From contig NZ_JAUYTT010000008.1 of NCBI RefSeq assembly GCF_030695035.1, forward strand, positions 372,001-436,000: a stretch of 64,000 bases of DNA, written 5' to 3'. The translations under genes were made by a program, and so were the position numbers. Position 1 is the first letter of the stretch. The number at the start of each line of letters is the position of its first letter. This document shows, one piece after another, positions 1 through 64,000 of the stretch. Source of the stretch: Frigidibacter sp. (GTDB taxonomy: Bacteria; Pseudomonadota; Alphaproteobacteria; Rhodobacterales; Rhodobacteraceae). A model generated the notes under the pieces. The model was not told the DNA's origin and did not search any database. It saw only the letters and a program-made list of their open reading frames with translations.

Positions 1-808
1 CACCGCCATGCGCCGGGCCCCAGAGGCAGGCGATGCCGGCCGCGATACAGGCGAAGGGGTTGGCGCCCGAGGAGCCCGCCAGACGCACGGTCGAGGTGGA
101 GGCGTTCTGCTCATGATCGGCATGGAGCATCATGATCCGGTCCATCGCCTTGGACAGGACCGGGTTCACCACATACTCCTCGGCCGGAACCGAGAAGCAC
201 ATGTGCAGGAAGTTGCCCGCGTAATCGAGGCTGTTCTTGGGGTACACGAAGGGCTGGCCGATCGAATACTTGTAGGCCATCGCGGCGATGGTCGGCAGCT
301 TGGCGATCAGGCGGATCGAGGCGACCTCGCGCTGCCAGGGATCGCCGATATCGGTGCTGTCATGGTAGAAGGCCGACATTGCGCCGACCACGCCCACCAT
401 CGTCGCCATCGGATGCGCGTCGCGGCGGAAGCCGCGGAAGAAGTTGTGCATCTGCTCATGCACCATCGTGTGGCGCGTGACGCGGATCTCGAAATCGGCC
501 ATCTGCTTGGCATCGGGAAGCTCGCCGTAGAGCAGCAGGTAGCAGACCTCGAGGAAATGCGACTGATCGGCCAGCTGCTCGATCGGGTAGCCGCGATAGA
601 GAAGCTCGCCCTTGTCGCCGTCGATATAGGTGATCGTGGATTCGCAGGACGCGGTCGAGGTGAAGCCGGGGTCGTAGGTGAACACATCCGCCTGGCCATA
701 GAGCTTGCGGATATCCAGCACATCGGGGCCGACGGTGGGCGACATCACCGGCAGGTCATAGGTCTGACCGTCGATGTTCAGCGTCGCCGTTCTCTTGGTT
801 TCTGCCAT
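1..808 (-). CDS. gltA: Citrate synthase (type II), C-terminus beyond window
   Basis: Condenses oxaloacetate and acetyl-CoA to citrate, the entry step of the TCA cycle, in the cytoplasm. The frame begins at the ATG complementary to 806-808 and runs open to the window edge, giving the first 269 residues of a protein that is usually about 430. The N-terminal beta domain is followed by the family blocks [10 protein letters not shown] and, at the very edge, GPAHGG, which carries the first catalytic His. The second catalytic His and the Asp lie outside the window. It is on the same strand as and downstream of gltX with a 77-bp gap, the usual Rhodobacterales order. Partial only because the window ends. 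Confidence 0.97.
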
Positions 809-885
809 CTCAATCCCTCTCCTCATGGGCGGACTGGGCCCAAGCCGGGGCCTGCCGCAAAAACTCCGAGGCCAGGGCGCGGGCC

Positions 886-2301
886 TCAGCGCGTCGCGTC
901 GGACAGGCGCGCTACAGTCTCGTCCTGACCGATGACAAGCATCATGTCGAAGACGCTGGGGGTGACTGTCCGTCCCGCCAGAGCCGCGCGCAGCGGACCT
1001 GCGATCTTGCCCAGTCCAATGCCGTGAGCGGCGGCGGTTTCGGCCACTTTGGCCTCCAACGCCTCACGCGTCCAGCTAGCATTTTGCAGCTGCGGCGTCA
1101 ATTCTGTCAGTATACCGCGGGATACGGTATCAAGCGCCTTCGCAGCTGCGGCGTCGGGCTCGAAGGGCCGAGATCCCAGCACGAAATGGGCCTTTTCCAG
1201 CAATTCCGGGAAGGTCTTGGCGCGTTCCTTCAGGCAATACATGGCGCGCACAAGCCCTGTGCGCTGCGCCGCATCGAGGCCCGGCAGGCCCGCGGCCTCC
1301 AGATAGGCCTCGATCTCTGCCTGCAGTGCAGCATCTTCCGCAACGGCAATGTGCTGGCCGCAAAGGTTCTCCAGCTTCTTGAAGTCGAGCCGCGCCGGGG
1401 CCCGGCCGATGCCGGACAGGTCGAACCATTCGCGGGCTTCCGCATCGCTGAAAAATTCGGAATCGCCATGGCTCCAGCCAAGCCGCGCGAGATAGTTGCG
1501 CATCCCCGCCGCGGGGTAGCCCATCGCCTGATATTCCTCGAGCCCGACCGCGCCGTGGCGCTTGGACAGTTTCTTGCCGTCCGGCCCGTGTATCAGCGGG
1601 ATGTGGGCGAAGACCGGCACGTCCCAGCCCATGCCGTGATAGATTTGCACCTGCCGCGCGGCATTGGTCAGATGGTCATCGCCGCGGATCACATGGGTGA
1701 CGCCCATGTCATGATCGTCCACCACCACCGCCAGCATATAGGTGGGCGTCCCGTCCGACCGCAGCATCACCATGTCATCGAGCTGGTCATTGCCGAAGGT
1801 GACATCGCCCTGCACGGAATCGGCGATCACCGTGCTGCCGGTGCGCGGCGCCTTGAGCCGGATCACGAAGGGCGCATCGGGGTGGGTCGCGGGATCGGCA
1901 TCGCGCCAGGGGCTCTGGAACAGGGTGGAGCGTTTTTCGGCCTCCGCCTCCGCGCGGAAAGCGGCGATCTCATCTTGCGTCGAGAAGCACTTGTAGGCCG
2001 CGCCGCGGGCCAGCATCTCGCGCGCCACCTCGGCATGGCGGTCCTTGCGCCCGAACTGGCTGACAGCCTCGCCGTCCCAGTCAAGGCCCAGCCAGGTCAG
2101 GCCCTTGAGGATCGCCGCGGTGGCTTCGGGGGTGGAGCGCTCGCGGTCGGTATCCTCGATCCGGAGCAGGAACTTGCCGCCGCGGCCGCGGGCATAGAGC
2201 CAGTTGAAGAGCGCGGTGCGCGCGCCGCCGATATGCAGATAGCCGGTGGGCGAGGGCGCGAAGCGGGTGACGACGGGAGGGGTGGAGGGGGTCGAGGTCA
2301 T
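886..2301 (-). CDS. gltX: Glutamate--tRNA ligase
   Basis: Class I aminoacyl-tRNA synthetase that charges tRNA-Glu. The protein is 471 aa, normal for the family. The HIGH-type motif is LHIGG at residues 22-26 and the KMSKS-type loop is KLSKR near residue 244. An open frame continues upstream, but homology begins shortly after the ATG at 2301 (MTSTPST), so that start is chosen. It is divergent from comEC with a 77-bp gap that must hold both promoters. A second, shorter member of the family lacking the anticodon-binding domain (gluQ) lies at 18.8 kb. Confidence 0.97.
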
Positions 2302-2378
2302 TGGTGTTAACCTTTCGGAAACCATGCGGCGGCTAGCCTTTGAGGGGTGTCTAGGCAAGGACAGGCGAGGAAACAAGG

Positions 2379-4577
2379 GTGGGCCGCATCGCAACACCGG
2401 GATCGGCACTGGCATCGGCCTTGCCGGAAGCGCCCTATGAGGAGGGCTTTCCGGGTGCCGGAGCACGGCTTGCCGCACTGGCCGCCCGGCCGTTGCTGGC
2501 GCTGTCGGCAGCGCGCGGCGGGCTCTTCGTCTGGGTGCCGGTCTGCCTGTCCTGCGGCATCGGGCCGTGGTTCGCGCTGGCCTCCGAACCGGGACCGCCG
2601 GTCTATGCCGCCGCGCTGCTGGCGCTGCTGGCCGTGCTGCTCGGCTGGCTGCGGGGGCCCGAGATCGCGCAGATCCCCGCCGCCGCGCTCGCGCTGATGC
2701 TGGCGGGCTTCCTGCTGGCCGGCGCGCGCGGGCATGGGGTGGCTGAGCCCGTGCTGCCCTTCCGCTATTACGGGCCCATCGAGGGGCGGATCGTCGGTAT
2801 CGACCGCTCCTATGCCGATCATCTGCGGGTGACGCTGGACCAGGTGGTGCTGCGCGACGTGCCGCCGCATCGCACCCCCGCAAAAGTGCGCGTCGCGCTG
2901 CATGGCGAGCAGGGCTACACCCCGCCCGAACCGGGGCTGACCGTGATCCTGACCGGGCATCTGGCCCCGCCCGAGGGCCCCGCGGCCCCCGGCGGCTTCG
3001 ATTTCCAGCGCTTCGCCTGGTTCTCGGGCCTTGGCGCGGTCGGCTATACCCGCGTGCCGATGCTGGTGCTGGAGCCGCCCTCCGAGGATGACTGGGCCGT
3101 CGCCGCGCATCGGGCGCGGATGCGCGCTTCCACCGCCATTCAAGCGCGGATCGAAGGGCAGGCGGGCGCCTTCGCCGCGGCGCTGATGACCGGCGACCGC
3201 TCCGGGATCACGTCTGCCACCAACGACTCGATGCGGGCCTCGAACCTCTTCCACATCATCTCGATCTCGGGCCTGCATATGGGGATGCTGGCGGGCTTCG
3301 TCTTCGCCACCCTGCGCTATGGCCTGGCGCTGATGCCGGCGCTGGCGCTGCGGCTGCCGGTCAAGAAGCTGGCGGCGGGCGTCGCGCTGCTGGCCGCCAC
3401 CGCTTATCTGTGGCTGGCGGGCCCCAATGTGGCGACCGAGCGGGCCTATGTGATGGCGGCGGTGATGCTGGTCGCGGTGCTGGTGGACCGGCGGGCGATC
3501 TCGCTGCGCTCCATCGCCGTGGCGGCGGTAATCTTGCTGCTGCGCGAGCCGGAAAGTCTGACCGAGCCGGGGTTCCAGATGTCCTTTGGTGCCACCGCCG
3601 CGCTGATCCTCGCCTGGGGGCCGTGGCAATCGGTGCAGGGCCATGTGCCGGCGCTGCTGCGCCCGGTGGCGGCGCTGCTGCTGTCCTCGCTGGCGGCTGG
3701 CCTCGCCACGGCGCCGATTGCGGCGGCACATTTCAACCGGATGGCGGAATACGGGCTCTTGGCTAACCTGCTCGCGGTGCCGGTAATGGGCACCCTCGTG
3801 ATGCCGGCGGGGGTGATCGCGGCGGTGCTGGCGCCGCTGGGGCTTGCCGGCCTGCCGCTCTGGGTGATGGAGATCGGGTGTCTGTGGATCCTGTGGGTGT
3901 CGGACTGGGTGGCGGGGCTCGACGGTGCCGTGGTCGCGGTGCCAAGCCCGCCGGGCGGCGTGCTGGCGCTGATGGCGGCGGGGGTGTTGCTGGCGGTGCT
4001 GGCCCGCGGCCCGCCAAGGTGGGGTGGTGCGGGTCTGCTGGTGCTCGCGGCCGTGCTCTGGGCCGGGTCTTCGCGCCCGCCGCTGCTGGTCTCGGCCGAT
4101 GGCGTGTTGCTGGGGCTGATGGGGCCCGAGGGGCGCGCGCTGTCGCAGCCCAAGGGTGCGGGCTATGTCGCGGATAGCTGGCTGGAGGATGATGGTGACA
4201 TGGCGCTGCAGGATCAGGCGGCGGCGCGGCCGGGCTTCACCGGCCCCAAACAGGCGCGCGAGGCGACGCTCGGCGGCGTGCCGATCCGCCAGCTGACCGG
4301 CAAGGCCGCCGCCGAGGCGCTGCCGGGCGCCTGCGCCGATAGCGCACTCGTCATCCTGGCAGGGGATGCGCCGGAGGGCTGGGGCAGGGCGGCCGCCCCC
4401 GCCGCACAACGCCCGCAATCTGCTTCGCAAACCGCCCCTCCCGACTGCGACCTCTGGGACCGCCGCCGCCTGCGCCGCTCCGGCTCGCTGGCGATCTGGC
4501 CGGATCCGGCGGGCGGGCTGCGCATCGTCACCGCAAAGGATATCTCCGGCACCCGCCTCTGGAACAGCCGTCGTTGA
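2379..4577 (+). CDS. comEC: ComEC/Rec2-family DNA uptake channel protein
   Basis: Polytopic inner-membrane protein of 732 aa, probable channel for single-stranded DNA during natural transformation. After an N-terminal soluble/OB-like segment there is the Competence domain with the signature [12 protein letters not shown] around residue 295, followed by many hydrophobic helices. The C-terminal roughly 190 residues show no HxHxDH metallo-beta-lactamase signature, unlike E. coli-type ComEC; the alphaproteobacterial form often has a divergent tail. Divergent from gltX. In many Rhodobacterales lexA follows this gene; here a methionine aminopeptidase does. A repeat with two hairpins lies just downstream. 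Confidence 0.9.
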
Positions 4578-4596
4578 CAGGCACCGCCTCTTTCCC

Positions 4597-4665
4597 TTTG
4601 CCTTGTAAAAATATCCTCGGGGGGAGAGGCCCGGCACGGGCCTCCGGGGGGCAGACAGCCCCCGC
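4597..4665 (+). repeat. Two-part intergenic repeat, copy A
   Basis: Begins with a pyrimidine-rich run and the anchor AAATATCCTCGGGGGG, then a perfect 8-bp hairpin (4626-4633 with 4637-4644) and a second hairpin of 6 bp with loop AGACA (4647-4652 with 4658-4663). It sits 20 bp after the comEC stop and probably acts as its transcription or RNA-processing end. The same architecture recurs near 21.1, 33.4, 49.7 and 53.9 kb. Confidence 0.75.
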
Positions 4666-4763
4666 TTCGGTCAGCAATGGGACCGACGGCCCCCCTATCC
4701 TCCGCCACGGGACACGCCGGCCAGCCCATGCTACACCGGACAAACAGCAGCCGGAGCCCCGCC

Positions 4764-5510
4764 ATGACCATCACCCATCAGGACGACCTCGACAGCCTCC
4801 GCCACATCGGCGCCATCGTCGCGCGCACGATGCAGGCGATGGCTAAGGCGATGGAGCCGGGCATGACCACGCGAGAGCTGGACGGGATCGGCCGCACGCT
4901 GCTGGAGCGGGAGGGGGCCACCCCGGCGCCCGAGGCAACTTATGACTTCCCCGGCGCGACCTGCATCAGCGTCAATGAAGAGATCGCCCATGGCATTCCG
5001 GGGGACCGGATCCTGAAGGCGGGAGATCTGGTCAATATCGACGTGTCCGCCAGCAAGGCCGGCTATTTCGCCGATACCGGCGCCAGTTTCCGCATGGCCC
5101 CGGTGCGCCCCTCGCTGGACCGCCTTTGCCGCGATGGCAAGCGGGCGATGCAGATCGGCATCGCGCAGGTCGGGCATGGCAAGCCGCTGGCCGGGATCGG
5201 CAACGCGGTTGGCCGCTTCGCGCAGGCCAATGGCTATACGCTGATCCGCAACCTCGCCAGCCACGGCGTCGGCCGGGCGCTGCATGAGGATCCCGAGGAG
5301 GTGCCGACCTGGCCGACGCAGGACAGGCGCCGCATCCACCGGGGCCTCGTGCTGACGGTGGAGCCGTTCCTGTCCAAGGGCGGGATCTGGGCCACGGAGG
5401 GGGACGACGGCTGGACGCTCTACAGCAAGCCCGCCGCGCCGGTGGTGCAGTATGAGCATACCGTCGTTGCCACGGATCGCGGCGCTGTGATCGTCACGCT
5501 TCCAGGCTGA
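4764..5510 (+). CDS. map: Methionine aminopeptidase, type I
   Basis: Removes the initiator methionine from nascent proteins in the cytoplasm. With the ATG at 4764 the protein is 248 aa. The five metal ligands of the M24 fold can be assigned: Asp in NIDVSASK, Asp in FADTG, His in SHGVGRALH, Glu in VEPF and Glu in YEHTVV. The frame is open further upstream, but the chosen start gives the usual type I N-terminus. It converges with a LysE-family gene, with only 5 bp between stops. Since bacteria often carry several map paralogues, this may not be the essential copy. Confidence 0.92.
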   Translation: MTITHQDDLDSLRHIGAIVARTMQAMAKAMEPGMTTRELDGIGRTLLEREGATPAPEATYDFPGATCISVNEEIAHGIPGDRILKAGDLVNIDVSASKAGYFADTGASFRMAPVRPSLDRLCRDGKRAMQIGIAQVGHGKPLAGIGNAVGRFAQANGYTLIRNLASHGVGRALHEDPEEVPTWPTQDRRRIHRGLVLTVEPFLSKGGIWATEGDDGWTLYSKPAAPVVQYEHTVVATDRGAVIVTLPG

Positions 5511-5515
5511 GGGCG

Positions 5516-6127
5516 CTACCGCGTCACCGCCACCGCCACGCCCGCGCCGACCATCGTGGCGCCCGCGGCGCGGTTGACCCGCCGCACCGCCGCCGGGGTC
5601 CGCATCAGCCGCCGCGCCCGGCCCGCCAGCAGCACATGGAAGCCGATCACCAGCGCCTCCACCATCACGATCACCGCCGCCAGCTCTGCCACCTGCACCC
5701 AGGACAGCGCGGGCCCGACAACATTGGGCAGCAGCGCGAGGTAGAACAGCGGCATCTTCGGGTTGCCGAGGTTCAGCGCGACCCCAGTGGCGAACACGGC
5801 CCCGAGACCCTTGCGCGGAACAGACCCTACCTCCGGCAGCACGGGCTCAGCGGTCCAGAGCTTTACCCCCATCCAGACCAGCCAAGCCGCCCCGGCATAG
5901 CGCAGCACGGTCATCAACCCGCCCATCTCGGCCGCGATGACCGACAGGCCAAAGGCCGCCAGCACCAGAAAGATCAGGATGCCCGCCACGGTTCCGGCAC
6001 CATAGGCGATGCCCGATGCGGCCCCGTGCGAGACTGTGCGGGCGATGATGGTCATATTGTCCGGGCCGGGGCTGGCGGCGAAGACGAAGAAGGCGGCAGC
6101 GAAGGAGAGGAGCGTGGCGGGGTCCAT
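5516..6127 (-). CDS. LysE/RhtB-family amino acid exporter
   Basis: A 203-aa inner-membrane protein with about six hydrophobic helices. The signature SPGPDNM near the N-terminus is diagnostic of the LysE/RhtB superfamily, whose members export amino acids or derivatives. The start at 6127 (MDPATL) has AGGA 8 nt upstream and gives the normal N-terminus; a longer frame begins 10 codons earlier. The substrate cannot be read from the sequence. It is tail-to-tail with map. A second, differently organised LysE-family gene lies at 47.7 kb. Confidence 0.9.
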   Translation of the reverse strand: MDPATLLSFAAAFFVFAASPGPDNMTIIARTVSHGAASGIAYGAGTVAGILIFLVLAAFGLSVIAAEMGGLMTVLRYAGAAWLVWMGVKLWTAEPVLPEVGSVPRKGLGAVFATGVALNLGNPKMPLFYLALLPNVVGPALSWVQVAELAAVIVMVEALVIGFHVLLAGRARRLMRTPAAVRRVNRAAGATMVGAGVAVAVTR

Positions 6128-6306
6128 CGGGGCTATCCTGTCGGGGTTTGCCCGCAAGATGAGGCGCGCAGCCTTAGTCCGGCAAGCGGGCGGATCAGCC
6201 GCGCTGCCCAGGTTCCCTCAGATGCTCCGATTCCGGCACAGGGGTAGGCGCGTTGCCGCTTTTCCCACCACCGTTTACGCCGCCCCCGCTTCCGCGAGGG
6301 CGGGCC

Positions 6307-8139
6307 TCAACCCGCGCGCTCTTCCAGCCCCATCCATTCTTCCTCGGCCGCCGCGAGCTGCTGTTGCCGCTCCACCAAGGCCTCACTGGCCTTGTTGAAC
6401 TTGGCCGGCGAGCTGGCAAACAGGGTCGGGTCTGCGAGGAATTCCGTCAGCTTGGCGATCTCGGCTTCCAGCTTGGCGATGACGCCCGGCAGGGACTCGA
6501 GTCTGTGCTTCTCAGTGAAGGACAGCGCCGCAGACGAGGCTTTGCCCGCCGGCTTGTCCGAGGCCTTCACAGCCGCACGGGCCGCGGGCGCCGCAGCCTG
6601 CGCCGCCTCGGCCCCGTCACTGGTCAGCCGTTCCGCCCGCTGGCTCTGATAGTCGGTCCAGCCGCCGGCATAGACGGTGGCGCGCCCGTCGCCTTCCATC
6701 GCGATGGTGGTATTCGCCACCCGGTCGATGAAGTCGCGGTCGTGGCTGACCAGCAGCACGGTGCCGTCATATTCGCCGAGGATGTCCTGCAGCAGGTCCA
6801 GCGTTTCGACATCCAGATCGTTGGTCGGCTCGTCGAGGATCAGAAGGTTCGACGGCCGCGCCATGATCCGCGCGAGCAAAAGCCGCGCCCGCTCGCCGCC
6901 CGACAAGGATCCGATCGGGGCCCGCGCCTGCGATTCGTCAAAGAGGAAGTCCTTGAGATAGGCGATCACATGCTTGGGCTGGCCGCGCACCATCACCTGA
7001 TCGGCCCGGCCCGAGACGCGCATGTCAGGATCGTTCACCAGCCCGTCCCACAGCGTCATCGACAGGTCCAGCGTGGCGCGGGCCTGGTCGAAGACGGCGA
7101 TGTCGAGGTTGGTGCCCAGCTTGACGGTGCCGGCATCGGGCGCCTCCTCGCCGGTGAGCATCTTCAGCAGCGTGGTCTTGCCGACGCCATTCGGGCCGAC
7201 AAAGGCCACCCGGTCGCCACGCTGCACGCGCAGGTCGAACCCGGTCAGGATCACCTTGTCGTCGTAGCGCTTAGCAAGGCCTTTGGCCTCGATCACCATC
7301 TTGCCCGAGGTGCCGCCCGACTCCAGCGCCATCGCCGCCGTGCCCTGACGGCGGATCTGGCTGGCGCGGTCAGCCTTCATGTCCTGCAGGGCGCGCAGGC
7401 GCCCCTGGTTGCGCTTGCGCCGGGCAGAGATGCCCTCGACGGCCCACCGCGCCTCGGCCTTGATCTTGCGGTCCAGCTTGTGGCGGGCGTCGTCCTCGGC
7501 GGACCACACCTCTTCGCGCCAATCCTCAAAGCCGCTGAACCCGCGCTCCTGCCGGCGGACCTGCCCGCGGTCGATCCACAGCGTCGCCTTGGTCAGCGCG
7601 CGCAGGAAGGCGCGGTCGTGGCTGATCAGGACATAGCCGGCGCGGGTCTCGGTCAGGAATTTCTCCAGCCAGGCGATGGCCTCGATATCAAGGTGGTTGG
7701 TCGGCTCGTCCAGCAGCATGAGTTCCGGCGCATGGGCCAGCAGCCGCGCCAGCGCCGCGCGCCGCCGCTCGCCGCCGCTGGCTTTCGACGCCTCGGCCTC
7801 GGGGCGGAACTTCAGCCCCTCGGCCGCCGCCTCCACCCGCCAGTCCTCGCCCGCGTCCAGCCCCTCGGCGGCATAATCGCCAAGGGTGGCATAGCCGGTC
7901 AGCACCGGCTCCTGCTCCATATACCCGGTGGTCACGCCTGGGGGCACGACGCGCAGGCCGGCATCGGGCTCGATCAGCCCGGCCATCACCTTCATCAGGG
8001 TGGATTTGCCCGAACCGTTGCGCCCGACCAGCGCGACGCGGTCAGAGGGTTGCACGACGAGGTCGAGCCCGTCGAAAATCGGATCGCCGCCGAAGGTGAG
8101 CGAGATGCCGGAAAGCTGGAGGAGGGGGATGCGTGCCAT
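6307..8139 (-). CDS. ABC-F family ATPase (Uup-like)
   Basis: Soluble 610-aa protein with two ABC domains and no membrane segments; ABC-F proteins act on ribosomes or DNA rather than as transporters. Walker A motifs are GRNGSGKST (about residue 38) and GPNGVGKTT (about residue 320). Signatures are ASGGE and LSGGE, each followed by LLDEPTNHLD or LILDEPTNDLD. A charged linker joins the domains. The C-terminal 90 residues include an Ala/Lys-rich linker and a Glu/Gln-rich coiled coil (KFNKASEALVERQQQ), the C-terminal domain that distinguishes Uup from EttA. The ATG at 8139 is preferred to a TTG 12 codons upstream. Probably monocistronic. Confidence 0.92.
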   Translation of the reverse strand: MARIPLLQLSGISLTFGGDPIFDGLDLVVQPSDRVALVGRNGSGKSTLMKVMAGLIEPDAGLRVVPPGVTTGYMEQEPVLTGYATLGDYAAEGLDAGEDWRVEAAAEGLKFRPEAEASKASGGERRRAALARLLAHAPELMLLDEPTNHLDIEAIAWLEKFLTETRAGYVLISHDRAFLRALTKATLWIDRGQVRRQERGFSGFEDWREEVWSAEDDARHKLDRKIKAEARWAVEGISARRKRNQGRLRALQDMKADRASQIRRQGTAAMALESGGTSGKMVIEAKGLAKRYDDKVILTGFDLRVQRGDRVAFVGPNGVGKTTLLKMLTGEEAPDAGTVKLGTNLDIAVFDQARATLDLSMTLWDGLVNDPDMRVSGRADQVMVRGQPKHVIAYLKDFLFDESQARAPIGSLSGGERARLLLARIMARPSNLLILDEPTNDLDVETLDLLQDILGEYDGTVLLVSHDRDFIDRVANTTIAMEGDGRATVYAGGWTDYQSQRAERLTSDGAEAAQAAAPAARAAVKASDKPAGKASSAALSFTEKHRLESLPGVIAKLEAEIAKLTEFLADPTLFASSPAKFNKASEALVERQQQLAAAEEEWMGLEERAG

Positions 8140-8302
8140 GCGCCGGGGGCTACAGGGGGCCGCGGGCGGCGTCAACGGGGGGCGTGGGGGCGGGGCGGGT
8201 GTTGGTGGGAAATATCCGCCTTGGCTGGCGGGAGTGCCAGAAGGCTGCGTCCTCTTCGCCCGGAATCAAGGCGTCTTGGCGCCGCCGGCCAGCGCCCGCC
8301 CT

Positions 8303-8358
8303 CCCGGCCCGGCCACGGGCCGGGCGTTCTTCGCGGAAATCCTCCACTGGAGGATTTC
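8303..8358. other. Double perfect hairpin in the gap between the ABC-F gene and mnmA
   Basis: Two perfect inverted repeats in tandem: a 9-bp stem (8303-8311 with 8316-8324, loop GCCA) and a 10-bp stem (8336-8345 with 8349-8358, loop ACT). Neither is followed by a long T-run. They lie in the 376-bp gap between two minus-strand genes, in which no credible ORF is seen. A degenerate AAATATCC-type anchor lies nearby at 8209-8220. Could be transcript-end or processing structures, or a remnant of a repeat family. Confidence 0.6.
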
Positions 8359-8455
8359 TTCTCGCTCATCACCCCTCGGGCGGGCGCTTCTCGACCGTTC
8401 CGCGCAGAACTACTGCGGAGTTAGGCCGCGCGATAAAGTGCCTAGAACTGGCGTT

Positions 8456-8484
8456 GCAGCGCCCACCCGGCGGACGGGCGCTGC
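8456..8484 (-). terminator. Probable mnmA terminator hairpin
   Basis: Perfect 9-bp inverted repeat (8456-8464 with 8476-8484) with an 11-nt loop, 32 nt after the mnmA stop on the minus strand. There is no T-tract, which is common for terminators in very GC-rich genomes, so function is inferred from position. Confidence 0.5.
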
Positions 8485-8515
8485 CCTCCGACGGGACATG
8501 CTGACCGCCTCGCCC

Positions 8516-9661
8516 TCAGCGCCCCTTCCAGATCCACCCACCGCCCAGAATCCGCGGGCTCTCCGTATCGTAGAACACGCAAGCCTGCCCCGGGCTGATC
8601 CCCGTCTCGGGGTCCAGCAGCTCCACCTCGGCTTCCGTCGCCGAGATCGGCCGGATCACCGCCGGGCGCGGCGGGCGGGTGGAGCGGACCTTGACCGCGA
8701 CATGCCATTCCGGGCGGCTGTCGAACGGCTCGTCCCCCAGCCAGTTGATCTCGCGCAGCGGCACGGTGCGGGTGCTCAGCGCCGCGCGCGGCCCGACGAT
8801 CACCCGCCGGCTGTCCGGGTCCAGCCGCACCACGAACAAGGGATCGCCTTGCCCGCCGATGCCAAGCCCCCGGCGCTGGCCGATGGTGTAATGGATCACG
8901 CCGCGATGGGCGCCGATCACCCGGCCGTCCAGATCGACGATCTCGCCCGGCTCGGCAGCCCCCGGCCGTAGCTTCTCGATCACCGCGGCATAGTTGCCAT
9001 CGGGGACGAAACAAATGTCCTGGCTGTCGGGCTTGTCGGCCACCGACAGCCCGTATTTCGCCGCCAGCGCCCGCGTCTCGGCCTTGCTGTGCAGATGCCC
9101 CAGCGGAAAGCGCAGATAGGCCAGCTGCTCGGGCGTGGTCGAGAACAGGAAATAGCTCTGGTCGCGGTTCGGATCGGCGGCCGAATGCAGCTCTGGCCCC
9201 GCCGCGCCGACATGGCGCTGGATGTAATGTCCCGTCGCCATGCAATCGGCATCAAGGTCCTTCGCCGTCGCCAGCAGGTCCTTGAACTTCACCCGCTCAT
9301 TGCAGCGGATGCAGGGCACCGGGGTCGCGCCCGCGAGGTAAGCATCGGCGAATTCCTCGATCACCGCCTCGCGGAAGGTGTTCTCGTAATCCAGCACGTA
9401 ATGCGCAAACCCCATGGTTTCCGCCACGCGCCGCGCATCATGGATGTCCCGGCCCGCGCAGCAGGCGCCCTTCTTGGCCAGCGCCGCCCCGTGATCGTAC
9501 AGCTGCAGGGTGACGCCGACGACGTCATAGCCCTCTTCCTTCAGCATCGCCGCCACGACGGAACTGTCGACCCCGCCGGACATCGCCACCACCACCCGCG
9601 TCTCGGCGGGCGGCTTGGCAAAGCCGAGCGAATTGAGCGGATGGGGCGTGTCGAGCGGCAT
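8516..9661 (-). CDS. mnmA: tRNA-specific 2-thiouridylase MnmA
   Basis: Inserts sulfur at C2 of the wobble uridine in tRNA for Lys, Glu and Gln, using ATP and a persulfide relay. The 381-aa protein has the PP-loop SGGVDSS near residue 30, the tRNA-adenylating core, and both relay cysteines: Cys120 in [11 protein letters not shown] and Cys217 in [10 protein letters not shown]. The C-terminal beta-barrel ends with CVFYD. The start at 9661 is an ATG about 25 residues before the PP-loop. Divergent from sciP with a 167-bp gap. Confidence 0.96.
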
Positions 9662-9760
9662 GGCACTGGCCTTTTGCGGCCCGGGGATGCGGGCGGGGCA
9701 GGGGATCTGGGTGAGGATCGCAGGAATATAGGAAAATGCGACACACTCACAACCCCGCGT

Positions 9761-9775
9761 TTCACCGCTCCTTAA
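9761..9775 (+). promoter_or_regulatory. CtrA-like box upstream of sciP
   Basis: TTCA-N7-TTAA, one mismatch from the alphaproteobacterial CtrA consensus TTAA-N7-TTAA. It lies 54 nt before the sciP start. In Caulobacter sciP is activated by CtrA, so the position fits, but this is inference from sequence only. Confidence 0.45.
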
Positions 9776-9828
9776 GCCCGTCCGGGCAGCTTGCGCCGGA
9801 TCAGCCTGCGATCCGCGAGGGAAGCCGA

Positions 9829-10107
9829 ATGTATCTGAAGAAAATCCAGGGCCCTCGCGCGGTGACGCTGCCCGATGGCACGGTAATGACGCGCGCCGAC
9901 CTGCCGCCGCCCGAAACCCGCCGCTGGGTCGCCAGCCGCAAGGCGAAGGTGGTCAGGGCAGTCGCCTTTGGGTTGATCCCGCTCAAGGACGCGCTGGAGC
10001 GCTACGGGCTATCGGAAGAAGAATTCGAGCTGTGGCGGGCGGCCGTAACCCGGCATGGCGAGGCAGGCCTGAAAGTGACGACTTTGCAGAGGTATAGACA
10101 ACTTTAG
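9829..10107 (+). CDS. sciP: CtrA inhibitor SciP (DUF1153)
   Basis: Small 92-aa DNA-binding protein that in Caulobacter binds CtrA and blocks transcription of CtrA targets in newborn swarmer cells. The start [10 protein letters not shown] and the block [14 protein letters not shown] are characteristic of the DUF1153 family, followed by a helix-turn-helix-like segment ([18 protein letters not shown]). The frame is open for 31 codons upstream, but conservation begins at the ATG at 9829. It lies directly before ctrA on the same strand, so antagonist and target are encoded together. A CtrA-like box precedes it. Confidence 0.93.
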
Positions 10108-10134
10108 GTTGAAACCGGCAAACACTCTGCCAGA

Positions 10135-10149
10135 GTAATCCCTGATTAA
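10135..10149 (+). promoter_or_regulatory. CtrA-like box upstream of ctrA
   Basis: GTAA-N7-TTAA followed by CC, one mismatch from TTAA-N7-TTAA, 54 nt before the ctrA start. It is consistent with the autoregulation known for ctrA in Caulobacter. TTAA is rare in this GC-rich sequence. Confidence 0.5.
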
Positions 10150-10202
10150 CCATTTGCCCCGAGTGTAGCACCATTCGAGGGATGTAAGCGGAGTGACCCC
10201 AG

Positions 10203-10916
10203 ATGCGAATCCTGTTGGTTGAGGATGACCCCACCACATCGCGCAGCATCGAATTGATGCTGACCCATGCCAACCTCAATGTCTATTGCACCGATCTGGG
10301 CGAGGAAGGCATCGATCTGGCAAAGCTCTATGATTACGACCTGATCTTGCTGGACCTGAACCTGCCCGACATGAATGGGCTCGACGTTCTGCGCCAGCTG
10401 CGGCTTGCCCGGGTCAACACCCCGATCCTGATCCTGACCGGCGCGGACGATACAGAGAACAAGATCAAGGGCTTCGGCTTTGGCGCCGATGATTACATGA
10501 CCAAGCCCTTCCACCGCGAGGAGCTAGTGGCGCGGATCCACGCGATCATCCGCCGCTCCAAGGGCCATTCGCAATCGGTGATCCGCACCGGCAAGATTTC
10601 CGTGAACCTCGATGCCAAGACGGTGGAGACGGAGGGCAAGGCCGTGCATCTGACCGGCAAGGAATACCAGATGCTGGAGCTGCTCTCGCTGCGCAAGGGC
10701 ACTACGCTGACCAAGGAAATGTTCCTCAACCACCTCTATGGCGGCATGGACGAACCCGAGCTGAAGATCATCGATGTCTTCATCTGCAAGTTGCGCAAGA
10801 AACTCTCCGAGGCGACGGGGGGCGACACCTATATCGAAACCGTCTGGGGCCGCGGCTATGTGCTGCGCGATCCCAGCCCCGCCGAGCAGGAGCGCCGCAT
10901 CGCCATCGGCGCGTAA
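10203..10916 (+). CDS. ctrA: Cell-cycle response regulator CtrA
   Basis: OmpR-type transcription factor of 237 aa. The receiver domain (residues 1-115) has the acidic pair at ED7-8, the phospho-acceptor Asp51 in [11 protein letters not shown], and the conserved Thr and Lys (TGAD; KPF). The winged-helix DNA-binding domain (about 125-225) contains [17 protein letters not shown] and WGRGYVL. In Rhodobacterales CtrA is generally non-essential and controls motility, chemotaxis and gene-transfer-agent functions rather than replication. It is preceded by sciP and by a CtrA-like box. The length and the N-terminal MRILLVEDD are typical. Confidence 0.97.
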
Positions 10917-13187
<2,271 letters not shown>

Positions 13188-13188
13188 G

Positions 13189-15294
13189 GTGAGCGACGCG
13201 CCCGTGAAAGGCCGCCCGCCGGTGCTGTTCCCGCTCTTCGCAGAGCTGGAAACGCTGGAGGGGGTCGGCCCGAAAACCGCCAAGCTCTTCGCCGGGCTCG
13301 GCGTCGAAAAGCCGCGCGACCTCTTGTTCACCCTGCCGCATTCGGGCGTCGACCGCCGCCCCCGCGCCTCGATCCGCGACTACCTGCCCCCCGCGGTGGC
13401 GACGGTGGAGGTGACGGTCGGCGCGCATTTCCCGCCGCTGCGCAAGGGCGGCCCCTACCGGGTGATGGTTCGCGATTCGGTGACAGAGTTCCAGCTGGTG
13501 TTCTTCCGCGCCAAGGATGACTGGCTGCAAAAGCAGCTGCCGACCGGGCAGAGGCGCATAGTTTCCGGAAAACTCGAAATCTTCGACAGCATCGCCCAGA
13601 TCGTCCACCCCGATCACATCCTGCGGCCCGAAGAAGGCGCGGACCTTCCCGCCTGGGAACCTGTCTATCCGCTGACCGCCGGCCTGACCCAACGGTCCGT
13701 CGCCCGGGCAGCGGCGGCGGCGCTGGAGCGCGCAGCGGACCTTGCCGAGTGGATCGACCCCGCCCTGAAAGCGCGCGAGGGCTGGCCCGACTGGGCCGAG
13801 GCCCTGCGCGCCGCCCATGCCCCCGCCTCGGGCGCCGACATGACCCCGACCGCTCCGGCCCGTGCCCGCCTCGCCTATGACGAGCTCTTCGCGCATCAGC
13901 TGACCCTCGCGCTCGCCCGCGCCACCCTGCGCCGCGGCAAGGGCCGGGCCAGCCGCGGCACCGGGGACTTGCAGCGCAAGGTGCTGGAGTCGCTACCCTA
14001 TTCCCCTACCGGCGCCCAGACCCGCACCCTTGCCGAGATCGCTGCCGACATGGCCAGCGACCGCCGCATGAACCGCTTGCTGCAGGGCGATGTCGGCGCC
14101 GGCAAAACGCTGGTCGCCTTCCTCGCGCTGCTGGTCGCGGTCGAGGCGGGCGGGCAGGGCGCGATGATGGCCCCGACCGAGATCCTCGCGCGCCAACATC
14201 TGGAGAGTCTGACGCCTTTGGCAGAAGCCGCGGGCATCCGGATCGAGCTGCTGACGGGGCGCGACAAGGGCAGTGACCGGGCCGCCAAACTCGCCGCGTT
14301 GGCAGAGGGGCAGATCGATGTGTTGGTCGGCACTCATGCGATTTTTCAGAAGGATGTGAACTTTCACGACCTCCGCCTCGCCGTTGTCGATGAGCAGCAC
14401 CGCTTCGGCGTCGCGCAACGGATGGAGCTGGGGGCGAAGGGGCAGGCAGCCGATGTGCTGGTGATGACGGCCACGCCGATCCCGCGCAGCCTGGCGCTGG
14501 CGCAATATGGCGACATGGATATCAGCCTGCTGGATGAGAAGCCGGCGGGCCGCCAGCCGGTGCGCACCGCGCTCGTCTCCACCGGCCGCATCGACGAGGT
14601 GGTGGACCATCTGCGCCGTGCCGTCGCCGAAGGCCGGCAGGCCTATTGGGTCTGCCCGCTGGTCGAGGAAAGCGAGGTGCTGGACCTGACCGCCGCGACC
14701 GAACGCTTCTTGATGCTGCGCGCCGCGCTTGGCGAGGGGGTGGTCGGCCTCGTCCACGGTCAGATGCCGCCCGTCGAGAAGGACGCGGCGATGGCCGCCT
14801 TCGCCGCCGGGCGCAGCAAGGTTCTGGTCGCCACCACGGTGATCGAGGTGGGCGTGAACGTGCCCAATGCCTCGATCATGGTGATCGAGCGGGCCGAGAT
14901 CTTCGGCCTCGCGCAGCTGCACCAGCTGCGCGGCCGGGTCGGGCGGGGGGCGGCGGAATCCACCTGCCTGCTGCTCTACCAGCCGCCGCTTGGCGGCACC
15001 GCCGAGCGCCGGTTGCAGTTGCTGCGCGAAACCGAGGACGGCTTCCGCATCGCCGAGGAGGATCTGGCGATCCGCGGCGCCGGCGACATGATCGGCACCG
15101 CGCAATCGGGTCTGCCGCGCTTCCGCATCGCAGACCTCGAACGCCAGGCAGCGCTGCTGGCCGTGGCACAAAGCGACGCCCGCGCGCTGCTGGCGGTCGA
15201 CCCCTCGCTGACCGGCCCGCGAGGCCAGGCGGCGCGGGTGCTGCTCTGGCTGATGGAACAGGACCGCGCGATCCGGCTGATCTCGGTCGGGTAA
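13189..15294 (+). CDS. recG: ATP-dependent DNA helicase RecG
   Basis: Branch-migration helicase that reverses stalled forks and processes Holliday junctions. The 701-aa protein begins at a GTG one nucleotide after the ligA stop. The N-terminal wedge (OB) domain begins with the helix-hairpin-helix-like LEGVGPKTAKLF. Helicase motifs are GDVGAGKT near residue 300 (Walker A), DEQHRFG near 400, TATPIPRSLA, VIEVGVNVPNA and QLHQLRGRVGR (motif VI). The C-terminal TRG motif region is present. A hairpin immediately after the stop may terminate ligA-recG. Confidence 0.96.
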   Translation: MSDAPVKGRPPVLFPLFAELETLEGVGPKTAKLFAGLGVEKPRDLLFTLPHSGVDRRPRASIRDYLPPAVATVEVTVGAHFPPLRKGGPYRVMVRDSVTEFQLVFFRAKDDWLQKQLPTGQRRIVSGKLEIFDSIAQIVHPDHILRPEEGADLPAWEPVYPLTAGLTQRSVARAAAAALERAADLAEWIDPALKAREGWPDWAEALRAAHAPASGADMTPTAPARARLAYDELFAHQLTLALARATLRRGKGRASRGTGDLQRKVLESLPYSPTGAQTRTLAEIAADMASDRRMNRLLQGDVGAGKTLVAFLALLVAVEAGGQGAMMAPTEILARQHLESLTPLAEAAGIRIELLTGRDKGSDRAAKLAALAEGQIDVLVGTHAIFQKDVNFHDLRLAVVDEQHRFGVAQRMELGAKGQAADVLVMTATPIPRSLALAQYGDMDISLLDEKPAGRQPVRTALVSTGRIDEVVDHLRRAVAEGRQAYWVCPLVEESEVLDLTAATERFLMLRAALGEGVVGLVHGQMPPVEKDAAMAAFAAGRSKVLVATTVIEVGVNVPNASIMVIERAEIFGLAQLHQLRGRVGRGAAESTCLLLYQPPLGGTAERRLQLLRETEDGFRIAEEDLAIRGAGDMIGTAQSGLPRFRIADLERQAALLAVAQSDARALLAVDPSLTGPRGQAARVLLWLMEQDRAIRLISVG

Positions 15295-15296
15295 GG

Positions 15297-15317
15297 GCGG
15301 TGGCAGAGAGCCGCCGC
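15297..15317 (+). terminator. Hairpin just after recG
   Basis: An 8-bp stem with one G-T wobble (15297-15304 with 15310-15317, loop AGAGA) starting 3 nt after the recG stop. It has no T-tract. Probable end of the ligA-recG transcript. Confidence 0.4.
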
Positions 15318-15807
15318 TGATCCTGGTCGCGTGACCATATCGGCTGTCCTCTGTCGGCCATCGGGCGCCGGGAACGCGCATCGGCCGATCTCGTTCGGCT
15401 CATGCGCGGCACTGCATCCCGCCAAGGGGCTTGCGGTTGGGCATTGCGCAATCTGACCTTCGCGGCCAAGCTTCCCCGACCCGGGCGCCGGCAGCGCTGG
15501 TCGCCCGATCCATGCCCGGCGCTCCTGGATGTCGATCCGGCGCGGGCCGGTTCCCCGGGCAAGCATGGGCATCGTTCGGCTGATGGTCCGGCAATGCCTT
15601 TCCATCCGGATCGCCCTGAAAATACACCCCACCCAGATCATGTCGGCCGCGCCCGATGCATCCTAACAGCGCCGGAGTATAGCCATGCAAGACCTGCGCC
15701 TCACAGGTCCGGCCCGAATTTGCCGCCATGCGGGGCGACGGCCGGCACCGCGCTGTCCATTGTCTGCTCCAAGACTTCGCCGCATCGCCTCTCATCCCTA
15801 TCGTCCA
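15318..15807. other. Gene-poor intergenic stretch
   Basis: About 490 bp without a gene I can support. Several frames are open, but none shows a family motif, a credible ribosome binding site or the codon bias of neighbouring genes. GC falls toward the SOS-box region at its right end. It could contain decayed coding sequence; I recognise nothing specific. Confidence 0.5.
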
Positions 15808-15808
15808 T

Positions 15809-15823
15809 GTTCTTCATTGTTTC
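15809..15823 (+). promoter_or_regulatory. Near-consensus LexA box (SOS box 1)
   Basis: GTTC-N7-TTTC, one mismatch from the alphaproteobacterial LexA site GTTC-N7-GTTC. Its start is 21 bp, two helical turns, from the start of the perfect box at 15830. Confidence 0.45.
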
Positions 15824-15829
15824 GCGAAT

Positions 15830-15844
15830 GTTCTTAAAAAGTTC
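15830..15844 (+). promoter_or_regulatory. Perfect LexA box (SOS box 2)
   Basis: GTTCTTAAAAAGTTC, an exact match to GTTC-N7-GTTC, the LexA operator of Rhodobacter and other alphaproteobacteria. It ends 63 nt before the ATG of the 40-aa gene and lies in an unusually AT-rich segment suitable for a promoter. The spacing predicts LexA repression and DNA-damage induction. Confidence 0.7.
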
Positions 15845-15867
15845 TTTACAGACGCTTCCAAAAATGA

Positions 15868-15882
15868 GAACAAAGCAGCAAC
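15868..15882 (-). promoter_or_regulatory. Near-consensus LexA box (SOS box 3)
   Basis: GAAC-N7-CAAC, one mismatch from the reverse complement form GAAC-N7-GAAC. It ends 25 nt before the ATG at 15908, so it would lie in or near the transcript leader. Confidence 0.4.
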
Positions 15883-15907
15883 AGAAATGCCTGTCAGGAG
15901 CCAGTCG

Positions 15908-16030
15908 ATGTTCGCAGAGATCAAATCCGTCCTCCTCCGCTCGCGCGATACGCTGATTGAGGATGCCGCCGGCGCCGTCGCGCTGATGGTGATGCTGGTG
16001 GCCGGCCTGCACCTTCCTGGGCTGGTTTGA
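15908..16030 (+). CDS. 40-aa single-pass membrane protein, probably SOS-induced
   Basis: I do not recognise a named family, although small proteins with this general look (charged N-terminus, hydrophobic C-terminus ending LHLPG) are familiar from Rhodobacterales genomes. The ATG at 15908 has an AGGAG ribosome binding site at 15896-15900, 7 nt upstream. Residues 1-19 (MFAEIKSVLLRSRDTLIED) form a charged, probably amphipathic segment; residues 20-40 form one transmembrane helix ending LHLPGLV. Three LexA-type boxes precede it. By analogy, Caulobacter SidA is a 29-aa SOS-induced inner-membrane division inhibitor; sequence similarity to it is not claimed. The function is unknown. Confidence 0.75.
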   Translation: MFAEIKSVLLRSRDTLIEDAAGAVALMVMLVAGLHLPGLV

Positions 16031-16377
16031 CCAAGCACTCCTCGGCCGCCGACCCGCGTCCGGGGCAGGGCACACATCTCGCATCCGACGTGCCGCGTCG
16101 AACCGGCGCAGTGATAGAGGCCAGTCGACCACAATCCCTCAGTTGGGGCCAACAAACTAACTCGGCCGGTGACCCGCCGGCACAATGAAATTCCGCGGCG
16201 ACAGATACCTCGCCGCAAACTGACCCGGCCCGCAGCCCTCCGCCGCGCGCCTCTCTCGAACTGCCTCGCGCCTTTTCCACCCGGCGATGCGGCGGGCTAA
16301 CCCCGCCCGTCTGCATCATCCCCTGTCCTGCCGGGTCCGCACCCCGGCCAGCCGGTGACCGGAATCTGCGCCACTTG
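16031..16377. other. Non-coding stretch between the 40-aa gene and a strong terminator
   Basis: About 350 bp with no supportable ORF on either strand and no tRNA-like fold or tmRNA, SRP or RNase P motif that I can see. It ends at a textbook terminator on the plus strand, so it is either a long 3' untranslated region of the SOS gene or carries an independent small RNA. Confidence 0.4.
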
Positions 16378-16412
16378 CCGCCGCCATCCCTCAGGGTGGC
16401 GGCGGTTTTTTT
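16378..16412 (+). terminator. Strong Rho-independent terminator
   Basis: A 12-bp G/C-rich stem (16378-16389 with 16394-16405, one T-G wobble, loop CTCA) followed directly by seven T residues. It is the clearest intrinsic terminator in the window. It ends plus-strand transcription 348 nt after the 40-aa gene, just before the convergent chemoreceptor gene. Confidence 0.85.
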
Positions 16413-16419
16413 GCCCCGC

Positions 16420-17850
16420 TCAGGCGTCAAACCCGTAGGCCAGCCGCAACCCGCCCCAGTGCCGGCCCTTCACCCGGATCGGCGCCGACAGGTCCTTCAT
16501 CGTCACGAAAGCGCCGCCGCCCATGTCGCGCCGGTAGACCTGCAGCAGGAAGGGCGCGGTCGAGTTGCCGGCCTTCAGCGCCACCCGGTCGTCAAAGATC
16601 CGCCGGTTGCGGGCATGGGCGGCGTTCCAGACCGGATCGCGCCCCTGCGGCTGCGAGAATTTGCGGTTATGCGTCGGCAGATAGCCACTGCGATCCACCG
16701 CCGCGCAGAACACCACCCGCGGGTCGAGCGCCAGCGCCGGCTCCTGAAACCCGGGCAGGACCCGGTCGGTGAACTCGGTGAAGCGGGTCAGATATTGCGG
16801 CGGATCGCTGCCCGGCACCGCGCTGTACTCGCGGTCAAAAAGCGCCGTGGCACTGATCTCGCTGCGCTCTACCCCCGCCTCGAACGCGCGGCCGATGGCC
16901 GCCGCCGCGGCCTGCACCTCGGCGATCAGCTGCGCATCGGCCGAATCCGCGCCGAGGCCAACCGCCTCCTGCACGATGATCTCGCTGGCGTCGATCAGCC
17001 CCGAAATCCGATCTCGCGTTTCGTGAATCGCGCTGGCCGTGGTCTCCACCCCCGATCCGATCCGCGCCACGGCCGGCGCAAAGGCGGCAACCGCGCTTGC
17101 AACCTCGGCGCTGCGCCCAGCAATCGCGGCCGCGCCGCTGCGCGTCTCTTTCAGCCCGTCGGAGATATGCTCCATCGCGCGGTCGCTCTCGGCGGCCTCG
17201 CTGCGCACGGCGCCAGCTTCGGCCGAGATCTTGCCGGCATCGGCCTTCAGCCCGCCGATCCGCCCCGAGAGCCCGCGCACGTTTTCCGAAATCGCGCCCG
17301 CCGTGGCGGCAGTCTTGCGCGACAGCTCGTTGATCGCCTCGGCCACCACCGCAAAGCCGCGGCCGGCCTCGCCAGCCCGCGCCGCCTCGATTTTTGCGTT
17401 GATCGCCAGGATGTTGACCTGCCCGGCAATCCCCGCAATCTCGCCATTCGCGGCCTGAATGCCGGTCAGCGCCGCCTCAACCTCAGTCATCCGCCGGTCG
17501 AACTCCTGCACCCAAGTGGCGATTTCCTGCGCGCGGCGGCCCGCACCGCGCACCCGCGCGACCGAGGCTTCCACCGCCTCCAGCGTCTCCTCGGCCCCGC
17601 GCTCCAGCGCCTCGGCGGCGGCCAGCGCCTCGGCATTGGCATGACTCACAGCATCGGCGCCGCGGCGCACGGCCTCCAACTGCGCGATCTGCTGCGCAGC
17701 CTCTGCCTCCGCCTCATCGAGGAAGCCCGCCACATCGACGATGTCGCGCCCCAGCAGCTCCGCCTGATGCAAAAGCCGGGTCGAGCCCTCGCAGCTCTGG
17801 CGGGCAGGGCCCGGCTGCACCTCGACATCGGGGGGAGGGAAGGGAATCAT
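16420..17850 (-). CDS. Soluble methyl-accepting chemotaxis protein
   Basis: Cytoplasmic chemoreceptor of 476 aa without a signal peptide or membrane helix. Long Ala/Glu-rich coiled-coil helices surround the highly conserved hairpin tip (INAKIEAARAGEAGRGFAVVA, near residue 150), which contacts CheA and CheW. The C-terminal part (about 350-476), with GYLPTHNRKFSQP, RIFDDRVA and GRHWGGLRLAY, is a putative sensory domain that I know only as a recurrent C-terminal module of some MCPs. The ATG at 17850 lies 44 nt downstream of a CtrA-like box, consistent with CtrA control of chemotaxis. No che genes are adjacent. Confidence 0.9.
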   Translation of the reverse strand: MIPFPPPDVEVQPGPARQSCEGSTRLLHQAELLGRDIVDVAGFLDEAEAEAAQQIAQLEAVRRGADAVSHANAEALAAAEALERGAEETLEAVEASVARVRGAGRRAQEIATWVQEFDRRMTEVEAALTGIQAANGEIAGIAGQVNILAINAKIEAARAGEAGRGFAVVAEAINELSRKTAATAGAISENVRGLSGRIGGLKADAGKISAEAGAVRSEAAESDRAMEHISDGLKETRSGAAAIAGRSAEVASAVAAFAPAVARIGSGVETTASAIHETRDRISGLIDASEIIVQEAVGLGADSADAQLIAEVQAAAAAIGRAFEAGVERSEISATALFDREYSAVPGSDPPQYLTRFTEFTDRVLPGFQEPALALDPRVVFCAAVDRSGYLPTHNRKFSQPQGRDPVWNAAHARNRRIFDDRVALKAGNSTAPFLLQVYRRDMGGGAFVTMKDLSAPIRVKGRHWGGLRLAYGFDA

Positions 17851-17893
17851 CCGGGGTGCCTGTGCTGCCTGCCGAAGGCTAGCGCGATGCCGG

Positions 17894-17908
17894 TTACGGC
17901 AAGGTTAA
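17894..17908 (-). promoter_or_regulatory. CtrA-like box upstream of the chemoreceptor
   Basis: Read on the minus strand it is TTAA-N7-GTAA, one mismatch from the CtrA consensus, 44 nt before the chemoreceptor start. It overlaps the TAA stop of the NifU-like gene. Confidence 0.5.
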
Positions 17909-18348
17909 CCGCTGGCCTCGGCCTCTGCCGCCGCCTCTGCCGCCGCCTCCAGCGCCAGCAGGATCGAGGCATGGCGGTTGCGATAGTCGCGCGCCGGCAG
18001 CAGAACCTCGAAGCCGTCGAAAGGGGCGGGCGGCACCGGGCCACCGTGCTTGAGCATTGCCGCCAAAGCATCGCGCGCCGCTTCAACTTCTGCGCGGCTG
18101 CGTCCGATCATCGCCGCGCCGGCTATAGCCGCGGCCGCCTGGCCAAGCGCGCAGGCCTTAACATCCTGCCGGAATCCCACGATTTTTCCGTCCTGCAGCA
18201 CCACATCCGCTGTCACCGTCGACCCACACAGCGGCGAGCGTCGCCGCGCCGTGCCCTGCGGCGCGGGCAGCCGCCCCAGATGCGGAATATCCGCCGCCAG
18301 CGCCAGGATGCGCTGCGAATAGAGGCGGATCAGGTCGGTGTCGCTCAT
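17905..18348 (-). CDS. NifU-like iron-sulfur cluster scaffold protein
   Basis: Small cytoplasmic protein of 147 aa resembling the N-terminal IscU/SufU/NifU scaffold that assembles Fe-S clusters. The three expected ligand cysteines can be seen: SPLCGSTV, then VKACALGQAAA; the third conserved position lies in the C-terminal half, where no Cys is obvious, so cluster binding is uncertain. The segment SRAEVEAARDALAAML is typical of the family. The start at 18348 (MSDTDLIRLY) is conserved-looking; the frame is open further upstream. It is divergent from hisI with 66 bp between starts, and upstream of the chemoreceptor gene on the same strand. The C-terminus is an Ala/Glu repeat. Confidence 0.85.
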   Translation of the reverse strand: MSDTDLIRLYSQRILALAADIPHLGRLPAPQGTARRRSPLCGSTVTADVVLQDGKIVGFRQDVKACALGQAAAAIAGAAMIGRSRAEVEAARDALAAMLKHGGPVPPAPFDGFEVLLPARDYRNRHASILLALEAAAEAAAEAEASG

Positions 18349-18414
18349 CTGGGGTTTCCGTGTCTGGGGCAGGGCTATAGATAGTGGGGACCATACGGCT
18401 TGCAAAGGTGCCCC

Positions 18415-18789
18415 ATGACCTTCGACCCCGCATCCTTCGATCCCTCGACGCTGCGCTATGACGCCAATGGCCTGATCCCGGCGATTGCGCAGGATCATGC
18501 GACGGGCGAAGTGCTGATGATGGCCTGGATGAACGCGGAGTCGCTTCAGAAAACACTTGAAGACGGACATGTAACCTATTGGTCGCGCTCGCGTAAATCA
18601 TTCTGGGCCAAGGGCGAGAGCTCGGGCCATGTGCAGCGGCTGGTGGAGTTGCGGATCGACTGTGACCGCGACTGCCTGCTGTTGCTGGTCGACCAGACCG
18701 GGCCAGCTTGCCACACCAACCGGCGGAGTTGTTTCTACACCGCGATGAGGGATGGCGGCGAGGTGGTGATCTCGGAGCCTATTGCGTGA
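18415..18789 (+). CDS. hisI: Phosphoribosyl-AMP cyclohydrolase
   Basis: Opens the purine ring of PR-AMP in the third step of histidine synthesis; it is a Zn and Mg enzyme. The 124-aa protein has the complete motif set: [18 protein letters not shown], the metal-binding CDRDC and the C-terminal [10 protein letters not shown] with two more cysteines. The ATG at 18415 (MTFDPASF) is chosen over one five codons upstream. It is monofunctional (no HisE domain) and stands apart from other his genes. It converges with gluQ, 12 bp between stops. Confidence 0.96.
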
Positions 18790-18801
18790 TTTATCATATG
18801 G

Positions 18802-19662
18802 TTACAACCCGATCCTGATGCGGACATCGGCGGGCGTCTCGCCCTCGTCGCGGTAGCGACGGATGGCGCGGGCGTCGTCGCGTTTGGCAAGGCGCTTGCC
18901 GGTGTTATCTCTAATAAGCGTGTGATGATGATAGCTTGGCGTGTGAAGTTCGAGTAGCTTCTGAAGAACGACGTGTATCTGTGTGGCTTCAAACAGATCT
19001 TCGCCCCGAGTCACCTCGGTGATCCCCTGCGCGGCATCGTCTACCACGACCGCCAGATGGTAGGAGGTTCCGATGGACGCGCGCGATAAAATCACGTGTC
19101 CGACATGGGTTAGAAGGCGTTCCTCATCCAGTTTGTGATCTCCGGGATGAACCGGACCAGTCTCGGTGAACGCCAGCGGAACGCCCTCAAGAAGCGCCAG
19201 CGCCTTTGCCATGTCCAGCCGGATCGCCTCTTCCGGTCCGGCGTCCTCCATCGAGCGCCCGCGGCAGGTGCCCGGATAGATCAGCCCATCCGGACCAGCC
19301 ATCGGCGCGCCCTCTTGCGGGGCGGAGAGGGCGGCGCGGATGTCTCCGCGGGTGCATCGGCAGGGATAGCAAAGACCCAGGGAAATCAGCCGGTTCAGCG
19401 CCGCATCGTAAGCCTCGCGCCGCTCTGACTGCCGCAGCACCGGGCGCGGCCAGTCGAGGCCGAGCCAGGCCAGATCCTCATAGATCGCCGCCTCGAACTC
19501 GGGGCGGCACCGGGCGGCGTCGATGTCTTCGATCCGCAGCAGGAACTCCCCGGGACTCGCACGGCCGGCGGCGGTCAGCGCGGCATAGGCATGGCCGAGA
19601 TGCAAGAGCCCCGTAGGCGAGGGGGCGAAGCGGGTCCGCTTCAGCTTTGGTCCGCAAGCCAT
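18802..19662 (-). CDS. gluQ: Glutamyl-Q tRNA(Asp) synthetase
   Basis: Truncated paralogue of GltX that attaches glutamate to queuosine 34 of tRNA-Asp. The 286-aa length lacks the anticodon-binding domain. The HIGH-type motif is LHLGH at residues 20-24, a zinc site is suggested by CYPCRC and a later YPGTC, and the KMSKS-type loop is KRLAKRDD. It overlaps the trmFO stop by 22 bp. The last third of the gene (about 18802-19130) is clearly more AT-rich and uses codons uncommon in neighbours, while the protein motifs remain intact. Confidence 0.94.
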
Positions 19663-20981
19663 TGGGAAAAAGCCTCTTTCGCGCGGTCGGTATAGGCCTT
19701 GTAGCGATCCTTGCGCCCCCGGCGTCCGCCCTTGGCATCAATCGGCGGGAACAGCCCGAAGTTCACGTTCATCGGCTGAAAGGTCTTTGCCTCCGCGCCG
19801 CCGGTGATGTGGGTGATCAGCGCGCCGGTCGCGGTATCGGCGGGCGGCGGCGGCAGGTCGCGGCCCAGGATCTCGGCGGCGGCCATCCGGCCCGCGAGCA
19901 GCCCCATCGCGGCGGATTCCACATAACCCTCCACCCCCGTGACCTGCCCGGCAAAGCGGATATGCGGGCGCGAGCGCAGGCGCATCCGGTCGTCGAGCAG
20001 GGTCGGAGAATTCAGGAAGGTGTTGCGATGAATGCCGCCGAGCCGGGCAAAGCTCGCCTCCTGCAACCCGGGAATCATCTTGAAAACAGCGGCTTGCGCG
20101 CCGTACTTCATCTTGGTCTGGAAGCCGACGATATTGTAGAGCGTTCCCAGCTTGTTGTCGCGGCGCAGCTGCACCACGGCATAGGGTTTCACCTGCGGGT
20201 CATGGGCGTTGGTGAGGCCCACGGGCTTCATCGGGCCAAAGCGCAGCGTCTCACGGCCGCGTTCGGCCATCACCTCGATCGGCAGGCAACCGTCGAAATA
20301 GCCGGCGGTTTCGCCCTCATGGAACTCGGTCTTCTCGGCCGCCAGCAGCGCGTCGATGAAGGCCTCGTACTCGGCCTTGGTCATCGGGCAATTCATGTAG
20401 GCGGTCTGTTCCTCGGCCGTCTCGCCCTTGTCATAGCGCGACTGCATCCAGGCGACGGACATGTCCACGCTCTCGGCATAGACGATGGGGGCGATGGCGT
20501 CGAAGAAGGCCAGGCTCTCTGCCCCGGTCTCAGCGCGGATCGCCTCGGCCAGCGTGCCCGAGGTGAGGGGGCCGGTGGCGATGATCCAATGACCATCCTC
20601 GGGCAGCGCGGTGATCTCGCCCGGCTCCACCCGCACCAGCGGATGCGCCCTGAGCTTTGCGGTGACGGCGGCAGAGAAGGCATCGCGGTCGACGGCCAGC
20701 GCGCCGCCCGCGGGCAGGCGGTTGGTCTCGGCCATCGCCATCAGCAATCCGTTCGCCGCCCGCATTTCCCAATGCAGCAGGCCCACGGCATTGCGCTCAT
20801 CATCATCCGAGCGGAAGGAGTTGGAGCAGACCATCTCGGCCAGATCGCCGGTGCGATGGGCGAAGGTGCCGACATGGGGGCGCATCTCGTGGATGACCAC
20901 GGGCACGCCCAGTTCGGCCGCCTGCCAGGCAGCCTCGGATCCGGCCATGCCGCCGCCGACGATGTGAAGCTCTTGTGTCAT
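19641..20981 (-). CDS. trmFO: Methylenetetrahydrofolate--tRNA-(uracil-5-)-methyltransferase TrmFO
   Basis: Folate- and FAD-dependent enzyme making 5-methyluridine 54 in the T-loop of tRNA. The 446-aa protein starts at 20981 with the dinucleotide-binding loop [14 protein letters not shown], followed by the characteristic [11 protein letters not shown] block and later [15 protein letters not shown]. It is related to GidA but of the shorter TrmFO size. The frame is open for 33 codons upstream, but the Rossmann loop fixes the start. It is transcribed toward and overlaps the start of gluQ, another tRNA modification enzyme, suggesting a two-gene operon. Confidence 0.96.
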
Positions 20982-21027
20982 GGCGCACGCATAGCGGGGG
21001 CGGGTGCCAAAGAAAAGTCTGCCACCC

Positions 21028-21070
21028 TCGTTCTGGTGCAAATATCCCGGGGTCCGGGGCAGCGCCCCGG
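21028..21070 (+). repeat. Two-part intergenic repeat, copy C1
   Basis: Pyrimidine-rich lead, anchor CAAATATCCCGGGG, then a 7-bp hairpin (21054-21060 with 21064-21070, loop AGC). It faces copy C2 in inverted orientation across about 20 bp, in the gap between the crotonase stop and the trmFO start. Confidence 0.7.
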
Positions 21071-21090
21071 CGCCTGCCAATGGTGCGACG

Positions 21091-21142
21091 CCGGGGGTTT
21101 CACACCCCCGGACCCCCGTGGGATATTTGGGCCAAAACGAAG
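21091..21142 (-). repeat. Two-part intergenic repeat, copy C2 (inverted)
   Basis: On the minus strand it reads TTCGTTTTGG, the anchor CAAATATCCCACGGGGG and an 8-bp hairpin (21091-21098 with 21104-21111, loop of 5). Its lead resembles that of C1, so the shared unit extends upstream of the anchor. Confidence 0.7.
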
Positions 21143-21148
21143 GGGAGG

Positions 21149-21937
21149 TCAGGCCCAGTCCGGAGAGCGTTTGTCCAGGAAGGCCGAGATGCCCTCCTCG
21201 GTGTCGCGCCAGAGCATGTTTTCCACCATCACCGCGCCGGCAAGGTCATAGGCATCCTCCAGCGGCAGGGCGATCTGGTCGTAGAAGGCGCGTTTGCCGA
21301 TGCGCACCGCGGCGCCCAGCTTGCCCGCGACGGTCTGGGCGAGGGTCAGGGCAGCTTCGGGCAGGTCCGCCGGGGCGGCGATGCGGTTGATGAGGCCGAT
21401 GCGTTGGGCTTCCTCGGCGCCGATGAAGGCACCCGTCGTCAGCATCTCGAAGGCCTGTTTGCGCGGCAGGTTGCGGGTGAGGGCGACCATGGGCGTGGAG
21501 CAGAAGAGGCCGATGTTCACGCCGTTGACGCCAAAGCGCGTACCCTCGGCCGCGACCGCCATATCGCAGCTGGCGACGAGCTGGCAGCCGGCGGCGGTGG
21601 CGATGCCGTGGACCTTGGCGATCACCGGCTGGGGCAGGGCGGGGATCATCTGCATCACCTCGGCGCAGCGGGCGAAGAGGTCTGCGAAATAGGCGGCGCC
21701 CTTGTCGGGGGCGGCGCGGCCGGCCTGCATCTCTTTCAGGTCATGGCCGGCGCAGAAGGCGCGGCCGGTGCCGGCCAGCAGCACGACGCGGATCGTGGGA
21801 TCGGTGGCCAATTCCGTCAGCCGCGCCTTGAGCGCCACCAGCATCGCATCGGACAGCGCGTTGAGGCTGGCGGGGGCGTTCAGGGTCAGCCGCGCCACGG
21901 TGCCGATATCGTCGCGCAGAACCAGGTCTTCGGTCAT
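21149..21937 (-). CDS. Crotonase-fold protein (enoyl-CoA hydratase/isomerase family, ECHDC3-like)
   Basis: Cytoplasmic protein of 262 aa with the crotonase fold. Oxyanion-hole segments are CAGHDLKEM and [10 protein letters not shown]. The two glutamates used by classical enoyl-CoA hydratases are replaced: the first position is Gln (GCQL) and the second region reads [11 protein letters not shown], without an acid. This pattern resembles the ECHDC3 branch, so another CoA-linked role is likely and hydratase activity is doubtful. The ATG at 21937 has GGAGG at ideal spacing; the ATG two codons earlier is too close to it. Divergent from the thioesterase gene. Confidence 0.85.
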
Positions 21938-21991
21938 TGTCATTCCCTCCCGTTTGGCGAAACTCTAGGCGGGGAATGTGCGGGGGGAAAG

Positions 21992-22423
21992 ATGCAGGCG
22001 ATGGACCGGACGGGGCTGGAGGCGTTTCTGGCAGCGGAGTTTCCGCAGGTGGCGGGCGATTTCGCGCTGGAGGAGGTGGGGGCGGAGCGGCTTGTGGTGC
22101 GGCTGAAGGTGGCGGATCGCCATCTGCGCCCCGGTGGCACGGTGTCGGGGCCGAGCATCTTCGCGCTGGCGGATGTGGGGATCTACCTTGCCATCCTCGC
22201 GCGGATCGGGCCGGTGGCGCTGGCGGTGACGACGAATGCGTCGGTGGATTTCATGCGCAAGCCCGCGGCGGGCTGCGATCTGCTGGCCCAGGTGCGGATC
22301 CTGAAGCTGGGGCGCGCATTGGCGGTAGCGGATGCGCTGGTCTTCTCGGAGGGGCTGGCGGAGCCGGTGGCGCGGGCGTCGATGACCTATGCGATCCCTC
22401 CGCGGCGGGAAAATGTGGGGTAA
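21992..22423 (+). CDS. PaaI-family hot-dog thioesterase
   Basis: Protein of 143 aa with a hot-dog fold; members hydrolyse acyl- or aryl-CoA thioesters. The block GGTVSGPSIFALADVGIYLAI matches the helix of PaaI/YbgC-like enzymes where the catalytic acid (Asp) sits, and TTNASVDFMRKP the following strand. The ATG at 21992 has a GGGGGAAAG ribosome binding site. Divergent from the crotonase gene, 54 bp between starts, so the two may share a CoA-thioester pathway. Substrate unknown. Confidence 0.87.
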   Translation: MQAMDRTGLEAFLAAEFPQVAGDFALEEVGAERLVVRLKVADRHLRPGGTVSGPSIFALADVGIYLAILARIGPVALAVTTNASVDFMRKPAAGCDLLAQVRILKLGRALAVADALVFSEGLAEPVARASMTYAIPPRRENVG

Positions 22424-22480
22424 TTTGATACCTATTTCGTAAGTCTCTGATTTCAAGCAGGTATTTCCGCTGCGCGCCAC

Positions 22481-22509
22481 TTGACCTGTGCGGCTGCATG
22501 CCCGATAAG
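22481..22509 (+). promoter_or_regulatory. Promoter of rplM-rpsI
   Basis: A sigma-70-like TTGACC (22481-22486), a 17-bp spacer and GATAAG (22504-22509), 67 nt before the rplM start. This strong match fits a ribosomal protein operon. Confidence 0.65.
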
Positions 22510-22576
22510 CCCCCATCCGAATGCGGGCGCCCTCAACCGGCACCCATCTACCCGTCAGCCAAAGGGGCAAGACCCG

Positions 22577-23041
22577 ATGAAAACCTTTACCGCGACCCCG
22601 GCGGACATCGAGAAGAAGTGGATCCTGATCGACGCCGAAGGCGTTGTTCTGGGCCGCCTCGCCACGATCGTCGCCATGCACCTTCGTGGCAAGCACAAGC
22701 CGACCTTCACGCCGCACATGGATATGGGCGACAACGTGATCATCATCAACGCCGACAAGGTGCAGATGACCGGCAACAAGCGCGCCGACAAACGTTACTA
22801 CTGGCACACCGGCCACCCGGGCGGGATCAAGTTCCGCACCGCGGCCCAAGTGCTGGACGGCGCGCACCCTGAGCGTGTGGTCATCAAGGCTGTAGAGCGC
22901 ATGATCTCGCGCAACCGCCTTGGCCGCGAACAGATGTCGAACCTGCGCGTCTATGCCGGTGCCGCCCATCCGCACGAGGCGCAGCAGCCCGCCGTGCTGG
23001 ATGTCAAGACGCTGAACCCGAAGAACACCCGGAGCGCCTGA
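22577..23041 (+). CDS. rplM: 50S ribosomal protein L13
   Basis: Primary 23S rRNA-binding protein of the large subunit, 154 aa. The start [15 protein letters not shown] and the block [21 protein letters not shown] are diagnostic, as is the later MLPRNRLGR-type segment (here [12 protein letters not shown]). Translation starts at 22577, preceded by AAAGGGGCAAG. rpsI follows after 2 nt, the universal L13-S9 operon. Confidence 0.98.
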
Positions 23042-23043
23042 AG

Positions 23044-23541
23044 ATGGCCGATGAAATCAAGACACTCGACGACCTGAAGGATGCCGTTGCGGGAACCACC
23101 GCCGCTGCCGCCCCCGTTGTCGAACTCGCCCCCCGCCTGCCGCAGCGCGACTCGCTTGGCCGCGCCTATGCCACCGGCAAGCGCAAGAACGCGGTCGCCC
23201 GCGTCTGGATCAAGCCGGGCTCTGGCAAGGTCATCGTCAACGGCAAGGAAATGGCGGTCTACTTCGCCCGTCCCGTGCTGCAGATGATCCTGCGTCAGCC
23301 GTTCACGGTTGCCGGTGTGGAAAACCAGTTCGACGTGATGGCGACTGTTGCCGGTGGCGGGCTTTCGGGCCAGGCCGGTGCAGTGAAGCATGGCGTGTCC
23401 AAAGCCCTGCAGCTTTATGAACCGAGCCTGCGCGCCGCGCTGAAAGCCGCCGGCTTCCTGACCCGCGACAGCCGCGTCGTGGAACGGAAGAAATACGGCA
23501 AGGCCAAGGCCCGCCGCAGCTTCCAGTTCTCGAAGCGCTAA
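23044..23541 (+). CDS. rpsI: 30S ribosomal protein S9
   Basis: Small-subunit protein of 165 aa whose C-terminal tail reaches the P-site tRNA. After an alphaproteobacterial N-terminal extension of about 35 residues comes the core: [18 protein letters not shown], then [14 protein letters not shown], and the basic tail [19 protein letters not shown]. It begins 2 nt after the rplM stop. A hairpin lies 10 nt downstream. Confidence 0.98.
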
Positions 23542-23551
23542 GGTCCGGAGG

Positions 23552-23574
23552 GGCGGCGGCAAGATGCCGCTGCC
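23552..23574 (+). terminator. Hairpin after rpsI
   Basis: A 10-bp stem with one wobble (23552-23561 with 23565-23574) and a 3-nt loop, 10 nt after the rpsI stop. Without a T-tract, but position suggests it ends the rplM-rpsI transcript. Confidence 0.5.
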
Positions 23575-23696
23575 GTCCAAGGCAAGATTTGCAAAGGCGT
23601 GGACAGGGGTCCGCGCCTTTGTGCTATGTGGTCGGCGGCCGGGTTGGGGCCGGGGTGGCCTGCCGGGCGCAGGCGGGGAATGTCGCAAGGAATCTC

Positions 23697-25655
23697 GTGT
23701 CTCTTCAATATCGCCGCGAGATCGACGGCCTGCGCGCAATCGCGGTTCTGCCCGTCATCCTGTTTCATGCCGGGTTTGACGCCTTTGGCGGCGGCTATGT
23801 CGGGGTGGACGTGTTCTTCGTCATCTCGGGCTATCTGATCGCCGGCATTCTGGCGCGCGAGCTGGCGGCGGGGGAGTTCTCGCTGCTGCGGTTCTATGAC
23901 CGGCGGGCGAGGCGGATCCTGCCGGCGCTGTTCGTGATGCTGGCCGCGACGGTGCCGCTGGCCTGGGTGCTGATGACGCCCTCGCAGCTGACCGGGTTTT
24001 TCACCAGCCTCGGATCGGTGGCGATCTTTGCCGCGAACCTGCATTTCTATGAGGCTGCGGGCTATTTCGCCGCCGAGACAGAGATGCAGCCGCTGATCCA
24101 CACTTGGAGCCTTGCGGTCGAGGAACAGTTCTACCTGATCTTCCCGCCGCTGATCGCCGCGCTCTGGCGCTGGTGGCCGCGGATGCTGTGGCCGGTGCTG
24201 GCGTTGCTGGCGGTGGCGAGTCTGGCCTGGGCGGTCCATGTGCTGCCCACCCATCCCGACCGGGCGTTCTTCTTGCCCGAGGCGCGGGCCTGGGAGCTGC
24301 TGGCAGGGGCGCTGCTGGCGCTGTGGCCCGGCCACAAGGCGGGCGGCGACAGGCTGGGCGCGCGGCGCGGCACATCGCTGCTGGCCGGGTTGGGGCTGGC
24401 GCTGATCCTGGGGCCAGTGGTGCTTTATGATGAGCACACCGCCTTTCCGGGGCTGGCGGCGCTGCCGCCGGTGATCGGGACGCTGCTGGTGTTGCACGCG
24501 GCCCGTGCAGGAACCGCGGTTGCGGCGCTGCTGTCCTGGCGGCCTTTGGTGGGGATGGGGTTGATCAGCTACAGCGCCTATCTGTGGCACCAGCCGCTGT
24601 TTGCAGGCGCGCGGCTGGCCTATCTGACCGAACCGCCGCCCGCGCTGATGATCGGGCTGACCGGGCTGACGCTGATCCTGGCGGTGCTGAGCTGGCGCTA
24701 TGTAGAACAGCCGGTGCGCCGGGGGGCGCTGCTTGTTCGCCAGCGGGCGGTGTTCGGTGCGGCGGGGGCAGGGATTGCGGGCGTGCTGCTGATCGGGCTT
24801 TTGGGGCAATCGTACGGCGCGGCGCTGTGGCGCTGGACGCATCCCGAGCGCGCGCCGGATATGGCACGGCTGGAGACGGCGCAGGCCCATCCGGCGAAGG
24901 TCGATGACGGGGCCTGCTTCTTCAGTGCCGCGGCGGTGGACGGCGCCCTGCTGAAACGGATGACCGAATGCCATACCCGCTTTGGCCCCGGGCTTGTCGT
25001 GCTTGGCGACAGTCATGCTGTCGATCTGGTGGCGGCCATCGCCACCCGCCCCGACCGCCCCGCCTTTATGGTCGGGCTGACGGAACCCAGCTGCCGTCTG
25101 CACCGGCCGCAACCGGAATGCGACTTTGGGGCCTTTCTCGATTTCGTCCGCGACCATCCCGGCGCCGTGAAGCGGGTGATCTATGGGCAAGCGGGGTTCT
25201 ATCTGTTCAGCCGCGATGGCCAGCGAGAGGGCTCGCGCAATATGGTTGATGATCTGTCATTGGACGAGGCGGTGCCGGATCTGCAGCCCGTCCCGGGCGA
25301 GTCCGCCGAGGTGCTGAGCTATCTGGATGCCCTCTCGGAGCATGTCGAGGTCTATTGGCTTGGCCCGTGGATCGCCCCGCATATTCCGCTGGAACTGGTC
25401 TCGCGCCATGGCTGCGCCGTGCCGGTTGCACTGCGCCCGAACCTCGAGGCGGAGTACAGGCAGCTTGACCGGTTTCTGGCGGGCCAGTCGGCCGAGGCTG
25501 GGTTGCAATATGTATCGCTGATAGAGATGCTCGACCTGACCCTGCCAGCGGATCTGCAGGATTGCCGGGCGATCTTCTGGCGCGATGGCGACCATCTGAG
25601 CCGGGCGGGGGCGGCGCGGTTCGCGAAAAGGCTGGATCCCGGGTTGTGGCACTGA
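23697..25655 (+). CDS. Membrane acyltransferase (OafA/YrhL type) with C-terminal SGNH domain
   Basis: Inner-membrane protein of 652 aa. Residues 1-360 form an acyltransferase-3 domain of about ten helices with the hallmark YRREIDGLRAIAVLPVILFHAG and YVGVDVFFVISGYLI. The C-terminal 250 residues are a periplasmic SGNH hydrolase-like domain with GDSH (VVLGDSHAVDL) and the catalytic DxxH (GDHLS). Such fusions O-acetylate surface polysaccharide or peptidoglycan. The GTG at 23697 is preferred: AAGGA lies 5 nt upstream and it places the hallmark at the N-terminus; an ATG at 23589 would add 36 residues with no homology. No polysaccharide genes adjoin. Confidence 0.88.
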   Translation: MSLQYRREIDGLRAIAVLPVILFHAGFDAFGGGYVGVDVFFVISGYLIAGILARELAAGEFSLLRFYDRRARRILPALFVMLAATVPLAWVLMTPSQLTGFFTSLGSVAIFAANLHFYEAAGYFAAETEMQPLIHTWSLAVEEQFYLIFPPLIAALWRWWPRMLWPVLALLAVASLAWAVHVLPTHPDRAFFLPEARAWELLAGALLALWPGHKAGGDRLGARRGTSLLAGLGLALILGPVVLYDEHTAFPGLAALPPVIGTLLVLHAARAGTAVAALLSWRPLVGMGLISYSAYLWHQPLFAGARLAYLTEPPPALMIGLTGLTLILAVLSWRYVEQPVRRGALLVRQRAVFGAAGAGIAGVLLIGLLGQSYGAALWRWTHPERAPDMARLETAQAHPAKVDDGACFFSAAAVDGALLKRMTECHTRFGPGLVVLGDSHAVDLVAAIATRPDRPAFMVGLTEPSCRLHRPQPECDFGAFLDFVRDHPGAVKRVIYGQAGFYLFSRDGQREGSRNMVDDLSLDEAVPDLQPVPGESAEVLSYLDALSEHVEVYWLGPWIAPHIPLELVSRHGCAVPVALRPNLEAEYRQLDRFLAGQSAEAGLQYVSLIEMLDLTLPADLQDCRAIFWRDGDHLSRAGAARFAKRLDPGLWH

Positions 25656-25800
25656 GGTCACAACGGCCCGGAAGCTGTGTCCCAAGCGACTCAGCCCCCG
25701 CGAACGTGATCGCTGGCGGATTGACGCAGGGCCCGCAAAAATCAACACTCTCTTCATAAAAGCACCCGAAAATCGGGGCATGACGAGGCAGAGCAAAATC

Positions 25801-26058
25801 ATGGCAACCCTATCCACGTTCCACAGCTCCTGTGGGGGCTTCGATTTCCTTGGCATCCGCAAGGGCCGCATGGGCGGCTTCGAGATCGTCTATGACGATG
25901 GCGTCAAGCGGCGGCTGGTCTGGCGGGTGCAGGGCAAGACCGGCGAAGCGCAACTGGGCGACGCGCTGCAAAGCGCGGTGAACAAGCCGCGGGTGCTGCC
26001 AGCGATGTATACCGAGCTGAAGAAGCGGTCGATTGCAATCGAGGCGGTCGCGGTCTGA
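25801..26058 (+). CDS. Small protein of unknown function (85 aa)
   Basis: I do not recognise a family. The ATG at 25801 gives 85 aa (MATLSTFHSS...); an in-frame ATG at 25780 would add seven residues. The protein is soluble-looking, basic, and includes GGFDFLGIRKGRMGGFEIVYDDGVKRRLVW, a probable beta sheet, and a C-terminal helix with LKKRSIAIEAVAV. Codon use matches neighbours, supporting a real gene. It converges on the peptide transporter ATPase gene with 12 bp between stops. The 145 bp upstream are relatively AT-rich. Confidence 0.6.
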   Translation: MATLSTFHSSCGGFDFLGIRKGRMGGFEIVYDDGVKRRLVWRVQGKTGEAQLGDALQSAVNKPRVLPAMYTELKKRSIAIEAVAV

Positions 26059-26070
26059 AAGGGCCGCGGT

Positions 26071-28146
26071 CTAACCGACCGCGACCTCGATCACCGGCTC
26101 CATCGTGGCAAGCTGCTCGTCGGTCAGGTGACACTTGACGCGGTGCCCGCCCGACAGGCGGCGCAGGTCGGGCACGACCGTTTCGCACAGATCGCCCGGC
26201 ACCAGCGGCTTCCAGCGGCAGCGGGTCTGGAATGGGCAGCCCGGCGGCGGGTTCATGGCGCTTGGGATATCGCCCTGCAGCACGATGCGCTTGCGGGTTA
26301 CCCGCGGGTCAGCGACCGGCACGGCTGATAGCAGCGCCTCGGTATAGGGGTGGAAGGGCGGCGAGAAGACTTCTGCGGTGGTGCCGATCTCGACCACATG
26401 GCCCAGATACATCACCAGCACCCGGTCGCTGAGATAGCGCACGATGCCAAGGTCATGGCTGATGAACAGCAGCGTGGTGCGGTTCTTGCGCTGAATCTCC
26501 ATCAGCAGATCGGTCACCGCCGCTTGCACCGACACGTCGAGCGCCGAGACGGGTTCATCGGCGACCACCACCTTCGCCTCACCGGCAAAGGCGCGGGCGA
26601 TGCCGACGCGCTGCTTTTGCCCGCCCGACAGCTGGCGCGGCTTGCGGGTGGCAAATTCGCGCGGCAGCTTCACGAGGTCCAGAAGGTTCAGCATCCGCTC
26701 ATGCCGGTCGGCGGCGCTGTCCCCGATCTGGAAGATCTCCAGCGCGCGGATGATCTGGGCGCCGATGGTCATCGACGGGTTCAGCGTGTCGAACGGGTTC
26801 TGGAACACCATCTGCAGGCTGGAGATGAGCGCGGGCCCGCGCTTTTCCACCGGCAGCTGCTGAATCTGGTCGCCGTTGAGCGTGACGGTGCCGGCGCTGG
26901 CAACCTCCAGCCCCATCAGCACCTTGGCGAGGGTGGACTTGCCGCAGCCCGACTCGCCGACGATGGCCAGCGTTTCCCCGGCGCGGGCCGAGAAATCGAT
27001 CTGCTCATTGGCCTTGACGATCTTCGCCGTGCCGCCGCCGAACATGCCCGGGGAGGTTTCATAGTATTTGCGCAGGTCCGAGGCCTCGATCACCACCTCG
27101 CCCGGCGGGGTGGGTTCCGCGGTGGCGGCGAGGGCAGGGGGCGCGTTCCAGTCGATCTCGTCCACCCGGATGCAGCGGCTGTTGTGGCGCGGAGCGCCGC
27201 CTGCGGGCAGCATCGGGATTTCCTGCGCGTCGCAGCGGCCCGCCACGAAGTAATCGCAGCGCGGGCCGAAGTTGCAGCCCGGCGGGCGTTCATGCGGCAG
27301 CGGGAAGTTGCCCGGGATCGCCACCAGCGGCCGCGCCGACTTGTCGGCGCCGGGGAGCGGGATGGAGCGGAATAGGGCCTGCGTATAGGGGTGGCGCATC
27401 TCGGAAAACACCTCGACCACGTCGCCCGTTTCCACCGCCTCGCCCGAATACATCACGCAGAGCCGGTCGCAGACATCCATCACCAGCCCAAGGTTGTGGC
27501 TGATGAACAGCATGGAGGTGCCGTGCTTTTCCGCCAGATCGCGGACCAGATCGACGATGCCGGCCTCGACCGTCACATCCAGCGCCGTGGTCGGCTCGTC
27601 TAGGATCAGCAAGGAGGGGCGCGACATCAGCGCCATGGCGATCACGATGCGCTGCTGCTGGCCGCCCGACAGCTGGTGCGGCCAGGCCTGCAAGATGCGG
27701 TCGGGGTCTGGCAGGCGCACATCCTCGACGATGGCGCGGGCGCGGGCCCAGGCATCGGCCTTGCTGATCTTCTCATGGATCATCGGCACCTCGGCCAGCT
27801 GCGCGCCGACCTTCATGGCCGGGTTCAGGCTCGCCATCGGTTCCTGATAGATCATCGCGATCTCGCGCCCGCGCAGACCCCGCAGCTCGCGCTCACCCAT
27901 GGTGGTGATGTCGCGGCCCTTGAAGCGGATGCTGCCGCCGGTGATGCGGCCATTGCGGCCAAGGTCGCGCATCACCCCAAGCGCCACGGTGGACTTGCCG
28001 CAGCCGGACTCGCCCACCAGCCCCATCGCCTCGCCCGGCATCACCTTGCAGGAGAAATCCATCACCGCCGGGATTTCGCGGGTGCGGGTGAAGAAGCTGA
28101 TCGACAGGTTCTCGATCTCGAGGATGGGGGTTTGCGCGTCGGTCAT
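26071..28146 (-). CDS. Peptide ABC transporter, fused double ATP-binding protein
   Basis: Energises import of peptides or similar oligomers. One 691-aa chain carries what are separate DppD and DppF/OppD and OppF subunits in many bacteria. The first ABC domain has GESGCGKST (about residue 45), LSGGQQQR and LLILDEPTTALD and ends with the oligopeptide C-terminal block PPGCNFGPRCDY. The second has GESGCGKST (about 400), LSGGQKQR and VVADEPVSALD and ends with PPPGCPFQTRC. Last gene of the four-gene operon, 4 bp after the DppC-type permease. Confidence 0.95.
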   Translation of the reverse strand: MTDAQTPILEIENLSISFFTRTREIPAVMDFSCKVMPGEAMGLVGESGCGKSTVALGVMRDLGRNGRITGGSIRFKGRDITTMGERELRGLRGREIAMIYQEPMASLNPAMKVGAQLAEVPMIHEKISKADAWARARAIVEDVRLPDPDRILQAWPHQLSGGQQQRIVIAMALMSRPSLLILDEPTTALDVTVEAGIVDLVRDLAEKHGTSMLFISHNLGLVMDVCDRLCVMYSGEAVETGDVVEVFSEMRHPYTQALFRSIPLPGADKSARPLVAIPGNFPLPHERPPGCNFGPRCDYFVAGRCDAQEIPMLPAGGAPRHNSRCIRVDEIDWNAPPALAATAEPTPPGEVVIEASDLRKYYETSPGMFGGGTAKIVKANEQIDFSARAGETLAIVGESGCGKSTLAKVLMGLEVASAGTVTLNGDQIQQLPVEKRGPALISSLQMVFQNPFDTLNPSMTIGAQIIRALEIFQIGDSAADRHERMLNLLDLVKLPREFATRKPRQLSGGQKQRVGIARAFAGEAKVVVADEPVSALDVSVQAAVTDLLMEIQRKNRTTLLFISHDLGIVRYLSDRVLVMYLGHVVEIGTTAEVFSPPFHPYTEALLSAVPVADPRVTRKRIVLQGDIPSAMNPPPGCPFQTRCRWKPLVPGDLCETVVPDLRRLSGGHRVKCHLTDEQLATMEPVIEVAVG

Positions 28147-28150
28147 GTCA

Positions 28151-29302
28151 TCAATCCTTCAGGCTTTCCTCGCGCAGCGCGTCGGCCAGCAGGTTCAGCC
28201 CCAGCACAAGGCTGAGCAGCGCCAGCGCCGGCACGATGGCGGGGTGGGGCGCGATGGTCAGCAGGCGGCGCCCGTCATTGATGGTCGATCCCCAGTCCGG
28301 GCTTTCGGGGCTGACGCCGAGGCCGAAGAAGCCGAGCGTGCCCAGAAGGATGGTGGTGTAGCCGATGCGCAGGCAGAAATCGACGATCAGCGGCCCGCGG
28401 GCATTGGGCAGGATCTCCCACAGCATGATGTACCAGGGGCCCTCGCCGCGGGTCTGTGCGGCGGCGACATAGTCGCGGGTCTTGATGTCCATGACGAGCC
28501 CGCGGACGATGCGGAACACGGTGGGCGCGTTCACGAAGACGACCGAGACGAAGACGTTGAGCATGTTCGGCTCCATCGTCCACACGCCCAAGGGGTCGGC
28601 GTTGAAGGCAAGGCCCGACCAGGCCCAGAGGCCAAGCACCAGCGTGACGCCGACATAGAGGTTGCGCTTGGCGGGGTGGGTGAAGAAGCGGCTGTTCCAG
28701 AGCATGGTGAAGAAGATCACCGGGAACAGGAACAGCACCGCCGCAAGCGCCGTCGGCAGGCCGGTCAGCTGAATCTCGGGCGTAACCAGCAGGTAGAACA
28801 GCAAGATCACCGGGAAGGCGAGCACCAGGTTGGCGATGAACGAAAGCCCCGCATCCAGCCGCCCGCCGCGATAGCCCGCGGGCAAGCCAAGCGTGACCCC
28901 GACCATGAAGGCGAAGACAGTGGCGGCGGGCGCGATGGCCAGCACCCGGCGCGCGCCCATCACCATGCGGCTGAACACGTCGCGGCCAAGGTTGTCGCCC
29001 CCGAGCAGATAGACCCCGCCATCCGGGGTGATCGTGCCCGGCACCTTGTTCTTCATCTGCGCGATCTGCGACAGCGGGTCGAACATCAGCACGGCATCGG
29101 CAAACAGCGCGGTGAAGACCCAGAACATCACCAGCCCGAAGCCGACCATGCCCAAGGGGCTCTCGAACAGGCGGCCATAAAGGCCGGTGCGGCGGCGGTA
29201 GTGCAGCGACACGGCGAAGACGGCCAGCAGCGCCAGCCAGACCGGCCAGAATTGCAGCGCGAGGCGAGAGAAGATTGCGGCCCAGCCAAGCTTTTCCATC
29301 AT
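28151..29302 (-). CDS. Peptide ABC transporter permease, DppC type
   Basis: Inner-membrane permease of 383 aa, longer than usual DppC (about 300) because of an extra N-terminal helix and an insert of two or three hydrophobic segments (about residues 165-245) inside the BPD_transp_1 domain. The EAA-like loop is RGEGPWYIMLWEILPNARGPL. The N-terminal DppC segment has FGLVMFWVFTALFADAVLMFDP. The start codon overlaps the stop of the preceding permease in ATGA. Paralogues with this long architecture occur in Yej-like and related peptide systems. Confidence 0.92.
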   Translation of the reverse strand: MMEKLGWAAIFSRLALQFWPVWLALLAVFAVSLHYRRRTGLYGRLFESPLGMVGFGLVMFWVFTALFADAVLMFDPLSQIAQMKNKVPGTITPDGGVYLLGGDNLGRDVFSRMVMGARRVLAIAPAATVFAFMVGVTLGLPAGYRGGRLDAGLSFIANLVLAFPVILLFYLLVTPEIQLTGLPTALAAVLFLFPVIFFTMLWNSRFFTHPAKRNLYVGVTLVLGLWAWSGLAFNADPLGVWTMEPNMLNVFVSVVFVNAPTVFRIVRGLVMDIKTRDYVAAAQTRGEGPWYIMLWEILPNARGPLIVDFCLRIGYTTILLGTLGFFGLGVSPESPDWGSTINDGRRLLTIAPHPAIVPALALLSLVLGLNLLADALREESLKD

Positions 29303-30342
29303 GACACCCGGATCCGCGGGTTCAGCAGCACATAGCCCACATCGGACATGGCTTGCGTCACCAGAACCACCACCACCGCGACCACCGAGCATCCCAGCAG
29401 CAGCTGGATGTCATTGTTGCCGGCCGCCTCGACCAGCGTCCAGCCGAAGCCCTTGAAGTTGAACAGGGTTTCCACGATCACCACCCCGTTCAGCAGCCAG
29501 GGAAACTGCAGCATGATCACCGTGAACGGCGCGATCAACGCGTTGCGCAGCGCGTGGCGCATGACCACGCGGCCAAAGCTGGCGCCCTTCAGCCGGGCGG
29601 TGCGGATATATTGCGCCGTCATCACCTCGGACATGCTGGCGCGAGTCATGCGGGCGATATAGCCCATGCCGTAAAGCGCGATGGTCAGCACCGGCAGGAA
29701 GAAATTCTCGAAGGTGATGCCATCCATCGCGCTGGTGGCGGTGCCCTTGAACCATTTCAGCCCGACCATGGAAGATGAGAACACCACGATCAGGATCACG
29801 CCCGAGACGTATTCCGGCGTCGCCGTGGTGGCGATGGACACGGTAGAGAGGGTGCGGTCGAGCTTCGATCCCTCGCGCATCCCTGCAAGGATGCCGATCA
29901 GCAGCGCCGAGGGCACCATCAGCACCATCACCCAGAACATCAGGATCCCGGTCAGCGACAGCCGTGTGGCGATGATCTCGGACACCGGCGCCTTGAACAC
30001 CGTGGATTGCCCCCAATAGCCCTGCAGCACGCCGCAGAACCGCGGGCTGTCCTCCACGGCCGCGCCGCGGGCGATGCAGCGGCCGCTGGTCACGCCATCC
30101 CGCTCATCGGTCCATCCCGGCGCCACGCCCAACCATTCGCCGTAGCGCTTGACCAGCGGCTGCGCATGGCCGTTGCGGTCGAGCCAGCTGATGACCTCGC
30201 CGTCGGTCATCCGGGCATTGCCCTCGGACTTTGCCAGCTTTTCAAGGTTGGGCGGCAGGTTGGTCAGCCAGAACACCACGAAGGTGAGGACGAGCGCCGT
30301 CGCCACCATCGTGAGGGTCCGCCTGAGGAGAAATTTCAGCAT
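29299..30342 (-). CDS. Peptide ABC transporter permease, DppB type
   Basis: Inner-membrane permease of 347 aa. The N-terminal helix begins MLKFLLRRTLTMV, as in DppB/OppB. A periplasmic loop of about 90 residues precedes the five core helices. The EAA-like loop is TARLKGASFGRVVMRHALRNAL. It lies 103 bp downstream of the binding-protein gene and overlaps the next permease by 4 nt, so the operon is binding protein, DppB, DppC, fused ATPase. Confidence 0.94.
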   Translation of the reverse strand: MLKFLLRRTLTMVATALVLTFVVFWLTNLPPNLEKLAKSEGNARMTDGEVISWLDRNGHAQPLVKRYGEWLGVAPGWTDERDGVTSGRCIARGAAVEDSPRFCGVLQGYWGQSTVFKAPVSEIIATRLSLTGILMFWVMVLMVPSALLIGILAGMREGSKLDRTLSTVSIATTATPEYVSGVILIVVFSSSMVGLKWFKGTATSAMDGITFENFFLPVLTIALYGMGYIARMTRASMSEVMTAQYIRTARLKGASFGRVVMRHALRNALIAPFTVIMLQFPWLLNGVVIVETLFNFKGFGWTLVEAAGNNDIQLLLGCSVVAVVVVLVTQAMSDVGYVLLNPRIRVS

Positions 30343-30445
30343 CCGCTATCCCTTCGGACCCTGCGCGCCCATGCGGCAGGGTGGGGAGTGGCAAAAGGGG
30401 AAGGCGGCGGGCGCCTTCCCCCGGTTGGTCAGTGCCTTACGGCTA

Positions 30446-32101
30446 TCACGCCTCGGTCATCCACCACTGGTAGTGGTGGTGCTCGAAGGTCGGGTGCATC
30501 TCTGCGCCGCGAACCCGGTCAGTCATATGCCGGTAGAGCGAGCGCCAGTAGGGTTGGATCAGCACGCCCTCGTCCTGCATGATCTGCTCCAGCTTTGCCA
30601 TCGACTCGCGGCGCTTGTCAGCGTCGGCAATCGCCATCGCCTTGTCGAGTTCGGCATCAAATTCGGCGTTGTTGAAGGCGCTCTCGTTCCAAGCCACGCC
30701 CGATTTATAGGCCGATTGCAGAACCTGCACACCCAGCGGGCGCATGTTCCATTCCGTCGCCGAGAACGGATACTTCGTCCAGTCGTTCCAGAAGGTCGAA
30801 CCCGGCAGGATCGTGCGCTTGATGTTGATGCCTGCATCGCGGATCTGGGCTGCCACCGCATCGCAGGTCGCCGCCTGCCAGGCATCGTCGATCGAGATCA
30901 GCTCGAATTCCGTATCGGCATGGCCGGCGGTTTCCAGCAGCGCCTTGGCGCCGGCCGGATCAGCCTGGATCGGCGGCAGTTCGGCATATTCCGGGTGGAT
31001 CGGGCAGACATGGTGGTTTTCCGCCACGGTGCCCAGGCCCGAATAGCCCAGTTCCAGCACAACCGAGTTGTCCACGGCCATCTGCAGCGCCTTGCGGACA
31101 TCCTTGTTGTCATAGGGCGCGTTGCCCTGGTTGAAGCGCACCGCCAGCGTCGCCGCAGTGATCGCCTCGGACTTGGTCCAGCCCAGGCTGTCGAAGATTT
31201 CGACAAATTCCGACACGGTCTGATAGGTCATGTCGATCTCTTCGGCCTCGGCGGCCGCGATCAGCGCCGAGGGGTCGGTGCCGTAATCGACATACTCGAT
31301 GCGATCGAGGTAAGGCCCGCCATAGACCTCGGTGCCCCACCAGGTGTGATCCTCGTTCTTCACCAGCACCTGCTTGACGCCGACCTCGTTGGTCTCGGGC
31401 AGGTAGGGGCCGGTGCCGATCGGGTTCACCGACGGATCGCCATTGTCATAGGACTGGTGCACCACCAGCGCCGGATAATCGGCGAAGTTGGCGATGACGG
31501 CAATGTCGGGGGAGGAGAGGCTCAGCTTGACGGTCATGTCATCGACCACGGTGATCGCGCCGTCGCGCGCCATCTTGGTCGTCTCATCGGCCAGCGCCGA
31601 CATGCGGCCGGCCATCGAGTTGCCCTCGACGGTGCCATCGGTCCAGCGGGTGATGTTATGGGCCACATCCGCGGCGGTGAAGGCGTCGCCATTGCTCCAG
31701 GTCGCATTCGGGCGGACCTTCAGCGTGTATTCGGTGGCGTCGTCATTGACCTCCCAGCTTTCCAGAAGCATGCCGCGGAAGGTGCCGTCGACCTGGTATT
31801 CCACCAGATATTCCAGCCAGCCGCGGGAGAAGTTCGCCAGCTGCGACCAGTCATAGGTCCGCGGGTCCTTCAGCGCCTTGGTCTCCATGTCCATCCGCAG
31901 GGTGCCGCCGGCCACGGGGGTCTCCTGCGCCATCGCCGGCGCTTTCATCCCCAGCAGGCCATAGGCCGCCACGCTCGTCGCCCCCAGCGCCGAGGCGCGG
32001 GTCAGGAATTCACGGCGGCTCATCAGCCCCGCCTTGCATTCTTCGGCATAGAGCGTCACCGCCGGATGCAGGCGCGTGCCGAAGATCTGGTGCTTGGTCA
32101 T
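30446..32101 (-). CDS. Peptide ABC transporter substrate-binding protein (family 5), Tat-exported
   Basis: Periplasmic binding protein of 551 aa, SBP_bac_5 family (DppA/OppA-like). The twin-arginine motif SRREFL lies at residues 28-33, followed by a hydrophobic stretch and a likely cleavage site after Ala58 (AMA-QE). The preceding residues ([16 protein letters not shown]) are typical of this Rhodobacterales subfamily, supporting the ATG at 32101, which has AGGGAG upstream. Mature blocks include [20 protein letters not shown], the family-5 signature. First gene of the importer operon. Exported folded, which could indicate cofactor or substrate-bound folding. Confidence 0.93.
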
Positions 32102-32385
32102 GTGTTTAAACTCCCTGTGAGATGGAACGAGGTCCGTATTCTTGTTGTCCGGCCGCGGGGTCTGATGGCGTTGCACTTCGGCGCCGGCGGGCGGAGCGGG
32201 CGAAGTCTCACCCCCACATTCCGCACGGATTGTAACAAAGCGTCAACGCTTGGTTTCGACGGGTTGGCGCCTGAAAACGACATGCCGCGCAACAAAACGG
32301 ACCGATGCCCACGGGTCAACCCCGGGGGCCGAGATAATTCGGGGTTCCGCTACGGAAGCGTGACGGGGAAGCCTCTGGCCGCGCG

Positions 32386-33237
32386 CTAGTTCTGGCGTCG
32401 GAAATCGCTCGGCGTCTTGCCGGTGCTGCCATGGAAGGCACGGGTGAAATAGGCCGGCGAGGCAAAGCCGAGGCTGGCCGACACGTCCTGCACCGGCAGC
32501 CTGGTTTCGGCCAGCAGGCGCCGCGCCTCATGCATCTTGCGGTCCGCGAGCAGCGCATGGGCCGTACGCCCGCAGGTGCGGTTGCACACGCGGGTCAGGT
32601 GGGTGGGGGTGACCCCAAGCTCCGCCGCCAGATCGCCGACATTGGCGCCCGAACGGTACTTGCGCTCCACCAGCGCGGTATAGCGGTTGGCCAGCTTGCG
32701 CGCGGCATCGGGGCGGGGCGCGGCGGCAATGGCCGGATCGGCCGCAGCCTCGGCCAGCTGCCGTTCCAGCCAGACGCCGACAAGACCGAGGTGATGCCGC
32801 GCCGCCCGTTCATGGCCGGGCTTGCTGCTGTCCATCTCGCGCTGCACCGCATCGAGGATCGAGGACAACTCGCCCTGCGGGATCGCGTCGCGGACCCGCA
32901 GATGCTGGGGGGTGCGCGGCAGGTCCAGCTCGGCCCCGCGCCCGAAGAACAGCGCGGTGCCATGCACCTGATGGCCGATCTCGAACCCGTGCATCACGCC
33001 GGCCGGAATGAAGACGGCATTATGCGCGCCATAACCGCGGGTGACGCCAGCCACGGTGATCCGGCCCTGACCGCGGGTGAACCACAGCAGCAGCGGTTCG
33101 GAATAGCTGCGCATCGCCTCGACCCGCCAGCGCCCGCCCGCGGCCAGCCGCGGAATCGGCACCAGCCGGATATCCGCCCGCTCCGGCGCGGCCGGGGCAG
33201 CGAATTGCGAAAGCGGAGGTCCGGAAAAGAGTTTCAC
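32386..33237 (-). CDS. AraC-family transcriptional regulator
   Basis: Protein of 283 aa with an N-terminal cupin-like sensor (residues about 30-110, including HNAVFIPAGVMHGFEIG) and a C-terminal double helix-turn-helix (about 190-283) with VGDLAAELGVTPTHLTRVCN and VQDVSASLGFASPAYFTRAFH. The GTG at 33237 is chosen because the residues before it look unrelated to the family; AAGGA lies 12 nt upstream. It is on the same strand, 284 bp upstream of the peptide importer, and is a plausible local regulator of it. The inducer is unknown. Confidence 0.87.
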   Translation of the reverse strand: MKLFSGPPLSQFAAPAAPERADIRLVPIPRLAAGGRWRVEAMRSYSEPLLLWFTRGQGRITVAGVTRGYGAHNAVFIPAGVMHGFEIGHQVHGTALFFGRGAELDLPRTPQHLRVRDAIPQGELSSILDAVQREMDSSKPGHERAARHHLGLVGVWLERQLAEAAADPAIAAAPRPDAARKLANRYTALVERKYRSGANVGDLAAELGVTPTHLTRVCNRTCGRTAHALLADRKMHEARRLLAETRLPVQDVSASLGFASPAYFTRAFHGSTGKTPSDFRRQN

Positions 33238-33400
33238 GGGGCAGGGGATCCTTGCTCGGGCCAGGTGCCGGTTTTCACCGCACCGCACTGGTCCCTGATT
33301 CTAGGCCAGTGCGCTGCAAAAAACCAAGCCCGAATGCAACCGATTCGGCAAGCACCCCGCGCCGTGACCAATCGGCAACGCCAGCGAAAGCCCACCCCTT

Positions 33401-33494
33401 TCCTTTGCCTTTTAAAAATATCCTCGGGGGGCGCGGGGGCAGAAGGCCCCCCGCCTTCATTCGTGTCATGGGGGGCAGAAGGCCCCCGCCTTCC
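33401..33494 (+). repeat. Two-part intergenic repeat, copy D with duplicated hairpin
   Basis: CTTTGCCTTTTAAAAATATCC anchor region (33403-33422), G-run, then a hairpin with loop AGAAG (33434-33440 with 33446-33453) and a second copy of the hairpin unit (33471-33476 with 33482-33487, same loop). It lies between the miaA stop and the AraC-type gene, both minus strand; on that strand the hairpins are followed by GGATATTTTTAAAA, which resembles an intrinsic terminator for miaA. Confidence 0.75.
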
Positions 33495-33498
33495 AGCA

Positions 33499-34374
33499 TC
33501 AACCAGCCGCCACCGTCTCCCAGCCCCGCATCCGCGCCCGGAACCACGTCCTTTGCCGCTTGGCATATTGCCGGCTCGCCGCCTGCGCCGCCGTCACGGC
33601 CTCCTCCAGCGCCATCTCCCCCCGCAGATGCGCCACCAGCTCCGGCGCGCCGATGGCCTTGGCCCAGGGGGCAGCAGGAGACCAGTCCGGCAGCACCGCC
33701 CGCGCCTCCTCCAGCGCGCCCTGTGCCAGCATCGCGCGGAAGCGCCGGTCGATCCGCTCCGCCAGCCAGTCGCGCCCGGCCTCGAGCACCAGCAGGCGCG
33801 CATTCCCAGGTGCCAGCAGGGCAGGGCCGGTCGCCGCCTGCCACTCCGCCAGCCCGCGCCCGGTGGCGCGCTGCACCTCCCAGGCGCGCTGGATGCGGGC
33901 GGGATTGAGCGGATCGGTTCGCGCGCGGGTGGCTTCGTCCAGCTCTGCCAGCATCGCGGCCATCTCGTCCGCGGCCAGACGCGCATCCGCCTCGGCGCGA
34001 ACCTCAGCCGGCACCGGCGGGATCTCGGCCAGCCCCTCGGTCAGCGCGGAAAGGTACAGCCCGGTGCCGCCAACGATGATCGGCCGCTCGGGCCCTACCA
34101 GCACACTGGCCACCTCGCGCAGCCAGTGGCCGACGGAATACTCCGCCCCGCAGGGCAGATGGCCATAAAGCAGATGCGGCGCCCGCGCTTCCTCCTCGGC
34201 GCTCGGCCGGGCCGTCAGCACCCGCCAGCAGCCCCAGACCTGCAGCGCATCGGCATTGACGATCACGCCGCCCTGCCGCTCGGCAATCTTCAGCGCGAGC
34301 GCGGATTTTCCGCTCGCGGTCGGCCCGGCGATGACCACCGGCATGTCAGGCGCAAGATCGTTCAGCAATTCCAA
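33499..34374 (-). CDS. miaA: tRNA dimethylallyltransferase
   Basis: Adds a dimethylallyl group from DMAPP to adenosine 37 of tRNAs reading UNN codons. The 291-aa protein has the P-loop GPTASGKSA (about residue 17), the conserved Asp in VNADALQVW, and the family blocks HLLYGHL and [14 protein letters not shown], then the C-terminal [15 protein letters not shown] at 34374 with AGGGG about 10 nt upstream gives the usual N-terminal length; the first ATG (34344) would leave only two residues before the first strand. Divergent from pyrH. DXR, which supplies the isoprenoid pathway, is encoded 3 kb away. Confidence 0.94.
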
Positions 34375-34515
34375 TGGAATACGGCCCCTACCTCATGTAG
34401 CTTGCGCGTCCGGAATGCCGCATTGCAGCATTCTTTCCGCGTGCCCCGTTGAACCCCGGGGCGATTTGGAGCATCTTGCCCGGCGATCAGGGCAGCGGCA
34501 AGCGAGGCGAAAGAC

Positions 34516-35259
34516 ATGACCATTCTGGAACAGGCGGCGGATGAACCGCAGGTCACTTACAAGCGCGTGCTTCTGAAGATTTCGGGAGAGGCGCTGATGG
34601 GGGACCAAGGCTATGGCCTGCACCCGCCGACCGTCGCGCGCATCGCCCAAGAGGTGAAGTCGGTCCATGACCTCGGGGTCGAGATCTGCATGGTGATCGG
34701 CGGCGGCAATATCTTCCGCGGGCTGGCGGGCAGCGCTCAGGGGATGGAGCGGACCACGGCCGATTACATGGGGATGCTGGCGACGGTGATGAACGCGCTG
34801 GCGATGCAATCGGCGCTGGAGGCCCTCGATATCCACACCCGCGTGATCTCGGCGATCCCGATGGATCAGGTCTGCGAGCCCTATATCCGCCGCCGCGCCG
34901 TGCGCCACCTTGAGAAGGGCCGCGTCGTGATCTTCGCCGCGGGCACCGGCAACCCCTATTTCACCACCGATACCGCCGCCACGCTGCGCGCCAATGAGAT
35001 GACCTGCCAGGCGATCTTCAAGGGCACCAAGGTCGACGGGGTCTACGACAAGGACCCCAAGAAACACGCCGATGCCAAGCGCTATAACGTGGTCAGCTAT
35101 GACGAGGTGCTGCAAAAGCATCTGGGGGTCATGGATGCCTCGGCCATCGCGCTGGCGCGCGACAACAACCTGCCGATCATCGTGTTCTCGCTGGACGAGC
35201 CGGGCGGCTTCCGCGGCATCCTTGCGGGCCGGGGCACGTATACGCTTGTGAAAGGATGA
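34516..35259 (+). CDS. pyrH: Uridylate kinase
   Basis: Phosphorylates UMP to UDP in the cytoplasm, as a hexamer of the amino-acid-kinase fold. The 247-aa protein has [12 protein letters not shown], the GGGNIFRG loop, [10 protein letters not shown] and [13 protein letters not shown], all diagnostic. First gene of the envelope cluster. frr follows after 68 bp in the classical pyrH-frr pair. Confidence 0.97.
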
Positions 35260-35327
35260 CGCCCTATCTTTCGGTAAACGGCTCGGTTATAGCGGCGTCC
35301 AAGGCAAACTGACGGGAAACACGACAC

Positions 35328-35891
35328 ATGGCCGACGATATCGAGATCGACATGGACGACCTCAACCGCCGGATGGAAGGGGCCATGGCCTCGCTCCGGA
35401 CGGAATTTTCCTCGCTGCGCACTGGCCGGGCCTCGGCCTCGCTGGTCGAACCGATCCAGGTCGACGCCTACGGCCAGATGACACCGATCAACCAGCTGGG
35501 CACGGTTAACGTGCCGGAGCCGCGGATGGTCACGATCAACATCTGGGACAAGGGCATGGTCAACAAGGTTGAAAAGGCGATCCGCGAAAGCGGGCTCGGC
35601 ATCAACCCGCAGACCAATGGCACCATCATCATGCTGCCGATTCCCGAGCTGAACGAGGAACGCCGCCGCGATCTGACCCGCGTTGCCGCGCAATATGCCG
35701 AACATGCGCGCGTCGCCGTGCGCAACGTGCGGCGCGACGGCATGGACCAGATCAAAAAGGCCAAGGCCGATGGCATGAGCGAGGATGACCAGAAATTCTG
35801 GTCAGCCGAGGTGCAGGCGCTGACCGACAAGGCCATCGCCGCCGTCGATGGCGCGCTGGATTCCAAGCAGGCCGAGATCATGCAGGTCTAG
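35328..35891 (+). CDS. frr: Ribosome recycling factor
   Basis: Splits post-termination ribosomes together with EF-G. The 187-aa protein has the three-helix bundle with [17 protein letters not shown] and the interdomain [24 protein letters not shown] block. Normal length and N-terminus. uppS follows after 54 bp. Confidence 0.97.
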
Positions 35892-35945
35892 GCCGCGGGA
35901 GCCGACCTGCCGACAACTACCCAACCCTAGCGAGGACTAGGCCCG

Positions 35946-36701
35946 ATGGCCGCCAAGGATGTGAACGACAAGGCGACATCGGGGGCGGCCTCCGGGGGCG
36001 GGCCTAGGCATGTTGCCATCATCATGGATGGCAATGGCCGGTGGGCGACCAGTCGCGGATGGCCGCGGCTTGTCGGCCATCGCAAGGGCGCCGAGCGGGT
36101 CAAGGAAATCGTCCGCGCCTGCCCGGATCTGGGCATTGAGTGGCTGACCGTCTATGCCTTCTCGACCGAGAACTGGAAGCGCTCGACCGAGGAAGTGCTT
36201 GGCCTGATGGGCATTTTCGCGCGCTATATCGAGCGCGAGGCCGACGCGATGTCGGCCGAGGGCGTGCGGCTGCGCTTCATCGGCGCGCGCGAGCGGCTGG
36301 ACCCGAAGCTGCAGAAGCTGATGGCGGGGATCGAGGCGCGCACCGCCGGCAATTGCCGCGTGAACTTCACCGTCGCGATCAACTATGGCGGCCGGGACGA
36401 GCTGCTGCGTGCCGCGCGGCGGATGTGCGAGGATGTCGCCAGCGGCGTGCTGGCGCCCGAGGCCGCCGATGAGGCGGCGCTGACGGCGCGGCTGGATACG
36501 GCGGGCTTTCCCGACCCGGACCTGGTGATACGCACCTCGGGCGAGACGCGGACCTCCAACTTCCTGCCCTGGCAGGCGGCCTATGCCGAATATGAATTTT
36601 CCCCGGTGCTGTGGCCCGATTTCACGCCTGAAGTGTTGGGAGAGATCGTCGGCCGCTTCGGCACCCGCGAGCGGCGCTTTGGCGGGGTGCTGACCGGTTA
36701 G
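35946..36701 (+). CDS. uppS: Isoprenyl transferase (undecaprenyl diphosphate synthase)
   Basis: cis-Prenyltransferase making the C55 lipid carrier for peptidoglycan and polysaccharide. The 251-aa protein has MDGNGRWA (catalytic Asp, about residue 26), the helix block FSTENWKR and the pyrophosphate-binding RTSGE with LPWQAAYAEYEF. The first 20 residues are a polar Gly/Ala-rich leader. It lies in the usual position between frr and cdsA. Confidence 0.96.
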   Translation: MAAKDVNDKATSGAASGGGPRHVAIIMDGNGRWATSRGWPRLVGHRKGAERVKEIVRACPDLGIEWLTVYAFSTENWKRSTEEVLGLMGIFARYIEREADAMSAEGVRLRFIGARERLDPKLQKLMAGIEARTAGNCRVNFTVAINYGGRDELLRAARRMCEDVASGVLAPEAADEAALTARLDTAGFPDPDLVIRTSGETRTSNFLPWQAAYAEYEFSPVLWPDFTPEVLGEIVGRFGTRERRFGGVLTG

Positions 36702-36813
36702 TCGCAGCCTTCGGGGATTGCGTAGCGGCGGGCCGGGCGGGTAAGTCGGGCTTGGCCCGTCACGGCAGCGCAAACGCGCCCGGCGACAGGCCGGGCAGGG
36801 AGGACATGACCAG

Positions 36814-37701
36814 ATGACCGACAGGGACGCAAAGCCCGCGCCGGCGGTGAGCCGCTCGGCCCGGTGGGCCGACCTCGGCCCGCGGCTGATCTCTGGCCTC
36901 GTCATGGCGGGCGGCGGGCTGCTGCTGATCTGGGCGGGCGGCTGGTGGTTCGCGGGGCTGGCGATTGCCGCCGCCGGGCTGATGGTGTGGGAGCTGGCGG
37001 CGATGCTGGCCCTGCCCCCCACTTCCGGGATCGCGGGCAAGGCGATGCCGGCGCGCGGGCTCGGGCTATTGGCCGGGGCCGGCCTGCTAGCCGCGCTGGC
37101 GCTGGCGCAGATCTGGCCGGGGCAGGGCGGCGGCGTCGGTTATTGGGGTTGGGGCTGGGGCGGGCTGCTGCTGTTGCTGCCCGCGCTCGCCTCGCCGCTG
37201 GTGCCGATGCAGGGCCGGCTGCTGTTCGTGATCTACTCTTTGGCGGTGCTGCAGGCGGCCTACGGGCTGGTCTCGTTCCGGGCCGATCATGGCGTGCTGT
37301 GGCTGGCCTGGCTGGTCGCAGTGGTGGTCGTCACCGACATCGCCGGCTACTTCGCCGGGAAAGCCTTTGGCGGGCCGAAGTTCTGGCCGCGGGTCAGCCC
37401 GAAGAAGACATGGTCGGGCACCGTGGCGGGCTGGATCGGCGCGGCGCTGGTTGGCCTCGCCTTTGGCCAGTTCACCACCGCAGGGCCGGACCTGCCCTGG
37501 ATTTCCGCCGCGCTGGCGCTGGCCGCGCAGATGGGCGACATCGCGGAAAGCGCAATCAAGCGGCGGGCGGGGGTCAAGGACAGCTCGCGCCTGATCCCAG
37601 GGCATGGCGGCCTTCTGGACCGCTTCGACGGGCTGCTTGGCGCGGCGCTGCTGATGCTGCTGGTGGCGCAGGTCGTCGATGTTCCGGTGGTGCGGTTCTG
37701 A
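36814..37701 (+). CDS. cdsA: Phosphatidate cytidylyltransferase
   Basis: Inner-membrane enzyme making CDP-diacylglycerol, the precursor of all phospholipids. The 295-aa protein has about seven or eight hydrophobic helices and the C-terminal CDS signature SAIKRRAGVKDSSRLIPGHGG followed by LLDRFDGLL. It starts with ATG at 36814 after a 112-bp gap. dxr starts 1 nt after its stop. Confidence 0.96.
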   Translation: MTDRDAKPAPAVSRSARWADLGPRLISGLVMAGGGLLLIWAGGWWFAGLAIAAAGLMVWELAAMLALPPTSGIAGKAMPARGLGLLAGAGLLAALALAQIWPGQGGGVGYWGWGWGGLLLLLPALASPLVPMQGRLLFVIYSLAVLQAAYGLVSFRADHGVLWLAWLVAVVVVTDIAGYFAGKAFGGPKFWPRVSPKKTWSGTVAGWIGAALVGLAFGQFTTAGPDLPWISAALALAAQMGDIAESAIKRRAGVKDSSRLIPGHGGLLDRFDGLLGAALLMLLVAQVVDVPVVRF

Positions 37702-37702
37702 C

Positions 37703-38893
37703 ATGAGGGCAGCCCCCCGCTCCATTTCCATCTTCGGGGCCACCGGCTCCATCGGCGAATCGACCTTTGACCTGGTGATGCGCGCCGGCGGGCCCGAGGT
37801 CTTCCATACGGTTGCACTGACCGGCGCCCGCAATGTTGCGCGGCTGGCCGAGATGGCGCGCGCCCTGCAAGCCGAGGTGGCGGTGACGGCCGATCCGGCC
37901 TGCCTGCCGGCGCTGCGGGATGCGCTGGCCGGGTCGGGGGTCGAGGCCGCGGCGGGCGAGGCGGCGCTGGTCGAGGCGGCGGACCGCCCGGCCGATTGGG
38001 TGATGAGCGCGATTGTCGGCTTTGCGGGCTTTGCGCCGGGCCTTGCCGCGCTGCGACATGGCCGCACACTGGCGCTGGCGAACAAGGAGAGCCTTGTGAC
38101 CGCGGGGCCGTTGTTGATGGAGACCGCGGCGGCACATGGCGCGCGGATCCTGCCGGTGGACAGCGAGCATTCGGCGGTGTTCCAGGCGCTGGCGGGCGAG
38201 GATATCGCCGCGGTCGAACGCATCATCATCACCGCCAGCGGCGGCGCCTTCCGCGATTGGCCGTTGGAGCGGCTGGCGCAGGCGAGCGTGGCCGAGGCCT
38301 CCACCCATCCGAACTGGGCGATGGGGCAGCGCATCACCATCGACAGCGCGTCGATGTTCAACAAGGCCCTGGAAGTCATTGAAACGCGGGAATATTTCAA
38401 CGTGGAGCCCGCGATGATCGAGGTGCTCGTACACCCCGAATCGCTGGTCCATGCGATGGTCGGCTTCCGCGACGGCGCTTTGATGGCACATCTGGGGGCG
38501 CCCGACATGCGCCATGCCATCGGCTATGCGCTGAACTGGCCGGAGCGGGCGCATCTGCCGGTGGCGCGGCTCGACCTTGCGCAGATCGGGCGGCTCAGCT
38601 TTGCCGCGCCGGACCCCGCCCGCTACCCCGCCCTTACACTCGCACGCGAGGTGATGGCGATCCGCGGGCTGGCGGGCGCGGTGTTCAACGCCGCGAAAGA
38701 GGCGGCGCTGGACGGGTTCATCGCCGGGCGGCTGTCCTTCCCGGGAATGGCGGGCGTGGTGGAAGAGGTGCTCGCGCGAATGTCAGCCCAAACGGGGCTT
38801 GGAATTGCCACGATCAGCCTCGATAACCTCCGCGACGCTGACAGTGAAGCGCGGCGACTGGCGGGGGCGGTGATCGCCTCGGCGCGTATTTGA
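37703..38893 (+). CDS. dxr: 1-deoxy-D-xylulose 5-phosphate reductoisomerase
   Basis: Converts DXP to MEP, the committed step of the non-mevalonate isoprenoid pathway, using NADPH. The 396-aa protein starts at 37703 and has the NADP loop FGATGSIGEST, ANKESLVTAG, the metal-binding VDSEHSAVFQ and the flexible active-site loop ending SGGAFRDWP, then the MSAHPNW-type block (here ASTHPNWAMGQR). The upstream in-frame start would overlap cdsA. Provides precursor for UppS and MiaA encoded nearby. Confidence 0.97.
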   Translation: MRAAPRSISIFGATGSIGESTFDLVMRAGGPEVFHTVALTGARNVARLAEMARALQAEVAVTADPACLPALRDALAGSGVEAAAGEAALVEAADRPADWVMSAIVGFAGFAPGLAALRHGRTLALANKESLVTAGPLLMETAAAHGARILPVDSEHSAVFQALAGEDIAAVERIIITASGGAFRDWPLERLAQASVAEASTHPNWAMGQRITIDSASMFNKALEVIETREYFNVEPAMIEVLVHPESLVHAMVGFRDGALMAHLGAPDMRHAIGYALNWPERAHLPVARLDLAQIGRLSFAAPDPARYPALTLAREVMAIRGLAGAVFNAAKEAALDGFIAGRLSFPGMAGVVEEVLARMSAQTGLGIATISLDNLRDADSEARRLAGAVIASARI

Positions 38894-38903
38894 GGCAGAG
38901 CCT

Positions 38904-40244
38904 GTGGATCTTGTGACCCTTCTTCCGTCCTTCGGAAACCTTCTTTACACCGTCGCTGCCTTTGTCATTGCGCTCTCGGTGATCGTCGCGGTGCATGAAT
39001 ACGGCCATTACATCATCGGCCGCTGGTCGGGGATCCATGCCGAGGTGTTCAGCCTGGGCTTTGGCCCGGTGCTCTATTCCTGGGTGGACCGGCGGGGCAC
39101 CCGCTGGCAGGTGGCGGCGCTGCCGCTGGGGGGCTATGTCAAGTTCCTCGGCGATGCCAATGCCGCCTCGGCCGGCGCGGACGAAGAGACGATGGCGCAT
39201 CTGACCCCCACGGAAAAGCGCCACACCATGCACGGCGCGCCGCTTTGGGCGCGGGCGGCGACGGTCGCGGCGGGGCCGGTCTTCAACTTCATCCTGTCGA
39301 TTGCCCTTTTTGCCGGGATCTTCATGTTCTCGGGTGTCGCCACCAACACGCCCAGCATTGGCAGCACCTATGCGCTGCCCGGCGGCATCGGCGGGCTGGA
39401 GACGGGGGATGAGATCCGCGCCATCGAAGGCCGGCCCACCCCGGATTATCCGGCGGTGCAGGAGGTTGCCGATGAATTTCCGGCGCTGGAGCGGATGCAG
39501 TATGACGTGCTGCGCGCCAGCGGTGAGACCACGGTCGAGGGGCCGGCGGTCTATCCGGCGCGCGTCGCCTCGGTCACTCCTGATTCTGCGGCGATGGCGG
39601 CGGGCTTGCGGGAAGGCGACGTGATCCTGTCCATCGACGGCGCGCCTGTGCGCAGCTTTGCCGAATTGCAGGCCGTCGTGAAAACTGCGGGCGGCCAGCC
39701 GGTGACCCTGCAGGTCTGGCGCGAAGGCGAGCCTGACTTTGCAGTGACGCTGACCCCCAAGCGCACCGACCTGCCGCTGCGCGAGGGCGGGTTCGAGACA
39801 CGCTTCCTGATCGGCATCGGCGGCGGGTTCTTCTTTGAACCGGTGACACGCAGCGTCGGCCCGCTGGAGGCGGTGCGCGAGGGCGCAGGGCAGGTGTCTT
39901 TCGTCGTCACCTCCTCGGTCTCGGCGCTGGCGCATATGGTGACGGGGGCGATTTCGTCCTGCAACCTGCGCGGGCCGATCGGCATTGCCGAAACCTCGGG
40001 CGCGGCGGCCAGCGCCGGCTTTGCCGATTTCATCTGGTTCCTGGCGGTGCTGTCCACGGCGGTAGGGCTGATGAACCTGTTCCCGATCCCGGTGCTGGAT
40101 GGCGGGCATCTGGTGTTCCACGCCTGGGAATGGGCCGCGGGCAAGCCGCCGCCCGATGCGGTGATGCGGGTTCTGATGCTGCTGGGGCTGGCGCTGGTGC
40201 TGTCGCTGATGGCCTTCGGGCTGACCAACGACCTGCGCTGCTGA
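38904..40244 (+). CDS. rseP: Site-2 intramembrane zinc metalloprotease RseP
   Basis: Cleaves anti-sigma factors and signal-peptide remnants within the inner membrane. The 446-aa protein starts at a GTG (38904). The zinc motif HEYGH is in the first helix near residue 33, one PDZ domain with VTPDSAAMAAGLREGDVILSIDG lies around 220, and the second zinc ligand is in LFPIPVLDGGHL near the C-terminus. Four hydrophobic segments. In the conserved dxr-rseP-bamA order, linking isoprenoid synthesis, envelope stress and outer-membrane assembly. Confidence 0.96.
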   Translation: MDLVTLLPSFGNLLYTVAAFVIALSVIVAVHEYGHYIIGRWSGIHAEVFSLGFGPVLYSWVDRRGTRWQVAALPLGGYVKFLGDANAASAGADEETMAHLTPTEKRHTMHGAPLWARAATVAAGPVFNFILSIALFAGIFMFSGVATNTPSIGSTYALPGGIGGLETGDEIRAIEGRPTPDYPAVQEVADEFPALERMQYDVLRASGETTVEGPAVYPARVASVTPDSAAMAAGLREGDVILSIDGAPVRSFAELQAVVKTAGGQPVTLQVWREGEPDFAVTLTPKRTDLPLREGGFETRFLIGIGGGFFFEPVTRSVGPLEAVREGAGQVSFVVTSSVSALAHMVTGAISSCNLRGPIGIAETSGAAASAGFADFIWFLAVLSTAVGLMNLFPIPVLDGGHLVFHAWEWAAGKPPPDAVMRVLMLLGLALVLSLMAFGLTNDLRC

Positions 40245-40367
40245 GAGCGGGGGCAGGCGGGCGCGGCCGCGTTCTGGCCCGCCCTCTGCCCAAATCCGGC
40301 CACAATCCGCCGATAAACAGTTCGTGAAACCGAGTTTCAACGCCGGGGACATGAACAGAGGCCGACG

Positions 40368-40526
40368 ATGCAGATGATCACAAAAAGCGCGCGCAGCCTT
40401 GAGCTGCTGATCGATCTGAACTGGGAGCGGCTGGTGATTCCCGCCGCCGTTCTGGTGGGGTTGCTGGGCGGTGCGGCCATCGGCGTGGAGCTGATGAGCC
40501 TGCCGGTGATGCCGCCGCAGCCCTGA
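40368..40526 (+). CDS. 52-aa single-pass membrane protein of unknown function
   Basis: I do not recognise a named family. The ATG at 40368 follows AGAGG at 8 nt. Residues 1-22 are mixed polar (MITKSARSLELLIDLNWERL), residues 23-43 are one hydrophobic helix (VIPAAVLVGLLGGAAIGVEL) and the tail is short and proline-rich (VMPPQP). It sits in the otherwise conserved rseP-bamA interval and has its own downstream terminator, so it may be a separate transcript. Codon use matches neighbours. Confidence 0.65.
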   Translation: MQMITKSARSLELLIDLNWERLVIPAAVLVGLLGGAAIGVELMSLPVMPPQP

Positions 40527-40546
40527 CAGCACTTGCCGCAGCGATG

Positions 40547-40580
40547 ACAGGGCGCCCCAACGGGCGCCTGTTTGCGTTTT
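40547..40580 (+). terminator. Terminator after the 52-aa gene
   Basis: A 7-bp stem (40551-40557 with 40562-40568, loop CAAC), extended by ACA/TGT around a bulged G, followed by the T-rich tail TGTTTGCGTTTT. Placed 20 nt after the small gene and about 175 nt before bamA, so bamA needs its own promoter or read-through. Confidence 0.65.
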
Positions 40581-40754
40581 GACAGCAGGGCGGTTGGCAG
40601 AGGGCCGGAGGCCCCGCGCCGGCAAGGTTTCGCCCATCCCCGGCATGCCCGATTGTCTCGCCGCGCCTGCACTCACCTCCTTTTGACAAGCCCCCCCTTT
40701 CCGGCTAGTCACGGGGTCAGAAGAGAATGGTAAAAACGGCGGGAGTAGGGACCG

Positions 40755-43121
40755 ATGGCGACCAAGCTGAGCAGCGGCGGCAGCGCCCGGGGATTTCGGC
40801 CGGCGAAGCGGCGGGCGGGGCTTCTGCTGTCTGTCGCCATGCTGTGCACGGCCTCTCTTACCCCGGTTCAGGCCCAGACCTACAGTTTCAGCCAGGTGCA
40901 GATCGAGGGCAACAGCCGCATCGATACCGGCACGATCCTGTCCTATGCCGGAATCGCGCGCGGAGAGACGCTTTCCGCCGGCGCGCTGAACGATGCCTAT
41001 CAGCGCATCCTCGCCTCGGGTCAGTTCGAGACGGTTGAACTTGTGCCTTCGGGCGGCACGCTGGTGATCCGCGTCACCGAATATCCCACGGTCAATGTGG
41101 TCGATTTCGAGGGCAATGCCCGGATCAAGGATGAACAGCTGTCGAGCGTGGTGCAGACCACGGCGCGGCGCGTGTTCTCACCCCAGCAGGTCGAGGCGGA
41201 CGCGGCAGCGATTGCCTCGGCCTATGCCGGCGGCGGGCGCACCGCGGCACGGGTCGAACCCAAGGTCATCCGCCGCGATGCCGATACCGTCGATGTGGTG
41301 TTCGAGATCAGCGAAGGCCGCCTGTCCGAGATCGAGCGGCTGTCCTTCACCGGCAACCGGGCCTTTTCCGACCGCCGGCTGCGCGAAGTTCTGGAAACCA
41401 AGCGGGCTGGCCTGCTGCGCATCTTCGTCGGCAAGGACACCTATGCGCCGGACCGGATCGAGTTCGACAAGCAGCTGCTGACCGACTTCTACCGCTCGCG
41501 CGGCTATGTCGACTTTCAGGTTCTGGGCGTCGCCTCGGAATTCTCGCGCGAGCGGGATGCGTTCTTCCTGACCTACAACATCCAGGAAGGCCAAAGCTTC
41601 AAGTTCGGCCAGATCCGCACCGTTTCGGAAGTGGAGGGGCTGAGCCCCGCCGAGTTCGACCGCGCGGTAAAGGTGCGCACCGGCGCGACCTATTCGCCGA
41701 ACGCGGTGGACAACACCATCAGCCGCATGGAAGCCGTGGCGACCGAAAAGGGCCTGAGCTTCGTGCGGATCGAACCGCGCGTCACCCGCAATGACCGCAC
41801 CCGCACGCTGGATATCGACTTCGTTGTCGCCAACGGCCCGCGGGTCTTCGTCGAACGGATCGACATCGAGGGCAACGCCACCACGCTCGACAAGGTGGTG
41901 CGGCGGCAGTTCAAATCGGTGGAAGGCGACCCCTTCAATCCGCGCGAAATCCGCGAAGGTGCCGAACGGATCCGCGCGCTTGGCTTCTTCTCCCAAGCCG
42001 AGGTGGATACCCGCCAGGGTTCTGCCCAGGACCGGGTCATCGTCGATGTGAACGTGACCGAACAACCGACCGGCTCGCTGTCCTTCGGCGTCAGCTACGG
42101 GGTAGATACCGGGGTGGGGCTCGCGCTCAGCTTCTCGGAGCAGAACTTCCTTGGCCGCGGCCAGTTCTTCAGCGCCTCGCTGAACACCACGGACAGCACC
42201 GGCTCGTCCAGCATCACCTTTGTGGAACCGGCCTTCCTCGACCGCGATATGGCGCTGCGCTTCAGCGCCTATTACCGCATTTCGGAAAACGACAACTCTG
42301 ACTATTCGATGAAGCTGGCCGGGATCGAACCGTCGATCGAGTTTCCGATCGCGCCGAACACCCGCCTGAACCTGGGTTTCAAGATCGGCCAGGAAGAGCT
42401 CTATGACATTGACGAGCTCAATTCGTCGGCGATCCTGGTGGCGGAAGAGGGCAAGCAGAACAGCTTCGGCCTGACCTATTCGGTCAGCTATGACACCCGC
42501 CGCACCGGGCTCGACCCCAATACCGGCATCCGCCTGCGCTTTGGGCAAGAGTTCTACGGGCTCGCCGGCGATGTCGAGGCGCTGAAGACCACCGCGCTCG
42601 CCACCGCCGAGACCAAGGTGTTCAACGAGGAATGGACGCTGCGGGCCGAGGTCGAGGGCGGCGCCTATCACGCGCTGAACGGCACCCAGTCGCGGGTGAC
42701 CGACCGCTTCTTCGGGTCGGAAATGCGCGGCTTTGAAAGCCGCGGCATCGGTCCGCGCGATCTGGACGTGGATAACGAAGACCCGCTTGGCGGCAACTAC
42801 TATGCCGTGGCGCGCTTCGAGGCGGAGTTCCCGCTGGGGATCCCCGAGGAATACGGGATCACCGGCGGCCTGTTCCTCGATGTCGGCACCGTCTGGGGGC
42901 TCGACAACACCAATGGCGGGATTGACGGCGCCTGCGTCGATCTTAACGGCGACGGCACCTGCCAGGTGGATGATGAGGCCAGCCTGCGCTCTGCCGTCGG
43001 CTTCTCGGTGTTCTGGACCACGCCGATCGGGCCGCTGCGCTTCAACTTCTCGAAGGCGCTGGCCAAGGAAGACTATGATAACGAACAGAACTTCGACCTG
43101 ACCGTTTCGACGCGGTTCTGA
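40755..43121 (+). CDS. bamA: Outer membrane protein assembly factor BamA
   Basis: Core of the BAM complex that folds beta-barrel proteins into the outer membrane. The 788-aa precursor has a signal peptide cleaved near residue 40 (PVQA-QTYS), five POTRA domains (about 41-430) and a C-terminal 16-strand barrel. The lid-lock motif is MRGFESRGIGPRD. The last residue is Phe, the usual outer-membrane insertion signal. The acidic insert GACVDLNGDGTCQVDDE in a late loop has two cysteines that could form a disulfide. The stop overlaps the skp start by 1 nt. Confidence 0.97.
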   Translation: MATKLSSGGSARGFRPAKRRAGLLLSVAMLCTASLTPVQAQTYSFSQVQIEGNSRIDTGTILSYAGIARGETLSAGALNDAYQRILASGQFETVELVPSGGTLVIRVTEYPTVNVVDFEGNARIKDEQLSSVVQTTARRVFSPQQVEADAAAIASAYAGGGRTAARVEPKVIRRDADTVDVVFEISEGRLSEIERLSFTGNRAFSDRRLREVLETKRAGLLRIFVGKDTYAPDRIEFDKQLLTDFYRSRGYVDFQVLGVASEFSRERDAFFLTYNIQEGQSFKFGQIRTVSEVEGLSPAEFDRAVKVRTGATYSPNAVDNTISRMEAVATEKGLSFVRIEPRVTRNDRTRTLDIDFVVANGPRVFVERIDIEGNATTLDKVVRRQFKSVEGDPFNPREIREGAERIRALGFFSQAEVDTRQGSAQDRVIVDVNVTEQPTGSLSFGVSYGVDTGVGLALSFSEQNFLGRGQFFSASLNTTDSTGSSSITFVEPAFLDRDMALRFSAYYRISENDNSDYSMKLAGIEPSIEFPIAPNTRLNLGFKIGQEELYDIDELNSSAILVAEEGKQNSFGLTYSVSYDTRRTGLDPNTGIRLRFGQEFYGLAGDVEALKTTALATAETKVFNEEWTLRAEVEGGAYHALNGTQSRVTDRFFGSEMRGFESRGIGPRDLDVDNEDPLGGNYYAVARFEAEFPLGIPEEYGITGGLFLDVGTVWGLDNTNGGIDGACVDLNGDGTCQVDDEASLRSAVGFSVFWTTPIGPLRFNFSKALAKEDYDNEQNFDLTVSTRF

Positions 43122-43822
43122 TGCGCGGGGGCGGGCAGGGCGTACGCAAGATGGCGGGGATTTATCCCCGCCGCTGCGCGCTGACGCTTGCGCTGCTGGG
43201 TCTGTCGGCGGGTGCCGCGCCAGCGCAGGATCTGGCGCAGGACCTGGCGCCCGGCGCGCCCGGCGCTCTGCCCGCAACCGGCTTTCCCACTGGAACCGCT
43301 GTGCTGCAGGCCCCGATCCTGACGCTGAATGACGAGCAGCTGTTCGACGACTCCGCCTGGGGCGCCCGCGCCGAGGCCGAGATCGAGGCCGCCGCTGCCG
43401 GGCTTGCCGCCGAGAACCGCCGGATCGAGGCGCAGCTGTTGGCTGAGGAAAAATCGCTCACCGACCGCCGCGCCAGCATGGACCCCGCCGCCTTCCGGGC
43501 CGAGGCCGATGCCTTTGACGAACGGGTGACCGGCATCCGCCGCGCCCAGGATCTGAAGGCGCGGGCCGTCTCGCGCCTGCGCGAGGCGGAACGGCGGGCC
43601 TTCTTCAGCGCCGCGGTGCCGGTCCTGTCCGATGTGATGCGCAAGCATGGCGCGGTGGCGATCCTCGATGCGCGGGTGATCTTTCTGGCCGACAGCCAGA
43701 TCGACGTGACGGCTGAGGTGGTGGCGCTGGCCGATCAGCGGCTGGGGCCGGGCGCCGCGCCAGAGATTTCAGACACCGTGGATGCGCCCGAGGACGGCGC
43801 AGCTGCGCCCGCCGCAGACTGA
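43121..43822 (+). CDS. skp: OmpH/Skp-family periplasmic chaperone
   Basis: Holds unfolded outer-membrane proteins on the way to BamA. The 233-aa precursor has a signal peptide with probable cleavage after Ala35 (APA-QD), a central Ala/Glu/Arg-rich coiled coil (about 85-170) and a hydrophobic strand (AVAILDARVIFLADSQIDVT) that matches the OmpH core. The Asp/Ala-rich tail is longer than in E. coli Skp (161 aa). Start overlaps the bamA stop (TGATG). Confidence 0.88.
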   Translation: MRGGGQGVRKMAGIYPRRCALTLALLGLSAGAAPAQDLAQDLAPGAPGALPATGFPTGTAVLQAPILTLNDEQLFDDSAWGARAEAEIEAAAAGLAAENRRIEAQLLAEEKSLTDRRASMDPAAFRAEADAFDERVTGIRRAQDLKARAVSRLREAERRAFFSAAVPVLSDVMRKHGAVAILDARVIFLADSQIDVTAEVVALADQRLGPGAAPEISDTVDAPEDGAAAPAAD

Positions 43823-43839
43823 CCCCAGACAACCGGCGG

Positions 43840-43867
43840 CACCCGGCGCCTTGCCTCGCGCCGGGTG
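43840..43867 (+). terminator. Perfect hairpin between skp and fabZ
   Basis: A perfect 10-bp G/C-rich stem (43840-43849 with 43858-43867) with an 8-nt loop, 17 nt after the skp stop and 112 nt before fabZ. No T-tract. Could attenuate or end transcription within the cluster, or protect the upstream mRNA. Confidence 0.5.
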
Positions 43868-43979
43868 AATTGCTAGCAAGGCCAAAGACAAGCCGGCCAA
43901 GGCGATGGGGCGGCCCGAGCGGGATGGCCCTGCCACGGCCGGCCCGAACGACCAGAGCGATGCGAGGGACCAAGTAGTG

Positions 43980-44471
43980 ATGACCGAAGAACCCGCCGGC
44001 GCTGCGCCGGGCAAGACCCCGTTCCCCGCCACCGAGGCCGATATCCATCTGATCCAGCGGATCATTCCGCATCGCTACCCGTTCTTGCTGATCGACAAGG
44101 TGAAGGAGATCGTGCCGTTCAAATCGGCCATCGGCGTCAAGAACGTCACCTTCAACGAGCCACATTTCCAGGGCCATTTCCCCGGCGCGCCGATCATGCC
44201 CGGGGTGACAATCGTAGAGGCGATGGCGCAGGCTTCCGCCGTGCTGGTCGGGATCTCGATGGACGTGGTCGACCGCGACCTGCTGGTCTATTTTATGGGC
44301 ATCGACGGCTGCAAGTTCCGCCGCAAGGTGGTGCCGGGCGACGTGCTGGAACTGCAGGTGACGGTCAAGCGCGGCGGCGGCAAGATATGGAAATTCGACG
44401 GCCGCGCCACGGTCGATGGGCAACTCGCCTGCGAGGCGGAATTCACCGCGATGATGGACCTGAGGGGCTGA
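43980..44471 (+). CDS. fabZ: 3-hydroxyacyl-ACP dehydratase FabZ
   Basis: Dehydrates beta-hydroxyacyl-ACP in fatty acid elongation; competes with LpxA for hydroxyacyl-ACP. The 163-aa protein has the [13 protein letters not shown] block, the catalytic His in [12 protein letters not shown] and the Glu in [11 protein letters not shown]. The ATG at 43980 is chosen; the upstream frame lacks similarity. In many proteobacteria lpxD precedes fabZ; it is absent here. lpxA follows after 4 nt. Confidence 0.96.
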
Positions 44472-44475
44472 CCCG

Positions 44476-45270
44476 ATGAAGATTGACGCCAGCGCCGTGA
44501 TCCACCCCTCGGCCGTGGTCGAACCCGGCGCGGTGATCGGCGCCGGCTGCCGCATCGGCCCCTTCGCGCTGATCGGCCCCGAGGTGGTTCTGGCAGCCGG
44601 GGTCGAGGTGAAATCCCATGCCGTGATCACCGGGATAACCTCGGTGGGCGAGGGCACCACGGTGTTCTCCTTCGCCGTGCTTGGCGAGGTGCCACAGGAC
44701 CTGAAATTCCGCGGCGAGCGCACGAAGCTCACCATCGGCGCGCGCAACCGCATCCGCGAGCATGTGACGATGAACACCGGCACCGAGGGCGGCGGCGGCG
44801 AGACGGTGGTGGGGAGCGATGGCCTGTTCATGGCCGGCTGCCACGTCGCGCATGACTGCCGCATCGGGAACAATGTGATCCTGGTCAACGGCGCCGCCGT
44901 GGCGGGGCATTGCGTGCTGGAGGACGGGGTGATCGTCGGCGGCATGTCTGGCGTGCATCAATGGGTGCGCATCGGCCGCGGCGCGATCATCGGCGCGGTG
45001 ACGATGGTGACGGCGGATGTGGTGCCGCATGGCCTCGTGCAGGGCCCGCGCGGCACGCTGGACGGGCTGAACCTTGTGGGGTTGAAGCGCCGCGGCGTCG
45101 ACCGGGCCGAGATCCACGGGCTGCGCGACCTCTATGAGGCGCTTGGCGAGGGCAATTTCCGTGAGAGCGCCCGCCGGCTGGAGGGCACGGTGCCCGCCGG
45201 GTCGCTGGCGGCAGAGGTGATCGCCTTCATCCTCGGCCCGTCCGATCGCAGCTTCCTGACGCCTGCATGA
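44476..45270 (+). CDS. lpxA: UDP-N-acetylglucosamine acyltransferase
   Basis: First step of lipid A synthesis: 3-O-acylation of UDP-GlcNAc by hydroxyacyl-ACP, in the cytoplasm as a trimer. The 264-aa protein is a left-handed beta helix of hexapeptide repeats (SAVIHPSAVVEPGAVIGAGC), with the catalytic His in GCHVAHDCRIG and the C-terminal helical domain starting near residue 200. Overlaps lpxI by 4 nt (ATGA). Confidence 0.97.
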   Translation: MKIDASAVIHPSAVVEPGAVIGAGCRIGPFALIGPEVVLAAGVEVKSHAVITGITSVGEGTTVFSFAVLGEVPQDLKFRGERTKLTIGARNRIREHVTMNTGTEGGGGETVVGSDGLFMAGCHVAHDCRIGNNVILVNGAAVAGHCVLEDGVIVGGMSGVHQWVRIGRGAIIGAVTMVTADVVPHGLVQGPRGTLDGLNLVGLKRRGVDRAEIHGLRDLYEALGEGNFRESARRLEGTVPAGSLAAEVIAFILGPSDRSFLTPA

Positions 45271-46091
45271 GTGAATTGGCCCTGATCGCCGGCACCGGCG
45301 CGCTGCCGGGGCTTCTGGCCGGCGCGCTGGATGCGCAGGGCGAGGGCTTCGTGCTGGCCGAGATGGAGGGCTTTCCCGCCTCGGTTCCGGGCCACGACCC
45401 GCTGCGCTTTCGCGTCGAACGGCTGGTGCCTTTCCTTGACGATCTGCTGGCGCGCGGCGTCCGGCGCGTGGTCTTCGCCGGGGCGGTCCGCCGCCCGCGG
45501 CTCGCCCCCTCCGCAATCGACACCGCCACCGCCGCGCTGCTGCCCCGGCTGATGGCGGCGATGCAGGCGGGCGACGATGCCACCCTGCGCGCGGTGATCG
45601 GCATCTTCGAGGAGCGCGGGTTGGAAGTCGTCGGCGCCGAAGCGGTGCTGCCGGATCTGGTGCCCGGCGCCGGTGTCCTGACCGGCGCGCCCACCGAGGC
45701 CGACCGCAAGGACGCCGCCCGCGCCGCCGCCATCGTTGCCGCGCTTGGCAGCGTCGATGTGGGGCAGGGCGCGGTGGTCGCGCAGGGCCTCTGCCTCGCG
45801 GTCGAGGCGCTGCCGGGCACCGATGCGATGCTGGACTGGGTGGCGGCTACGGGCACCGGCCTGCGCCCCGATCCGACCGGCGCGAGGGGCGTGTTCTACA
45901 AGGCGCCGAAGCCGGGGCAGGACCGGAGGGTCGATCTGCCCGCCCTTGGCCCCGAAACCGTCGCGCGCGCCGCTGCCGCCGGGCTTGCGGGGATCGTGTG
46001 GGAGGCGGGCGGGGTGATTTGCCTGAACCGTGCCGAGATGGTGGCCGATGCGGAAGTGGCGGGGCTTTTCCTCTGGGCCAGACAGCCGTGA
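45267..46091 (+). CDS. lpxI: UDP-2,3-diacylglucosamine diphosphatase LpxI
   Basis: Hydrolyses UDP-2,3-diacyl-GlcN to lipid X; the alphaproteobacterial replacement of LpxH (formerly DUF1009). The 274-aa protein has LALIAGTGALPGLLAGAL at the start, the RRVVFAGAVRRP segment and FYKAPKPGQDRRVDLPALGPETV, typical of the family. Starts inside the lpxA stop and ends in the lpxB start, so the three are translationally coupled. Confidence 0.93.
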   Translation: MSELALIAGTGALPGLLAGALDAQGEGFVLAEMEGFPASVPGHDPLRFRVERLVPFLDDLLARGVRRVVFAGAVRRPRLAPSAIDTATAALLPRLMAAMQAGDDATLRAVIGIFEERGLEVVGAEAVLPDLVPGAGVLTGAPTEADRKDAARAAAIVAALGSVDVGQGAVVAQGLCLAVEALPGTDAMLDWVAATGTGLRPDPTGARGVFYKAPKPGQDRRVDLPALGPETVARAAAAGLAGIVWEAGGVICLNRAEMVADAEVAGLFLWARQP

Positions 46092-47236
46092 GCCCCGTCC
46101 TGTTCCTGATCGCCGGCGAGGCCTCCGGCGACAAGCTGGGCGCGGCCCTCATGGCCGGGCTCAAGCAACTCGCCCCGGGTGTGCGCTTCGCAGGCGTCGG
46201 CGGCCCGGCGATGCAGGCCGAGGGGCTGCAAAGCCTGTTCCCGATGGAAGAGCTGTCGGTCATGGGCCTGCTGGAGGTGCTGCCGAAATACCGCGCGCTG
46301 AAACGGCGCATTGCTGAGGCGGCGCAGGCGGTGACGGACCTTGCCCCGGATGCACTGATCGGCATCGACAGCCCCGATTTCTGCCTGCGCGTCGCCGGCC
46401 TCGCGCGCAAAGCGAACCACGGGTTGCGCACCATGCACTATGTTGCGCCCTCGGTCTGGGCCTGGCGCCCGGGCCGCGCCGCCAAGATGGCCCCGGTGAT
46501 CGACCATGTGCTGGCGCTGCTGCCCTTCGAGCCGCCCTATATGCAGGCCGCGGGCATGACCTGCGATTTCGTCGGCCATCCGGTGGTCGCCGAACCCGTC
46601 GCCACGCCAACAGAGGCCGCCGCCTTCCGCGCCGCCCATGGCATCGCGCCGGATGCGCCGCTGGTGCTCGCCCTGCCCGGATCGCGGCGCGGCGAGGTGA
46701 GTCGCATCGGCCCGACCTTTGACGAGGCGCTGATGCGCGTCCGTGACCGTGTCCCCGAACTGCGCGTGGTGCTGCCGACCGTGCGTGGCGTGGCCCCCTT
46801 GGTGCGCGAGATGTCGGCGCGCTGGCCGGTGGCGCCAGTGATCGTCGAGGCGCCAGAAGACAAGCGCGCCGCCTTCGCCGCCGCCGATCTCGCGCTCGCC
46901 GCCTCGGGCACGGTCAGCCTCGAATTGGCGGCCAGCGCCACGCCGATGGTCATCGCCTATGACATGGCCTGGCTCAGCCGGCAGATCATCGCGCGGATGC
47001 TGCGGGTGGACACGGTGACGCTGGTGAACCTCGTGTCGGAAACCCGCGCGATCCCCGAATTCCTCGGGCCCCGCTGCCGCCCCGAGCTGATTGCGCCTGC
47101 GCTGCTGGAGTTGCTGGAGGATGACGAGGCGCAGGCCGCACAACGCGCGGCGATGCGCCTGACGATGGAGCGGCTGGGGGCAGGGGGCGAGGCTCCGGGG
47201 CTCAGGGCGGCGCGGTCGGTGCTGGCGCATCTTTAA
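46088..47236 (+). CDS. lpxB: Lipid-A-disaccharide synthase
   Basis: Joins lipid X to UDP-2,3-diacyl-GlcN, forming the lipid A disaccharide at the inner membrane; glycosyltransferase family 19. The 382-aa protein starts at a GTG overlapping the lpxI stop (GTGA). Motifs: LIAGEASGDKLGAAL, GVGGPAMQAEG, APSVWAWRPGRA, LPGSRRGEVSRIGP and ASGTVSLELA. Last gene of the envelope cluster. Confidence 0.97.
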   Translation: MSPVLFLIAGEASGDKLGAALMAGLKQLAPGVRFAGVGGPAMQAEGLQSLFPMEELSVMGLLEVLPKYRALKRRIAEAAQAVTDLAPDALIGIDSPDFCLRVAGLARKANHGLRTMHYVAPSVWAWRPGRAAKMAPVIDHVLALLPFEPPYMQAAGMTCDFVGHPVVAEPVATPTEAAAFRAAHGIAPDAPLVLALPGSRRGEVSRIGPTFDEALMRVRDRVPELRVVLPTVRGVAPLVREMSARWPVAPVIVEAPEDKRAAFAAADLALAASGTVSLELAASATPMVIAYDMAWLSRQIIARMLRVDTVTLVNLVSETRAIPEFLGPRCRPELIAPALLELLEDDEAQAAQRAAMRLTMERLGAGGEAPGLRAARSVLAHL

Positions 47237-47248
47237 CTTGCGGGACGA

Positions 47249-47300
47249 AGTTTGCAGGTATATTTGCGGTGATATAAACACACTGCCGCAGGAATCACTG
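47249..47300 (+). promoter_or_regulatory. Promoter/operator region of the Lrp-LysE pair
   Basis: AT-rich island with two related blocks, GGTATATTTGC and GGTGATATAAA, directly before the Lrp-type gene. The second resembles a -10 element. Imperfect repeats of this kind suit binding by an Lrp/AsnC octamer, so autoregulation is plausible; the limits are approximate. Confidence 0.4.
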
Positions 47301-47302
47301 CC

Positions 47303-47752
47303 ATGGACGAGATTGACCGCAAGCTGATCGAAGCTTTGTCCGAAGACGCCCGCCAGCCCCTCTCGGCCCTTGGCGCAACCGTCGGCCTCTCGCAATCCGC
47401 GGTCAACGAACGCATCCGCCGCCTGACCGAGCGCGGCGCGATCCGCCGCGTCATGGCGGACAGCGACCCAGCCGCGCTCGGCCTGCCAGTGCTGGCCTTC
47501 GTCTGGCTGGCGCTGGCCGAGGGCGCGAGCGAGGCCGGCTTCCGCGCCTTCGCCGCCGCCGATCCTGCCATCACCGCCTGCCACCATGTCACCGGCCCCT
47601 GGTCCTACCTGATCCAGGTGCGGCTTCCCTCGCTGGCGGGGGTGGAGCCGTTCCTGGCCGCGCTGAAATCCGGCGGCTGGCTGGGGCGCAGCGAGACCAT
47701 CCTGGCGCTGACCGAAGTCGTCGCGCCGCCCTTCCGCTACAGGGGGGAATGA
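47303..47752 (+). CDS. Lrp/AsnC-family transcriptional regulator
   Basis: Protein of 149 aa with an N-terminal helix-turn-helix (residues 3-50, MDEIDRKLIEALSEDARQPLS and VGLSQSAVNERIRRL) and a C-terminal ligand-binding (RAM) domain (about 65-140). The start codon of the following LysE-type exporter overlaps its stop by 4 nt, so it very likely senses an amino acid and controls its export. The ligand is not evident. Confidence 0.93.
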   Translation: MDEIDRKLIEALSEDARQPLSALGATVGLSQSAVNERIRRLTERGAIRRVMADSDPAALGLPVLAFVWLALAEGASEAGFRAFAAADPAITACHHVTGPWSYLIQVRLPSLAGVEPFLAALKSGGWLGRSETILALTEVVAPPFRYRGE

Positions 47753-48363
47753 TGCTGGTCCTGTTCGGCACCGCCGTGGCGATGGGGCTGGCCATCGCCG
47801 CCCCCTTGGGGCCCATCGGCGCGCTCTGCATCGAGCGCACCCTGCGCGGCGGCTTTCACGCCGGCATGGCGGGGGGCCTTGGCACCGCGCTGGCCGATGC
47901 GCTGTTCGCGGCGCTGGCGGCAGCGGGCTTTGCCAGCTTTGCCGCAACGGTGGCGCTGATCGAGCGGCCACTGGGGCTGATCGGCGGGGCCTTCCTGATC
48001 TGGCTGGGGATCCGCGCCCTGCGCCCGGCACCGCCGCAAGAGGCCGTAGCGGCCAAGGCCCCACCCGGAGCGTTGGCGGTCATGGCCACCACCTTCGGCC
48101 TGACGCTGGCGAACCCCGCCACCATCCTCAGCTTCGCCGCCATCTTCGCCGGCCTCGGCCTTGCCCGCACCGCGGGGCCCGCCGAGGCGGTTGCGGTCGT
48201 GACCGGCATCTTCACCGGCTCGCTGCTGTGGTGGGCGCTGCTGTCCGGCACCGTCGCGCTGCTGCGCCACCGCCTGCCGCCCGGCTTCGCTCGCGGCACG
48301 GCTCTGGCCTCCGGCGCAGTGATGCTGGGCTTCGGAATCTGGGCGCTGGCCCGCGTGGTCTAG
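47749..48363 (+). CDS. LysE-family amino acid exporter
   Basis: Inner-membrane protein of 204 aa with about six helices. The N-terminal PLGPIGALCIERTLRGGF is the LysE-superfamily signature variant (PGP is replaced by LGP), and LTLANPATILSFAAIF is the conserved mid-segment. It is translationally coupled to the Lrp-type regulator. Tail-to-tail with the aminotransferase gene, 23 bp between stops. Confidence 0.9.
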   Translation: MMLVLFGTAVAMGLAIAAPLGPIGALCIERTLRGGFHAGMAGGLGTALADALFAALAAAGFASFAATVALIERPLGLIGGAFLIWLGIRALRPAPPQEAVAAKAPPGALAVMATTFGLTLANPATILSFAAIFAGLGLARTAGPAEAVAVVTGIFTGSLLWWALLSGTVALLRHRLPPGFARGTALASGAVMLGFGIWALARVV

Positions 48364-48386
48364 GTTTGCGCGCTGGCGCGCGCGGG

Positions 48387-49562
48387 TTAAGGCAGCAGCC
48401 GGTCGGCGAACGCGGCCAGCCGCGCCATCGCCTCGGCAAAGTCGTCATCCGGGATGGTCATCGCCACACGGCAATGCCCCGCCGCCGGCGCGCCAAAGCT
48501 CTCGCCCGGCATCACCGCGATGCGCTCCTCCTCCAGCAACCGCTCGGCGAAGGCATTGCCCGAAAGGCCGGTGGCGCGGATGTCGAGCATCACATACATC
48601 GCGCCCGCGGACGGGATCGCCCGGATCGCCTGCGAGCCGGCCAGCGCCCGGGCCGCAATCTCGCGCCGCCGCCGGAACGGGTCGGCGATCCCGGCCTCGA
48701 AACCCTCACCCTGCGCCAGCGCATGCAACGCCGCGTGCTGGATGAAGGCCGGCACCCCGTAGGTGGTTACGGTAGACAGCAGCGTGATCGCCTCCACCAC
48801 CGCCTCGGGCGCCACCACCCAGCCAAGGCGCGAGCCGGTCATCGCATGGCTTTTCGACATCGAGCCGATCACCACCGTGCGCTCCGCCATCCCCGGCAGG
48901 GCGCGAGGGGAGAGGTGCTGCCCTTCCCAGACCTGCGTGTCATAGACCTCGTCCGAGATCAGCCACAGGTCCGCCGCCTGCGCCGCCTCGGCGATCCCCT
49001 CCAGCGTCTCGCGGCTGTAGATCACCCCGGTCGGGTTGTTGGGCGAGTTGATCAGCAGGGTGCGGGCGGTGGGCGTGGCCGCCGCCATGATCGCCGCCGC
49101 CTCGGGCTGGAAGGCGCGGGAGGAGCGGGTGGGCACCGCCACCGCCTCGGCCCCGGTGGCGCGGATCGTGCCGGGATAGGTGGGGTAGAACGGCGCGCAG
49201 TAAAGCCCGGTATCGCCCCGGTCCAGCAGCGCCATATGGGTGGAGAACAGCGCCGACTGCCCGCCGGGCGTGACCACGACATTCTCCGCCCGCGTCGCCA
49301 CCCCAGTGCGCGCCTGCACCCGCTTGGCAATTGCCGCCCGCAGCTCCGGCAGCCCGGCGCCGAACGTATAGCCGGTATGCCCCGCCATCGCCGCGCCATG
49401 CATCGCCGTCAGGATCGCCGCATCGGTCTTCACGTCATGCTCGCCGATGGTCAGGTTCAGCACCCGCTCCCCGGCCCGGATCATCTCGCGGGTGCGGTAA
49501 TAGATGCCCCAGCCATCGCCGTCGGTGCCGGCGATATGGGCGATGCGGGGGGCGAGCTGCAT
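48387..49562 (-). CDS. PLP-dependent class I/II aminotransferase
   Basis: Fold type I aminotransferase of 391 aa. The PLP Lys is in GSMSKSHAMTGSRLGW, the Asn/Pro block is SPNNPTGVIYS, Tyr/Asp in DEVYDTQVW, and the C-terminal Arg for the substrate carboxylate in AAGHCRVAM. The start at 49562 (MQLAPRIAHIAG) follows GGAGAT at 5 nt. Closest in my judgement to the arginine/ornithine or aspartate-type branch, but the substrate cannot be fixed. Its convergent neighbour is an amino acid exporter, which may be coincidence. Confidence 0.9.
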   Translation of the reverse strand: MQLAPRIAHIAGTDGDGWGIYYRTREMIRAGERVLNLTIGEHDVKTDAAILTAMHGAAMAGHTGYTFGAGLPELRAAIAKRVQARTGVATRAENVVVTPGGQSALFSTHMALLDRGDTGLYCAPFYPTYPGTIRATGAEAVAVPTRSSRAFQPEAAAIMAAATPTARTLLINSPNNPTGVIYSRETLEGIAEAAQAADLWLISDEVYDTQVWEGQHLSPRALPGMAERTVVIGSMSKSHAMTGSRLGWVVAPEAVVEAITLLSTVTTYGVPAFIQHAALHALAQGEGFEAGIADPFRRRREIAARALAGSQAIRAIPSAGAMYVMLDIRATGLSGNAFAERLLEEERIAVMPGESFGAPAAGHCRVAMTIPDDDFAEAMARLAAFADRLLP

Positions 49563-49663
49563 GGGGGATCTCCGGTGAATGATCCGCAGAGGGAGCATGA
49601 ACGCCCCGGCAGGGGCAAGGGCCGGTGCTGTCACCGTTACAATGTTTGCCGGCGGCAAAGTGA

Positions 49664-49736
49664 GGGGGGCCGTCTGCCCCCCTCTTGGCGCGTGCCGCGC
49701 CAATTCACCCCCCGAGGATATTTCCAAAAAAGCAAG
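49664..49736 (-). repeat. Two-part intergenic repeat, copy E1 (inverted)
   Basis: On the minus strand it reads CTTGCTTTTTTGGAAATATCC, G-run, then a 7-bp hairpin with 5-nt loop (49664-49670 with 49676-49682). Its anchor half (49708-49736) forms an inverted repeat with copy E2, 27 of 29 positions matching. Confidence 0.8.
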
Positions 49737-49759
49737 GACGGAGGAGGCTGAGGCTTGAG

Positions 49760-49810
49760 CTTGCTTTTTCGGAAATATCCTCCGGGGGTCCGGGGGTGGA
49801 AAACCCCCGG
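49760..49810 (+). repeat. Two-part intergenic repeat, copy E2
   Basis: CTTGCTTTTTCGGAAATATCC anchor, G-run, then a 7-bp hairpin with 7-nt loop (49790-49796 with 49804-49810). With E1 it occupies the 458-bp gap between the divergent aminotransferase and cysS genes, so this pair is not at a gene end. The rest of the gap (49811-50020) shows no ORF that I can support. Confidence 0.8.
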
Positions 49811-50020
49811 CGGCTGGCCCCGGGGAGCAGCCGCAGGATTTTCCTTGGCAGCGCCGCCGTGCCGCGCTACTCCGGTGCGCATGGAACGCCAGCACATCGC
49901 CCGCATCTGCTGCATTCCCGGCTGACACGCGTCAGGCGGGCCGTTCCTCTGTTTCAAAGCCAGATCGAACCCGAACCCCCGCCGCCGGAAGTGCAGCGCC
50001 AAGGGGCGCGAGGAGGGATC

Positions 50021-51439
50021 ATGGCCGAGATCAGGCTTCACGACAGCCGCACCCGCCGCAAGGTTGCCCTTGCGCCGCTGGACCCCACGAATGTGCGGAT
50101 GTATGTCTGCGGCCCCACCGTCTATGACCGCGCGCATCTGGGCAATGCCCGCCCGGTGGTGGTGTTCGACACGCTCTACCGGCTGCTGCGGCATGTCTAC
50201 GGCCCGGATCACGTCACCTATGTGCGCAACTTCACCGATGTCGACGACAAGATCAACGCCGCCGCGCAGGCGCTGAAGGCGGCGGGCGATCCCCGCAGCC
50301 TCGAGGCGCTGATCGCCGCGCGCAGTGATGAGACGATCGGCTGGTATCATGACGACATGGATGCGCTCGGCGCCCTGCGCCCCGACCTCGAGCCTCGCGC
50401 CACTGCCTACATCGCCCCGATGATCGCCATGATCGAGACCCTGATCGCCCGCGGCCATGCCTATGCCGCCGAGGGCCATGTGCTCTTCGACGTGCGCAGC
50501 TACCCGGCCTATGGCGCCCTCTCCGGCCGCAGCGTGGATGACATGATCGCCGGCGCCCGGGTCGAGGTCGCGCCCTACAAGCGCGACCCGATGGATTTCG
50601 TGCTGTGGAAGCCCTCGGGCCCCGACCTACCGGGCTGGGACTCGCCTTGGGGCCGCGGCCGCCCCGGCTGGCACATCGAATGCTCGGCGATGAGCCATGA
50701 GCTGCTGGGGCCGTCCTTCGACATCCATGGCGGCGGCATCGACCTGCAATTCCCGCACCACGAGAACGAGATCGCCCAAAGCTGCTGCGCCCATCCCGAG
50801 GGCGGCTTTGCCAGCATCTGGATGCATAACGAGATGCTGCTGGTCGAGGGCAAGAAGATGTCCAAGAGCCTCGGCAACTTCTTCACCGTGCGGGATCTGC
50901 TGGATCAGGGCGTGCCGGGCGAGGTGATCCGGTTTGTGTTTTTGTCCACGCATTACAGCAAGCCGATGGACTGGACGGCGGAGAAGGCGGCGCAGGCAAG
51001 GGCGACGTTGGTAGAATTCGCAGAGGCGACGACAGGTGCCGAGGCAGGTGACCCTCACCCCGACGTCGTTGCGGCCCTTGCGGATGACCTGAACACCGCG
51101 GGCGCAATCAAGGTGTTGCACGACCTGAAAAAGGCCCGCGCGCGAAGCCAATTGCTCGCGAGCCTCAAATTGCTTGGACTCATGAACTTCAAGACCTCGG
51201 TCGGGAGCCTGGGTTGGGGGCCACGCTCTGAAGAAGAGCATAGCTTTGCTCTCTCTGTCGCGCGTCGCTACGCAGACTTGCGCGCAGATAAAGCCTACGA
51301 CGCCGCAGACGAACTTAGAAAGCGTGCTGCATCTGTCGGCTTGCAGTTAGTGGTCACCAAGGCAACGGGCGGGCAAGGGGCTACAGCGGAGTTCACTGGT
51401 TCGTTCGATCTTGCGGCAGCAAGGGAAGCTCTCAAGTGA
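50021..51439 (+). CDS. cysS: Cysteine--tRNA ligase
   Basis: Class I synthetase of 472 aa charging tRNA-Cys. The zinc and substrate site begins with [10 protein letters not shown], the HIGH-type motif is AHLGNARP, further zinc ligands are in WHIECSAM and HHENEIAQ, and the KMSKS loop is [11 protein letters not shown]. The ATG at 50021 has GGAGG just upstream. From about 51100 to the end (the C-terminal anticodon-recognition part) codon choice changes, with TTA, AGA, CTT and TCT codons that are rare in neighbours; the reading frame is intact. Confidence 0.96.
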
Positions 51440-53067
51440 CCCTCACTCCAGCCCCCACCCGCCTCCACCTCTACGACACCACCCTGCGCGACGGCCAGCA
51501 GACCCAGGGCGTGCAGTTCTCCGCCCTTGAAAAAACCCGCATCGCCGCGGCGCTCGACGTCCTCGGCATCGACTATATCGAAGGCGGCTGGCCCGGGGCG
51601 AACCCGACCGACTCCGAGTTCTTCCACAGCCGCCCGCAGACCCGCGCCACCTTTGCCGCCTTTGGGATGACCAAGCGCTCCGGGCGTTCGGCGGAAAACG
51701 ACGACGTGCTGGCGGCGGTGCTGAATGCGAATACCCCCGCCGTCTGCCTCGTCGGCAAGGCGCATGAGTTTCATGTGACCACCGCGCTCGGCATTCCCCT
51801 CTCCGAAAACCTCGACAACATCCGCGCCTCCATCGCCCATCTGGCCCTGCAAGGCCGCGAGGCGCTGTTCGATGCCGAGCATTTCTTCGACGGCTACCGC
51901 GCCAACCCCGGCTATGCGCTGGACTGCCTGAAGGCCGCCTATGATGCCGGCGCCCGCTGGATCGTGCTCTGCGACACCAATGGCGGCACGCTGCCGGCGG
52001 AAGTTGGGCGCATCACTGGCGAGGTGATCGCGGCCGGCATTCCGGGGGAGCGGCTCGGCATCCATTGCCATGACGATACCGGCAATGCGGTCGCGGGGTC
52101 GCTGGCGGCGGTCGATGCTGGGGCGCGGCAGATCCAGGGCACGCTGAACGGGCTGGGGGAGCGGTGCGGCAACGCGAACCTCACCACGCTGATCCCCACG
52201 CTGCTGCTGAAGCCGCCCTATGCCGGGCGCTATGAGACGGGGATCACGCGCGAGGCGCTGGCGGGGCTGACGCGCCTCAGCCGGATGCTTGACGATATCC
52301 TCAACCGGGTGCCGCTGCGCGCCGCGCCTTACGTGGGGGCGTCGGCCTTTGCGCATAAGGCGGGGCTGCATGCCTCGGCGATCCTCAAGGATCCCTCGAC
52401 CTATGAGCATGTGGACCCGGGCCTCATCGGCAATGACCGGGTGATCCCGATGTCGAACCAGGCCGGGCAGTCGAACCTGCGCGCCCGGCTGGTGGCGGCG
52501 GGGATCGAGGTTGCCCCCGGCGATCCGGCGCTGGCGCGGATCCTGGACGCGGTGAAGGCGCGCGAGGATCAGGGCTATGCCTATGACGGCGCGCAGGCCA
52601 GCTTCGAGCTGGTGGCGCGGCGGGAACTGGGCCTTCTGCCGCGGTATTTCGAGGTAGAGCGCTACCGGGTCACGGTGGAACGTCGCCACGCCGCCGGGCG
52701 CGCCTTCAGCCTGTCCGAGGCGGTGGTGGTGGTGCGCGTCGGCGGGGAAACCACGCTGTCCGTGTCGGAATCGCAGGACGAGAGCGGTGCCGACCGCGGC
52801 CCCGTGAACGCTTTGTGGAAGGCGCTGGCCAAGGATCTCGGGCCCTATCAGGGCCTGATCGACGACATGAAACTGGTGGATTTCAAGGTGCGCATCACCC
52901 AAGGCGGCACCGAGGCCGTCACGCGGGTCATCATCGACTCTGAGGATGCGGCGGGCCATCGCTGGTCTACGGTGGGCGTCTCCCCCAACATAGTCGATGC
53001 CAGTTTCGAGGCGCTGCTCGATGCCGTCATCTGGAAACTCGCCCGCGACGGCGCGGTGCCGGTATGA
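51436..53067 (+). CDS. cimA: (R)-citramalate synthase
   Basis: Condenses pyruvate and acetyl-CoA to citramalate, the threonine-independent route to isoleucine. The 543-aa protein starts at a GTG overlapping the cysS stop (GTGA). The HMGL-like TIM barrel has [36 protein letters not shown] and the metal ligands HCHDDTGNA. The C-terminal LeuA-type allosteric dimer domain (about 410-535) is present, consistent with isoleucine feedback. Its length and the TTLRDGxQ variant fit CimA better than LeuA. Confidence 0.92.
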
Positions 53068-53840
53068 GCGTTGAGGCCTGCGCCGCGCTGGTCGAGGCCG
53101 GCGATCCCGACCGCTTCCTCGCCGCCATGGCCGCGCCGCCTGCGGCCCGCGCCCGGCTCTGGCCGCTCTACGCGCTGAACCTCGAACTCGCGCGCCCGCC
53201 CTGGGCCTCGGCGGAGCCGCTGGTGGCCGAGATGCGCCTGCAATGGTGGGTGGACACGCTGGACCGGATCGCCGCCGGCGAGCGCCCCCGCACGCATGAG
53301 GTTGCGGGGCCGCTGGCCGATCTCATCGCCGAAACCGGCCAACCGGTTGCGCCGCTGCAAGCGATTGCCGAGGCGCGGCGGCTGGATTGCTGGGGCGAGC
53401 CCTCCACGGACACCGAGGGCCTGCTGGCCTATCTGGGTGACACCGCCGGCAACCTCATGCTCGCCGCCGGTCAAGCCCTCGGCGCCCCCGAAGCCGCATA
53501 TCCCGCCCTGCAAGACGCCGGCCTCGCCGCCGGCATCGCCGCCTGGCTGGTCGCGGTGCCAGACCTGATCGCGCGGGGCAGGGCGCCGCTGCCCGATCCC
53601 AGCCCCGAGGCCATCGCCTCGCTCGCCCGCACCGGCCTCGACCACCTCACCCGCGCCCGCAAAGCCCGCGCCACACTCCCCGCCACAGCCATCCCCGCGC
53701 TCTACCCGGCCTGGCAAGCCAACGCGCTGCTTTCTCTCGCCGCCAAAGACCCGGCCCGCGTTCTGGGCAACACCCTCCGCCTCTCGGAATTCTCCCGCCG
53801 CGGCCGCCTCCTGCTCACCGCCACCACCGGCCGGATCTGA
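53064..53840 (+). CDS. Squalene/phytoene synthase-family protein (NDUFAF6-like)
   Basis: Protein of 258 aa in the trans-isoprenyl-diphosphate synthase (SQS/PSY) superfamily. The first Asp-rich region is degenerate (MRLQWWVDTLDRIA) and the second reads LGDTAGNLMLAAG, so prenyl transfer is doubtful. This pattern matches the NDUFAF6-like branch associated with complex I assembly in mitochondria; the bacterial role is unclear. Start overlaps the cimA stop (ATGA). Convergent with the SulP gene, a repeat between them. Confidence 0.8.
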   Translation: MSVEACAALVEAGDPDRFLAAMAAPPAARARLWPLYALNLELARPPWASAEPLVAEMRLQWWVDTLDRIAAGERPRTHEVAGPLADLIAETGQPVAPLQAIAEARRLDCWGEPSTDTEGLLAYLGDTAGNLMLAAGQALGAPEAAYPALQDAGLAAGIAAWLVAVPDLIARGRAPLPDPSPEAIASLARTGLDHLTRARKARATLPATAIPALYPAWQANALLSLAAKDPARVLGNTLRLSEFSRRGRLLLTATTGRI

Positions 53841-53856
53841 CCCACTTTCCCCTCTT

Positions 53857-53905
53857 CTTTGCCTAAATATCCTCGGGGGGTTCCGGGGGGCAGAAGGCCC
53901 CCCGG
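53857..53905 (+). repeat. Two-part intergenic repeat, copy F
   Basis: CTTTGCCTAAATATCC anchor, G-run, then the best hairpin of the family: 9 bp (53883-53891 with 53897-53905) with loop AGAAG. Located between the convergent SQS/PSY-like and SulP genes, where it could end both transcripts. Confidence 0.8.
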
Positions 53906-53927
53906 CTTCCTTGAAGCCGTAGCGCGA

Positions 53928-55679
53928 TTACTCGCTCCGCCCCGCCGCCCGCACCCGCGCCGTCACCTCCGGCGCCAGCGCCCGCATCGCGTCATGCTGG
54001 GTCATGAACACCTTCCCGCTCAGCTCCTGCAGGAAATGCCCGCGCTTGAGCTTGTCCATCACCGGCCCCTTCACCTCGGACAGGTGCAGCACCACGCCAG
54101 CATCGCGCAGCCGGCTGTTGATGGCTTCCAGGCTCTCGAAGGCCGAGGCATCGACATCGTTCACCGCCGGGCACATCAGCACCACATGGCGCAGCCCCGG
54201 ATCGGCCGCCACCCGGTCATAGACCGTATCCTCCAGGAACCGGGCATTGGCGAAATAGAGGCTTTCATCCACCCGGATCGTCAGCACCTCGGGCACCGTC
54301 ACCACCGCATGGCGCAGGACGTTGCGGAAATGCTCGGTCCCCGGCACCTGGCCCACCACCGCCACATGCGGGCGCGAGGTGCGGAACAGGTGCAGCCCAA
54401 GGCTGAGGATCACCCCGGCCGAGATCCCGGCCTCGACCCCGATGACCAGTGTCACCAGCATCGTGGCCAGCATCGCCGCGAAATCGGTGCGGGACAGAAC
54501 CCATGTGCGGCGCAGGGCGCCAAGGTCCACCAGGCTCAGCACGGCCACCACGATGGTCGCGGCCAGCGTCGCCTTGGGCAGGTAATGCAGCAAGGGCGTC
54601 AGGAACAGCACCGCCAGCGCCATGCCGACCGCTGTAAACGCCCCCGCCGCCGGCGTTTCGGCCCCGGCGTCGAAATTCACCACCGAGCGCGCAAAGCCCC
54701 CCGTCACCGGAAAGCCGCCCGACAGCGCCGAGCCCAGATTGGCCCCGCCAAGCGCCAGCAGCTCCTGATCGGGGTCGATGCGCTGGCGGCGCTTGGCGGC
54801 GAGCGTCTGCGCGACAGAGATCGTCTCGACATAGCCGACGACAGAGATCAGCAGCGCCGGCACCGCGATCTGCGCCCATAGCCCAAGGTCGAGCGGCGGC
54901 AGGCTCGGCACCGGCAGCCCGCCCGGCACCTCGCCGACCAGCGCCACGCCGCGCGCTTCCAGCCCCAGCCCCCAGGCCGCCAGCGTGGTCAGCGCCACCG
55001 CCACCACCGGGGCCGCGCGCACGACCATGCCCGCGGGGCGCGCCTGCCAGCCACGGGCGCGGAGCAGGGGCGCGAGGCCCTGCCGCGACCAGAACAGGAA
55101 CCCGACCGCCGCCGCGCCGATCACCAGCGTCGGCAGGTTGACCCCGCCAAGGCCCCGCAGCACCGATCCCAGCAGCTCCGGCAGCGTCTGACCGCTTGCC
55201 GCAATCCCCAGCAGATGCGGCAGCTGGCTCGCGGCGATCAGCAGGCCCGAGGCGGTGATGAAGCCCGAGATCACCGGGTGGCTGAGGAAATTGGCGATGA
55301 ACCCCAGCCGCAGCGCGCCCATCCCCAGCAGCATCAGCCCCGAGAGAAAGGCCAGCGCAACCGCTGCGCCCAGATATTCGGGCGTGCCCTGCGCCGCCAG
55401 CTTGCCCACCGCCGCGGCCGTCATCAGGCTCGCCACCGCCACCGGCCCCACCGCCAGCGTGCGCGAGCTGCCCATCAGCGCATAGATCAGCAGCGGCGCG
55501 ATCGAGGCATAAAGCCCCACCTCGGCCGGCAGCCCCGCCAGCAGCGCATAGGCCAGCGATTGCGGGATCAGCATGATCGTCACGATCACCGCCGCGATCA
55601 GGTCATTGGCGGCAGACGCGCGGGTATAGGCCGCGCCCCAGGTCAGGATCGGGAACAGGCGGCGAAGGGAAGGGGGCAT
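53928..55679 (-). CDS. SulP-family anion permease with STAS domain
   Basis: Inner-membrane transporter of 583 aa (SLC26/SulP), for sulfate, bicarbonate or related anions. The first half has the family signature AVIVTIMLIPQSLAYALLAGLP and about 10-12 hydrophobic helices. The C-terminal STAS domain (about 455-560) carries VLMCPAVNDVDASAFESLE, the usual nucleotide-binding-like loop. It lies 43 bp downstream of a DUF442 gene and an MBL persulfide-dioxygenase-like gene, which points to sulfate or sulfite traffic. Confidence 0.93.
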   Translation of the reverse strand: MPPSLRRLFPILTWGAAYTRASAANDLIAAVIVTIMLIPQSLAYALLAGLPAEVGLYASIAPLLIYALMGSSRTLAVGPVAVASLMTAAAVGKLAAQGTPEYLGAAVALAFLSGLMLLGMGALRLGFIANFLSHPVISGFITASGLLIAASQLPHLLGIAASGQTLPELLGSVLRGLGGVNLPTLVIGAAAVGFLFWSRQGLAPLLRARGWQARPAGMVVRAAPVVAVALTTLAAWGLGLEARGVALVGEVPGGLPVPSLPPLDLGLWAQIAVPALLISVVGYVETISVAQTLAAKRRQRIDPDQELLALGGANLGSALSGGFPVTGGFARSVVNFDAGAETPAAGAFTAVGMALAVLFLTPLLHYLPKATLAATIVVAVLSLVDLGALRRTWVLSRTDFAAMLATMLVTLVIGVEAGISAGVILSLGLHLFRTSRPHVAVVGQVPGTEHFRNVLRHAVVTVPEVLTIRVDESLYFANARFLEDTVYDRVAADPGLRHVVLMCPAVNDVDASAFESLEAINSRLRDAGVVLHLSEVKGPVMDKLKRGHFLQELSGKVFMTQHDAMRALAPEVTARVRAAGRSE

Positions 55680-55722
55680 CGGCAGGGTCCAGTTCAGGAA
55701 CGGGGGCGGCCTGCGCCCCGGC

Positions 55723-56142
55723 TCAGCTGCGCGCAGTCAGGAAGGGCACGAGAGATTGCAGGTCGTAGCCGCCGCGATTGCCGGCCTCGACAATCTCCGC
55801 CACCGGGCGCTTGTCCGCCTCGGCCAGCGCCCAGAGCATGGTGGAGCGGGTGCCGGACCGGCAATAGGCCAGGATCGGCTGCTCGCATTCGGCCAGCGCG
55901 TCCTGCATCCCGGCGATCAGGTCGTCGGGGAAGGCGCCCGGGAAGACCGGCAGATAGCGGAACTCCATCCCCGCCGCGCGGGCGGCAGCCTCCATCTCGG
56001 CGGCATCGGGCTGGCCCGCCTGCTCGCCATCGGGGCGGTTGCACAGGATGGTGCGGAAGCCCTGCGCGGCCGCCTCTGCCATCTCGGACGCCTCCAGCTG
56101 CGGTGCGGCGGCAAATCCGTCCACGATGTGCCTGATATCCAT
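55723..56142 (-). CDS. DUF442 / TIGR01244-family sulfurtransferase-like protein
   Basis: Cytoplasmic protein of 139 aa with a phosphatase/rhodanese-like fold. The active-site loop is AYCRSGTRST (C-x-x-G-x-R), and the N-terminus MDIRHIVDG and TILCNRPDGEQAGQP are typical. In Xylella and Agrobacterium this domain is fused to an ETHE1-like metallo-hydrolase in Blh, which detoxifies sulfide; here the two are separate neighbouring genes. The ATG at 56142 has GGGGAG 6 nt upstream. Likely moves persulfide sulfur. Confidence 0.87.
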   Translation of the reverse strand: MDIRHIVDGFAAAPQLEASEMAEAAAQGFRTILCNRPDGEQAGQPDAAEMEAAARAAGMEFRYLPVFPGAFPDDLIAGMQDALAECEQPILAYCRSGTRSTMLWALAEADKRPVAEIVEAGNRGGYDLQSLVPFLTARS

Positions 56143-56250
56143 GTCGATCTCCCCTGATGCGCGTGTCCCCGGGTCTGTCGCATCTGGCGGGGCTTTCGGC
56201 AACGGATTTCGGGCTGCGCTCACGGGCGGGTGAGGGGCAGGGACCGCCGG

Positions 56251-57120
56251 TCAGATCGCGTTGATCGGCAGCTTGAGGAAGGTCTTGCCCTGATCGTCGG
56301 CGGGCGGCATTTGCCCCGCGCGCATGTTCACCTGCAAGGACGGGATAATCAGCCGCGGCATCGCCAGCGTCGCATCGCGCGCCTTGCGCAGCGCCACGAA
56401 CTCCGCGCCCGGCCGGTCGCCACCGACATGGATGTTCTTCGCCTTCTGCTCGGCCACCGTACTCTCCCATTCATAGGCCTCACGGCCCGGCACCAGATAG
56501 TCATGGCCGACGAAGATGCGCGTCGCGTCCGGCAAAGCGAGGATCTTCTGGATCGAGGCGAACAGTACCTCGGCCGAGCCGCCGGGGAAATCGCAGCGCG
56601 CCGTGCCGAAGTCGGGCATGAACAGCGTGTCGCCGACGAAGGCGGCGTCGCCGATGACATAGGTCATGCAGGCCGGGGTATGGCCCGGCGTGTGCAGCAC
56701 ACGCGCCTGCAGAGCGCCCACGGTGAACCGATCACCATCCTCGAACAACCTGTCGAACTGGCTGCCGTCGCGCTGGAACTCGGTGCCCTCGTTGAAGATC
56801 TTGCCGAAGGTGTGCTGCACCACGGTGATGCGCTCACCGATGCCGATCTTGCCGCCGGCGCGCTGCTGGATATAGGGCGCGGCCGAGAGGTGGTCGGCAT
56901 GGACATGGGTTTCGAGGATCCACTCGACGCGCAGGCCTTCCACGGCCACATGCGCCAGGATCGCGTCGGCGGAACGGGTATCGGTGCGGCCGGTGGGAAA
57001 GTCGAAATCCAGCACCGAATCGACAATGGCGCAGGCCGGGCTGGCCGGATCCTTGACGACATAGCTGATGGTGTTGGTCGCCTCGTCGAAAAAGGCAGAA
57101 ATCTGGGGGGCTTCGGGCAT
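56251..57120 (-). CDS. MBL-fold hydrolase, persulfide dioxygenase (ETHE1/Blh)-like
   Basis: Cytoplasmic enzyme of 289 aa. The metal motif is THVHADH, followed by the ligand His in TPGHTPACMTY, Asp in FVGDTLF and His in VGHDY. ETHE1-type enzymes oxidise glutathione persulfide to sulfite. The start at 57120 (MPEAPQISAFFDEATNTISYVV) is typical of the Blh MBL part. First gene of a probable operon with DUF442 and SulP. A BigR/SqrR-type repressor gene is not adjacent. Confidence 0.9.
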   Translation of the reverse strand: MPEAPQISAFFDEATNTISYVVKDPASPACAIVDSVLDFDFPTGRTDTRSADAILAHVAVEGLRVEWILETHVHADHLSAAPYIQQRAGGKIGIGERITVVQHTFGKIFNEGTEFQRDGSQFDRLFEDGDRFTVGALQARVLHTPGHTPACMTYVIGDAAFVGDTLFMPDFGTARCDFPGGSAEVLFASIQKILALPDATRIFVGHDYLVPGREAYEWESTVAEQKAKNIHVGGDRPGAEFVALRKARDATLAMPRLIIPSLQVNMRAGQMPPADDQGKTFLKLPINAI

Positions 57121-57210
57121 GATACGCTCCGCAAGGGTGACTGCGGCCGGTATACGCCCCGGCCGACACATATCAACGCCCGAATATGTGCCCGCGGCAG
57201 CGTGTCGCCC

Positions 57211-57897
57211 TTAAAGCGCCGCTTCCGCCGCCGCCCGGATGGCGCGGATATTGGCGCCGTAGGGCGCGGGGTCGCTGACCGAGCCGCCCTTGAAGACGGC
57301 CGAGCCCGCCACCAGCACATCCGCGCCCGCTGCCGCCACCAGCGGCGCCGTCACCGGGGTCACCCCACCGTCGATCTCGATATGGATCGGCCGATCCCCG
57401 ATCAGCGCACGGAGCCGGCGGACCTTGTCGACCTGCGAGGCGATGAAGGACTGCCCGCCGAAGCCGGGGTTGACGGTCATCACGCAGACGAGGTCGAGCA
57501 TGTCGAGGAGGTTTTCCACGCCGTCGAGGCCAGTTCCCGGATTTATGGCAAGACCGGCCTTTTTCCCTGTGTTCCGAATGGCTTGCAGCGTTCTGTGAAT
57601 GTGCGGTCCAGCCTCGACATGCGCGGTAATGAAGTCCGCTCCGGCGGCCGCGAAGGCCTCGACATAAGGGTCAACCGGCGCGATCATCAGATGCACATCC
57701 ATGACGCCCTTGATATGCGGCCGGATCGCTGCGCAGGTGGCGGGCCCGAAGGTAATGTTCGGCACGAAATGCCCGTCCATCACGTCGACATGCACCCAGT
57801 CGGCGCCCTCTGCTTCAATCGCCCGGCACTCGGCGCCAAAGTTGGCGAAATCGGCGGAGAGGATCGACGGGGCGATCTTGATGCGGCGGTCAAACAT
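57211..57897 (-). CDS. rpe: Ribulose-phosphate 3-epimerase
   Basis: Interconverts ribulose 5-phosphate and xylulose 5-phosphate in the pentose phosphate and Calvin pathways. The 228-aa TIM barrel has PSILSADFANFGAEC, the metal-site HVDVMDGHFVPNITFG, the catalytic Asp region MTVNPGFGGQSF and the phosphate-binding GGVTP and VAGSAVF. No Calvin-cycle genes adjoin. It lies downstream of the L,D-transpeptidase gene on the same strand, 90 bp apart. Confidence 0.97.
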   Translation of the reverse strand: MFDRRIKIAPSILSADFANFGAECRAIEAEGADWVHVDVMDGHFVPNITFGPATCAAIRPHIKGVMDVHLMIAPVDPYVEAFAAAGADFITAHVEAGPHIHRTLQAIRNTGKKAGLAINPGTGLDGVENLLDMLDLVCVMTVNPGFGGQSFIASQVDKVRRLRALIGDRPIHIEIDGGVTPVTAPLVAAAGADVLVAGSAVFKGGSVSDPAPYGANIRAIRAAAEAAL

Positions 57898-57987
57898 GCT
57901 GGCCCCTTGTGGCTAACCCGGTATCGCGCCCGGCATAGCGCCAAGCCCCGCGCCGGTCCAGCCCCCGAAGGGGCCAGACGGCAGCGG

Positions 57988-58683
57988 TCAATACACCCGG
58001 TTGTTATGGCTTCCCGGCGCGGCCAGAACCCGCACCGGAACCCCGTCGCGCGCCTGGTCATGCAGGTGGATCACGTCCTGATCCAAGAGCCGGATACAAC
58101 CCGAGGACACGGCCTTGCCCAGATGCTCCGGCTCGCAGCCGCCATGAATGCGGTAGAGCGTATCTTCGCCATTCTGGAACAGATACAGCGCGCGGGCGCC
58201 AAGCGGATTGCCAGGCCCGGGATCCATGCCGCCATTGGCGATGGAGTAGGGCTCCAGCGAGGGATCGCGCGCTACCATCTCATCGGGCGGGGTCCAGCGC
58301 GGCCATTTGCGGCGGAACTGCAGCGTGGCATCGCCAGTCCACGAGAACGCGGCGGCCCCGGTGCCGGCGCCATAGCGCAGGGCGCGGCCGTCCGTCTGGA
58401 CGAGGTACAGCAGCCCGGCGGCAGGATCGACGACGATCATCCCCTCGGGCAGCTCGGGCCAGGGGTTCTGCACCTCCTGCCGCCACAGCCGTTCGGGCAC
58501 CACGCCCTCGGGCACGGCGGGCACCGGATAGGGCTCTTCCGGCATGGCGCCGTAATGCGCGGGCAGCAGCGGAATCCGGCTTGGCGGAATGGTGCTGCGG
58601 CTGGTCACGTCGAGCGGCTCGCGGGCGCAGGCGGATACGGCGGCAACCGCCGCGAAGGCGGTGAAAGAACGTCTTGTAAGCAT
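57988..58683 (-). CDS. L,D-transpeptidase (YkuD domain), probable lipoprotein
   Basis: Forms 3-3 cross-links in peptidoglycan or attaches proteins to it, in the periplasm. The 231-aa precursor starts MLTRRSFTAF and has a lipobox-like VSAC with Cys19; the double Arg also allows Tat export. The YkuD domain (about 85-220) has IHGGCEPEHLGKAVSSGCIRL, containing the catalytic His and Cys. Proline-rich linker before the domain. Divergent expression is not indicated; rpe is downstream. Confidence 0.92.
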   Translation of the reverse strand: MLTRRSFTAFAAVAAVSACAREPLDVTSRSTIPPSRIPLLPAHYGAMPEEPYPVPAVPEGVVPERLWRQEVQNPWPELPEGMIVVDPAAGLLYLVQTDGRALRYGAGTGAAAFSWTGDATLQFRRKWPRWTPPDEMVARDPSLEPYSIANGGMDPGPGNPLGARALYLFQNGEDTLYRIHGGCEPEHLGKAVSSGCIRLLDQDVIHLHDQARDGVPVRVLAAPGSHNNRVY

Positions 58684-58730
58684 CTGAATTATCCTGATCT
58701 TCTGGGGTTTGCCATCTGGCTGCTCTGCGG

Positions 58731-59060
58731 TCAGGCAGCCCTTGGCGGCCCCAGCGGCGGCTGCGTGCTGCGCCCGGCGGGTACCGGCATCTTGCGCGGC
58801 CCTGGCACGGCCAGTTCCGCGGTCATCGGCGCGTCTGCCCGGGAGTCAGCGGGCGCAAGATCCAGCCCGCAAGGCGTTCCGGGCAAGGCCGGGCCGGGGC
58901 AGCGATGCGTGGCCGTCATTCGAACGGCCGGCTGTTCAGGCTCTGCCACCAGCTCCAGCGCCGCTGCCGGAGTGCCAATATGGCGCAAGCCTTGACCCGC
59001 GCCCCAAGGCAGAAGCAAGGTCACGATCAGGCAGAGGCAAAGGAGGCGCAGCATCGACAT
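58731..59060 (-). CDS. Small secreted protein of unknown function (109 aa)
   Basis: I recognise no family. With the ATG at 59060 (MSMLRLLCLCLIV) the protein has a clear N-terminal signal peptide or anchor (residues 4-20), then a Pro/Ala-rich region with two cysteines (HRCPGPALPGTPCG) and no other motif. An in-frame start 17 codons upstream (59111) would put a polar leader before it. An AT-rich region with a CtrA-like box lies upstream. Composition-driven open frames are common here, so the gene is only moderately secure. Confidence 0.5.
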   Translation of the reverse strand: MSMLRLLCLCLIVTLLLPWGAGQGLRHIGTPAAALELVAEPEQPAVRMTATHRCPGPALPGTPCGLDLAPADSRADAPMTAELAVPGPRKMPVPAGRSTQPPLGPPRAA

Positions 59061-59169
59061 GGTCCTGCCATGCCAAGTCCTGGCGGTGAAGTCGATGCAT
59101 CGCGGAGGCATTTAAGGGAAACTTCACGTGATCGGGGGCATATTCAGGGGGTTATGGCGCTCTGTGGCT

Positions 59170-59184
59170 TAACCATATATTACA
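59170..59184 (-). promoter_or_regulatory. CtrA-like box upstream of the small secreted protein
   Basis: TTAA-N7-TTAC on the plus strand, GTAA-N7-TTAA on the minus strand, the same variant as before ctrA. It lies 110 nt upstream of the secreted-protein start, in the most AT-rich patch of this region (59168-59220). Confidence 0.4.
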
Positions 59185-59239
59185 TAATACCGATTATGGG
59201 CGAACTGGATATAGACCAGCAGCACCGGGCAACCCGCCC

Positions 59240-60427
59240 TCACTCCTCCAGCAGGTCCTCGAAGCGCGCATCGGTCAGCGTCCTGAGAAACGCCACCAAG
59301 GCATCCACCCGCTTGTCATCGAGCGCGGGTCCATGCTCCAGCTCTGCCAGCGACAGGTTCTCGGGCACCTCTGCCGGCTCCCATTCCACGCCAGTCTCCG
59401 GGTTCACCAGCCGCGCCGCGTCCTTCGTGTTGTACTTGTTGTAGAACAGCACGACGGTGCGCAGATCGGCGAAGACACCGTTATGCATGTAAGGCCCCGT
59501 CACCGCGACATTGCGCAGCGTCGGCACCTTGAAGCGGCCCGCGGCCCCCGGGTCCGCCGCCGCCGGGTTCAGCGCGAGGCCAAGGTCCGGCGCCGTCACG
59601 CCATTGACCTTGCGCGCAGCACCATTGGCCGGCACGCCGATATTGTGAAACTCGTAATTGCTGAAGGTCTCATCCGCGGCGACCGGGCTTTGGCGCAACT
59701 GGTGGCACTGGTTGCAATTGGTGAACTGGTCCGAGAAAAACAGCACCCGCCCCAGCTCCTCCTGCCTCGTCATCTCGTACTCGCCGCGCAGCCAGCGGTC
59801 GTATTTGGAGTCGAACGGCGCGAACGCCTCGGTGAACTGGTACGCCGCCAACGCCGCGCCCATGGCGGCATAGGCCGCCTCGGTATCGGCGAAGATCGCC
59901 GGGCCATAGAGCGCCTCGAAGGCCGCACGATAGTCCGGCTCGGCCGCCAGCCGGGCCACGACATCGGCGCTGCCGGGCATCCCCATCTCGATGGGATTGA
60001 GCGGCGGGCCGCCCGCCTGCTCGGCCAGATCCCTGGCGCGGCCGTCCCAGAACTGGCCGCCGACCAGCGTACCATCGGCAAGCCGTTGAAATATCGGGCT
60101 GAACCGGGCGTAGCCGATGGCGGGCGCGTTGCGATCCCCCAGCGAGGCACCATCGTCACCAAGGCTCACGGCATGGCCGGCGACGGTCTCCCGCGGATCG
60201 GCATGGCCGGCCGAAGGATCATGGCAGGTAGCGCAGGATTGGGTCCGGTTCCGCGACAGGATCGGGTCGAAAAACAGAGCTTCGCCAAGGGCCTCGGCGG
60301 TCGGAAAGGCTAGATCGGTGCCCTGCCCCGCGCGCAGGCTTCCTGCCAGCGGCACGGCCAACAACCCCACGGCCCCAAGGGCGACGAGCCCTGTCGCCAA
60401 CAGCTTTCCTGATCCAGATTGCGCCAT
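59240..60427 (-). CDS. Di-heme cytochrome c peroxidase (MauG/CcpA family)
   Basis: Periplasmic enzyme of 395 aa reducing H2O2 with electrons from a c-type cytochrome, or a MauG-like oxidase. An N-terminal signal or anchor helix covers residues 8-30. Two c-type heme sites are visible: CATCH in SCATCHDPSAGHADP and CNQCH in TNCNQCHQL. The distal ligand region is TLRNVAVTGPYMHNG, where Met is available. Other family blocks: FFDPILSRNRTQSC and GQFWDGRA. It stands alone on the minus strand, 97 bp after phoR. Confidence 0.93.
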   Translation of the reverse strand: MAQSGSGKLLATGLVALGAVGLLAVPLAGSLRAGQGTDLAFPTAEALGEALFFDPILSRNRTQSCATCHDPSAGHADPRETVAGHAVSLGDDGASLGDRNAPAIGYARFSPIFQRLADGTLVGGQFWDGRARDLAEQAGGPPLNPIEMGMPGSADVVARLAAEPDYRAAFEALYGPAIFADTEAAYAAMGAALAAYQFTEAFAPFDSKYDRWLRGEYEMTRQEELGRVLFFSDQFTNCNQCHQLRQSPVAADETFSNYEFHNIGVPANGAARKVNGVTAPDLGLALNPAAADPGAAGRFKVPTLRNVAVTGPYMHNGVFADLRTVVLFYNKYNTKDAARLVNPETGVEWEPAEVPENLSLAELEHGPALDDKRVDALVAFLRTLTDARFEDLLEE

Positions 60428-60524
60428 ATCGGGTATCTCCGCGCCGCAGCTTAGCGCCGCTGGAGATATTTCTACTCTTTCAGTCAGACTTTCAAGCGCC
60501 GCGCTGTCGCAGGCCCGGGAAGCC

Positions 60525-61562
60525 TCAATTCTCAGGCAGGATCACCGAAAAGCGGCTGCCCTGACCCTTGGCACTGTCGATCTTCAGCTTGCCGCGATGG
60601 CGGTTGATGATGTGCTTGACGATGGCAAGCCCGAGCCCGGTACCGCCCTTTTCGCGGCTGCGATGGGCATCGACGCGGTAGAAGCGTTCGGTCAGCCGCG
60701 GCAGATGCACCTGGTCGATGCCCTCGCCGCGGTCGATCACGTCAAAGCGCACGGCGGGGCCGCGCAGCCCAATCTCGCGCGGCTCACGGGTGATCTCGAC
60801 CGTCACCTTCTTGCCGGACCCGCCATATTTCACGGCGTTTTCAATGAGGTTGGAAAAGACCTGCGCCATCTGGTCCGGGTCCGCCAACAGATGGATCGGC
60901 GCCTCGGCCCCCGTCAGCTCGATCTCGACCTGAGCCGCCTCGGCAACCGGCTTCAGCGCTGTGATGGCCGAGCGGACGATGGCGGCCATGTCCACCCGCT
61001 CGCCCGGCCGCATCCGCTCCTCAGCCTCGACCCGGCTGAGGGACAGCAGCTCGCTCACCAGCCGGTTCATCCGCCCCGCCTCGCGCTCCATGATCGTCAG
61101 GAACCGCTCGCGCGCCACCGCATCGTCCTTGGCGGCGCCCTTCAGGGTTTCGATGAACCCCAGCAGCGCGGTCAGCGGCGTGCGCAGCTCATGGCTGACA
61201 TTGGCGACGAAATCGCGGCGCATCTCTTCGGCCTTCTCCAGCTCTGTCACATCCTCGAAGGCGATCAGCGCCCCCAGTTCGGGCCCGTTGCTGACGGGCG
61301 AGGTCATGATCCGGTAGGAGGCATCCTGCGCGCCGGTGATCAAGAAGCGCGCGCGGTTGGTCGATCCGTCGCGCAACGTCGCCTCCAGCGCATCGAGCAG
61401 CGCCGGCTGGCGGATCACCGTCAGCACCTGACGTCCCTCCAGCTCTGCCCCAAAGATGACATGGGCACCGGCATTGGCGGATTTCACCCGCTGGTCATTG
61501 CCGACGATCATCAGCGGCAAGGGCACCGCGGCCAGCATGGATCTGACGAGTTCGGAATTCAT
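60525..61562 (-). CDS. phoR: Phosphate regulon sensor histidine kinase PhoR
   Basis: Histidine kinase of 345 aa. The N-terminal PAS domain (residues about 5-105) has no membrane segments, so the protein is cytoplasmic. The H-box is FVANVSHELRTPLTALLGF, the N-box LIENAVKYG, with DRGEGI and GGTGLGLAIVKHI as G-boxes. The H-box sequence matches PhoR closely. In Rhodobacter relatives phoR usually precedes pst genes and phoB; none is adjacent here. A candidate Pho box lies 54 nt upstream of the start. Confidence 0.85.
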   Translation of the reverse strand: MNSELVRSMLAAVPLPLMIVGNDQRVKSANAGAHVIFGAELEGRQVLTVIRQPALLDALEATLRDGSTNRARFLITGAQDASYRIMTSPVSNGPELGALIAFEDVTELEKAEEMRRDFVANVSHELRTPLTALLGFIETLKGAAKDDAVARERFLTIMEREAGRMNRLVSELLSLSRVEAEERMRPGERVDMAAIVRSAITALKPVAEAAQVEIELTGAEAPIHLLADPDQMAQVFSNLIENAVKYGGSGKKVTVEITREPREIGLRGPAVRFDVIDRGEGIDQVHLPRLTERFYRVDAHRSREKGGTGLGLAIVKHIINRHRGKLKIDSAKGQGSRFSVILPEN

Positions 61563-61615
61563 GCTGTCCCTCCCGCGCCCGGAAAAGGCGAGTTCTCCTG
61601 ACTTGTCAGATGTTT

Positions 61616-61633
61616 GTGACAGAAATGTAACCT
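61616..61633 (-). promoter_or_regulatory. Candidate Pho box upstream of phoR
   Basis: On the minus strand: AGGTTAC-ATTT-CTGTCAC, two 7-mers spaced by an A/T-rich tetramer. The second 7-mer is a perfect PhoB half-site and the first matches 4 of 7 positions. The location, 54-71 nt before the start, suits autoregulation. Confidence 0.4.
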
Positions 61634-61666
61634 AAAATCTTCAAAACGCGCTGCAACAGGCTAACG

Positions 61667-62185
61667 TCAAATCTCTTTCAGCCCTGCGCGGAACCTTGCC
61701 GCATTCTTTCGGTATCCCGCCGCCGATCGCAGCAGCGCCGCCTGCCCCGCCTCGTCCAGCATCCGCACCACCTTGCCCGGCGCGCCCATCACCAGGCTGC
61801 CATCGGGGATCTCCTTGCCCTCGGTGACCAGCGCCCCAGCGCCGATCAGGCACCCGCGGCCGATCTTGGCGCCGTTGAGCACGGTGGCGCCCATACCTAT
61901 CAGGCTGCCCTCGCCGATGGTGCAGCCATGCAGCATCGCCTTGTGGCCGATGGTGCAATTGGCACCGATCACCAGCGGGAAGCCCATGTCGGTGTGGCAG
62001 ACGACATTTTCCTGCACATTGGAGCCCGCGCCGACGCGGATCTCCTCATTGTCGCCGCGCAGGACGGCGCCGAACCAGACGCTGGCACCGGCCTCCAGCA
62101 CCACCTTGCCGATCAGATACGCGCCGGGGGCGACCCAGGCACCCTCGTCAATCTCGGGCGCAATTCCGTCAAGCGTGTAGATCAT
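61667..62185 (-). CDS. Gamma-class carbonic anhydrase family protein
   Basis: Left-handed beta-helix protein of 172 aa (hexapeptide repeats, [14 protein letters not shown]). The three zinc-ligand histidines of the Cam/YrdA family are present: [13 protein letters not shown] (two). Active-site Arg and Asp in LRGDN. Many such proteins are inactive or bind other acyl-CoA-like ligands. The start at 62185 overlaps the end of gmk by 17 bp, an unusual coupling. Confidence 0.9.
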
Positions 62186-62837
62186 GCCCCGCCTCCGCTC
62201 CATATTCCGCATTCAGCCCGCGCACGAACTCCGTCAGCCAGGGCTGGCGGTCGCGGCGCAGGCGTTCGGCGGCGAGGATCCTGACCAAGTCCGCCTCGGT
62301 CTCGTCGATGTCGCGGTTGACCAGCACGTAATCATACTCGCTCCAGCGGCTGATCTCTCCCAGCGACTTCTGCATCCGGCCCGCGATTACCTCATCGCTG
62401 TCCTGCGCCCGCCCCCGCAGGCGGCTTTCCAGCTCGGCCATCGAGGGCGGCAGGATGAAGACCGACACCACCTCGCGCCCAAGCGCCGAGGAGCGGATCT
62501 GCTGGCCGCCCTGCCAATCCACGTCGAACAGCGTGTCGCGGCCCTCGGCCATCGCGCGGTCCACCGGCGCGCGCGGGCTGCCGTAGAAATTGCCGAAGAC
62601 CTCGGCATGTTCCAGCATCTCGCCGGCCGAGACCATCGCCTGAAACGCTTCATGCGAGCGGAAAAAATAGTCGCGCCCCTCCACCTCGCCCGGCCGCGCG
62701 GCCCGTGTCGTGGCCGAGACCGAGAATTGCAACGAGGGGTCGCGCGCCATCAGCCGTTTCGACAGCGTCGATTTCCCGGCGCCGGAGGGCGAGGACAGGA
62801 TCAGCAGCAGCCCCTTGCGGCGGATATCGGCGGTCAT
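62169..62837 (-). CDS. gmk: Guanylate kinase
   Basis: Phosphorylates GMP to GDP. The 222-aa protein has the P-loop [11 protein letters not shown] near residue 15, the GMP-binding [17 protein letters not shown] and VDWQG. Normal length. It starts 20 nt after the YicC-type gene and overlaps the gamma-carbonic-anhydrase-like gene. Confidence 0.97.
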
Positions 62838-62856
62838 GGGCGCTCCACGTTATGCG

Positions 62857-63801
62857 TCATTCGATGTTCTGGGCCTGCTCGCGGATCTGGTCGATGACAT
62901 GCTTGAGGTCAAGCCCGATCCCGGTCAGCGCCGGGTTTCCGGCCTTGGCGCAAAGCGTGTTGGCCTCGCGCATGAACTCCTGGATCAGGAAGTCGAACTT
63001 GCGCCCCACGGGCCCCGGCGCGGCCAGCAGCGTGCGCGCGGCCACCACATGCGCGTCCAGCCGGTCCAGCTCTTCCGTGACATCGGATTTCACCGCCAGC
63101 AGCGCCAGCTCCTGCGCCACGCGGGCCGGATCGGCGCAAATCTCGGCGGTCATCACCCGCGCCATCGCGGCGCGCAGGTTGCTGGCGGCTTGGTCGCGGC
63201 GGGCGTCGGCGGCGACGCGGGCCTCGGCGGCCAGCGCCGCCACTCGGTCGATCTGGCTGCCGATCAGGCTGGCAAGCGCTGCACCTTCCGTCGCGCGCAT
63301 CGCGTCGAAGGCGTCGATCAGCGGCTCGATATCGGCCAGCAGCGACGCTTGCAGCGCGGCATTGTCGGGCGCCTCGGCCTCGGCCCCCTGCTCCAGCACG
63401 CCGCGGAGCCCAAGGATCTCTGCCGGGCTGACCGGCGCCACCTGTAGTCCGGTTCCCTGCGCCGCCGCCTCTGCTTGCGCCAGCGCGGCCACGGCCGCGG
63501 CAAGGCCGGCGGCATTCACCCGCAGCGCCTCACCCCCTGCCCCGCGGGACAGCCGCAGCGAGACCGACACGGACCCGCGGGCGATGCGCGCCGCCAGCCG
63601 CGCCCGCAGCGCAGGCTCCAGCCCCTCGATGCCCTCGGGCAGGCGCAGCCGCAGGTCGAGGCCCTTGCCATTGACGGATCGCATCTCCCACAGCCAGCCG
63701 GGCAGCCCCTCGGCGCCGCCGCGCAGGCTGGCAAATCCGGTCATAGAGCGCAGGGCTGCTACAGCCGAGCCGGGTGTCTGGTCGCGTACGGGCTTAACCA
63801 T
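62857..63801 (-). CDS. YicC-family endoribonuclease
   Basis: The YicC/YloC family cleaves RNA; E. coli YicC degrades RyhB. The 314-aa protein has the hallmark SMTGFASLRGG near the N-terminus, WEMRSVNGKGLDLRLRLPEG, and the C-terminal DUF1732 block (KFDFLIQEFMREANTL). The ATG at 63801 has GGAAAG 8 nt upstream and adds 19 residues before SMTGFA; an internal start near 63744 would match the usual N-terminus better, so the true start is uncertain. It precedes gmk, the conserved yicC-gmk order. Confidence 0.92.
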   Translation of the reverse strand: MVKPVRDQTPGSAVAALRSMTGFASLRGGAEGLPGWLWEMRSVNGKGLDLRLRLPEGIEGLEPALRARLAARIARGSVSVSLRLSRGAGGEALRVNAAGLAAAVAALAQAEAAAQGTGLQVAPVSPAEILGLRGVLEQGAEAEAPDNAALQASLLADIEPLIDAFDAMRATEGAALASLIGSQIDRVAALAAEARVAADARRDQAASNLRAAMARVMTAEICADPARVAQELALLAVKSDVTEELDRLDAHVVAARTLLAAPGPVGRKFDFLIQEFMREANTLCAKAGNPALTGIGLDLKHVIDQIREQAQNIE

Positions 63802-63842
63802 TTAGGAACTTTCCGCGCCGAAACCGCGCAAGGCTGGATATA

Positions 63843-63857
63843 TTAAGACTTGGGTAA
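63843..63857 (+). promoter_or_regulatory. CtrA-like box 1 before the PAS gene
   Basis: TTAA-N7-GTAA, one mismatch from the CtrA consensus, 66 nt before the ATG at 63923, in the gap between the divergent yicC-type gene and the PAS gene. Confidence 0.5.
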
Positions 63858-63873
63858 GCATTCTGGCCCACGG

Positions 63874-63888
63874 TTAACAAAGCGTGAA
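63874..63888 (+). promoter_or_regulatory. CtrA-like box 2 before the PAS gene
   Basis: TTAA-N7-TGAA, one mismatch, 31 bp (about three helical turns) from box 1 and 34 nt before the ATG. Confidence 0.45.
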
Positions 63889-63922
63889 GGTCATCGCAAT
63901 CGCGGTGCGGACGGGGTTGGTC

Positions 63923-64000
63923 ATGGACAAGCGTTTTCAGGTCGCAGGCGAGGTGCGGGGCTACTGGGAAGGGCTGCGCGGGGGCCGGGGTGTGCCGCTG
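63923..64000 (+). CDS. Start of a probable PAS-domain protein (partial)
   Basis: Only 26 residues are in the window (MDKRFQVAGEVRGYWEGLRG...). The YWEGLRGGRGVPL stretch resembles the N-terminus of a Rhodobacterales PAS_5-type family I recall as beginning with xYWExLRxGRxxP. The gene is divergent from yicC and preceded by two CtrA-like boxes. Identification is tentative because the body lies outside the window. Confidence 0.5.
   Translation, partial: MDKRFQVAGEVRGYWEGLRGGRGVPL

Follow-up and report, generated by a model that had tools for sequence, protein, structure and literature searches.

In the window, the whole 64,000-nucleotide stretch of Frigidibacter DNA analyzed here, a 40-codon gene (P0001) for a putative bitopic inner-membrane protein lies downstream of recG and directly behind a cluster of LexA boxes. 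Comparison of related sequences strongly supports a coding gene under selection, with a conserved operator, linkage to recG, and an order-wide distribution in the Rhodobacterales. LexA control gains strong support from the same comparison, and DNA damage very probably turns the gene on. The product may be a LexA-repressed protein that delays cell division after DNA damage and works like SidA of Caulobacter, a proposal that we hold with belief and doubt evenly balanced. LexA binding, damage induction, and the topology of the small protein are features that we infer from the sequence; division arrest, with FtsW as the target, is proposed by analogy only. The features of the locus are as follows.

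13189–15294, forward strand: recG, the conserved upstream neighbor (RecG domain by Pfam)
15809–15823, forward strand: one-mismatch LexA-like box GTTC-N7-TTTC, flanking the main operator on its 5' side
15819–15833, forward strand: one-mismatch LexA-like box overlapping the main box
15830–15844, forward strand: main operator, perfect LexA box GTTCTTAAAAAGTTC, matching GTTC-N7-GTTC
15845–15850, forward strand: TTTACA, a putative -35 element immediately after the main box
15868–15882, reverse strand: LexA box GTTGCTGCTTTGTTC with one mismatch, inverted relative to the main operator and exactly 38 bp away from it
15896–15900, forward strand: Shine-Dalgarno site AGGAG, 7 nt before the ATG
15908–16030, forward strand: 40-codon gene for the putative bitopic membrane protein (P0001), with the ATG at 15908 and the stop codon included at 16030
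16377–16413, forward strand: strong intrinsic terminator, a possible transcript end about 350 nt 3' of the small ORF

The small gene and its protein

The 40-codon ORF and the AGGAG site described in the earlier note were both confirmed at these positions. A Shine-Dalgarno-like motif precedes the ORF in 48/50 relatives, for which the script that chose the starts favored such motifs, and in 107/118 listed public loci. The protein is 40 residues long in 44 of the 50 relatives; at the listed public loci, the best-scoring start gives 40 residues in 76/118 and 29–43 in the remainder.

Variability across the codon positions follows the order 3 > 1 > 2, with an entropy of 1.51 at position 3, then 1.17 and 0.78. 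The pN/pS ratios against three congeners were 0.10, 0.16, and 0.23, and the ratio against a fourth, more distant congener was 0.60. Over 946 pairs drawn from 44 sequences the median was 0.61 and the ratio was 1 or more in 16 pairs, values that fit saturated silent sites. Within the genus, the codons are under purifying selection. The codon test ruled out a reading of the element as a non-coding RNA; in Rfam, the locus gave just a sub-threshold match to Atu_C7 at 16315–16410 (16.2 bits against a cut-off of 45), and a scan of 15200–16500 returned zero known RNA families at cut-off.

P0001 is predicted to consist of an N-terminal helix, a D19-x-x-G22 motif, one transmembrane (TM) helix, and an uncharged C-terminus. 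The single TM helix claimed from the DNA alone is borne out by prediction: AlphaFold2 places helices at residues 2–11 and 13–39 (mean pLDDT 91.5), and residues 21–40 are uncharged in 49/50 relatives and free of K or R in 50/50. D19 and G22 are invariant in 58/58 aligned sequences, L26, L34, and P37 reach 90%, and the D-x-x-G motif is present in all 50 fetched relatives and in 117/118 listed public ORFs. Residues 1–19 contain 2.6 K or R on average, and their net charge averages close to zero. The positive-inside rule links a K/R-rich segment to the cytoplasmic side and, drawn from the K/R counts alone, suggests an N-inside topology.

No family in Pfam or NCBIfam matched P0001. For 45 relatives, Pfam gave 0 matches, NCBIfam gave two isolated sub-significant ones, and PHROGs gave three isolated matches (E 0.025–0.042), each from one of the 45. 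A mobile or phage gene was rejected, as the window protein had no match in plasmid and phage records, and a search for defence genes matched no known one. The PDB sequence search yielded one chance match (E 0.74) and the fold search for P0001 zero matches, both outcomes being expected for a protein that is a single helix.

LexA boxes and the presumed promoter

The genome encodes LexA (TIGR00498 match at G000:C10:75699-76406, 4.6e-55, over cut-off). A perfect box lies directly upstream of this gene (L160, C10:76449-76463; the lexA match ends at 76406), consistent with autoregulation. Two more genes have a perfect box in front of them, recA and one for a UvrD/PcrA-type helicase, both recognized through NCBIfam and Pfam. 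Because the end of the locus truncates the helicase sequence, it scores below the NCBIfam full-length cut-offs.

At the locus, the perfect box and the two one-mismatch boxes reported earlier (15809–15823 and 15868–15882) are all present, together with the overlapping box at 15819–15833 that the earlier note did not list. Its view that a single perfect box is notable in this genome does not stand: perfect boxes number 88, against 99 for a reversed control pattern, and a lone perfect box says little here because its count does not exceed the control. The same counts are a caution against any single-box claim in this genome. The window holds three perfect boxes, and its boxes with at most one mismatch number 33 against 29.6 ± 5.5 expected.

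The cluster, in contrast to a lone box, exceeds chance, as had been argued. Three further boxes lie within 60 bp of the perfect box, a density reached in 0/40 Markov simulations of 64 kb, the best of which gave two, in a single run. When sequences of the local composition (131 bp, 45% GC) were simulated 20,000 times, a perfect box arose in 137, a perfect box with at least two more in 2, and four boxes as observed in 0. The description of the DNA as AT-poor is right for the genome (the window is 67.7% GC), but the box region is itself AT-richer. Among 294 flanking background pieces from the relatives' loci, which are unmatched for composition, none holds a perfect box.

The operator consensus over 48 loci reads GTTC-TCAAAAA-GTTC-TTTACA, 14 variable bases, then TGAGAACAAAG-NN-GCAACA; the portion beyond the variable bases is a one-mismatch LexA box that points the other way. 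At these loci, an extra GTTC, 81–94% conserved at its four positions, often stands 10 bp ahead of the main box, and the TTTACA positions are 69–100% conserved (first three bases TTT in 40, TTG in 7, TGG in 1). In 43/50 relatives, the perfect box is followed, at a distance of exactly 38 bp, by an inverted box with no more than one mismatch. In the window, the box at 15868–15882 overlaps the expected -10 position (TGA-GAACAA), 17 nt 3' of TTTACA. A simple consensus scan called no promoter at the locus, and the promoter position is therefore one that we infer. If this placement is right, LexA would sit on both ends of the presumed promoter, and the leader would be about 25–30 nt long.

Among public loci, a terminator occurs within 250 nt of the ORF in 14/112, compared with 2/238 random pieces. 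Between the small ORF of the window and the terminator at 16377–16413, no gene was assigned.

Joint conservation of box and gene

The first search covered 101 genomes, 61 of them in the same genus and family, and found matches in 52 of those 61. We fetched 50 of the 52, leaving out G005 (E 0.47) and G060 (E 0.28). Alignment A1, used for the profile, comprises 45 of the 50 fetched proteins; alignment A2 used 57 of 104 distinct public proteins, one containing X being among those omitted. At E ≤ 0.01, the 45-sequence profile matched 189 of 196 genomes of the order, in 85 of 87 genera, with 12 of the 189 weak (E 1e-4 to 0.01); every listed genome of the order falls in the window's own family. One match per genome was found in 181/189. 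Eight genomes (G050, G135, G149, G193, G209, G237, G250, and G269) show a second match at E ≤ 0.01, possibly a paralogue.

A class-wide profile search, in which up to 25 first-look candidates were scored per genome, gave matches in 8/289 genomes at E ≤ 0.05, four of them in the family. The four non-family matches (E 0.0095–0.0445) lie inside frames of 246–560 residues and were taken as chance, so that this sample of 289, at up to 25 candidates per genome, held no convincing homologue outside the family.

A perfect forward box stands upstream of the ORF in 48/50 relatives, the exceptions being L037 and L044, and 49/50 have a perfect box in either orientation within 150 bp upstream. We also searched the promoter pattern against 84,980 species genomes and found at least 119 matching stretches. 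Among the 119 listed, 118 precede the small ORF and 117 follow recG; the matches at L253 and L267 begin too close to the end of their stretch for recG to be visible, and the one at L265 finishes too close to it for the ORF to be visible. Eighty titles of the 119 listed name Rhodobacteraceae genera, Rhodobacterales, or unclassified Alphaproteobacteria or Pseudomonadota, and these titles are the basis on which the group is called Rhodobacterales. The comparison of relatives that the earlier note had recommended, and on which its claim could have failed, shows ORF and boxes conserved together, and does so across the order. Order-wide, mostly single-copy presence and the lack of plasmid or phage matches suggest vertical inheritance.

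These data bear on whether chance LexA-like boxes simply stand beside a spurious ORF, or mark a non-coding RNA. Such a reading could point to perfect boxes being no commoner than the reversed control and to the missing NCBIfam or Pfam family. It is opposed by conservation across the order with length and frame kept, by codon position 3 being the most variable and the pN/pS of 0.10–0.23 against three congeners, and by the rarity of a perfect box both in flanking pieces (0/294) and in composition-matched simulations (137/20,000). We consider it refuted by the distribution, the public promoter copies, the codon test, and the box statistics, and give it practically no weight.

Linkage to recG and its exceptions

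In 49/50 relatives, recG lies within the fetched 1.5 kb upstream. LexA control of recG is not implied, since the operator lies past the recG stop codon. At L030 (G038:C1), box and ORF are intact and recG is absent from the fetched 1.5 kb upstream; a relocated copy there would show the gene working apart from recG.

Fifteen family genomes negative in the first or the profile search were re-examined, and recG was located in 13. In nine of the 13, recG is followed by a perfect box and by a small TM ORF that has diverged but keeps D-x-x-G; four (L119, L122, L123, and L126) have neither box nor small ORF there. The searches therefore under-count, because nine 'negative' genomes keep both elements, and true losses exist as well, because four are without both; it follows from these four that the gene is not indispensable. 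L119, L122, L123, and L126 represent natural losses or relocations.

Outside the family, 75 genomes were searched and 28 gave loci; none of the 28 has a perfect box within 320 nt downstream of recG. Hydrophobic frames after recG at three of the 28 were judged spurious. As no perfect box follows recG within that distance in these 28 genomes, the element looks like an innovation of the Rhodobacterales group.

The steady linkage (49/50 relatives and 117/119 listed public loci) lends itself to a different account, in which the small membrane protein, made upon SOS induction, would regulate a membrane or repair process other than division, such as a transporter, a respiratory or envelope enzyme, or RecG-linked fork rescue. 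Many small membrane proteins regulate larger ones, and the cytoplasmic N-terminal segment is conserved here besides the TM helix. On the other hand, recG precedes the operator, so that control by it is not to be expected, the linkage may be simple inheritance, and our searches pointed to no partner. We regard regulation of another process as unlikely, albeit the strongest of the alternatives.

Proposed role in delaying division

The role that we favor is a delay of division after DNA damage. Across the Rhodobacterales, LexA would hold the gene of a 40-residue inner-membrane protein off, with two opposed LexA boxes, 38 bp apart, flanking the presumed promoter. DNA damage would lead to RecA-driven LexA cleavage and open the promoter, and the peptide could be made at once, given the presumably short leader (about 25–30 nt) and the good ribosome site. 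With its N-terminus inside and its single helix spanning the membrane, the protein would, like SidA in Caulobacter, bind a membrane part of the septal cell-wall machinery, with FtsW as the prime candidate, and cytokinesis would wait for completion of chromosome repair.

We place most weight on this role because of the SidA pattern, the lack of a SulA match over cut-off, and the multi-box operator. The Pfam SulA family reached its cut-off in 0/149 genomes of the order, the window's own genome included; the one sub-cut-off match scored 21.0 against 23.1 bits and has two internal stops. If SOS arrest occurs in the order, a different inhibitor is therefore to be expected. In Caulobacter, about 97% of SOS promoters have one LexA box, as counted with MEME and hence by another method than ours (PMC12700426, in part). 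By comparison, the multi-box operator hints at unusually tight control, which fits an inhibitor.

Several points stand against division delay. No sequence feature indicates FtsW or division, and the neighbor recG encodes a repair helicase. The TM helix of YneA alone localizes and does not block division, according to an excerpt of PMC13396833; a nearly bare TM protein thus need not inhibit, though SidA does.

A TisB-like toxin would also account for the tight SOS control and the small size; the peptide would then insert into the inner membrane, depolarize it, and bring on dormancy. LexA control of a small hydrophobic inner-membrane peptide is common to both. Order-wide, mostly single-copy presence and the lack of plasmid or phage matches suggest vertical inheritance in the present case; many type I toxins differ in showing no such inheritance. 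The TM half is uncharged in 49/50 relatives, and Pfam matched neither the window protein nor 45 relatives. In the consulted part of PMC11575346, tisB is strongly induced upon LexA cleavage, and its output is held down both by the antitoxin RNA IstR-1 and by a leader whose structure is inhibitory. The leader at our locus is by contrast presumably about 25–30 nt, a good Shine-Dalgarno site is found in 48/50, and no known RNA family at cut-off lies nearby. With neither a long leader nor a known antitoxin RNA evident, a toxin is the less likely reading, and we rate it as improbable.

LexA also influences the gene transfer agent (GTA) in this order, and the protein could serve in GTA production or release. 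DUF2460, which we take to be a GTA tail marker, is present in 172/196 genomes, and in support of a link, putative LexA sites are reported at the D. shibae GTA cluster in the excerpted text of PMC6473078. Yet the marker is missing in 24/196, and 19 of the 20 listed among these keep the ORF; conversely, Caulobacter vibrioides has DUF2460, and no convincing ORF homologue was found outside the family in the class-wide sample. Since 19/20 listed marker-less genomes retain the gene, a GTA role is very unlikely.

Returning to division delay, we tentatively extend it to the order as a whole, a step that we believe slightly less firmly than the role itself: Rhodobacterales may have their own order-wide SOS division checkpoint, in which a peptide fixed beside recG would halt septum synthesis through a membrane-embedded contact with the FtsW complex, and its twin-box operator, with opposed boxes 38 bp apart around the promoter, could place it among the order's most tightly controlled SOS genes.

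Comparison with known damage-induced membrane proteins

The closest known counterpart is SidA of Caulobacter crescentus, likewise alphaproteobacterial and a tiny single-TM inner-membrane protein; it has 29 residues, is SOS-induced, and binds FtsW, as given in part of PMC4211646. It is also LexA-controlled, and the LexA box of its host is GTTC-N7-GTTC (PMC12700426, from an excerpt). The present protein differs in its 40 residues against 29, its conserved cytoplasmic N-terminal segment, and its D-x-x-G motif, and the gene differs in its multi-box operator and its fixed place after recG. SidA was compared here by description, not by sequence; our gene would belong to the SOS-induced small membrane proteins as a kind and is not placed in the SidA family. 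DidA, also of C. crescentus, is another small single-TM division inhibitor induced by damage, but it has 71 residues, is SOS-independent (DriD), and binds FtsN (PMC4211646, same excerpt).

YneA (Bacillus), ChiZ (Mycobacterium), and SosA (Staphylococcus) are bitopic blockers of late division induced by SOS or damage, as described in passages of PMC13396833. That 2026 study shows the TM helix of YneA binding FtsW TM7 and predicts the same for ChiZ and SosA; its models of SidA, ChiZ, and SosA on FtsW fall short of high confidence (PMC13396833, in part). In YneA, ChiZ, and SosA, the parts outside the cell (an extended helix in SosA, otherwise LysM) are considered important for inhibition, whereas our protein is predicted to stop at the membrane. 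SulA of Escherichia coli is a division inhibitor under LexA too, but one of FtsZ (PMC13396833, in part). TisB, from the same species, shares small size, hydrophobicity, the inner membrane, and LexA, and differs in its antitoxin RNA, structured leader, and membrane depolarization (PMC11575346, in part); our locus presumably has no such leader.

The gene had been called undescribed, which holds as far as the family and full-text literature searches reach. Searches of the full-text literature, judged mostly from search listings, turned up neither a description of the gene nor a published SOS division inhibitor for Rhodobacterales; the accessible part of a D. shibae LexA study names other putative targets and no such gene (PMC6473078).

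A gene found in 189/196 genomes of the order and belonging to no Pfam or NCBIfam family is a precise, testable candidate for such an inhibitor. Rhodobacterales are frequent in marine waters and count laboratory models among their members, and in these bacteria the protein could well be what makes division pause during repair. If so, it would be a minimal member, with no outside domain, of the group of SOS inhibitors for which FtsW is the proposed target, and would be useful for asking how a lone helix stops septal wall synthesis.

Other perfect boxes in the genome

Elsewhere in the genome, a reading of L074 by eye as imuA was dropped, as it had no family match. A perfect AT-rich box, GTTCCATTTATGTTC, occurs twice, at L168 (G000:C20:407826-407840) and L169 (413133-413147). 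The two loci are about 5 kb apart, in opposite orientation, and have near-identical flanks; the ORF after the box reads through in L168 and lies in another frame in L169. They look like a duplicated, possibly SOS-controlled gene, with one copy perhaps broken.
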